From: Spirochaetes bacterium GWB1_27_13
GTDB lineage: Bacteria; Spirochaetota; GWE2-31-10; MWDO01
Direction: 5' to 3'
NCBI GenBank assembly: GCA_001829125.1
Contig: MIAN01000127.1
Location: 1-35,142, forward strand
Length of the DNA: 35,142 nucleotides
Each line of letters begins with the position of its first letter. Position 1 is the stretch's first letter. Shown here one piece after another: positions 1 to 35,142 of this stretch. The notes under the pieces are model-generated. The model was not told where the DNA came from. It did no database searches and saw only the letters and a program-made list of their open reading frames with translations. The position numbers were made by a program, and so were the translations under genes.

Positions 1-10
1 ATGGTAGGAA

Positions 11-39
11 TTGACTTTTTTATTTATGTGTATTATATT
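11..39 (+). promoter_or_regulatory. Sigma70-type promoter of the vapBC pair
   Basis: TTGACT at 11-16 and TATATT at 34-39 are separated by 17 bp. The expected transcript start is about 14 bp before the vapB ATG at 60, and a GAGG ribosome site lies at about 49-52. No operator repeat for VapBC autoregulation is evident. Confidence 0.5.
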
Positions 40-59
40 ACATATATAGAGGTGTATAT

Positions 60-254
60 ATGAGAACTAATATTGTATTAGATGATAATTTGGTTAATGA
101 AGCTTTAAAATATTCTGATATTAAAACTAAAAAAGCAATTATCAATTTAGCGTTAAAAGAATTTGTTGAAAACAAAAAGAAAAAAAATCTTTTAGATTTA
201 GTGGGTAAAATTGAATTTGATAATGACTATGATTATAAAAAGGCAAGAGAATGA
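60..254 (+). CDS. vapB: VapB-type antitoxin of a VapBC pair
   Basis: A 64-residue protein with the form of the short VapB antitoxins that pair with PIN toxins. The N-terminus (MRTNIVLDDNL, then EALKYSDIKTKKAIINLAL) reads as a ribbon-helix-helix DNA-binding domain: a short beta strand, a helix, then a second helix ending near residue 40. The acidic C-terminal tail (FDNDYDYKKARE) is the usual toxin-wrapping region. It overlaps the next gene by four bases (ATGA), which is typical of co-translated toxin-antitoxin operons. By family knowledge it would bind and neutralise the PIN toxin and repress the operon. The call rests on size, order and sequence character. Confidence 0.8.
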   Translation: MRTNIVLDDNLVNEALKYSDIKTKKAIINLALKEFVENKKKKNLLDLVGKIEFDNDYDYKKARE

Positions 255-646
255 TTTTAATTGATACTTCGATTATTTTGGATTTGTTAAAAAATAAAGA
301 TAACGAAAAAATAGAAAAGTTTAAAAAAATATTATCCTTAAATATTCCTTTTGGGATAAATAAATACATATATCAAGAAATATTACAAGGTGCGAAAAAT
401 GAAAAAGAATTTAACACCTTAGACGAATATTTAATAACTCAAAAATTTTATGATTTAAAAAATGATATTAATTCTTTTAAAGAATCTGCATTGTTATACT
501 ATAAATGTAGAAAAGCTGGTCTTACTGTTAAAACTATTGATTGTATCATTGCACAAACTACGATAGAAAATGATTTATATTTATTACATAATGACAAAGA
601 TTTTGAGAATATAGCAAGTGTTGAACCCAAATTAAAATTCTATTAA
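251..646 (+). CDS. vapC: VapC-type PIN-domain toxin (ribonuclease)
   Basis: A 131-residue PIN-domain protein of normal VapC length. The four acidic positions of the metal-dependent RNase centre are visible: D5 in LIDTS, E43 in YQEILQG, D97 in KTIDCIIA, and D115/D117 in HNDKDF. The KTIDCIIA block is characteristic of VapC toxins that cleave tRNA or rRNA. The ATG overlaps the vapB stop, so the two genes are translationally coupled. Unlike the cassette-1 PIN gene downstream, this one looks intact. The target RNA cannot be inferred. It lies about 75 bp upstream of the restriction-modification gene and outside the repeat-delimited array. Confidence 0.9.
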   Translation: MILIDTSIILDLLKNKDNEKIEKFKKILSLNIPFGINKYIYQEILQGAKNEKEFNTLDEYLITQKFYDLKNDINSFKESALLYYKCRKAGLTVKTIDCIIAQTTIENDLYLLHNDKDFENIASVEPKLKFY

Positions 647-721
647 ACATTTAGTTTGATTTTATATTCTTTTTTTGTTAAAAATGAGAATTATCAAATC
701 TTATTAATCAAAGGTATGTAA

Positions 722-3523
722 ATGACAAAAGAAGAAGGCAAAACAATAATTCAACAAAAAGTTATCGAGTTTGGCGAAAAAGAATCATTCTTTATGAAAA
801 AAGGACACGGTGAAACTAACATTAGAAGTAACTTTATAGATATTTTTTTTAAGGCTTTAGGTTGGGATATGGAAAGTTATTTTGATGTTCGTAGGGAGTT
901 TTCACAAAAAGATAATTCTGCCACAAAAAAAGTTGACTATGCCTTTATGTCAAATGGAAAGTTAAAATTTTTTGTTGAAGCTAAAGAGGTTAGCGTTGAT
1001 CTCGAAAATAACAAAGATGCTATTTATCAAGCCAAAAGATACGCCTTTTCTACCAATGGTAAAGCACCTATTGTTATTTTGACTGATTTTCAAGAGTTTA
1101 GGGTGTTTAATGTGCTAAAAGCCCCTCTTTTTGATAATACAGATAGAGAATTATTAAAAAATCATTGTATGCGTTATACTGATTACATAGATAAGTGGGA
1201 TTTGCTTTGGGAAACATTCTCAAAAGAAGCGGTTAGTAATGGGAGTCTAAATAAACTTGTTGGTAAAATTGATAAAAACACAAAGTTAATGGATGTCGAG
1301 TTTTTAGAACAAATTACATCTTGGCGTGAAACTCTGGCAAAACATATTGCATTAAGAAATAAAGACCTAACAGTCGATGAAATAAACGAATCTGTACAAA
1401 GAATCTTAGACCGTCTTATTTTTATTAGAAACCTCGAAGACCGAGAAATCGAAGAAGAAAGCACACTTTTAAAACTTATTAATACCAAAGAAAATATTTA
1501 CAAAAATATTATTCCTCTATTTAATAAACTTGATGATATTTATAATGGTCTTCTTTTTAAAAAACACTTTTCGGAAGCCCTAATTATTGATGACAAAGTT
1601 ATAAAAGACCTAATCAAAAATATCTGTCCCCCAGTTTCTCCATTTCAATTTGATGTTATTGAGCCAGAGATTTTGGGGCGGATTTACGAAAAATTTTTGG
1701 GTAGCAAAATTAGACTCACAGAAGGTCATCAAGTCAAAATTGAAGAAAAAATTGAAGTTAGAAAGGCTGGGGGCGTTTATTACACTCCCGAATACATTGT
1801 TAATTATATTGTCGAAAACACTGTTGGCAAAAAAATCGAAGGACTTACACCAAAAGAAATTGAACAAATAAAAATCCTTGATCCAGCGTGTGGCTCTGGA
1901 AGTTTCTTACTGGGAGCCTATTCCTATTTGTTAAAATATCACGAAAAATTCTATACTGAACACAAAAACGATAAAAAATATAAAGATGATTTTTATATTA
2001 CAAAAGAAGGCGAATTTAAAGTAAAACTCGATAAAAGAGCAGAAATTCTTAAAAATAATATATTTGGCGTAGATATTGACAAAGAAGCAACCGAAGTTGC
2101 TATAATGAGCCTCTATTTAAAAATGCTCGATGAAGGATTTGACAAAGGGCAAAAAGAATTGTTTTTTTTAAAAGGACATATCTTACCTGATATGTCGGGT
2201 AATGTTAAATGTGGTAACTCACTAATCGGTAGTGATTACTTTGACGAAAAACTTGATTTTAACGATGAAGAGTTTAAAAAAATAAATCCTTTTAACTGGA
2301 ATGATGGTTTTAAAGAAGTGTTTAAAAATGGCGGATTTGATGTAGTGATTGGGAATCCACCGTATATTTTGATTCAAGATGTTAATAGAAATGATAATTA
2401 TTTGAATTATTATAGGGAAAAATATTCTTCTTCATCTTATAAAATAGATACATATCATATTTTTATTGAAAAAGGCATTAACTTATTAAAAGATAAAGGT
2501 TTAATTGGGTATATTACTCCAAGTAATTATATGACTAATAATGGGCTTGAAAAATTGAGAGATTTTATATTAAAAAATTCAAAAATAATAAATATAAATG
2601 TCATCAATGGAAACATTTTTATTGATGCCTCAGTAGATACCTGTATATCAATTTTACAGAAATCAAATGAAAATATAAATTCAAAACTTATCTTTTCAAA
2701 CTGGGATGGTAGTAAATTAGAAGGAATACAAGAAAAAATATTTGAACAAGAACGATTTGAGAAAAATGAAAATTATCTTTTTACTTCAACAGAGGAGACA
2801 AAATTAAATATAAATTGTTTTAATTTAGGTGATAATTATTCAGTAAAATTTGGTATGCAATTAAGAGATAGAAAAAAATATTTAGTCGATGTAATAACAA
2901 AGGATCAGAAAGAACTCATTACATCGTACCATAAAGAATGTTATACGGGTAAAGATGTTGGAAGATATTATATGGGTTATAGTAATTTATTAGCTTATGT
3001 TAATAGAGAAGCACAAAGTGGCGGATGTTGGGATGAAAAGGTACATTTAACTAATCCAAAAATTATAGTAAGACAAATTGGAAAAACTCCTATCTGTTGT
3101 TTAGATGAAAATGGCTATTATTGTTTAAATACTGTTTTTATGATTATTCCAAAAAATGAAAATCAACTTTCTATAAAGTTTATTTTGGGTATTATAAATT
3201 CTTCATTTATTCAAAAATATTGGACAACAAATTTTTATGATATGCGTCAAACTTTTCCAAAAATTAAAGGTTCTTATTTAGAAAAACTCCCCATCCCCTC
3301 TCTCGACCTAACCAACAAAGAACACAAACAAGCCCACGATACCCTTGTTACATTAGTTGAAAATATGCTCCAAACCCAAAAAGACCAAAGAAACGCCAAA
3401 AGCGAACAAGATAAAAACCTTTTTCAACAAAAAATAACAATGCTTGACAAAAAAATAGATAATTTGGTGTATAAACTATATAATTTAACTGAGGACGAAA
3501 TAAAAATCATCGAAGGTAATTAA
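722..3523 (+). CDS. Type IIG (Eco57I-like) restriction endonuclease-methyltransferase
   Basis: A 933-residue single-chain restriction-modification enzyme. The N-terminus carries a PD-(D/E)XK nuclease signature: D72 in KKVDYAF followed by E86-A-K88 in FFVEAK. A helical linker leads to an adenine-N6 methyltransferase core with AGGVYYTP (about 349-356), the SAM-binding LDPACGSGSF (386-395) and catalytic NPPY (545-548). The following part (about 550-850) is the target-recognition region and ends in KLPIPSL. The C-terminal coiled tail (DKKIDNLVYKLYNLTEDEI) is typical of the family and is partly copied in the downstream repeats. Codon use shifts: the flanks use many C-ending codons, while about 2354-3280 is strongly A/T-ending, suggesting that the recognition domain was swapped. 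The start ATG follows AAAGG. The DNA site it recognises cannot be read from the sequence. Confidence 0.9.
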   Translation: MTKEEGKTIIQQKVIEFGEKESFFMKKGHGETNIRSNFIDIFFKALGWDMESYFDVRREFSQKDNSATKKVDYAFMSNGKLKFFVEAKEVSVDLENNKDAIYQAKRYAFSTNGKAPIVILTDFQEFRVFNVLKAPLFDNTDRELLKNHCMRYTDYIDKWDLLWETFSKEAVSNGSLNKLVGKIDKNTKLMDVEFLEQITSWRETLAKHIALRNKDLTVDEINESVQRILDRLIFIRNLEDREIEEESTLLKLINTKENIYKNIIPLFNKLDDIYNGLLFKKHFSEALIIDDKVIKDLIKNICPPVSPFQFDVIEPEILGRIYEKFLGSKIRLTEGHQVKIEEKIEVRKAGGVYYTPEYIVNYIVENTVGKKIEGLTPKEIEQIKILDPACGSGSFLLGAYSYLLKYHEKFYTEHKNDKKYKDDFYITKEGEFKVKLDKRAEILKNNIFGVDIDKEATEVAIMSLYLKMLDEGFDKGQKELFFLKGHILPDMSGNVKCGNSLIGSDYFDEKLDFNDEEFKKINPFNWNDGFKEVFKNGGFDVVIGNPPYILIQDVNRNDNYLNYYREKYSSSSYKIDTYHIFIEKGINLLKDKGLIGYITPSNYMTNNGLEKLRDFILKNSKIININVINGNIFIDASVDTCISILQKSNENINSKLIFSNWDGSKLEGIQEKIFEQERFEKNENYLFTSTEETKLNINCFNLGDNYSVKFGMQLRDRKKYLVDVITKDQKELITSYHKECYTGKDVGRYYMGYSNLLAYVNREAQSGGCWDEKVHLTNPKIIVRQIGKTPICCLDENGYYCLNTVFMIIPKNENQLSIKFILGIINSSFIQKYWTTNFYDMRQTFPKIKGSYLEKLPIPSLDLTNKEHKQAHDTLVTLVENMLQTQKDQRNAKSEQDKNLFQQKITMLDKKIDNLVYKLYNLTEDEIKIIEGN

Positions 3524-3570
3524 AGCGGGGTTAAGGGGCTGCTGCCCCTTAGTCCTTACGACCAGTAAAA
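3395..3570 (+). repeat. Cassette-boundary repeat R1 (full-length reference copy)
   Basis: R1 spans the end of the type IIG gene (3395-3523) and the 47 bp after its stop. The stop is followed by a hairpin, GGGTTAAGGGGC - TGCT - GCCCCTTAGTCC: twelve pairs, with one G.U and one U.G wobble if transcribed. After it comes TTACGACCAGTAAAA. The block recurs five more times downstream in the same orientation (R2-R6). R1 and R5 also share AAAGTTRTTGAA just after the common edge. The reading frame past the TAA stays open for 14 codons (SGVKGLLPLSPYDQ, then stop); this is recorded only as an observation. Confidence 0.9.
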
Positions 3571-3625
3571 AAAGTTGTTGAAAATACTCAAAAATAGTAT
3601 TATTTTATAGATGTGGGGGGTCAAA

Positions 3626-3859
3626 ATGCTTGCTTATGAATATTACACCGAAATTATGTCGGATGGACATTTGAGTATTCCTGATGACATAAAAATAAAA
3701 ATAGAAAATTCAAAAAAAATTAAAGTTGTTGTTATGATTGATGAAACTGAAAAAACTAAGAATAAAAAATTAAGCGATATTCTTCTAAATTCTCCTTTAA
3801 GAGACTCTGGGATTGATTTAGAAAGAAAAGATGATTTTGGAAGAGATATTGAGTTATGA
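3626..3859 (+). CDS. Antitoxin-like protein upstream of the broken PIN toxin (cassette 1)
   Basis: A 77-residue protein whose start region (MLAYEYYTEIMSDGHLSIPDDI) resembles the swapped-hairpin AbrB/MazE/VapB antitoxin fold, with 'GHLSIPDDI' in the usual strand-turn-strand position. The C-terminal half (KKLSDILLNSPLRDSGIDLERKDDFGRDIEL) is the expected acidic toxin-binding tail. An ATG exists at 3611, but the GGGGGG at about 3615-3620 sits correctly for the ATG at 3626, so that start is preferred. Its stop overlaps the PIN toxin ATG at 3856 (ATGA), as in vapBC. It is the first gene of cassette 1, between R1 and R2. Because the toxin behind it is interrupted, it may now be an orphan antitoxin. 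Confidence 0.7.
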   Translation: MLAYEYYTEIMSDGHLSIPDDIKIKIENSKKIKVVVMIDETEKTKNKKLSDILLNSPLRDSGIDLERKDDFGRDIEL

Positions 3860-3913
3860 AATATCTTGTTGATACTTGTGTTATATCAGAGTTTACTAAA
3901 AAGAATCCAGATA

Positions 3914-4043
3914 TATACTTAAACGCTTCTAAAAGGTCAATAAATAATAGAATTGACATTGCTTGTAACTTATTTGATACAGATGAATTAATAGAGATAA
4001 GCGTTTAAGGTATATATTGACAATTTGGACAATTGTCAATATA
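3914..4043 (+). mobile_element. MITE-like element, copy A, inserted in the cassette-1 PIN gene
   Basis: A 101-bp body (3914-4014) has terminal inverted repeats: left TATACTTAAACGCTT, and right reading TATACCTTAAACGCTT on the other strand. It is followed by a 27-bp palindrome (4015-4041: TATTGACAATT - TGGAC - AATTGTCAATA). ATATA flanks the insert at 3911-3915 and 4039-4043 as a target duplication, and removing one duplication plus the insert repairs the PIN gene. The body is nearly identical to 21322-21422. It has no transposase and is too short to code for one, so it must be mobilised in trans if it is mobile. Confidence 0.8.
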
Positions 4044-4045
4044 AA
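4017..4045 (+). promoter_or_regulatory. Outward-facing promoter-like pair in element A
   Basis: TTGACA at 4017-4022 and TATAAA at 4040-4045 are separated by exactly 17 bp. The -35 lies in the left arm of the element's palindrome, and the -10 straddles the junction with the host gene. It points into the 3' part of the broken PIN gene and on towards cassette 2. Confidence 0.5.
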
Positions 4046-4433
4046 AGTTATAAATTTTCTCAATTCTGTTAATCAATTTGATTTGTATTTAAGTGTTTTA
4101 TCAATTGGAGAAATAAAAAAAGGAATTGCGAAGATAAATGATTTAAAAAAACAAAAAGATTTGAATTTGTGGTTGAATGATGTTTTGTTAGCAAATTACA
4201 GAGACAATTTATTAGATATTAATTTTCAAGTAATTAGTAAATGGGGTGAATTGGTTGGATTATATGAAAAAAAAGGAATTATTTTACCAATAATAGATAG
4301 TTTATTAATTTCAACGAGTATTTGTTATAATATGATTTTTGTTACAAGAAATGTTAAAGATATAAAAATTTTAGAATGTAATTATTTAAATCCTTGGGAA
4401 TAATTATTATTATATGCTTTTATTCAAAAAACA

Positions 4434-4609
4434 GCCAAAAGCGAACAAGATAAAAACCTTTTTCAACAAAAAATAACTCTACTTGACAAAAAAATAGACA
4501 ATTTGGTCTATAAACTGTATAATTTAACTGATGATGAAATAAAAGTTATTGAGGGTAATTAAAGCGGGGTTAAGGGGCTGCTGCCCCTTAGTCCTTACGA
4601 CCAGTAAAA
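4434..4609 (+). repeat. Cassette-boundary repeat R2
   Basis: Aligns with R1 over its full 176 bp without gaps. It retains the codons of a type IIG C-terminus ending in NLTDDEIKVIEGN, then stop, hairpin and the ACGACCAGTAAAA edge. It differs from R1 at many wobble positions and several first or second positions (for example TCTACTTGAC for ATGCTTGAC), so it derives from a different type IIG gene and is not a recent copy of the upstream one. Beyond the edge it continues with GACACAGGAGG, the ribosome site of the next gene; R3 and R4 share a similar extension. Confidence 0.9.
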
Positions 4610-4624
4610 GACACAGGAGGAAAA

Positions 4625-5071
4625 GTGAAAAAATTAAAAGTTTATTTAGATAATTGTTGTTTTAATAGACCTTATGATGACCAGAGTAATATTACAATTA
4701 AAATTGAGACAGAAGCAAAATTAGATATTCAAAATAAAATTAAAAGAGGTGTTCTTGATTTAGTTTGGTCTTACATTCTTGATTTTGAGAATTACAAAAA
4801 TCCTTTGATTGAAAGAAAAATAGAAATAAGTAAGTGGCGAGCGTTATCTATTGATATTGTTGTTGAAAATGATAAAATTTTATCAAAAATGAAGGAAATA
4901 ATAAAATTTGGAATAAAACCACTTGATTCTCTACATCTTAGTTGTGCTATATACTCAAAATGTGATTATTTTTTGACAGTAGATAGAGGTATTTTAAATA
5001 AAACTAAAAAAATCAATGAAATTGAGATATTAAATCCAATTGATGTATTATATAAATTGAAGGAGTTATAA
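4625..5071 (+). CDS. PIN-domain toxin (cassette 2)
   Basis: A 148-residue PIN-domain protein. Likely metal ligands are D9 in VYLDNCC, an acidic residue in the LDFENY block (about 53-55), D101 in KPLDSLHLSCA and D120 in FLTVDRGIL. The GTG start is set by AGGAGG at 4615-4620, which belongs to the extended repeat. A small gene starts one base after its stop, probably the antitoxin; that order is toxin first, the reverse of vapBC at the window start. The first codons (MKKLKVYLD) closely match the cassette-3 toxin (MKKLKIYLD), so similarity between the two cassettes runs from the repeat into the start of the gene. Probable ribonuclease; target unknown. Confidence 0.85.
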   Translation: MKKLKVYLDNCCFNRPYDDQSNITIKIETEAKLDIQNKIKRGVLDLVWSYILDFENYKNPLIERKIEISKWRALSIDIVVENDKILSKMKEIIKFGIKPLDSLHLSCAIYSKCDYFLTVDRGILNKTKKINEIEILNPIDVLYKLKEL

Positions 5072-5072
5072 A

Positions 5073-5276
5073 ATGAGTGATACAGAAATTAAAATTAAGG
5101 GGTTTGAGATATTAAGTAAATATTTAGGTATGGTTGAAATGGAAAAATTTATTTCTATTATTCAGAATGAAAAATTTGATTATACAGAATGGAGACAAAA
5201 CCTTTTTAATGGTATGAGTGGTGAAGAAATAAGTAAGATGGCAATGGATTATATAAAAAATATGCCAAAAGCTTAA
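5073..5276 (+). CDS. Small protein paired with the cassette-2 PIN toxin, probable antitoxin
   Basis: A 67-residue, probably all-helical protein starting one base after the PIN toxin stop. It has the composition of a small binding partner: charged helices and an N-terminal SDTEIKIKGFEILSKYLG stretch. It ends in MSGEEISKMAMDYIKN, comparable to the MSTEQIFSYIHN end of the small gene after the cassette-3 toxin. That shared 'MSxEx(I)...I' ending after two related PIN genes is the main reason to call both antitoxins. No DNA-binding motif is evident. I do not recognise a named family. Confidence 0.65.
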   Translation: MSDTEIKIKGFEILSKYLGMVEMEKFISIIQNEKFDYTEWRQNLFNGMSGEEISKMAMDYIKNMPKA

Positions 5277-5292
5277 ATCCAAAAAAGATGTA

Positions 5293-5403
5293 AATTTGGT
5301 CTATAAACTATATAATTTAACTGAGGATGAAATAAAAATCATCGAAGGTATTTAAAGCGGGGTTAAGGGGCGGATAGCCCCTTAGTCCTTACGACCAGTA
5401 AAA
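5293..5403 (+). repeat. Cassette-boundary repeat R3 (variant hairpin loop)
   Basis: A 111-bp copy that begins part-way through the type IIG tail (AATTTGGTCTATAAAC) and runs to the common 3' edge. The hairpin stem AAGGGGC/GCCCCTT is unchanged, but the loop is GGATA instead of TGCT, one base longer: the stem is conserved while the loop drifts. The tail ends GGTATTTAAAGCGGGG. It continues with GACACAAGGGGG, a relative of the R2 and R4 extension that supplies the ribosome site for the next gene. Confidence 0.9.
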
Positions 5404-5419
5404 GACACAAGGGGGAAAA

Positions 5420-5905
5420 GTGAAAAAGTTAAAAATTTATCTTGATACATCAATAATTAGTTTTTTATATGCAGATGATTCACCTGATTATAAAAAAGCT
5501 ACTATTGATTTTTTTGATAATTATTTAGATAAATATGATGTATATATTACTGAATTTGTTATTGCTGAGCTTGATAATACAAAAGATGAAATTCTTAAAG
5601 ATAAATTTAGAATAGCAGTAAAAAAATATAATCTAAAAATACTGAATATCGATGAAGAGAATAAAGAAAGTATAATTCAATTAGCAAAAAAATATATTTC
5701 TAATAAAATCATACCTGAAAGTAAATTTGATGATGCGTTACATATTGCTATCTGTTCTATTTATGATTTTGATATTCTTTTAAGTTGGAATTTTAAGCAT
5801 ATAGCAAATATAAAAAAACAAATACAAATAAACATAATTAATATGCAAGAGAGCTTTTTAAAAGAGCTATATCTTGTAAATCCATTGGAGGTAATTTATG
5901 AATGA
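5420..5905 (+). CDS. PIN-domain toxin (cassette 3)
   Basis: A 161-residue PIN-domain protein. Visible motifs are D9 in IYLDTSIISF, E50 in FVIAELD, D104/D105 in KFDDALHIA, and LSWNFKHIAN. In the last motif Asn-124 stands where many VapC toxins have the fourth Asp; a WN version of this motif is found in a subgroup of PIN toxins, so it is not evidence of inactivation. The GTG start follows AGGGGG at about 5410-5415 in the extended repeat. The 3' end overlaps the next small gene (ATG at 5898 within the last codons), so the pair is translationally coupled, toxin first. Probable ribonuclease, target unknown. Confidence 0.88.
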   Translation: MKKLKIYLDTSIISFLYADDSPDYKKATIDFFDNYLDKYDVYITEFVIAELDNTKDEILKDKFRIAVKKYNLKILNIDEENKESIIQLAKKYISNKIIPESKFDDALHIAICSIYDFDILLSWNFKHIANIKKQIQINIINMQESFLKELYLVNPLEVIYE

Positions 5906-6047
5906 AATTGAAGTCCCAAAAATGTTAGAGGAAGTCTGGAAGATGAAAGACTCTGTTTATAAAGATATAAAAAATATGTCAACCGAACAAATATTTAGTT
6001 ATATTCATAATAAGACAATAGATTTTACAAAAAAAACAAGTAGTTAA
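5898..6047 (+). CDS. Small antitoxin-like protein paired with the cassette-3 PIN toxin
   Basis: A 49-codon gene overlapping the end of the PIN gene by eight bases. The product starts MNEIEVPKMLEEVWKMKDSV and continues YKDIKNMSTEQIFSYIHNKT. This 'E-x-W-x-M-K-D...Y-K-D-x-K-N-M-S-x-E-x-I...Y-I' pattern is what I expect of the short antitoxins that follow this class of PIN toxin. A GGAGGT at about 5887-5892 gives a ribosome site at good distance from 5898. It probably binds the toxin through its helices. It ends 11 bp before R4. Confidence 0.75.
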   Translation: MNEIEVPKMLEEVWKMKDSVYKDIKNMSTEQIFSYIHNKTIDFTKKTSS

Positions 6048-6058
6048 GCATTAAAAAT

Positions 6059-6134
6059 ATGAAATAAAAATCATCGAAGGTAATTAAAGCGGGGTTAAGG
6101 GGCTGCTGCCCCTTAGTCCTTACGACCAGTAAAA
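6059..6134 (+). repeat. Cassette-boundary repeat R4 (shortest copy)
   Basis: A 76-bp copy that keeps only the last few codons of the type IIG tail (ATGAAATAAAAATCATCG...), then the stop, the standard hairpin with TGCT loop and the common 3' edge. It continues with GACACAGGAGAG, which acts as ribosome site for the next gene. Confidence 0.9.
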
Positions 6135-6149
6135 GACACAGGAGAGATA

Positions 6150-6917
6150 ATGTTTTTAATGTATATTGATGAGTCAGGAGATCCTGGTTTATATGTTGAA
6201 GGTAAAAATTCACAGCATTATATTTTATCTGGATTAATATTAAATATGACTGATTGGACAACATATTTAGATAGATTAAAAAAATTTAGAAGATGGTTAG
6301 ACAAAAAATATAAACTATCAACGAGAGAAGAAATTCACGCTTCAGAATTGATTAGAGTAAATAAAATTGAATCTTATAAAAATATTACAAAATCTGATAG
6401 AATTGAAATTTTAAGACTTTATTCTGAAGCAATACCAAAAATATTCAACAAAGCAAAAATTATTAATGTTTGTCTTGATAAAAATGAATTAAAATTGGGA
6501 AATTTCAAAAATTTTTCAGAATATGCGTGGCACAGAGTAATACAAAGATTTGATAGGTTTTTAAGTAAACAAGATAGAGATAAAGGAATTATAATAGCAG
6601 ATGACACTGATGAGCCATTAATAAGAAATTTATTAAGAAGAATGAGATTTTATAATCCCGTTAAATCAAATTATAATGATACATTTTATAATAGTATAGT
6701 AGAAAACATTATAGAAGACCCTTTTTTAAGAAATTCCAAGCATTCATATTTTATACAAACAGTAGATGTATTATCACATTTGCTTTATAGAAAAGAATAC
6801 CCAAAAGGTAGTCTAAAAAAGTTTAATTTACATAAATATTTTTTTAATACAGAATCTATATTATTAAAAGAATCAACTAAAAAAGACAAGGATAATTTAG
6901 GAATTGTTAGAAAATAA
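6150..6917 (+). CDS. DUF3800-family protein (cassette 4)
   Basis: A 255-residue protein of the DUF3800 family, marked by MYIDESGDPG (D7, E8, D11) at the N-terminus. It also has IHASEL (H63), IIIADDTDE (D151, D152) and IQTVDVLSHLLYR (Q203, D206). The family is widely thought to adopt an RNase H-like fold with these acidic residues at the active site, and it is often found in defence and mobile regions. The biochemical role is not established, so a nuclease is an inference. AGGAGAG at 6140-6146 fits the ATG at 6150; the ATG at 6159 is possible. It is the only gene in its cassette, so it probably works alone. An intrinsic terminator-like hairpin follows six bases after the stop. Confidence 0.88.
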   Translation: MFLMYIDESGDPGLYVEGKNSQHYILSGLILNMTDWTTYLDRLKKFRRWLDKKYKLSTREEIHASELIRVNKIESYKNITKSDRIEILRLYSEAIPKIFNKAKIINVCLDKNELKLGNFKNFSEYAWHRVIQRFDRFLSKQDRDKGIIIADDTDEPLIRNLLRRMRFYNPVKSNYNDTFYNSIVENIIEDPFLRNSKHSYFIQTVDVLSHLLYRKEYPKGSLKKFNLHKYFFNTESILLKESTKKDKDNLGIVRK

Positions 6918-6922
6918 AACTA

Positions 6923-6948
6923 CCCCAGTATAAAACTGGGGATTTATT
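6923..6948 (+). terminator. Hairpin after the cassette-4 gene (terminator or IS605-like end)
   Basis: CCCCAGT (6923-6929) pairs perfectly with ACTGGGG (6935-6941) around ATAAA, followed by ATTTATT. It may be a weak intrinsic terminator for the DUF3800 gene. Read on the other strand it is AATCCCCAGT...ACTGGGGTAGTTTT, the general form of the right-end hairpin of IS200/IS605 transposons, so it may be an IS scar. The T-tract is poor for a terminator. Confidence 0.4.
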
Positions 6949-7003
6949 GTGGCCCGGTAATATCATCAAGGATATTATCAAGTCACATATATATAATAAT
7001 ACA

Positions 7004-7023
7004 CCTTGACATATTTGTCAAGG
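7004..7023. other. TTGACA-containing hairpin in the cassette-4 tail
   Basis: CCTTGACA (7004-7011) and TGTCAAGG (7016-7023) form a perfect 8-bp stem with a TATT loop. It resembles the GACAAT...ATTGTC palindromes of the MITE-like family in style but lacks their TGGAC loop, so I do not count it as a member. The preceding stretch (6949-7003) is AT-rich and holds a weaker pair TAATATC/GATATTA. Confidence 0.35.
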
Positions 7024-7036
7024 TTTTAATATCGAG

Positions 7037-7179
7037 CAGAAAAATAACAATCCTTGACAAAAAAATAGATAATTTGGTGTATAAACTATATAATTTAACT
7101 GAAGAAGAAATAAAAATCATCGAGGTATTTAAAGCAGGGTTAAGGGGCTGCTGCCCCTTAGTTCTTACGACCAGTAAAA
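7037..7179 (+). repeat. Cassette-boundary repeat R5
   Basis: A 143-bp copy starting within the type IIG tail (CAGAAAAATAACAATCC) and ending at the common edge. The codons differ from R1 (GAAGAAGAA for GAGGACGAA), and one base is lost near the end (CGAGGTATTT), so the tail frame is broken. It has GCAGGG where R1-R4 have GCGGGG, which it shares with R6. Past the edge it continues AAAGTTATTGAAGG, like R1, giving the ribosome site of the next gene. Confidence 0.9.
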
Positions 7180-7199
7180 AAGTTATTGAAGGATAATTG

Positions 7200-7988
7200 A
7201 TGAAAGAAATATCTGATAAGAAAATGTATTATTTTGTTGATGAATCAGGAGATACTAATTTTTATGGAAAAAATGGTATTGATTTAATAAAACATAATAA
7301 AGCGAGTAAAATATTTATAGTTGGATACTTAGAAACTGAAAATATGAATCAAATTTCTAAAGATATTTACAATCTTAAAACTGAAATAAAAAATGACCAA
7401 TATTTAAAAGGAATTCCATCATTAGAAAAATCATTATTGCATTTTCACGCAAAAGATGATTGTTCAGAAGTTCGACAATTAGTTTTTAAGTCTATTGCTA
7501 AAATGGATTTTAATGCATATATTTTAGTATTTAGAAAAAATGCTGAACATTTTAAAAAGAAATTTAATTGTGAACCTTCTAAGCTTTATGAATATATGAT
7601 AGAAAAACTTTTTGAAAATAGATTACATCTTTACAAAGATATTGATTTATATTTTTCTAAAATGGGTAATATTATAAGAGAGCATAATATGAAAAATGCT
7701 TTAGAAAAAGCCAAGTTTAATTTTAAAAATAAATGGAATAATAAAGAAAGCAGTAATATACGAATATTTATTCAAGAACCATCTCAAATAATGCCTTTAC
7801 AAGTAATAGATTATGTTATTTGGACAATAAATAGAGTTTACGAAAAAAATGATTTAAGATATTATAATTTTATAAAAAATAAAATAAAGTTAATTTATGA
7901 CATAATGGATACAAAGAAATATCCTCATAATTATTACAGTGAGAAAAATCCGCTTGATATAAATAAAATAAGTCCATTAGACAGCTAG
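7200..7988 (+). CDS. Second, divergent DUF3800-family protein (cassette 5)
   Basis: A 262-residue DUF3800-type protein. Key segments are YYFVDESGDTN (D14, E15, D18), HFHAKDD (H81, H83, D86, D87) and PLQVIDYVIWTINRVY (Q200, D203). The order matches the cassette-4 protein, but there is little similarity outside these motifs, so the two were acquired separately. GAAGGA at 7188-7193 suits the ATG at 7200 better than the in-frame TTG at 7197. It is the only gene of its cassette. An RNase H-like nuclease or RNA-binding role in defence is plausible from family context but is not shown by the sequence. Confidence 0.85.
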   Translation: MKEISDKKMYYFVDESGDTNFYGKNGIDLIKHNKASKIFIVGYLETENMNQISKDIYNLKTEIKNDQYLKGIPSLEKSLLHFHAKDDCSEVRQLVFKSIAKMDFNAYILVFRKNAEHFKKKFNCEPSKLYEYMIEKLFENRLHLYKDIDLYFSKMGNIIREHNMKNALEKAKFNFKNKWNNKESSNIRIFIQEPSQIMPLQVIDYVIWTINRVYEKNDLRYYNFIKNKIKLIYDIMDTKKYPHNYYSEKNPLDINKISPLDS

Positions 7989-8105
7989 GTAACTTTCGCT
8001 ACGCAAGGCATGAAGCCTACTTTCACTTATCAAGGACTTAATTAGAATATATATAAAAAACATAAGTTTGTCAAGAACTTGAAAAAAAATTGATAAGTTT
8101 GTCAA
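7989..8105. other. Non-coding tail of cassette 5
   Basis: No gene is visible. The first 45 bp are less AT-rich than the surroundings (TTTCGCTACGCAAGGC, GAAGCCTAC). The rest is AT-rich and contains a direct repeat ATAAGTTTGTCAA at about 8062 and 8092, 5 bp before R6 begins. The origin of the GC-richer part is unknown. Confidence 0.4.
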
Positions 8106-8203
8106 AAACTATATAATTTAACTGAAGAAGAAATAAAAATAATCAAAGGTATTTAAAGCAGGGTTAAGGGGCTGCTGCCCCTTAGTCCTTACGACCAGTA
8201 AAA
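8106..8203 (+). repeat. Cassette-boundary repeat R6 (end of the array)
   Basis: A 98-bp copy with the tail codons of the R5 type (GAAGAAGAA, GCAGGG), the standard hairpin and the common 3' edge, then GAATGTAAAG. No cassette follows: the convergent 2-isopropylmalate synthase-family gene ends 30 bp downstream, so R6 closes the array at the boundary with core genome. Confidence 0.9.
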
Positions 8204-8232
8204 GAATGTAAAGAAGTTTTGTAATCAAGAAA

Positions 8233-9759
8233 TTATTTATTTTTTAAAATTATATTATTTATCAATTTAACAGTTGCTTCAATTGCAGCCATTATTTGAT
8301 CACAATGAACCCCATGAGTTACAATTTTTTTCTCTTCATCTTCAAATTCCCATGAAATCGTAGCTTGTACTAAAGCGTCGGTTTTTCCACCAGGTGGGAT
8401 AGTTACCATATAATCTGCAAGTTTTGGCATTTTTATTTTAAATTTTACTAAAATTTGCTTTAAAGCATTCATAAAAGCATCGTAACCACCGTCTCCATAA
8501 TCATAAGCATCAATTGTTTCGTCATTATAAGAACATTTAATTGCCGCAAATGGTTTTAACTGGTATGTTGTATTAATTACACAATTTAATAATTTAAAAG
8601 GCATTTCATTTTGCATCTCAAAAATATCAGTAATTAAATATGGCAAATCTTCCATAGTAATAGTCTTTTTTTTATCTCCAAGATCAACTATTTTACTAAG
8701 TAGAATCTTTTTTTTGTCATCATCAAGTTCAATACCAAGTTTTTTTAGATTAATCTCAAGATTTGCTTTACCAGAAAGCTTTCCAAGTGCATATTCTCTT
8801 GTTCTTCCAAATCTTTCTGGTATTAATGGATTTGCATACAAGTTACCTTTTTTGTCTCCATCAGCATGAATTCCAGCAGTCTGGATAAAAACATTGCCTC
8901 CAAAAATAGGTTTATTATTCGCCATTCTTTGTCCTGAGAATGTTTCAATAATTTTTGATATTCGATAAAGAGTTTTTTCATCTACATTAGTCTTTATTCC
9001 CAAAAAGTCTTTTAAACCAATAGCAACTTCATCCAAAGAAGCGTTTCCTGCTCGTTCACCTAACCCATTTACAGTGACATGAACTCCTTTAATGCCAGCT
9101 TTGGCAGCAGCTAAAATATTGGCAACTCCAAGCCCATAGTCGTTGTGTGGATGAAAATCAAAGTGTATAGAAGGATATTTTTCTACCAATTTGGAAATAT
9201 ATTCGTAAGTATCAAACGGATTGAGCATTCCTAATGTATCTGGAAGCATTATTCTTTTAACAGACATTGTTTGTAAGAAATTTATCAAATTATAAACATA
9301 ATCGGGTGAATTCTTTATTCCGTTTGAAAAGTCTTCAAGATAAACATTTACTTCAACGTTATTTTTTATAGCATAATTTATAGTTTCTCTTATGTCATTA
9401 ATATGCTCTTCTGGAGTTTTTTTGAGTTGTTCAACACAGTGTTTTAGTGAACCTTTTGATAATAAATTTATTCTTTTTATGCCAACAGATTTTGCCCAGT
9501 CAACAGAAACTGTTTTGTCAACAAAAGTAAGTATTTCAAGTCTATTTATAAAGCCAGCATGTTCTGCCCATTTCGTAATTTTTGAAACGGCTTCTTTTTC
9601 GCCTGCTGATGCTTTTGCTGATGTAATTTCAAGTCTATCAACTTTAACTTCTGTTAATAATATTTGAGCAATAGAAAGTTTTTCTTCTGGTGCATAAGAA
9701 ACACCTTGCATCTGCTCTCCGTCCCTTAAAGTTGTATCCATTATTTCTATACTTTTCAT
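8233..9759 (-). CDS. 2-Isopropylmalate synthase / (R)-citramalate synthase family enzyme
   Basis: A 508-residue enzyme of the LeuA/CimA group, which condenses acetyl-CoA with a 2-oxoacid at the start of leucine or citramalate-route isoleucine synthesis. The TIM barrel starts with IMDTTLRDGEQ (R12, D13). The divalent-metal ligands are D13 and HPHND (H203, H205), with N239 in the GLGERAGNASLDEV block. The C-terminal part from about 370 (LPYLITDIF onwards) corresponds to the regulatory/dimer region. The sequence (SYAPEEKLSIAQILL, VDRLEITSAKASAGE) belongs to the lineage seen in Bacteroidetes-like LeuA, not the E. coli type, so substrate choice between 2-oxoisovalerate and pyruvate is open. No leuCDB genes are adjacent. 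GAGG precedes the ATG. It stands alone, divergent from tatT. Confidence 0.85.
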   Translation of the reverse strand: MKSIEIMDTTLRDGEQMQGVSYAPEEKLSIAQILLTEVKVDRLEITSAKASAGEKEAVSKITKWAEHAGFINRLEILTFVDKTVSVDWAKSVGIKRINLLSKGSLKHCVEQLKKTPEEHINDIRETINYAIKNNVEVNVYLEDFSNGIKNSPDYVYNLINFLQTMSVKRIMLPDTLGMLNPFDTYEYISKLVEKYPSIHFDFHPHNDYGLGVANILAAAKAGIKGVHVTVNGLGERAGNASLDEVAIGLKDFLGIKTNVDEKTLYRISKIIETFSGQRMANNKPIFGGNVFIQTAGIHADGDKKGNLYANPLIPERFGRTREYALGKLSGKANLEINLKKLGIELDDDKKKILLSKIVDLGDKKKTITMEDLPYLITDIFEMQNEMPFKLLNCVINTTYQLKPFAAIKCSYNDETIDAYDYGDGGYDAFMNALKQILVKFKIKMPKLADYMVTIPPGGKTDALVQATISWEFEDEEKKIVTHGVHCDQIMAAIEATVKLINNIILKNK

Positions 9760-9830
9760 TTTGTTTCCTCATAACACAAATTTTCACAGATTATAACACC
9801 TATTGATCTATTAAAATCCATGATTATCAG

Positions 9831-9845
9831 TGTTATATTATAACA
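9831..9845. promoter_or_regulatory. Palindrome in the divergent promoter region
   Basis: TGTTATA-T-TATAACA is a perfect 15-bp palindrome between the synthase gene and tatT. A half-site TATAAC recurs at about 9792-9797 close to a TATAAT-like -10 on the - strand. It could be an operator for the synthase gene, but in AT-rich DNA such a palindrome can arise by chance. Confidence 0.25.
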
Positions 9846-9907
9846 GAAAACTTAAAAATTAAAAGAGATAAATTTAAGAAAAATATTAAAATTATTTAAC
9901 TTAGCAC

Positions 9908-9936
9908 TTGCAAATTTAGCCTAAAATATTTATATT
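9908..9936 (+). promoter_or_regulatory. Sigma70-type promoter of tatT
   Basis: TTGCAA (9908-9913) and TATATT (9931-9936) have a 17-bp spacer. The predicted start is about 25 bp upstream of the tatT ATG at 9968, with GAGG at 9959-9962 as ribosome site. Confidence 0.55.
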
Positions 9937-9967
9937 GTATCCTATCAAATATTTAACTGAGGTTTTT

Positions 9968-10828
9968 ATGAAAAATATATTTGTAATTTTAACTTTTATC
10001 TTAATAATAAGCTTATCTAGCTGTACAACGCTTATAAAAGGGCTTTCGGATTCTTTATATGAACAAAAAGACATTGTTTTAGTAGAACAAGGTGCTCCTT
10101 CGTATTTAATACTTGTGGAAGGTTTAATTAGAAGTGAGCCTAAGAATAAACAATATTTAATTACTGGTATTCAAATGTTTTCTGCTTATTCTTCTGCATT
10201 TATAAAAGAAGATGATAGGAAAAAAATCTTTGCAGACAAAACAAAAGAATGGGGTATAAAACTTTTACGAACCTATTATGGCTATGTAAAATACGAAAAA
10301 ACTGAAGATAGAGAGAAAAAAGAAGTTGCTTTTCAATCATTTTTAAAGAGTTTAACCAAAAACGATGTAGAAAATGTATTTTGGGCTGCAAATGCTTGGA
10401 TTATGTGGATTTTGACAAATCTTGATTCAACAGATGCTTTTATAGAATTACCAATCGCAAAAGCCCTAATAGATAGAGTTTACAAGCTCGACGACAAATA
10501 CTATTATGGTGCCCCACATCTTTATTACGGAGTTTTTTATGGTGCATTCCCAAAAGACTTTGGTGGTAATCTCGAAAAAGCAAAAGAAGAATTTGATATT
10601 GCTTTAAAACTCAGTGGAGATAAATTTTTAGCAACCAAACTATTCTATGCAAATTTTTATCTCAAACCAAAAAATGATAAAAAAGAGTTTGAAAGAGTTG
10701 TAAGAGAAGTAATTGATTTTGATTTGGAACAATACCCATCTCTAAGATTAATTAATACAGTAGCCAAAAAACAAGCAGAAGAAATGCTTGCTAATATAAA
10801 TGAAATGTTTTTTGATGATGTGAATTAA
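9968..10828 (+). CDS. tatT: TRAP transporter T-component lipoprotein (TatT family)
   Basis: A 286-residue helical-repeat lipoprotein. The N-terminus (MKNIFVILTFILIISLSSC) is a lipoprotein signal with lipobox LSSC and lipidation at C19. The body is a chain of TPR-like helices (VEQGAPSYLILVEGLIR, WAANAWIMWI, PHLYYGVFYGAFPKDFGGNLEKAKEEFDIAL). The 'YGAPHLYYGVFYG...P..FGGNLEKAKEEFD' block is characteristic of the TatT family. In Treponema pallidum the homologue forms a complex with the substrate-binding TatP in the periplasm; here the TatP-like gene lies two genes downstream, which supports the call. The ATG at 9968, not the upstream in-frame TTG at 9935, is preferred because it has the ribosome site and gives the signal peptide directly. 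A long hairpin follows the gene. Confidence 0.88.
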   Translation: MKNIFVILTFILIISLSSCTTLIKGLSDSLYEQKDIVLVEQGAPSYLILVEGLIRSEPKNKQYLITGIQMFSAYSSAFIKEDDRKKIFADKTKEWGIKLLRTYYGYVKYEKTEDREKKEVAFQSFLKSLTKNDVENVFWAANAWIMWILTNLDSTDAFIELPIAKALIDRVYKLDDKYYYGAPHLYYGVFYGAFPKDFGGNLEKAKEEFDIALKLSGDKFLATKLFYANFYLKPKNDKKEFERVVREVIDFDLEQYPSLRLINTVAKKQAEEMLANINEMFFDDVN

Positions 10829-10846
10829 GAAAACATTTCATACAGA

Positions 10847-10907
10847 AGCACGAAAAACACGGAGAGATATTTTTCTTTATTTAAATCCGTGTTTTAGTGC
10901 TTATCTT
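10847..10907 (+). terminator. Long-stem terminator after tatT
   Basis: AGCACGAAAAACACGGA (from 10847) pairs with TCCGTGTTTTAGTGCT (ending 10901) around an AT-rich loop of about 20 bases, with a few unpaired bases in the stem, then TATCTTTTC. It should at least attenuate transcription between tatT and the next gene. Confidence 0.55.
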
Positions 10908-10958
10908 TTCAATTCTTACTTTAAGCATATCTAAATTCTAAATATTAAAGGAGTTTTT

Positions 10959-12857
10959 ATGAAAAATCAGAGCAATTCTTATTCTTTTCTTATAATACTA
11001 TTAATTATTGTTGGAATACAATTTTTATTAATTGGTTGTGAGGTAAATAAAGAAACGCCTGCTACAACTACTACAATAGGTATAATAAATTATACTTGGG
11101 AGAATACACATAAGAATACAGATTTATATCCTCATTGTAATAAAGTAACTGTATCTGATGGCAATATTTATGTTGCAACGAATGGCGGCGGTTTAAGTAT
11201 ATCGACAGATGGTGGGGCAAGTTGGATAAATAAAACAACTGCAAATGGCTTGGGTGATAATAATTGTCGTGAGGTGTATGTTTCTGGGAATAATATTTAT
11301 GCTGCGACATATAATGGATTAAGCATATCGGCTGATGGTGGAAATTCTTGGATAAATAAAACAATTGAAAATGGCTTACTTAGTAATGATTGTTATAGTG
11401 TGTATGTATCTGGTGGTAATATCTATGTTGCAACAAAGATTGGATTGAATATATCGAAAAATGGTGGGGTTAATTGGATAAATAAAACAAGTGTTGATGG
11501 TTTGGCTAATAATTTATGTTATGGGGTCTATGTGGATGGTACTAATATTTATGTCGCAACATATAGTGGCTTGAGTATATCAAAAGACAATGGAACAACT
11601 TGGATAAATAAAACAGGTTCAGATGGTTTTAGTTGGTGTAATGCGGTTTATGCGTCTGAGAATAATATTTATGTTGCAACAAAATATAGTGGTTTAAAAA
11701 TATCGACAGATGGCGGAGATTCTTGGACTAATAAAACAAAATCAAATGGTTTGGGAAGCGATCTTTGCAATGGAGTATCTGTATATAATAGTAATATTTA
11801 TGCAACAACAGACAGTGGTTTAAGTATATCGACAGATGGTGGAACTACATGGGTTAATAAAACAATCACAAATGGTTTGGCTGATAATGATTGTAATGGA
11901 GTCTACATATCAGCCAGCAATATTTATCTTGCAACGAAGAATGGATTGAGCATATCGACAGATGGTGGGGTTACTTGGATAAATAAGACGAGTGCAGATA
12001 ATGGATTAGGTAGTAATACTTGTAATGGAGTGTATGCGTCTCAAAATGATGTTTATATTGCAACAACTAATGGTTTAAGTATATCGACAGATGGTGGGGT
12101 TACTTGGGTTAATAAAACGGTTACAAATGGCTTAGGTAATAACTGGTGTAATGGAATATATGTTTCTGATAGCAACATATATGTAGCAACAAATGGCGGT
12201 GGCTTAAGTATATCGACAGATGGTGGGACAAGTTGGGTAAATAAGACAACAACGAATGGCTTAGCTGATAATAGTTGTCGTGAAATTTATGCTTCTGGCA
12301 CTAATATCTATGTTGCAACAGATGGTGGTTTAAGCATATCGACAGATGGTGGGGCTACTTGGGTTAATAAAACGAGTGGAGATGGCTTGGGTAGTAATGC
12401 TTGTAGCGGAGTCTATGTGTCTGGCAGTAATATCTATGTAACAACAAATGGCGGATTGAGTATATCAAAAGATGGCGGGACGAGTTGGATTACTAAGACC
12501 ACAGTTAATGGCTTAAGTGATAATAGTTGCCTTGGAGTGTCTGTCTCTGGTAACGATATTTATGTAGCAACTAATGGCGGAGGCTTAAATATATCGACAG
12601 ATGAAGGAAGCACTTGGATAAATAAAACTATTTCAAATAATCTCTGGGGTAAATATTGTAATAAAGTCTATGCGTCTGACAGTAATATCTATGTAACAAC
12701 AAATGGTGGATTAGGCATATCTAAAGACGGTGGAGCAAGTTGGATAAATAAAACAACTGCTAATGGCTTAGTTAGTAATTATTGTGGTGGAATCTATGTT
12801 TTTAACAATAATATCTATGTAGCAACATCTGGCGGTTTAAGCATTATTAAAAATTAA
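10959..12857 (+). CDS. Lipoprotein with 14 Asp-box beta-propeller repeats
   Basis: A 632-residue surface or periplasmic lipoprotein. A signal with lipobox LIGC (C27) is followed by a short linker and then 14 tandem units of about 41 residues. Each unit has NIYVAT, then an Asp-box (S-I-S-T-D-G-G-x-x-W), then NKT..NGL and a Cys (NxC/DxC) before the next strand. Asp-boxes (BNR repeats) mark beta-propeller blades; 14 units would make two seven-bladed propellers. The DNA repeats are also alike (ATATCGACAGATGGTGG recurs), pointing to recent internal duplication. It lies inside the TRAP-T cluster between tatT and the TatP gene, with AAAGGAG before the ATG. A ligand or protein-binding role is likely, but the target is unknown. 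Confidence 0.85.
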   Translation: MKNQSNSYSFLIILLIIVGIQFLLIGCEVNKETPATTTTIGIINYTWENTHKNTDLYPHCNKVTVSDGNIYVATNGGGLSISTDGGASWINKTTANGLGDNNCREVYVSGNNIYAATYNGLSISADGGNSWINKTIENGLLSNDCYSVYVSGGNIYVATKIGLNISKNGGVNWINKTSVDGLANNLCYGVYVDGTNIYVATYSGLSISKDNGTTWINKTGSDGFSWCNAVYASENNIYVATKYSGLKISTDGGDSWTNKTKSNGLGSDLCNGVSVYNSNIYATTDSGLSISTDGGTTWVNKTITNGLADNDCNGVYISASNIYLATKNGLSISTDGGVTWINKTSADNGLGSNTCNGVYASQNDVYIATTNGLSISTDGGVTWVNKTVTNGLGNNWCNGIYVSDSNIYVATNGGGLSISTDGGTSWVNKTTTNGLADNSCREIYASGTNIYVATDGGLSISTDGGATWVNKTSGDGLGSNACSGVYVSGSNIYVTTNGGLSISKDGGTSWITKTTVNGLSDNSCLGVSVSGNDIYVATNGGGLNISTDEGSTWINKTISNNLWGKYCNKVYASDSNIYVTTNGGLGISKDGGASWINKTTANGLVSNYCGGIYVFNNNIYVATSGGLSIIKN

Positions 12858-12896
12858 AAAAATTATTCAATAATAATAGAATATTTTTAAAACTTT

Positions 12897-12905
12897 TGAT
12901 ATAAT
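12897..12905 (+). promoter_or_regulatory. Extended -10 promoter for the TatP operon
   Basis: TGATATAAT (12897-12905) is a consensus extended -10 (TGnTATAAT). No good -35 lies 17 bp upstream, as expected for extended -10 promoters. It would start the TatP-DctQ-DctM transcript with a leader of about 110 nt. Confidence 0.45.
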
Positions 12906-12955
12906 GATAAATTTATCTATTGGTTTAACCAACAGGCATTGATTTACCAACGATT

Positions 12956-12993
12956 TTCTTTTTTCTTTTCTTTATAAGTAAAAGAAAAAAGAA
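12956..12993 (+). other. A/T hairpin in the TatP leader
   Basis: TTCTTTTTTCTTTT (12956-12969) pairs perfectly with AAAAGAAAAAAGAA (12980-12993). It sits just upstream of the TatP ribosome site (GAGGAG at about 13010-13015). It may affect translation, or be a purine/pyrimidine tract of no function. Confidence 0.4.
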
Positions 12994-13019
12994 ACAAAAA
13001 AGAAAATAGAGGAGTTTTT

Positions 13020-14030
13020 ATGAAAAAAATTATTCTTTTTATAATTTTGACGTTTATTGTCAATATAATTTTTGCTCAATCACAATCAGAGCCAAAAATT
13101 AATTTTAAGATAGCAACTGACGCACCTGATGGTAGTAGTTGGATTATGACTTTTAAAGAAATCGATAAACAATTACGAAAACAGACAAATAACGAAATTG
13201 GTTTGACTATATACCCAGCGAGTATAATGGGAGATCAAAGCACTGTTATAAAAAAAATTAAGATTGGCCAATTGTCTGGTGCTGGTTTGAGTAGTGGTGG
13301 AATGCAATTGATTTACAAAGACTTTGCGATTATGGGTTTCCCTTTGATTTTTAGAAATTATAAGGAATATGATTATACAAAAGAAAAACTTGGTTCTTTT
13401 TTTGATCAAGAACTTGAAAAAAAAGATTTTGTTATTTTGTCGTGGACTGAGGTCGGTTTTATTTATGTTTGTTCAAAAAAGAAAGTAAATTCTGCCGAGA
13501 CTCTTTCTCAATCAAAACCTATTATACTTGAAGGTGATATTGTTAGTAAGGCATTGTATGACGAACTTAATATTAAACCAATTCCTTTACAATTATCTGA
13601 TATTTTAACTTCTTTGCAGACTGGACAAATTGATACTATATTTTCTTCTACTTATGGGTTAATTGTGACTCAATGGTTTACAAAGGTAAATTATATTGCA
13701 GATTTTCCTATAACTTTTATGATTGGCTCTTGTGTTGTTGACAAAAAAATGTTTTATTCTCTAACAAAAGAACAACAAACACTCATGAGAAATCTATTTA
13801 AGGAGAATTTTGGTAAACTTGCACAAAAAGTAAGACAAGATAATGATAAAGCAAGAATTTCCTTAGAAAAACAAGGAATTAAGTTTATTCCAGTTGATGA
13901 TAAGCAAAAACAAAGATTTGTTGAAGTTTGTACAAATGCTTATAAGGTTTTGACTGAAAAAGAATATTCTAAAGAAATGCTTGATAAAGTGTTAAAAGTT
14001 GTCGATGAATATAGAAATTCTAATAAGTAA
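13020..14030 (+). CDS. tatP: TRAP transporter substrate-binding protein (DctP family; TatP-like)
   Basis: A 336-residue periplasmic protein. The signal peptide (about 1-19, cleaved near FAQS) is followed by a DctP domain: FKIATDAPDGSSWIMTFKEI at the start, IYPASIMGDQSTVIKKIKIG, AIMGFPLIFRNYKEY, and LTSLQTGQIDTIFSST. In most DctP proteins an Arg in the G-x-K-x-R strand holds the substrate carboxylate. Here the matching strand (SQSKPIILEGD) has no Arg, so a non-carboxylate or hydrophobic ligand is possible, as has been proposed for TatP of T. pallidum. It is followed within 8 bp by dctQ and lies downstream of tatT and the propeller gene, so the products probably form one TRAP-T system. Confidence 0.85.
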   Translation: MKKIILFIILTFIVNIIFAQSQSEPKINFKIATDAPDGSSWIMTFKEIDKQLRKQTNNEIGLTIYPASIMGDQSTVIKKIKIGQLSGAGLSSGGMQLIYKDFAIMGFPLIFRNYKEYDYTKEKLGSFFDQELEKKDFVILSWTEVGFIYVCSKKKVNSAETLSQSKPIILEGDIVSKALYDELNIKPIPLQLSDILTSLQTGQIDTIFSSTYGLIVTQWFTKVNYIADFPITFMIGSCVVDKKMFYSLTKEQQTLMRNLFKENFGKLAQKVRQDNDKARISLEKQGIKFIPVDDKQKQRFVEVCTNAYKVLTEKEYSKEMLDKVLKVVDEYRNSNK

Positions 14031-14038
14031 GGTAACAA

Positions 14039-14593
14039 ATGTTTAAATTATGGCAAAACATAAAAAAATATTACAGGTTATTTGAACTAATAATTTTAGT
14101 TTTTTTTCTATTCTTAATATTGTTTATTTCATCTTTGCAAATAATACTAAGAAATTTTTTTCAGGCTGTGGAATGGTTTGACTTACTGTTGAAATATTCT
14201 GTTTTATGGGTTGGAATGTTTGCAGCTTCGATTGCAACTTATGAACATAAGCATATAAGAATTGATTTAATAAGTAGGTTTACTAAAGGTAGATTTAAAT
14301 CTGCGATAGTTGCAATAGCGGATTTATTTGCAAGCATTATTTGTGGTATATTATTGTATAGTTTTGTAATTTATATAATTAAGATAGAATATCCATCCAC
14401 TGACCCAGCTCCTTTTCTGGGGATAAAAAAATGGGTGATGCTTCTTGTGTTACCTTTTAATTTTTTTATTATGTCATTTAGATTTTTAGTAAGATTTTTT
14501 ACAAATGTTTATAATTTTAGGAATAATAAAGAAGAAGTTGATACTGATGACTTTATTGATTTAATTAAAAATAATGAAGGGGAAGATAAATGA
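14039..14593 (+). CDS. dctQ: TRAP transporter small permease (DctQ family)
   Basis: A 184-residue membrane protein with four hydrophobic segments: about 17-40, 50-66, 88-112 and 133-155. The family's WFDLLLKYSVLWVGMFAAS block (residues about 43-61) and the following EHKHIRIDL are present. DctQ embeds with the large permease and couples it to the binding protein. The C-terminus is charged (NNKEEVDTDDF). AAGGTAAC is a usable ribosome site just before the ATG. The stop overlaps the DctM start (ATGA), so the two are co-translated. Confidence 0.9.
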   Translation: MFKLWQNIKKYYRLFELIILVFFLFLILFISSLQIILRNFFQAVEWFDLLLKYSVLWVGMFAASIATYEHKHIRIDLISRFTKGRFKSAIVAIADLFASIICGILLYSFVIYIIKIEYPSTDPAPFLGIKKWVMLLVLPFNFFIMSFRFLVRFFTNVYNFRNNKEEVDTDDFIDLIKNNEGEDK

Positions 14594-16428
14594 TTGCTTT
14601 ATTGTTATTATTGTTAGTTGTTTTAATTGCAATAATTGGCGCCCCTCTTTTTTGCGTTATAGCAGCAATGGCTTTGATCAATTTTATAAAGTCTGGCATA
14701 GGAATATTAGTTGTCCCACAAGAACTTGCAGGCATTGTTAATATTCCTTTGATATATAGTATTCCACTATTTGCTTTCGCAGGATACTTACTTGCACATA
14801 GTAAGGCATCGATTAGGTTAGTTAGACTCACAAAAGCGGCTATTGGCTGGATACCAGGAGGACTGCCGATTGTTACGCTTATTACTTGTGCTTTATTTAC
14901 AGCTTTTACAGGAGCTTCTGGTATTACGATAGTTGCTTTAGGTGGTTTTTTACTCCCAGCTTTGCTTTCAGAAAATTATAAAGAAAAATTTTCTCTTGGG
15001 CTTGTAACTTCGTCTGGAAGTATCGGGCTACTTTTCCCACCAAGTCTTCCACTAATATTATTTGGTGTTATTGCTGGGGCGAGTATTGATAAACTTTTTG
15101 TGGCAGGAATCATACCTGGTATAGTAATAATTTTAACATTTTCTGTATTTTCTATAATAGTGAGTGTTAAACAAAAAATCCCAACAACAAAATTTGATTT
15201 TAAAGAATTAACGCTAGCTTTAAATGACGCAAAATTTGAATTACCGCTGCCAATACTTTTATTCTTAGGAATATACTCTGGTAAAATGGCAATTAGTGAT
15301 GCAGCAGCTTTTACTTGTTTATATATTTTTATTGTTGAAATGTTAGTTTTGAAAGACATTAAATTTAAAGAACTTCCAAAAATAATGAAAGAAAGCATGG
15401 TGTTGGTTGGTGCTATTCTAATAATACTTGCTTGTTCTTTGGCTGCAACGAATTTTTTGATAGACCAACAAGTCCCGCAAAAATTATTTGACTCAATAAA
15501 AGACATTATTACAAATAAATGGACATTCTTAATAGTTTTAAATATATTTTTACTGATAGTTGGTTGTTTGATGGATATTTTTTCTGCTTTAGTAATAATT
15601 GTTCCTTTGATTTTACCTATTGCAGAAGCATATAATGTTAATTTGATTCATCTTGGTATAATATTTTTAACAAATCTTGAAATAGGGTATCTCACTCCTC
15701 CTGTTGGTATGAATCTTTTTGTTGCTTCAATTAGATTTGGTAAATCAATAGTAGATATTTATAAAGGTGTTGTTGTTTTTATAGGGTTATCTTTAATTTC
15801 ATTAGTTATTATAACTTATTTTCCTCTACTAAGTACATGGTTTATCGAAAAACCAGCAATTGTTTCTCAATGGGAGTACACTTATGAAGATGGAAATGTA
15901 GATAGGATTATTGTAAAAAATAATGGAGTGTATTTACGAAAAAAAGGTAGTTTAATGGATATAATGATGGACGATCCATATATCGGAAAATATGAGATAA
16001 AAAATGATAAAATAACATTATACACAGAAGAAGGTAAAGAAGAGTATAATTTTGAACTTTATAATGATGGCAAAAAATTGATGTTTGAAACTCTTTCTTT
16101 TAAAAAAGAACAAAGACATAAAATATTTTATAATAACTTAATTAATCCTCCTCTTCATATAAAAGAAGCCAATCTTATTGGAAAGTGGCAACAAAACGAT
16201 GATTTTATCGAATTTTATTTTAATGGTCATGTCAATCTTTCTTTAAATAATGAAGATCAAAAAGATTATAGATATAGAATATTAGATAAAAAGAAATTAG
16301 AATTTAAAGACGATGAAACAAATACCAAACTTATTTGCGACTATAAATTTGAACTCAATAAACTAAAAATTACGATTAATAAAAAGTCGTATTTGTTTGA
16401 TAGAGGTGAGTCGGGGAGTGATTTGTAG
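14590..16428 (+). CDS. dctM: TRAP large permease (DctM) with two extra C-terminal domains
   Basis: A 612-residue protein. Residues 1 to about 420 are a standard DctM permease: long hydrophobic helices and signature stretches such as IPLFAFAGYLLAHS, GASGITIVALGGFLLPAL, GLLFPPSLPLILFGVIAG and EIGYLTPPVGMNLFVAS. It moves the ligand with an ion gradient. DctM normally ends here, but this protein has about 190 more residues. They look like two beta-rich modules of about 80 residues: IVSQWEYTYEDG...GKYEIKNDKITLYTEEG...LMF (about 424-508) and LIGKWQQNDDFIEFYFNG...YRYRILDKKKLEFKDD...SYLFDR (about 525-602). Both have the 'W, then dG, then Y-x-I-x-x-x-x-L' pattern of lipocalin-like calycin repeats. Their side of the membrane and function are unknown. 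A strong terminator follows. Confidence 0.88.
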   Translation: MIALLLLLLVVLIAIIGAPLFCVIAAMALINFIKSGIGILVVPQELAGIVNIPLIYSIPLFAFAGYLLAHSKASIRLVRLTKAAIGWIPGGLPIVTLITCALFTAFTGASGITIVALGGFLLPALLSENYKEKFSLGLVTSSGSIGLLFPPSLPLILFGVIAGASIDKLFVAGIIPGIVIILTFSVFSIIVSVKQKIPTTKFDFKELTLALNDAKFELPLPILLFLGIYSGKMAISDAAAFTCLYIFIVEMLVLKDIKFKELPKIMKESMVLVGAILIILACSLAATNFLIDQQVPQKLFDSIKDIITNKWTFLIVLNIFLLIVGCLMDIFSALVIIVPLILPIAEAYNVNLIHLGIIFLTNLEIGYLTPPVGMNLFVASIRFGKSIVDIYKGVVVFIGLSLISLVIITYFPLLSTWFIEKPAIVSQWEYTYEDGNVDRIIVKNNGVYLRKKGSLMDIMMDDPYIGKYEIKNDKITLYTEEGKEEYNFELYNDGKKLMFETLSFKKEQRHKIFYNNLINPPLHIKEANLIGKWQQNDDFIEFYFNGHVNLSLNNEDQKDYRYRILDKKKLEFKDDETNTKLICDYKFELNKLKITINKKSYLFDRGESGSDL

Positions 16429-16452
16429 TAATCTTAATTTCTTTTACCACTG

Positions 16453-16480
16453 AAAGCGACATTTGCGAATGTCGCTTTTA
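16453..16480 (+). terminator. Intrinsic terminator after dctM
   Basis: AAAGCGACATT - TGCG - AATGTCGCTTT is a perfect 11-bp stem with a 4-base loop, ending in a short T-run. Nearly the same hairpin follows ileS at 32929. Confidence 0.85.
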
Positions 16481-16513
16481 AAAATTCCTTCCACCTAAAT
16501 AACAAAAAAAGCG

Positions 16514-16542
16514 TTGACACCATTTTTTATTTTATATATATT
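16514..16542 (+). promoter_or_regulatory. Sigma70-type promoter of metG
   Basis: TTGACA (16514-16519) and TATATT (16537-16542) are separated by 17 bp. The expected leader is about 185 nt and would include the whole MITE-like element B (16601-16725). Confidence 0.6.
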
Positions 16543-16600
16543 CCTTTTTATATTGGATTCAATTTTTATTTTTCGCAACTAACCACAAGAGAATATAATC

Positions 16601-16725
16601 TATAATGACAATCGTCCAGATTGTCATTATATACCTGAAATGTTTTTTTACAACTTGTTTGTTTAAAAGAACTTAGGAAAAAATTTATCGTTGAGTTTAA
16701 GACAAACCTGAAACATTTCAGTATA
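16601..16725. repeat. MITE-like element, copy B, in the metG leader
   Basis: A palindrome TATAATGACAAT - CGTCCAG - ATTGTCATTATA (16601-16631) adjoins a 96-bp body (16630-16725). The body has terminal inverted repeats TATACCTGAAATGTTT and, on the other strand, TATACTGAAATGTTT. The layout is that of copies A and A' in reverse orientation: TATA-ended repeats plus one outer GACAAT palindrome with TGGAC in its loop. The interior is unrelated. The right end lies 8 bp before the metG ATG and leaves no clear Shine-Dalgarno. Read leftwards, ATGACA-N17-TATAGA is kept. It may be a regulatory RNA structure or a mobile element; the architecture favours the latter. Confidence 0.55.
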
Positions 16726-16733
16726 TAGTTTTT

Positions 16734-18890
16734 ATGGCTAAAAAAAGATTAATTACATCTGCACTTCCTTATGTTAATAATATTCCACACCTTGGCAACA
16801 TTATAGGGTGTGTTTTGTCAGCAGATGTTTTTGCGAGGTACAGTAAGATAGCAGGATACGAAACGCTTTTTGTTTGTGGGACAGACGAATACGGTACAAC
16901 AACAGAAACTAAGGCTTTACAAGAAGGGTTGACTCCACAAGAGCTTTGCGATAAATATCATTCTATACATAAAGAAATTTATCAATGGTTTAATATAGGC
17001 TTTTCTTATTTTGGAAGAACTTCTACCCCAGATCAGACTAAAATAGTCCAAGATATTTTTTTGAAACTCTATAAAAATGGCTATATAGTAGAAGATATTC
17101 TAACACAACCATACTGCGAACACGATAAAATGTTTTTGGCAGATAGATTTGTTGAAGGGACATGTCCACATTGCGGGTTTGATATGGCAAAGGGTGACCA
17201 ATGCGATAAGTGTGGAAAACTCCTCGACCCAACAGAGTTAAAAAATTCTAAATGTGCAATTTGTAAAAAATCGCCAATCTTTAAGCAAACGAAACATTTA
17301 TTCTTAGATTTAGAAGTCTTAAAAGACAAACTCGAAAACTGGATAAACGAGGCAGCAAAAGAGGGAAACTGGTCGAATAATGCACTAAGTACAACAAAAG
17401 GTTGGATCGAACAAGGTCTAAAGAAGCGATGTATTACTCGTGACCTAAAATGGGGTGTGCCAGTGCCTTTGGAAGGATTTGAGGGTAAAGTTTTTTATGT
17501 GTGGTTTGATGCACCGATTGGTTATATCTCAATCACTGCCAACAAATTTAGCGACTGGGAAAACTGGTGGAAAAACCCAACTGATGTTGAACTTTACCAA
17601 TTTATGGGAAAAGATAATATTCCATTCCATACTGTGTTATTTCCTGCAAGTTTAATTGGTTCTGGCGATAACTGGACTTTGTTAAAAACAATTAGCTCAA
17701 CAGAATATCTAAACTACGAAGAGTTAAAATTTTCAAAGAGTCGAGGGACAGGTGTTTTTGGTGATCAGGCAAAAGATACAGGAATTGATCCTGATTTATT
17801 TAGATATTATCTCCTTCGCAATAGACCTGAAAAAAACGACACACAATTTTTTTGGAATGATTTTATGGATAAAGCAAATGGTGAAATTATTGCAAATTAC
17901 GCAAATCTTGTTAATAGAATTTTACAATTTATTGATAAATTTTTTGATGGAATTGTACCTGAGTTTGAAAAAGAAGATACTATTTTTGCGAGTATGGACT
18001 TTCTATCCGAAAAAGACAAAATCATCGCTTTGTTTGAAAACCTTGAGTTAAAGAATGCCTTACTTTCCACCCTTGATTTGTGTTCTTTAGGGAATAAATT
18101 TTTTCAGGATAGCGAACCTTGGACTTTGGTGAAATCTGATAAAATTAAAACTGGACGAATTCTTGGAAGTCTTTGTGGATTTATTAAAGATATTTCTATC
18201 CTTTTGTATCCATATATTCCACAGACAGCAGAAAAAGTTTTTGGAATGTTAAATATTCCTAAAGAACTACTTACAATCCAAAATATAGGTGATTATTCTA
18301 ACATAAAGGGTAAAAAAACAAATAAACCTGTGATTTTATTTAATAAGCTCGAAAAAGAGTTGATTGATAACTTAAAAGAAAAATTTAGCGGTAAAAAAGA
18401 GGAAACTACTATGAGTAAAGATTTATTTGGTAAAATTTATTTAAAAGTTGGTCAGATCGTAAAAATCGAAAGACACCCAAAAGCCGACAAACTCTATGTC
18501 GAACAAATTGATCTTGGTAATGGCGAAACAAGGCAAATCGTGTCTGGACTCGTACCATTCTATAAAGAAGAAGAATTATTAAACAAAAAGATCGTTTTAG
18601 TTTACAATTTAAAAGCTGCAAACCTCAGAGGCACAAAAAGCGAAGGAATGCTACTCGCTGCCGAAAACACTGACCGCACAATCGTTGAAGTGTTAAGTCC
18701 TGAAGGGGAAATAGGAGATGTGGTAACAATAGACGGTGTGACTCCACAAAAAGATGAAATCACAATCGATGATTTTTTTGCCCACCAAATCGATGTGGCA
18801 AACTACACTGTAAACTTTGCAGGTAACCCATTAAAAGTAGGAGACAAAGAAATAAAGGTTACAAAAGTTGAGAATGGGAAGGTGGGGTAG
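16734..18890 (+). CDS. metG: Methionyl-tRNA synthetase with C-terminal tRNA-binding domain
   Basis: A 718-residue class I synthetase that charges tRNA-Met. The HIGH motif is H19-L-G-N22 in NIPHLGNIIG, and the KMSKS motif is KFSKS at 332-336. A cysteine-rich zinc insert spans about 144-176 (CPHCGF, CDKCGK, CAICKK). The anticodon-binding helical domain follows to about 540. The last 145 residues (VGQIVKIERHPKADKLYVEQIDLG, SGLVPFY, LKAANLRGTKSEGMLLAAE) form the EMAP-II/Trbp111-type tRNA-binding domain, fused as in many bacteria. It is a single gene with its own promoter and terminator. The start codon has no clear ribosome site because element B ends just upstream, so initiation may be weak or regulated. 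Confidence 0.97.
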   Translation: MAKKRLITSALPYVNNIPHLGNIIGCVLSADVFARYSKIAGYETLFVCGTDEYGTTTETKALQEGLTPQELCDKYHSIHKEIYQWFNIGFSYFGRTSTPDQTKIVQDIFLKLYKNGYIVEDILTQPYCEHDKMFLADRFVEGTCPHCGFDMAKGDQCDKCGKLLDPTELKNSKCAICKKSPIFKQTKHLFLDLEVLKDKLENWINEAAKEGNWSNNALSTTKGWIEQGLKKRCITRDLKWGVPVPLEGFEGKVFYVWFDAPIGYISITANKFSDWENWWKNPTDVELYQFMGKDNIPFHTVLFPASLIGSGDNWTLLKTISSTEYLNYEELKFSKSRGTGVFGDQAKDTGIDPDLFRYYLLRNRPEKNDTQFFWNDFMDKANGEIIANYANLVNRILQFIDKFFDGIVPEFEKEDTIFASMDFLSEKDKIIALFENLELKNALLSTLDLCSLGNKFFQDSEPWTLVKSDKIKTGRILGSLCGFIKDISILLYPYIPQTAEKVFGMLNIPKELLTIQNIGDYSNIKGKKTNKPVILFNKLEKELIDNLKEKFSGKKEETTMSKDLFGKIYLKVGQIVKIERHPKADKLYVEQIDLGNGETRQIVSGLVPFYKEEELLNKKIVLVYNLKAANLRGTKSEGMLLAAENTDRTIVEVLSPEGEIGDVVTIDGVTPQKDEITIDDFFAHQIDVANYTVNFAGNPLKVGDKEIKVTKVENGKVG

Positions 18891-18940
18891 AGACAAACTT
18901 ACTCCCAAGTCTTTTAAGATTTATATAAATTTTTGAAAAT

Positions 18941-18974
18941 AACGCCTCTCTTTGAGAAAATGATGGGCGTTTTG
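18941..18974 (+). terminator. Terminator after metG
   Basis: AACGCC (18941-18946) pairs with GGCGTT (18966-18971), followed by TTGTT. The loop contains a small inner pair, TCTC-TTT-GAGA. The rest of the gap to 19188 (about 210 bp) shows only AT-rich sequence and no gene. Confidence 0.6.
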
Positions 18975-19188
18975 TTACTGGGTTATATTTGTTTCTAGGA
19001 AGTTTTCCAGACATTTCATTTTCTTTTTGCAAATTATTAAGATATTTAGAAATAATCTACAAAGTCTGTTCTATATAGTCAATTTACTGCTATATCAAGT
19101 ATCTTTAAATAGGACTTGCAGAATGAAGAATTTAATCCAAAATATAACCTATTTCATTATAACAATTGTTTATAAAACTCAAACTCTT

Positions 19189-20559
19189 TTATTTTAGTAA
19201 TTTTAAATAAGGTTTAATTAAGAAATTTAACAATTTTTTTCGGGCTATCATTTTTATAAATGGTAAGTTAAAAATTATATTAAAAAATATAATTTCTCTA
19301 AGCGGTCTAGAATATGGAAATTTTAATAATTTATGTTTTCTAAAATGTTTATACAAAGCATATTTGGCTGCTCCAAGACTTGCTATTTGTTCTCTAACCA
19401 AAAGATGATAAGTCTGAGCATAACTCGAAAATGGTTTAATTGGTTGGTTTTCTATATTTTTTTCTACATCATTTGCTAAATTTTGGATTAGTTCTACAAT
19501 TTTTTCTGTATTATCATATTCATCAGAGACAATTCCTACACAATTTAAAAAATGGGCTCCTGAAAAAATTTCTATAAATTCAGATAAGTCTTTATGGTAA
19601 CGAAGATTTCCACTAACCAACCAACCACAAATTTTTCTTTTTAATAATGGTAATTGTGCATTGAAAGTACTTCTATCTATAAGAGCTTTCCATCTTGCTG
19701 TTAAATGTCTATATTCTATACTAAAGGCAAAAATTATAGCATCCGCATTAGGAAGTTTTTTTTCAAAGATTTCTCTAACATCATCTTGTATACAACAAAC
19801 AGATTTTTCTTGACAATACAAACAACCACTACATTCTTTTTTTATATTGATTGTGTTAACGTTTACTATATCAATTTTATATTTTATGAAAGAACTAAAA
19901 ATATTTACCATTTTTTCTATGTTTGAATTTTCGAGATTATCTGTTAAAATCACGATGTTTTTATTTGTATTTCTATTGATATTTTCTATTTTAATATCAA
20001 GATCAATCTTATTTATTTGATTGCTTATAGGAAAATATTTTTTTGGAATAGATTGTTTATTTTCTGCTTTTTGTATAAAATCAACAAAAAAATTTATAAA
20101 AGACATTTGATATTCTTTATTTAATAAATCTATATATTTTATAGATTCAAAAGAAATACCATTTATATAGTGCATTCCTAAGTCTTCGCTTATAGAATGA
20201 ATATAATTGTGTGCATGATAATCAAAAATCATTGATGATGTTGTTATCGTAGTTGAATATTTTCCAGTGAATACATTTTGTTTATTTTTTTTAAATATAA
20301 GCTCTACAAATTTTTTAAGTTGAGATGGTATCATAAAAAAATATACTGGATATGCCCATACTACAACATCTGAATCTTCAATTGTTTTTAGAATTGACTG
20401 AAAATAACTATCATTACTTTCTATTTTATTAATATCTGTTGAAATTGGAAGTATAAAGTATTGATAATTAGGTAATTTCTTTTGCAAAAATTCTATGTAC
20501 TTAATACTAATACTTAGTTCCTTATCTTTGGGGCTGCCATTTAATACAGCTATTTTCAT
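19189..20559 (-). CDS. Tandem flavodoxin-fold (NADPH-dependent FMN reductase-like) protein
   Basis: A 456-residue protein with two flavodoxin-like halves. The first (1 to about 165) has IAVLNGSPK, a likely FMN phosphate loop, and VVVWAYPVYFFMIPSQLKKFVELI, the usual second FMN-contacting block. The second (about 200-375) starts NIVILTDNLENSNIEKMV. It contains a cysteine cluster C243-x2-C246-x2-C249-x5-CC, followed by QDDVREIF and ADAIIFAFSIEYRHLTARWKALIDRS. Such clusters occur in iron-sulfur flavoproteins and multimeric reductases, so a bound cluster or redox thiol is possible. The last 80 residues are basic and hydrophobic (FFNIIFNLPFIKMIARKKLLNFLIKPYLKLL) and may attach to the membrane. AAAGGAG precedes the ATG. 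It is an isolated gene; the redox partner is unknown. Confidence 0.75.
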   Translation of the reverse strand: MKIAVLNGSPKDKELSISIKYIEFLQKKLPNYQYFILPISTDINKIESNDSYFQSILKTIEDSDVVVWAYPVYFFMIPSQLKKFVELIFKKNKQNVFTGKYSTTITTSSMIFDYHAHNYIHSISEDLGMHYINGISFESIKYIDLLNKEYQMSFINFFVDFIQKAENKQSIPKKYFPISNQINKIDLDIKIENINRNTNKNIVILTDNLENSNIEKMVNIFSSFIKYKIDIVNVNTINIKKECSGCLYCQEKSVCCIQDDVREIFEKKLPNADAIIFAFSIEYRHLTARWKALIDRSTFNAQLPLLKRKICGWLVSGNLRYHKDLSEFIEIFSGAHFLNCVGIVSDEYDNTEKIVELIQNLANDVEKNIENQPIKPFSSYAQTYHLLVREQIASLGAAKYALYKHFRKHKLLKFPYSRPLREIIFFNIIFNLPFIKMIARKKLLNFLIKPYLKLLK

Positions 20560-21320
20560 AATTATGCTCCTTTTAATACTTTTTAATTATATTTATTTAA
20601 CTATAACACATATTAATATATTTCAAAATTTTTTATGCAATTCTTTATAAACATGATTTTTACTTACAAAATTATAGATTGTTCAGCTAAGTAGTTTTTT
20701 ATTTTCCAAATATCATAATTAGTTGTTATATAGTAATATATATGATAATTTACTCATAATTTTTTAAACTTTCATATAAATGAGAGATATATTCTAATAA
20801 AGATAAAATAATATAATATTATATATACAAAGTCAATAAATTAATAAAAATATTATTATTTTTTTTGATTTTAAGAATGTTTTTTGTATAATTTAGAATA
20901 GTAGTTACAATGTATTATATCGTAGGTCAAAGATGGGCTGGTGATATGGTGCCAGAACTTGGGGGTACTGAGGACTGAGATGATTAAAATTGATCCAAAT
21001 CGAATCACTTTATTGTTTTCATAGATTAATGTTACTCGTTAGTATTCTACAATTAATACTCCAATTAAAAGAAGAAACTATTGTTGATTTACAAAAAATA
21101 ATTAGTGAAACCAAATTATTTTTATATTTCTGTACTAGGAAATACCGTTTTTATAGTTTAAATTTAACAATTGTGATATAAATATTTAAGTGTATGTTAA
21201 TTTTTAAATCAATTAAGTATTTGCTTAGTCTACTGATTTTTAGTTTTTATACATGAATTTTAGATTAAATACAGATTTCTGTTGAAAAGATAAACATCTT
21301 GGTAATAATCCACAAATATT
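20560..21320. other. Long intergenic stretch with a possible degenerate gene
   Basis: No convincing gene is present. 20560-20920 is very AT-rich and must hold the promoter of the - strand flavoprotein. 20925-20985 is clearly GC-richer (AAGATGGGCTGGTG, CCAGAACTTGGGGG) and may be a remnant. A following stretch can be read on the + strand as ILQLKEETIVDLQKIISETK up to about 21180, but it has no good start and several breaks upstream. It looks like the 3' remains of a decayed gene, perhaps a transposase; I cannot name it. Confidence 0.4.
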
Positions 21321-21321
21321 A

Positions 21322-21451
21322 TATACCTTAAACGCTTCTAAAAGGTCAATAAATAATAGAATTGACATTGCTTGTAATTATTTGATACAGATGAATTAAT
21401 AGAGATAAGCATTTAAGGTATAGAGACAATTTGGACAATTGCCAGTATAAT
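21322..21451 (+). mobile_element. MITE-like element, copy A'
   Basis: A 101-bp body (21322-21422) is nearly identical to copy A at 3914-4014, with a few substitutions and two compensating one-base indels. The inverted repeats are TATACCTTAAACGCTT and, from the right, TATACCTTAAATGCTT. The outer palindrome is worn (GACAATTTGGACAATTGCC). GAGACA at 21423-21428 and TATAAT at 21446-21451 keep the 17-bp promoter-like spacing, pointing into the 3' end of the convergent hybrid kinase gene. The flanks TTATA and GTATA match at four of five bases, compared with a perfect ATATA in copy A. Confidence 0.75.
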
Positions 21452-21482
21452 TTTGTTCTGTCGTCTATCTCTTTATTCTATC

Positions 21483-24400
21483 TTACTTCCCCTCAAGTGT
21501 TAGTATCCCGTCCCAATTTTCTGGAATACCGTTTTTGATTAAGTAATCGCAGCGAGTTAGGTAGAGTTTGGTTACATTATCAAAATCATTTATTTTATTT
21601 ATATAGGTAAAGAGTTTTTGAGCCTCGATAAAATCTTTTGCTGCGTAAGATTGGATTGCTTTATCAAAATCTGGTTTGGTTTTTAATTTTAGAGCAAATT
21701 CGCTATCAGGGAGTCCGTCTAAAATTTCTACGACAAAAACTGGCTCTTTTTTTCCTTTGACTCTAACTAAATCAATAAACCTATAATTAAATTTATTTTG
21801 GTCTTTAAGATTTGTTAAGGTATTAACTGTGGCTAATGTGGAGGCTCCATAGTATTTTGTCAAGCCTTCTATTCTTGAAGCAAGGTTTACATCGTCTGAG
21901 ATAACTGTTGTATCCATTCTTTGTTCTTCGCCAATAGTGCCAAGCATGAGTACCCCAGTATGAATCCCTATTCCTATTTTGATTGGATTTGTGTTGTCTG
22001 TTATGTCTGCATTGTATTTAGAAACTATCTTTTGCATATTTATTGCTGCATTTATTGCATCATCTGGGGTATCTGGGAATAACGCCATAATTCCATCACC
22101 AATATACTTATCAATAAAACCTTTATTCTCTCTAATCGCAGGTCCAACTTTACCAAGATATGAGTTTATAAAATTAAAATTATCTTGACAAGACATTCTT
22201 TCTGACATACTGGTAAAATCCCTAATATCAGAAAACATAATAGTCATTTCTTTTTGAATCTGATCCCCTAGTTTTACATTGACTATTGTTTCAATATTGA
22301 GATACTTTAAGAATTCTTTTGGCACAAAACGACTATAAGCAGTATTTATTTTTGATAAATCAATGTGTGTTTTTATACGTGAAATTAATTCGCTTTTTGA
22401 GAATGGTTTTGCAAGATAATCATTAGCACCAGACGAAAAACCATCAACCAAATCAGAAATTCTATTTTTTGCTGTAAGCATAATTATTGGAAGTTCTGTT
22501 GGTAAAAATTTTTCTCTAATTTTTTGACAAACTTCGTACCCAGAAATTTCTGGCATCATTATATCGAGTAAAATTAAGTCTGGCTTACGGTTGTCTACAA
22601 TTTGCAATGCTTCTTTTCCACTAAATGCCTGAATTATATTGTAATTATGTAAAGAAAGTTGATTTTTTATTACTTGTTGATTTACTGGTTCATCATCAAC
22701 GGTCAAAATTGTTATTGTTCCCTTTGGTACTCTAAATTCTACTTTTTCTCTTGGAATATTTCCTTCTTCTATTATCTTTGAAATATGAGTATCTTCGATG
22801 TGAAAAGTGTTTCTATTTTGATCCTCGCTTATAGGAATAGTAAAAGTAAAAGTAGAACCTTTCCCGATAGTCGAATCAACAGAAATATTGCCATTATGGA
22901 GATTTACAAGGTTTTTGGTTATACAAAGCCCAAGTCCTGTACCTCCGTATTTTCGTGATATAGAGCCGTCGAGTTGTTCAAATGGCTTAAATAAGTCTGG
23001 TATTTTTTCTTTTGGAATACCAATGCCATTATCAGTTACTGAAATTTCAATAAAATTGGCGTTTTTAATAGCATCAATTATTATTTCGCCATCTTCGCTA
23101 AATTTTATAGCATTATCTATTAAATTATGTAAAATTTGTTGCATTCTATTCTCATCTGCATAAATAAGTGGTAAATCGGGAGAAATTTTACTTGTTACAA
23201 TTAATTTTTTTCGTGTGTATAGAGGCTTTAGGATACCAATTACAATATTTGACACAGATTTTAAGTCAATTGGTTTTAGTTGGAGTTGTATATCCTTATT
23301 TTTTAGTTTAGAAAAATCAAGAATATCATTTATCAAATTTGTTAATCGTTTTCCACTTGATACGATCATCCCAAGATTTGTTTTTTGTTCTTCATTCGCT
23401 TCTCCACAAGCACCATCAATTAGAGATTCTGCGATGCCTATTATTCCATTGAGAGGTGTCCTTAGTTCATGGGATGTGTTTGCCAAAAATTCGTCTTTTA
23501 GTTTATTGAGTTTTTTTAACTCTAAATTTTGATTTTCAATTTTATAAAAACTTTCTTGCAGAGAGGACGACATTGAGTTCACATTATTAGTTAATTTTCC
23601 AAGTTCGTCTTTGGATATAAATAATTCAATTCTTTTAGTAAAATCTTGATAATTACCCTTTGAAATTTCGTCTGTCACCTCTGATAAAATTTCTATTGGT
23701 TTTGTGAATGCGTCACTTAGTTTTATGATCAAAAATATTACAATTGCAATTAGTATAAGAGTGAGTATTATTGGCAATATAATAGAAGAAAAAATAATTT
23801 TAGAAATATGTTCTCTTGGATAGAAATAAATTAATTTAGTTTTAGACATCGGTTCATAATCAAAAAAGAACAAAAAATCTTTATTGTTGTGTTGAATAGT
23901 ATTTTTCTTCATATGATGTTTTTTAGAATCTTCTATTAATCTAGTATAATTTTCTTCATTCAACGAATCTAATATATTTTTAATATTGCTATTATTTAGA
24001 ATATTAGAATCTGTGTTTAATATTTGATATTCTGAGAATGTTAATTCATCTTCAATTTCTCTTTCGTTATCTTCAAGGATATATTGTTTTGTTTTTTCAT
24101 CGTATTCATAAAAATCATTATTAGATGGATGGTTATTAAAAATAATATTGTTATTTTGGTCTAACAAATATAGTGTCCCATAGTCTAACGAGTCATTAAT
24201 TATTATTGCTTTTGAAAGAACGCTAGATTGTAAAAATAATATAAAAAATTTTGTAAAAGTATCTTCTTTTTTTGTAGGCATTTTTTCATAATATGGAATA
24301 ATGAAAGCGAAACCATCTGTATTAGGCATAACATTTTTACCAAATTTGCCATAAACAGATTTTATTGAGTTATCATTTTTCAAAATTTTGACCAATGGAT

Positions 24401-24866
24401 CGTTTAGTAATTCTTCGTAATTTAATTTGTGAGGACTTCCATTGTAAATTTTATAATTTGTATTATCTATAATGGATTTTTTATCTGTTTCTACTATTAA
24501 TAAATCCGTATCTAGTTTTGTAAGATAAGAAGTGTTTAATGAATGAAATGAGTTTCTATAATCTAATTCTTCAGTTTTAGTTTTAAATTCTTTTAAATTT
24601 ACTATTTTTTTTAGAATTTCTGTATCTTTAAATATTACTACACTCTGAACAATCTCATAATAAAATCTTTGAAATTCGCTTCTAACTTGAGATATGAGAA
24701 TATCGTATAAAACCTTTGTTTGTTTATCTATATTTTTATTCATATTATGAGCACTAAAAACAATTACAATAATCAAAGGAATTATTGCCGTAGGTATTAT
24801 TACAAGTGTGAGTTTCCATCTAATTTTTAGGTTTACAAAAAAATCATTTATTAATTTAAAAAGCAT
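21483..24866 (-). CDS. Membrane hybrid histidine kinase with receiver and class III adenylate cyclase
   Basis: An 1127-residue sensor. Domains in order: transmembrane helix about 18-39; an extracytoplasmic, Cache-like sensor of about 320 residues; transmembrane helix about 358-383; HAMP about 384-437; HisKA with phosphorylatable H466 in NTSHELRTPLNG; HATPase with N581/N585, DNGIGIP and GGTGLGL (to about 680); receiver with D768 in LLDIMMP and K820; class III nucleotide cyclase about 872-1050; and a short TPR-like end. The cyclase metal Asps are D880 (FSDIRDFTS) and D924 (YIGDGIMALF). K920 and the D991/D992 region are of adenylate rather than guanylate type. It probably turns an external signal into phospho-relay control of cAMP made within the same chain. 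A consensus promoter lies upstream; no separate regulator gene adjoins it. Confidence 0.9.
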   Translation of the reverse strand: MLFKLINDFFVNLKIRWKLTLVIIPTAIIPLIIVIVFSAHNMNKNIDKQTKVLYDILISQVRSEFQRFYYEIVQSVVIFKDTEILKKIVNLKEFKTKTEELDYRNSFHSLNTSYLTKLDTDLLIVETDKKSIIDNTNYKIYNGSPHKLNYEELLNDPLVKILKNDNSIKSVYGKFGKNVMPNTDGFAFIIPYYEKMPTKKEDTFTKFFILFLQSSVLSKAIIINDSLDYGTLYLLDQNNNIIFNNHPSNNDFYEYDEKTKQYILEDNEREIEDELTFSEYQILNTDSNILNNSNIKNILDSLNEENYTRLIEDSKKHHMKKNTIQHNNKDFLFFFDYEPMSKTKLIYFYPREHISKIIFSSIILPIILTLILIAIVIFLIIKLSDAFTKPIEILSEVTDEISKGNYQDFTKRIELFISKDELGKLTNNVNSMSSSLQESFYKIENQNLELKKLNKLKDEFLANTSHELRTPLNGIIGIAESLIDGACGEANEEQKTNLGMIVSSGKRLTNLINDILDFSKLKNKDIQLQLKPIDLKSVSNIVIGILKPLYTRKKLIVTSKISPDLPLIYADENRMQQILHNLIDNAIKFSEDGEIIIDAIKNANFIEISVTDNGIGIPKEKIPDLFKPFEQLDGSISRKYGGTGLGLCITKNLVNLHNGNISVDSTIGKGSTFTFTIPISEDQNRNTFHIEDTHISKIIEEGNIPREKVEFRVPKGTITILTVDDEPVNQQVIKNQLSLHNYNIIQAFSGKEALQIVDNRKPDLILLDIMMPEISGYEVCQKIREKFLPTELPIIMLTAKNRISDLVDGFSSGANDYLAKPFSKSELISRIKTHIDLSKINTAYSRFVPKEFLKYLNIETIVNVKLGDQIQKEMTIMFSDIRDFTSMSERMSCQDNFNFINSYLGKVGPAIRENKGFIDKYIGDGIMALFPDTPDDAINAAINMQKIVSKYNADITDNTNPIKIGIGIHTGVLMLGTIGEEQRMDTTVISDDVNLASRIEGLTKYYGASTLATVNTLTNLKDQNKFNYRFIDLVRVKGKKEPVFVVEILDGLPDSEFALKLKTKPDFDKAIQSYAAKDFIEAQKLFTYINKINDFDNVTKLYLTRCDYLIKNGIPENWDGILTLEGK

Positions 24867-24958
24867 TTTCTATCCTCTTTTGTCTTTTTTGAATACCTTT
24901 AATTTTAAAAAAGGCAAATCTTATATATTAATCTATTTATCTTTATAGTTATTATTAT

Positions 24959-24987
24959 ATAATACCTAAAAATTAATCAGTTGTCAA
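24959..24987 (-). promoter_or_regulatory. Sigma70-type promoter of the hybrid kinase-cyclase gene
   Basis: On the - strand TTGACA (24987-24982) and TATTAT (24964-24959) are separated by 17 bp, giving a leader of roughly 85 nt. Confidence 0.55.
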
Positions 24988-25373
24988 AAAATATACTATG
25001 ATAAATTAAAGAATGTTTTTGAAATAACTAAAGTGTAGAAAGTGAAATTATATTTTTTGGGGAGGCTGTCCCTTTGGGACAGACCCAGAGCCAGATTAAA
25101 ACTCAGAATATATTTTCTACCAACTTCATACATTTATCATGTTTTAAATTTGAGTTACTAAACTCAAATAATATTAAAGTGGTGAAGAGGTTTTCTCAAA
25201 AGCCATAGTTTTACTATGAATAAAAGTGTTGAAATAAGACGATAATTAACAAAAAGTCTTAATTATTGATATTATTTTTCAATAGTAATTTATTTTGTAA
25301 ATGATAGATAAAATTTAACTCATAATTTTACTTTGTGGTTTATAATAAACTCTTGAGACAACTTATTATTAAA
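24988..25373. other. Intergenic stretch with palindromes, no gene
   Basis: Contains a GC-rich hairpin GGCTGTCCC - TTT - GGGACAGACC (25064-25085) and a perfect 9-bp stem ATTTGAGTT - ACTA - AACTCAAAT (25148-25169). A weaker ATAATTAA/TTAATTAT pair lies near 25241-25267. The GC-rich hairpin stands out from its AT-rich surroundings like a REP-type repeat, but only one copy is in the window. The other stems may serve as terminators for the - strand gene ending at 25374, although none has a strong T-run in that direction. Confidence 0.45.
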
Positions 25374-27080
25374 TTACTTAAAAAAAATATCTAAAGGCAT
25401 ACCCTGATTATTAACGAATTTTGGAAACATTCTTTTGTTTATTTTAATATAAATTAGAATAAAAAAAGAGACAAATCTGTTAAAAATAAGCCTATCTATA
25501 AATCTATATTTAGATTTTTTTCTAAATAAAATTTTTATTATAAATCTAAATAATAGAGATTTTTGTTTTATATTTTTAGATATATTAAATTTATAGATTT
25601 GTTTGTATTTGGCATAATATTTTTTTAATAATAATTTTAATTTTTTTAAAATTAGAGTTTTTTCTTCGCTATATATTAATTTTCTGCAATATGCAATTAT
25701 TCTGAAAGTGTCATAATGAAAATTATATTTATATGGAAGTCCTATTTGTAAAGATAATTTCCCCATTTTTTTTAGAATACTCAAAGCCTTAAAAACCTCT
25801 TTCAAACTTTTTTTCTTATTAACCACAAAACTATTTAATAAATCAATAATTGATGAATTTATACTAACATTATCCCAAAATGCGTATAATAATGGATGAA
25901 TTCTAACTTTATTAAAGTATAACTCCTGTTTTGCAAATTCTTTGTCATATAAGAGATTTTTTATCACAATATCAGAATATTTTAAGAATTTAATAAAATT
26001 TTCAAAATGTTCTTTATTAAAATTTTTATAAAAAAAAATCTCAAGGATAGTTTTTAAATCCATTTTATCTTTGAAAATCTTTATTGTCGTGTATGTATTT
26101 AATTCATTCCAAAATGAAGTGTTTTTTAAAAATGTAAAACTTTTAAAAGATGTCCAGCCTCCAGTTTGACACCAGACATAAATTCCTAACATATTCTTAT
26201 TATTTTGTAATTGTTTATAAAATCTATAATAATCAAATCCAACAAATGATGGATATTCGCCAAATCCTTCATACTCACGACGAGTTTGTAACTCTATAAT
26301 TTTTTTGTGATCTGTTAAAAAAAATAATTTATTTAATTTTAGATACCTAAAAAAGTCTGCATTTCCATATTTTAATGAAATTACTAATTTCTCGCTTTTT
26401 ATATTTCCAAAAATTTTTAGGAATGTTTTTTCATTCCACATAAGATCGCCGCATCCATAAGCACCGAGTGTCCATGTCCTGAAAATAAGAAGTTTATTAT
26501 TTTTTTCAAATATTGGAATTATTTTTTTTAATAGTGTGTTTGCTTGTAGCGGAGATTTGATATAAATTTTACTTTTAAAATCCCCTTTTACATCAACACC
26601 ATCGCACTCTCCTATCCTAAATATAATTCCATCTATTTCTTGAAAGTTGTAAAAAAGATTTTCTATAGATAATTTTAATAGTTCAAAAATTTTTCTTTTA
26701 TTATTTTTTGAGTGTTTTTGGATATAATTATTAAAAAACATAATATCTGTTGTAATGTAAATACCAAGATTGTTTTTTTTTAGATATGAAAATATCTTTT
26801 TAAATTGTTTTTTATGAGAATTTATTTTGTTTTTCAAATTATCTGGATAAAAATCAAAAACTGTCAAATGAGCCAGATCATCAAAAGAAACTGCATTAAA
26901 ACCTATTTTTTTTATTTTTTTAAGATAAATTTTAAGTTTTGAGTAAACGCTTCTATATCTTTTAGTATGAATAGTATTATTTCTTTCAAGATGATCATAA
27001 TGGATTTTTGACCAATTTATAACGTCTTTCTTACATTTATGTAAAAAAGGACTTAGACTATCTATGATAAATAATTTCAT
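25374..27080 (-). CDS. Uncharacterised protein, possibly a GH67-like TIM-barrel glycosidase
   Basis: A 568-residue, very Lys/Phe-rich protein without a clear signal peptide. Residues about 50-310 read as a TIM barrel: FNAVSFDDLAHL, LGIYITTDIMF, IDGIIFRIGECDGVDVKGDF (150-169), LLIFRTWTLGAYGCGDLMW, KLVISLKYGNADFF, IIELQTRREYEGFGEYPSFV (261-280), and GIYVWCQTGGW. The 'ELQ..REYEG.G.YP' block and the G-E-C-D-G strand recall family 67 alpha-glucuronidases, so E158/D160 and E269/E271 would be candidate acids. That assignment is tentative. The rest is helical and basic, ending in IDRLIFNRFVSFFILIYIKIN. It starts 43 bp after the PHP-glycosyltransferase gene on the same strand, so a shared role in a cell-surface glycan is likely. 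Confidence 0.5.
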   Translation of the reverse strand: MKLFIIDSLSPFLHKCKKDVINWSKIHYDHLERNNTIHTKRYRSVYSKLKIYLKKIKKIGFNAVSFDDLAHLTVFDFYPDNLKNKINSHKKQFKKIFSYLKKNNLGIYITTDIMFFNNYIQKHSKNNKRKIFELLKLSIENLFYNFQEIDGIIFRIGECDGVDVKGDFKSKIYIKSPLQANTLLKKIIPIFEKNNKLLIFRTWTLGAYGCGDLMWNEKTFLKIFGNIKSEKLVISLKYGNADFFRYLKLNKLFFLTDHKKIIELQTRREYEGFGEYPSFVGFDYYRFYKQLQNNKNMLGIYVWCQTGGWTSFKSFTFLKNTSFWNELNTYTTIKIFKDKMDLKTILEIFFYKNFNKEHFENFIKFLKYSDIVIKNLLYDKEFAKQELYFNKVRIHPLLYAFWDNVSINSSIIDLLNSFVVNKKKSLKEVFKALSILKKMGKLSLQIGLPYKYNFHYDTFRIIAYCRKLIYSEEKTLILKKLKLLLKKYYAKYKQIYKFNISKNIKQKSLLFRFIIKILFRKKSKYRFIDRLIFNRFVSFFILIYIKINKRMFPKFVNNQGMPLDIFFK

Positions 27081-27123
27081 TTTCTTCTTTCTTATTGTTC
27101 CTTTTCTAAGGAGGAGTTTAAAT

Positions 27124-29475
27124 TTATTTTTCCATTATGTTATCGATTACTTTATCCCAATCGTAATTTTCTATACAATTTCTCCTTGCTTCTTTTTTTA
27201 TCTGATAATATAACTGCGGATTTTGTTCAATTACATTTATAATGTATTCAAGTTTAGTTTCCCAATTTTTAAAGTTATTTGCTATGGCAATAAAACCAGT
27301 CTTTCCATCAATAACAATTTCTTTTGGTCCACCAATATTTGACACAAGAGCTGGAAGCCCTGCAGTTTGAGCTTCAAGAACAACCATTCCAAAAGTATCT
27401 GTTGTCGAAGGAAAGACAAATAAATCAGAACCTGCATAAAGAAGTGGCAATTTATCCCTTTTTACCTCGCCAAGAAAAATAATTCTATCATCTTTTTTAT
27501 TTTTTTCTTTTAAATATTTTAAATATGGTCCTTCTCCCGCAATAATTAGATTGATTTTTTTATTTTTTTCTCTAACTTTTTTATAAACACTAATTAAAAA
27601 ATCAATATTTTTATCTTCAGAAATTCTTCCTGCATATAAAAGATTTATCCCATCTTTTAGATTAAGTTGTTCAACTAATAATTTTTTGCTGTTTTCATAA
27701 GGAACGAACATTTTACTATCAATTCCTCTTTTAAAAACAGACATTTTTGCCTTGTCAAATCCTCGTTCTTCAAGAATATTTATATACTCTTTTGTTGGAA
27801 CTTTTATTTCATCCATTTGACTATAAAACCACTTTGTTAAAAATTCTATAAGGTTAACCAAAGATTCATCTTTAACTATATTTTTAGCCTGCATAGTAAA
27901 ATCTGTATGATACACACCGTTTATTTTTATATTTAGTAGTTTTCCTACCAAAAGCCCTAAAAGTCCTATAGTAATTGGCGTTGAAATGTATATCTCGTCA
28001 GGATCAAGTAAGTATATTTGTTTGAGAGATTTTAAAAGTGATGGAAGATAAATTTTCAAGTTTTCATAATGCGGAACTTCAAAACTATGAAATATTGGAA
28101 GACTAATTATATTAGGAGGAAAATTTTTGCATTTTGTCTCATCAGTTATGGCTGTCACAATGGTTAAATCCATTCCTTTAGCATGTGCGATTGATGCAAT
28201 AGTTTTTAGAGTTACGCTAACCCCATTCAAATCATCTATTGTATCTGTAAACCATAAAATTCTTTTGTTTCTATTTGATCTTTTTCCTACATATTTATCG
28301 AGGAGTTGATTTAACAACATTCTATCTTGAAATAAAAGTTTGAATGTAGATATAAATGGTATAGAAAGAAAAATTCCTGTAAAAGAGGCTGTTATTCTAT
28401 TGATAAGTTTTAAAACATTTCCTTTTGATATGTCATTCTGAATTGATATAGCAATATTTTTAAATAGTTCGTCTGAAACTGAGGCAAGTTTATCATAGAT
28501 AACTTCAAGTCTCTTTTCTATAGACATAGTTTCTTTTATAAAAATACTCTCTGAAAGTTCTATTAACAACTCCTTTATCTTGTCGCTTTTCTTTTTTCTT
28601 GTTTTAAATAAAAGCATTTTAATTTTATCTGAAAATGTTAATGATTTTCTTTCAAAAATTAGCTCATTAACATAAGATAAAACTGTCTGTGAAACTTTAT
28701 CTGATTTAGTTTTAGAAAAATCATAAGCAATTTTATAGATTGAGAATGCTAAAGATTGATAATCATTATGTCTTCCATCTGCATAACTTTTTTTCCCCAT
28801 CAAATTTGATAAAAATTCTTTATAGTTTACACCTTCGGCAACAGTATAAGTCTCACCTATAAAAAAACCAGCATGATCATCTGAACCTCCTGTAAAACTT
28901 TTTAACCATGGAGTATCAGACATTGGTTCTATTCTATATTTTTTATATAAATCCTCTATTTTTTCTGAACTCAAATGTTTTAGTACATTCATCCATACAT
29001 TGTTGTTCATTTTATTTCTTGCACCATTTATTCCTTCAAAGGTGTCAAACATTAATATTAATTTTTCGAGATATTCAAGTTTAAGTTTATTATTTATTGA
29101 GAATGTTGCATGGGCTACACTGGAAATAATTTTTTCTTCCTTTATATATTCTCTTAAATCATAGATATTTGGTCTTAGTTTTTGGATTTCATTATATTGT
29201 TTTTCAGAAATATCATAAACCAAAAGATGTATTTTACATCCATTTTCAGGAAAATAAGTAGTCGCTTCCATACTAACAAAAACATCATCATATTTTTGTT
29301 TTAATAAAATAGCACCGTCAATTCGGTTGTGATCAGTTAAAGTTACAAAGTTCATTCCTCTATCTTTTGCTGTTTTATATACAAACTCAGGGTCTATATA
29401 GGACTCTTTTGCTCCGATTCTTTGTAAAAACCACAAACCACTCAGAAGGGTGCTCTGAATATTTTGAATGAACAT
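27124..29475 (-). CDS. PHP-domain/GT4 glycosyltransferase fusion, N-terminus out of frame
   Basis: The long reading frame covers nearly all of a two-domain protein. The PHP part (to about 330) shows FVTLTDHNRIDGA, EATTYFP, SVAHATFS, FEGING and SDDHAGFFIGETY, i.e. most of the metal-binding His/Asp set of PHP phosphoesterases. The second part (about 400-783) is a GT-B glycosyltransferase of family 4: ILWFTDTIDDLNGVSVTL, INLLYAGRISEDKNIDFLI, IIAGEGPYLKYL, and STTDTFGMVVLEAQTAGLPALVSNIGGPKEIV, with the usual E-x7-E. Such fusions are known. The start at 29475 has no ribosome site, and the family's N-terminal DLHVHSKYS metal motif is missing from this frame. That motif is encoded just upstream from ATG 29494 in another frame; a 7-bp duplication at 29428-29441 separates them. 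As written the gene is frameshifted or switched off. Confidence 0.85.
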   Translation of the reverse strand: MFIQNIQSTLLSGLWFLQRIGAKESYIDPEFVYKTAKDRGMNFVTLTDHNRIDGAILLKQKYDDVFVSMEATTYFPENGCKIHLLVYDISEKQYNEIQKLRPNIYDLREYIKEEKIISSVAHATFSINNKLKLEYLEKLILMFDTFEGINGARNKMNNNVWMNVLKHLSSEKIEDLYKKYRIEPMSDTPWLKSFTGGSDDHAGFFIGETYTVAEGVNYKEFLSNLMGKKSYADGRHNDYQSLAFSIYKIAYDFSKTKSDKVSQTVLSYVNELIFERKSLTFSDKIKMLLFKTRKKKSDKIKELLIELSESIFIKETMSIEKRLEVIYDKLASVSDELFKNIAISIQNDISKGNVLKLINRITASFTGIFLSIPFISTFKLLFQDRMLLNQLLDKYVGKRSNRNKRILWFTDTIDDLNGVSVTLKTIASIAHAKGMDLTIVTAITDETKCKNFPPNIISLPIFHSFEVPHYENLKIYLPSLLKSLKQIYLLDPDEIYISTPITIGLLGLLVGKLLNIKINGVYHTDFTMQAKNIVKDESLVNLIEFLTKWFYSQMDEIKVPTKEYINILEERGFDKAKMSVFKRGIDSKMFVPYENSKKLLVEQLNLKDGINLLYAGRISEDKNIDFLISVYKKVREKNKKINLIIAGEGPYLKYLKEKNKKDDRIIFLGEVKRDKLPLLYAGSDLFVFPSTTDTFGMVVLEAQTAGLPALVSNIGGPKEIVIDGKTGFIAIANNFKNWETKLEYIINVIEQNPQLYYQIKKEARRNCIENYDWDKVIDNIMEK

Positions 29476-29494
29476 GTAAATCTGCTTTTGCCAT
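29387..29494 (-). other. True 5' end of the PHP-glycosyltransferase gene, frameshifted
   Basis: From ATG 29494, which has a good AAGGAA ribosome site, the sequence reads MAKADLHVHSKYSEHPSEWF and then VVFTKNRSKRVLYRP and stop at 29387. The first twenty residues are the conserved PHP start with the H-x-H metal motif. Without one copy of the 7-bp duplication the frame would continue ...SEWFLQRIGAKESYIDP into the long frame, giving a protein of about 789 residues. Confidence 0.85.
29428..29441. repeat. 7-bp tandem duplication (AAACCAC x2) causing a frameshift
   Basis: AAACCAC at 29428-29434 is repeated exactly at 29435-29441. On the coding strand this is GTGGTTT twice. Loss of one copy restores the reading frame between the PHP N-terminus and the rest of the protein. 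Confidence 0.9.
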
Positions 29495-29793
29495 AAACTT
29501 ATTCCTTTTTTTTAGTTTTTTTTATACTCAAACAATTCTTTAGTTAAGAATAAAATAAAACTGTTAAAAGAAAATATTTTTTTTGTTAAGATTGAATTAA
29601 AATTTAATGGCAATTTAATTAATTTATAGTTTATTTAGTTGTGTTGTATTGATATTCTTCATCATCAAAAATAGATATGTCTATTTCATTTTTTTTACAA
29701 AAACTTACTCATTCCCCATACAAAAACACTTGATTTTTTACTTAAATTTGAATATATTTGCAAAAATCTTTCTGATATTGTAGGAGAATAGAT
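29495..29793. other. Divergent promoter region between the PHP-GT gene and ileS
   Basis: A gap of about 300 bp between divergent genes. It contains the ribosome site of the PHP-glycosyltransferase gene (AAGGAA on the - strand) and the ileS promoter at 29730-29758. No gene, T-box or other structured leader is visible. Confidence 0.5.
29730..29758 (+). promoter_or_regulatory. Sigma70-type promoter of ileS
   Basis: TTGATT (29730-29735) and TATATT (29753-29758) with a 17-bp spacer. A short leader of about 30 nt follows, with TAGGAG as ribosome site at about 29780-29786 before the ATG at 29794. Confidence 0.55.
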
Positions 29794-32700
29794 ATGGCAT
29801 TTAAGGAAGTTCCAAAACAGGTAAAGTTTCCAGAATTGGAAGAAGAAGTTTTAAAATTTTGGAAAGAAAATAAATTATTTGAAAAATCAGTTGAAAAAAA
29901 TAAGGGTAGTAAGCAGTTCGTTTTTTATGATGGTCCTCCGTTTGCGACTGGGCTTCCTCATTATGGTCATATTCTACCAGGTACAATTAAGGACATAATA
30001 CCTCGTTATCAGACTATGAAGGGAAAATTTGTTGAACGAAAATGGGGTTGGGATTGTCATGGGCTTCCAGTAGAAAATTTGATTGAAAAAGAGTTAAATT
30101 TAAATAGTAAAAAAGACATCCTTGAGTTTGGTATCGATAACTTTAACGAAGCGTGTCGAAATAGTGTTTTGAGATACACAAATGAATGGGAAAAGACCGT
30201 TGATAGAATGGGACGTTGGGTTGACTTTAAAAATTCGTATAGAACTATGGATTTACACTATATGGAGTCAATTTGGTGGGTTTTTAAGACTTTATGGGAA
30301 AAAGGATTAGTTTATGAAGGTTTTAAGATACTTCCATACTGTCCTAGATGTACGACTCCACTTTCAAACTTTGAGACAAATCAAGGTTATAAGGATACTC
30401 AAGACCCTGCAATTACAGTAGCATTCCAGATAAAAGGCGTTACTGACACATATATTTTGGCGTGGACTACAACGCCTTGGACATTGCCTTCAAATATGGG
30501 ACTTGCTGTTGGTGAAGACCTTGAGTATGTTAAAATAGAAGATGATGGTAAGTTTTTTATACTCGCAGAAGATTTGTTGTCAAAATTATACAAAGATACG
30601 ACAAAAATAAAAATTGTTGAAAAAATGAATGGAAAAAAACTCATTGGGCTAAATTATATTCCATTATTTCCATATTTTGCGCATCTTGAGAATGAAGGTG
30701 CTTTTAGAATTGTTCATGGTCATCATGTTTCTACTGATTCTGGTACTGGTGTTGTACATATTGCACCTGGTTTTGGTGAAGACGATGCTGAAATTGGTAA
30801 AAAAGAGGGTTTACCTGCTGTGTGTCCAATAGATGCTGAGGCAAAATTCACAGAAGAAGTTTATGATTACAAAGGCGTACAAGTAAAAAAAGCAGATAGA
30901 GACATCATAAAAAGACTCAAAGACGAAAAAAAACTAATTAAACACGATAGTTATTTGCATAGTTATCCGCATTGTTGGAGATGTGATGAGCCTTTGATTT
31001 ATAAGGCAGTTTCAAGCTGGTTTGTGGATATTCAAAAAATAAAACAAACAATGATTGACTCAAATCAAAAAATAAATTGGGTGCCAGAGCATATAAAAGA
31101 AGGTAGATTTGGTAAATGGATAGAACAGGCTCGCGATTGGGCTATTAGTAGAAATCGATATTGGGGATGCCCTATACCTGTGTGGAAATGTGAAAAATGT
31201 GGAAAAACTCATTGCGTTGGAAGCATTTCAGAACTCGAAAAACTTAGTGGCAAGAAAGTAATTGATTTACATAAACATTATGTCGATGGGTTGAAACTAA
31301 AATGTCAATGTGGTGAGGAGATGGTTAGAGTCGAGGAAGTTTTGGACTGCTGGTTTGAATCTGGTGCTATGCCTTATGCTCAAAATCACTATCCTTTTGA
31401 AAATAAAGAAAAATTTGAAAAAACATACCCTGCTGATTTTATTGCAGAAGGACTTGATCAAACAAGAGGCTGGTTTTATACCCTCGTTGTTTTGGGAGCA
31501 GCACTTTTTGGTAAAAATCCTTTTGAGAATGTTGTTGTAAATGGGTTAGTTCTTGCCGAAGATGGTAGAAAAATGTCAAAAAGACTCAAAAACTACCCAG
31601 AAGTTGAATATATTTTCAATAAATACGGTGCAGATGCACTTAGATTATTCTTAATGAACTCAGCGGCTGTTAAAGCGGGTGATTTGTTATTTAGCGAGAA
31701 TGGAGTTCAAGAAGTACTAAGAAGTTTCCATCTTCCTTTATGGAATTCTTATTCTTTTTTTGTAACTTATGCTAATGTTGATGGGTGGAATCCTGAAACA
31801 GATATTGCAAAAACTTATTCAAACCCACTTGATATATGGTTAAATAGTTTCACAGAACAACTTGTGGCTGATATGGATAATTCTTTTGCGACTTATGATT
31901 TTCACAAATCGATAAAATCTCTTTACAAATATATAGACGAACTTACAAATTGGTACATAAGGCGTTCGAGAAGAAGATTTTGGAAATCAGAAGATGATTC
32001 TGATAAAAAAGAGGCTTATTCTACACTTTACAATGCTTTGATTAAATTTTGTACAGTTGCAAGCCCAATTGCTCCATTTTTGACAGATTATATTTATAAG
32101 AGTCTCAAGTCAGATAAAATGCCAGAATCTGTTCATTTATGCAACTTTCCTGAAGAAAATAAGTCAATAAGAGACTTTGAACTCGAAAAAGAAATGAGTC
32201 TTGTACAAATAACAGTTGAGATGGCGAGAAGTCTTAGGGCAAAAGTTGGAATTAATTTGAGACGACCATTAAATGCTGTGTATTTGATTACAAAAAATGA
32301 TGATGAACAAAACCTTCTTTTAAAAATGGAACAAATTATAAAAGAAGAATTAAATGTAAAATCTGTTGCCTACGAAAAAGAAGAAGAAAAACTTGTAAAT
32401 CTTTCATGTAAGGCTAATTTTAGAGTGCTTGGTAAAAAAGTTGGCAAGGAAATGAAAGAAGCCGCTGAAATTATAACAAAATTTGGTGCAAAAGAAGTTC
32501 ATTTACTCGAATCAGGACATAATGTTACAATTAATCTTAATGGTAAAGAATATATTCTCACAAAAGAAGATGTTTTGGTTGAACGAAAAGAAAAAGAAGG
32601 TTTAATGGTGTTAAATGAAGGCTCGCTAACAGTTGCACTTGATACAAAACTTACAGATGAGTTAATTGAAGAGGGTATTGCAAGAGAATTCATTAGGCAC

Positions 32701-32913
32701 ATCCAAAACTTGCGAAAAGATAAAAATCTTGAAGTAACAGACCGAATTACAGTTTTTTTTGATGCAGATGAACGAATCAGTAAAGCATTATCTAACTGGA
32801 ATAAAATTATAAAAGAAGAAACTTTAGCATTAGAAATTACCCAAACTAAAGATGCGACAGTTGATGCTAATGTTGATGATGTTGATATTAAGATTGATTT
32901 GAAGAAAGTTTAA
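29794..32913 (+). CDS. ileS: Isoleucyl-tRNA synthetase (eukaryote-like, IleS2 type)
   Basis: A 1039-residue class I synthetase that charges tRNA-Ile and edits valine. The HIGH motif is HYGH (56-59) in GPPFATGLPHYGHILPG, and the KMSKS motif is KMSKR (593-597) in GRKMSKRLKNYP. The editing domain (about 190-400) includes AWTTTPWTLPSNMGL and STDSGTGVVHIAPGFGEDD. RYWGCPIPVWKCEKCGKTHCVG carries a zinc knuckle. The anticodon-binding region and a long C-terminal extension follow. HYGH with KMSKR and the length place it with the IleS2 type, which in known cases is poorly inhibited by mupirocin; that is family knowledge, not shown here. A single gene with its own promoter and terminator. Confidence 0.97.
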   Translation: MAFKEVPKQVKFPELEEEVLKFWKENKLFEKSVEKNKGSKQFVFYDGPPFATGLPHYGHILPGTIKDIIPRYQTMKGKFVERKWGWDCHGLPVENLIEKELNLNSKKDILEFGIDNFNEACRNSVLRYTNEWEKTVDRMGRWVDFKNSYRTMDLHYMESIWWVFKTLWEKGLVYEGFKILPYCPRCTTPLSNFETNQGYKDTQDPAITVAFQIKGVTDTYILAWTTTPWTLPSNMGLAVGEDLEYVKIEDDGKFFILAEDLLSKLYKDTTKIKIVEKMNGKKLIGLNYIPLFPYFAHLENEGAFRIVHGHHVSTDSGTGVVHIAPGFGEDDAEIGKKEGLPAVCPIDAEAKFTEEVYDYKGVQVKKADRDIIKRLKDEKKLIKHDSYLHSYPHCWRCDEPLIYKAVSSWFVDIQKIKQTMIDSNQKINWVPEHIKEGRFGKWIEQARDWAISRNRYWGCPIPVWKCEKCGKTHCVGSISELEKLSGKKVIDLHKHYVDGLKLKCQCGEEMVRVEEVLDCWFESGAMPYAQNHYPFENKEKFEKTYPADFIAEGLDQTRGWFYTLVVLGAALFGKNPFENVVVNGLVLAEDGRKMSKRLKNYPEVEYIFNKYGADALRLFLMNSAAVKAGDLLFSENGVQEVLRSFHLPLWNSYSFFVTYANVDGWNPETDIAKTYSNPLDIWLNSFTEQLVADMDNSFATYDFHKSIKSLYKYIDELTNWYIRRSRRRFWKSEDDSDKKEAYSTLYNALIKFCTVASPIAPFLTDYIYKSLKSDKMPESVHLCNFPEENKSIRDFELEKEMSLVQITVEMARSLRAKVGINLRRPLNAVYLITKNDDEQNLLLKMEQIIKEELNVKSVAYEKEEEKLVNLSCKANFRVLGKKVGKEMKEAAEIITKFGAKEVHLLESGHNVTINLNGKEYILTKEDVLVERKEKEGLMVLNEGSLTVALDTKLTDELIEEGIAREFIRHIQNLRKDKNLEVTDRITVFFDADERISKALSNWNKIIKEETLALEITQTKDATVDANVDDVDIKIDLKKV

Positions 32914-32928
32914 GAAATTTAGTTTAGA

Positions 32929-32957
32929 AAAGCGACATTTGCGAATGTTGCTTTTTT
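32929..32957. terminator. Terminator between the convergent ileS and kinase genes
   Basis: AAAGCGACATT - TGCG - AATGTTGCTTT then TTT. It is the same hairpin as after dctM (16453), with one C-to-T change that keeps a G.U pair in RNA. It lies 16 bp after the ileS stop and may also serve the convergent kinase gene. Confidence 0.8.
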
Positions 32958-33001
32958 ATATTTTTAGTAAAATATCACTAAATTTAAGGAATTATTCAGC
33001 A

Positions 33002-34912
33002 TTATTTAGGTTTTAAAAGTAATTCTGCAAATTTTATAATAGATTCTTTAAGTAAGATATTGTTCTTTTCAAATAATTCATGAAAATATTTAGAATCAAT
33101 GACTTCGATATAAATAGAAGATATTCCATTGTTGAAACTAGAAACATTATATTTCAATAAATTATAATTTTTTAAACATTCAAAATCAGATTTAATTGAA
33201 TCGTATGTTTCTTTTCTAATTTCACAATTAAATTGAATATAATTTTCTTTTTTTATACTTCTTAGAACAAAATTAATACCAACAAATGTTGAATTATTAA
33301 TAATATTTCTTATTTTATTAATAACTTCATCCTCATAATCTCTTTTATATCCCATTATTTTTTCCTCCTCTTTAAACATTTCTAAACGAGATTTTAATAA
33401 AAGTGCATCTTTATCATTTGGATCTATTATAAGACAATTATTTATATATTTTTTTGCTTCTTTAATATCACCTTTAATAAGATATAATTGTCCAATATTA
33501 AATAAATTGTTTTTATCAACAGGATTTAGCCGTTCGTATTTTATAAAGTATTCTTTTGCTAAATCATAATTTTTCATAGATGCATATGCTTTGCCTATAT
33601 TTAAATAAACTTGATTTTCTATTTGTCCATAAAATTTTTGTAAAATATTGTTTAAGATTTCAAGAGACTCTTCATTCAGTCCAAGTTTAAAAAGTGTATA
33701 AGCTTTATTCATATAGGCTAACTGAAAATCGGGATAATTCTTAATGCAGATGGAATATAATTCTATTGCTTTATTATCTTCATTAATTGCTTCATAAGAA
33801 TTAGCTAACATATAAATAAGAGGGGCATTTAATATATTGCTTGATTCTATAAAAGAAAAAAGAATTTGAATAGTTTTATTGTATTCACCAACAGAATAAT
33901 AAGTATCAGCAATTTCACTAATTAATTCTGGATTATTGTATTCATAATAATAAGTATTCTCAATATAATCTATTACTTCTTGATTATTAGAATTTTCAAT
34001 TTTATTAATTAAATCAAATGCTTCTTCAAACATTCCAAAATCTTTTAATAGTCTTAATCTTTCTGTTATTGTTTCATCATTAGAAAATAAAATATCTTTT
34101 TTTGTTTTAAAATCTTTACTTAATACATCAAGAATATTTTTAAAGGATTGAAAACGATGCTTTTTATCTTTACTTACCATTTTATTTAAAAGTAAAAAAA
34201 GTTTACTGTTATTTTTTTTGTCTTCTATAGCATTCTCAAAATCTTTTTCATTCTCAAATTTTTTCTTATTGAGCAATTGAATAAATACGACTCCTAATGA
34301 ATAAATATCGCTAATTTCACATAAATCTAAATTTTTATTAACCTCAGGAGCTTTGTAAAAATCCTCTCTGGTAAAGTTTGTTATTGCACTTAATCCGAAA
34401 TCAACAATTTTAGGAGAACAATCACTATTAATTAATATATTCTTTAATGTCAAATCCCCATGACATCTTATATTATTTTCATAAGCATATGATAATGCAT
34501 GCGATATTTGAAATAGTAATAATAAAATAAAATCATCTGTTAAAATTGTTGGTTGATGTTTAATTAATTTTTCTAAATTATTTATAGATTCTGATTTTAT
34601 TTGATAAGGAGAGACATATTCCATAATAATATATGGCATATTTTCTAATATTTTATATGAATAAATTTTAACAATATTGGGATGATTTTTCAACTTATTA
34701 AGTATTAGAGCTTCTTTTTTGAATGATTCAAGTATTGAGTTATAATCTTTATGTGGTATATTTTTTAAACATTTTATAGCAATACTTTTCTCATATCGAG
34801 TTTTAGGAAAATATTTATATAAACCAACATCCCCAAAAGAACCATCATCTCCAATTTTTTTTATAAATTGAGCAGTATCAATTAATGACCTGAATGTTTT
34901 TTCTTGTTGCAT
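33002..34912 (-). CDS. Serine/threonine protein kinase with TPR repeats (non-RD)
   Basis: A 636-residue protein when started at ATG 34912, where AGGAG gives a good ribosome site; an upstream in-frame start at 34972 has none. The kinase domain (about 14-280) has a glycine loop GDDGSFGDV (21-29), K47 in AIK, E67, catalytic loop HGDLTLKN (H151, D153, N158), DFG (171-173) and APE (188-190). The loop has Gly instead of the usual Arg before the catalytic Asp, so it is a 'non-RD' kinase, a type often not controlled by activation-loop phosphorylation. Residues about 300-530 are TPR repeats (ALIYMLANSYEAINEDNKAIELYSICI, AYMNKAYTLFKLGLNEESLEIL, YLNIGKAYASMKNYDLAKEYFIKYERLNP). A C-terminal domain of about 100 residues is unassigned. 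There is no transmembrane helix. Substrate unknown. Confidence 0.88.
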   Translation of the reverse strand: MQQEKTFRSLIDTAQFIKKIGDDGSFGDVGLYKYFPKTRYEKSIAIKCLKNIPHKDYNSILESFKKEALILNKLKNHPNIVKIYSYKILENMPYIIMEYVSPYQIKSESINNLEKLIKHQPTILTDDFILLLLFQISHALSYAYENNIRCHGDLTLKNILINSDCSPKIVDFGLSAITNFTREDFYKAPEVNKNLDLCEISDIYSLGVVFIQLLNKKKFENEKDFENAIEDKKNNSKLFLLLNKMVSKDKKHRFQSFKNILDVLSKDFKTKKDILFSNDETITERLRLLKDFGMFEEAFDLINKIENSNNQEVIDYIENTYYYEYNNPELISEIADTYYSVGEYNKTIQILFSFIESSNILNAPLIYMLANSYEAINEDNKAIELYSICIKNYPDFQLAYMNKAYTLFKLGLNEESLEILNNILQKFYGQIENQVYLNIGKAYASMKNYDLAKEYFIKYERLNPVDKNNLFNIGQLYLIKGDIKEAKKYINNCLIIDPNDKDALLLKSRLEMFKEEEKIMGYKRDYEDEVINKIRNIINNSTFVGINFVLRSIKKENYIQFNCEIRKETYDSIKSDFECLKNYNLLKYNVSSFNNGISSIYIEVIDSKYFHELFEKNNILLKESIIKFAELLLKPK

Positions 34913-35100
34913 TTTTACTCCTAAATAACAAAATATTAAAAAATTGAAATGAAATTCTATATACAAATGCAATACTTATTTATTTTTCCCTATATTCTTT
35001 GGATTATTTTTATCTTTGCATTTCTATTATAAGTGATAAAATAATATTAATCAAATTTTATAGATTTAAAAAAAATAAATAAAAAATAAAAGGAAAACAA

Positions 35101-35142
35101 ATGGCATCAGATAAAAGTCTTGTTGAATTCATAGTTGAACAA
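35101..35142 (+). CDS. Start of a TfoX-like gene (cut by the window edge)
   Basis: Only 14 codons are present: MASDKSLVEFIVEQ. The ATG has an AAAAGGA ribosome site. The peptide resembles the beginning of TfoX/Sxy N-terminal domain proteins (MAS.x.E(F/Y)(V/I).(E)Q), but so short a piece cannot prove it. Confidence 0.5.
   Translation, partial: MASDKSLVEFIVEQ

What the first reader, a model, noticed from the sequence alone, without database searches (positions are those of the whole stretch)
3856..4403. PIN toxin gene cut by a small element with a reconstructible empty site
Removing 128 bp (3916-4043) exactly repairs a 139-residue PIN toxin, and ATATA flanks the insert. This is a clean record of a transposition-like event by a 123-bp element without its own transposase. 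The upstream antitoxin remains intact, so the cassette now has an antitoxin without a working toxin.
Basis: seen in the sequence. Interest (0 to 1): 0.7.

Follow-up and report, generated by a model that had tools for sequence, protein, structure and literature searches.

The report
Toxin gene broken by repeat element
A bacterial toxin-antitoxin gene has been broken by one copy of a small, structured, repeated DNA element present in at least 80 copies across this genome; such gene disruptions are ordinary, but this two-hairpin repeat family appears to be undescribed.

Summary
The PIN toxin gene 3856-4403 is split by an element at about 3916-4043. Its two pieces (20 and 119 residues) line up end to end, with no residue missing or extra, against intact homologues in two other genomes. 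The upstream antitoxin is intact and keeps the expected C-terminal tail.

The insert is one of at least 80 full-model copies in the same genome, three of them in this window. A genome of another family in the same order has 7. The element has two parts: a long stem (CTTAAACGCTT...AAGCGTTTAAG), then a second TATA-bounded hairpin that forms the right end.

The 5-bp ATATA duplication is not a general feature. Right-end bases are set by the hairpin, and only ATA is shared throughout. TATA-rich targets are preferred.

No DDE_3, DDE_Tnp_1, IS110 or TnpB gene was found. Nine RAYT-like Y1 genes are present, but none carries a confident copy and at least seven have a different REP hairpin nearby. The mobiliser is unknown.

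Verdict: an ordinary kind of event caused by an undescribed, modular, BOX/MITE-like repeat family.

The parts
3611..3859 (+). antitoxin gene, 82 aa, intact; stop overlaps toxin start (ATGA)
   Evidence: Open frame; C-terminal tail resembles that of the antitoxin directly upstream of the intact homologue L210; weak NCBIfam RelN antitoxin match, E 0.0024, below cut-off.
3856..3915 (+). N-terminal piece of the interrupted PIN toxin gene (20 codons, holds the first Asp)
   Evidence: Same 20-residue length and similar sequence as the N-termini of L210 and L211.
3913..4044 (+). inserted repeat element (model extent; the extra sequence relative to intact homologues is about 128 bp)
   Evidence: Best covariance-model match of the genome, 141.1 bits; at least 80 copies.
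3918..3928 (+). stem 1, left arm CTTAAACGCTT
   Evidence: 100% complementary to 3999-4009; 5 of 11 pairs show changes on both sides across copies.
3999..4009 (+). stem 1, right arm AAGCGTTTAAG
   Evidence: As above.
4013..4043 (+). right-end hairpin TATATTGACAATT-TGGAC-AATTGTCAATATA; also reads as TTGACA-N17-TATAAA (4017-4045)
   Evidence: 93.9% of cells paired and 3 pairs with changes on both sides; 102 places in the genome within 3 mismatches, reversed control 0.
4044..4403 (+). C-terminal piece of the PIN toxin gene (119 codons plus stop)
   Evidence: Pfam PIN for the ORF containing it; FitB and VapC structures; lacks the first catalytic Asp.
16600..16726 (-). second copy of the element, subfamily B
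   Evidence: 117.5 bits.
21321..21450 (+). third copy of the element, subfamily A
   Evidence: 105.6 bits.

Best explanation
A copy of a high-copy, non-autonomous repeat element moved into a TATA-rich site 20 codons into a FitB/VapC-type PIN toxin gene and inactivated it, leaving the antitoxin intact. The element carries no protein. It has two TATA-bounded structured parts, a long stem-loop and a right-end hairpin, which are probably the recognition unit for a mobilising enzyme acting in trans. Shown: interruption, copy number, conserved architecture, compensatory changes in both helices. Inferred: mobility, loss of toxin activity, and action of an enzyme in trans; that enzyme was not found.
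For: Pieces abut exactly against intact homologues. 40 scored DNA matches of 207 candidates with sharp ends and unrelated flanks; 102 right hairpins against 0 for the control; at least 80 covariance-model matches, plus 7 in G005. Covariation in both helices exceeds shuffled and slid controls. Reading from the toxin start stops inside the element. A composite copy (L109) shows that elements combine with one another.
Against: No empty site from the same species is held, so the insertion is inferred from distant homologues. No mobilising enzyme was found. Whether a target duplication is made could not be settled.
Confidence: 0.88

Rival explanations
1. A classical DDE-transposase MITE (IS630/Tc1-like) with TATACCTTAAACGCTT terminal inverted repeats and a TA-type duplication; the right hairpin is only neighbouring DNA.
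For: The arms of stem 1 with TATA on both sides look like terminal inverted repeats; TATA-rich targets; in L109 a B-type stem unit lies between A-type parts.
Against: The right hairpin follows stem 1 in the full copies, with compensatory changes of its own. No IS630-type gene: one sub-threshold DDE_3 match outside any transposase ORF; no DDE_Tnp_1.
Confidence: 0.12
2. The element is moved by a single-strand HUH (Y1) transposase that recognises its hairpins, as in IS200/IS605 derivatives (PATEs) or RAYT/REP systems.
For: Hairpin ends, no demonstrable target duplication, and Y1 genes are the only transposase-like genes found among five families tested.
Against: The Y1 genes are RAYT-like and at least seven of nine have a GTCTGTCCC-type hairpin nearby; no confident element copy near any of them (best E 0.66). 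No TnpB. The hairpins abut the ends, leaving no room for the usual guide-to-cleavage-site layout (general knowledge).
Confidence: 0.15
3. The insert is removed from RNA or skipped by ribosomes (intron-like or bypass element), so the toxin is still made.
For: Structured insert in a coding frame; the triplet ATA stands on both sides; the pieces abut exactly.
Against: None of 55 copies has an ORF of 100 codons or more running across it, and those near genes mostly abut gene ends; a bypass or splicing element should be found inside genes. No Rfam match.
Confidence: 0.02

Closest known systems
BOX elements of Streptococcus pneumoniae (PMC3049150)
   Same: Small, structured, non-coding, high copy, modular, found inserted in and combined with other repeats; supposed to be moved in trans.
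   Different: Unrelated sequence; fixed two-part plan (stem-loop plus right hairpin), not boxA-boxB(n)-boxC; no IS with matching ends found here.
Correia/NEMIS, RUP, ERIC and other MITE-like repeats (PMC10969869, PMC3049150)
   Same: About 100-150 bp, AT-rich sites, mostly intergenic, strong secondary structure, possible outward promoter.
   Different: Their inverted repeats lie at the outer ends; here the right arm is internal and a separate covarying hairpin ends the element.
PATEs / REP-RAYT systems (IS200/IS605 type; PMC3733652, PMC4853749)
   Same: Hairpins as part of a non-autonomous repeat; Y1 genes exist in this genome.
   Different: The Y1 genes here go with a different hairpin; no GTAG-type tag was seen on the element.
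FitB / VapC PIN toxins (PDB 2h1c, 3zvk)
   Same: The C-terminal piece aligns to both (E 1e-4 and 2e-5); antitoxin-toxin order with overlapping ATGA.
   Different: The gene is interrupted here.

Membership tests
MITE (strict definition) | Terminal inverted repeats at the outer ends | tested here: not met
   The right arm of the repeat is internal; a separate hairpin ends the element.
MITE (strict definition) | Target-site duplication | tested here: inconclusive
   ATA is shared throughout, 4 bp in 36 of 55 and 5 bp in 14 of 55; the right-end bases are set by the hairpin.
MITE (strict definition) | High copy number, no coding capacity, strong fold | tested here: met
   At least 80 copies; z -6.3; the toxin frame stops inside it.
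MITE (strict definition) | Parental IS with the same ends | tested here: inconclusive
   None among five transposase families in an 87% complete genome; other families not tested.
BOX-like composite repeat | Modular composition with exchange of modules | tested here: met
   Different stem units with a related right hairpin; hybrid L109. This shows it works like BOX, not that it is homologous to BOX.
BOX-like composite repeat | boxA/boxB/boxC sequences | not tested
   BOX sequences were not aligned to it; no sequence relation is claimed.
IS200/IS605 derivative (PATE) or REP | Association with a Y1 transposase gene bearing the same hairpins | tested here: not met
   No confident copy in the flanks of nine Y1 genes; other hairpins there.
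Type II TA, PIN (VapC/FitB) toxin | PIN domain and a co-encoded antitoxin directly upstream | tested here: met
   Pfam PIN, FitB/VapC structures, overlapping antitoxin gene as at L210.
Type II TA, PIN (VapC/FitB) toxin | One continuous protein with all catalytic acids | tested here: not met
   The first Asp lies in the N-terminal piece only; reading from the toxin start stops inside the element.

The most novel reading that the evidence does not exclude
A distinct class of non-autonomous mobile element whose two TATA-bounded, covarying hairpins are the substrate of an unrecognised structure-specific transposase, with exchange of stem modules at TATA and an outward promoter carried in the right hairpin.
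Probability: 0.2. Interest if true: 0.6.

Novelty: new variant of a known kind. Interest (0 to 1): 0.3.

Why it matters
It turns a single broken toxin gene into a member of a large repeat family with a clear, covariation-supported architecture that can be searched for elsewhere. The lack of any matching transposase makes the question of what moves it concrete. A TA operon with an intact antitoxin and a broken toxin is also a natural loss-of-toxin case.

Tried and rejected
A 5-bp ATATA duplication as a general feature: rejected, right-end bases follow the hairpin and do not track the left flank. IS630 parent: only a sub-threshold DDE_3 match in no transposase ORF. DDE_Tnp_1, IS110, TnpB: none. 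RAYT/Y1 as mobiliser: genes present but with a different REP and no confident copy nearby. Rfam family: none. Viral contigs with the junction patterns: none; exact left-end pattern in genome contigs: none. Naming the organism from the LeuA-like gene: ambiguous, probably transferred. Left ends without a standard right end: examined at 20 places; mostly decayed or composite copies, no long element with a transposase recognised, though ORFs there were not scanned with profiles.

Full report
Observation. The window carries an 82-residue antitoxin gene (3611-3859) whose stop overlaps the start of a PIN toxin (ATGA). The toxin frame runs for 20 codons to 3915, enters foreign sequence and stops inside it. 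A second open frame (4044-4400) encodes 119 residues. The ORF containing it hits Pfam PIN (E 8.7e-5), and the piece itself hits FitB and a VapC in the PDB and, weakly, a VapC NCBIfam model. Instead both pieces were compared with intact genes: L210 (MKYLLDTCFISELIKKNPNK, then GVTSWL...) and L211 run straight from the residue matching the end of piece one to the residue matching the start of piece two. L210 also has an antitoxin gene just upstream, with the same overlap and a similar C-terminal tail.

What the insert is. A DNA search of the window's own genome (4.4 Mb, 273 contigs, 87% complete) with the insert gave 40 scored matches out of 207 candidates, 80-96% identical, with sharp ends and unrelated flanks. 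The right-end hairpin pattern occurs 102 times at three mismatches or fewer, against 0 for the reversed control. A covariance model built from 37 copies scored 80 matches, near the tool's scoring limit of 82, so 80 is a floor; 7 more were found in G005, a genome of another family in the same order. Three copies are in this window.

Architecture. Copies run ATATAC - stem 1 - GG - TATATA - right hairpin - TATAA. Subfamily A has CTTAAACGCTT/AAGCGTTTAAG, B has CTGAAATGTTT/AAACATTTCAG, C has CTTAAAATG/CATTTTAAG; all share a related right hairpin. Pair counting gave 89.3% of cells paired (slid controls 33-42%) and 78 cells with changes on both sides (27.6 in shuffles; 10-19 when slid). Stem 1 has 5 and the right hairpin 3 pairs with changes on both sides. 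Relatedness inflates the shuffle control, but the slid control agrees. L109 combines an A left part, a B stem and an A-type hairpin; some copies are reduced to a minimal palindromic stem plus hairpin (L074, L082, L085). A few right hairpins stand alone (L083, L099, L102, L106).

Ends and target. In 55 good copies the base before ATATAC is T in 40 and A in 14. The right end is TATA in 51, and the base before that TATA (A, G, T or C) is set by pairing within the hairpin and does not track the left flank. A four-base match is seen in 36 and a five-base match in 14. The base after TATA is A in 60 of 71. So there is a preference for TATA-rich sites such as (T)TATAA, ATA is shared, and a duplication cannot be told from absence of duplication. 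Two other copies sit at gene ends, at the end of a HisI-like gene (L010) and between two short genes (L025), again at TATA (the gene naming and the reading of the sites are my inference from sequence).

Mobiliser. Five transposase families were searched in the genome. DDE_Tnp_1, IS110 and TnpB: none. DDE_3: one sub-threshold match, not in a transposase ORF. Y1: nine RAYT-like genes. The Y1 flanks hold no confident copy; the best was a right-hairpin-like match at E 0.66. At least seven have GTCTGTCCC-type hairpins nearby. The moving enzyme is therefore unknown; it may be lost, in the missing part of the genome, or of an untested family.

Possible effect on neighbours. The right hairpin contains TTGACA-N17-TATAAA, reading outward (4017-4045; seen directly). 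The promoter scan did not list it because it requires T at the last position. Among 55 copies the nearest ORF on the right has its start towards the element in 34 and its end towards it in 16; on the left it is 25 against 22. This is a weak hint of promoter function or of retention upstream of genes; ORF calls were crude and no expression data exist.

Comparison. Organisation is most like pneumococcal BOX elements (modular, stem-loops, found inserted in one another; PMC3049150) and other MITE-like repeats (PMC10969869), but outer inverted repeats, part of the strict MITE definition, are not met. I found no Rfam family. Breaking genes by such repeats is well known, including a microcystin gene cluster (PMC10969869) and a hydrogenase gene in Thiomargarita (PMC4853749).

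Judgement. The event is real and ordinary in kind. The repeat family seems undescribed and is somewhat unusual in architecture, and its mobiliser is open. Limits: no sister strain is held, so neither the age nor the empty site could be checked within the species; the host is an unnamed, fragmented assembly.

Noticed in passing
window 3386-8203: The last 74-185 bp of the type IIG restriction-modification gene (722-3523) plus a GC-rich hairpin tail (ending CGACCAGTAAAA) recurs five more times (ends 4609, 5403, 6134, 7179, 8203; 89-100% identical), once after each of five downstream cassettes: antitoxin+PIN, PIN+small ORF, PIN, DUF3800-like ORF, DUF3800. The right joint is constant, the left start varies, and the tail is found nowhere else in the genome. 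It looks like repeated capture of TA/defence cassettes at the 3' end of one gene.
   Followed up: partly
L085 775-1622 (G000:C48, about 30.8-31.6 kb): A small ORF plus a PIN-like gene lies between two 104-bp direct repeats (95% identical, 744 bp apart) that hold a minimal copy of the element plus the start region of the next gene (GmhA-like), as if a TA cassette had been captured with duplication of the gene start.
   Followed up: partly
G000, nine Y1_Tnp loci (L059-L067): Nine RAYT-like Y1 genes, most with GTCTGTCCC...GGGACAGAC hairpins nearby: a separate REP-RAYT system in the same genome.
   Followed up: partly
L085, L089, L107 and others: Another dispersed repeat (..ACACGATTTAATCTGTGTCAATCCGTGAAAATC..) often follows directly after D-type right hairpins.
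   Followed up: no
window 8233-9759: The 2-isopropylmalate synthase-like gene is closest (62-70%) to Thiomargarita/Beggiatoaceae and some Spirochaetales genomes, suggesting horizontal transfer.
   Followed up: no
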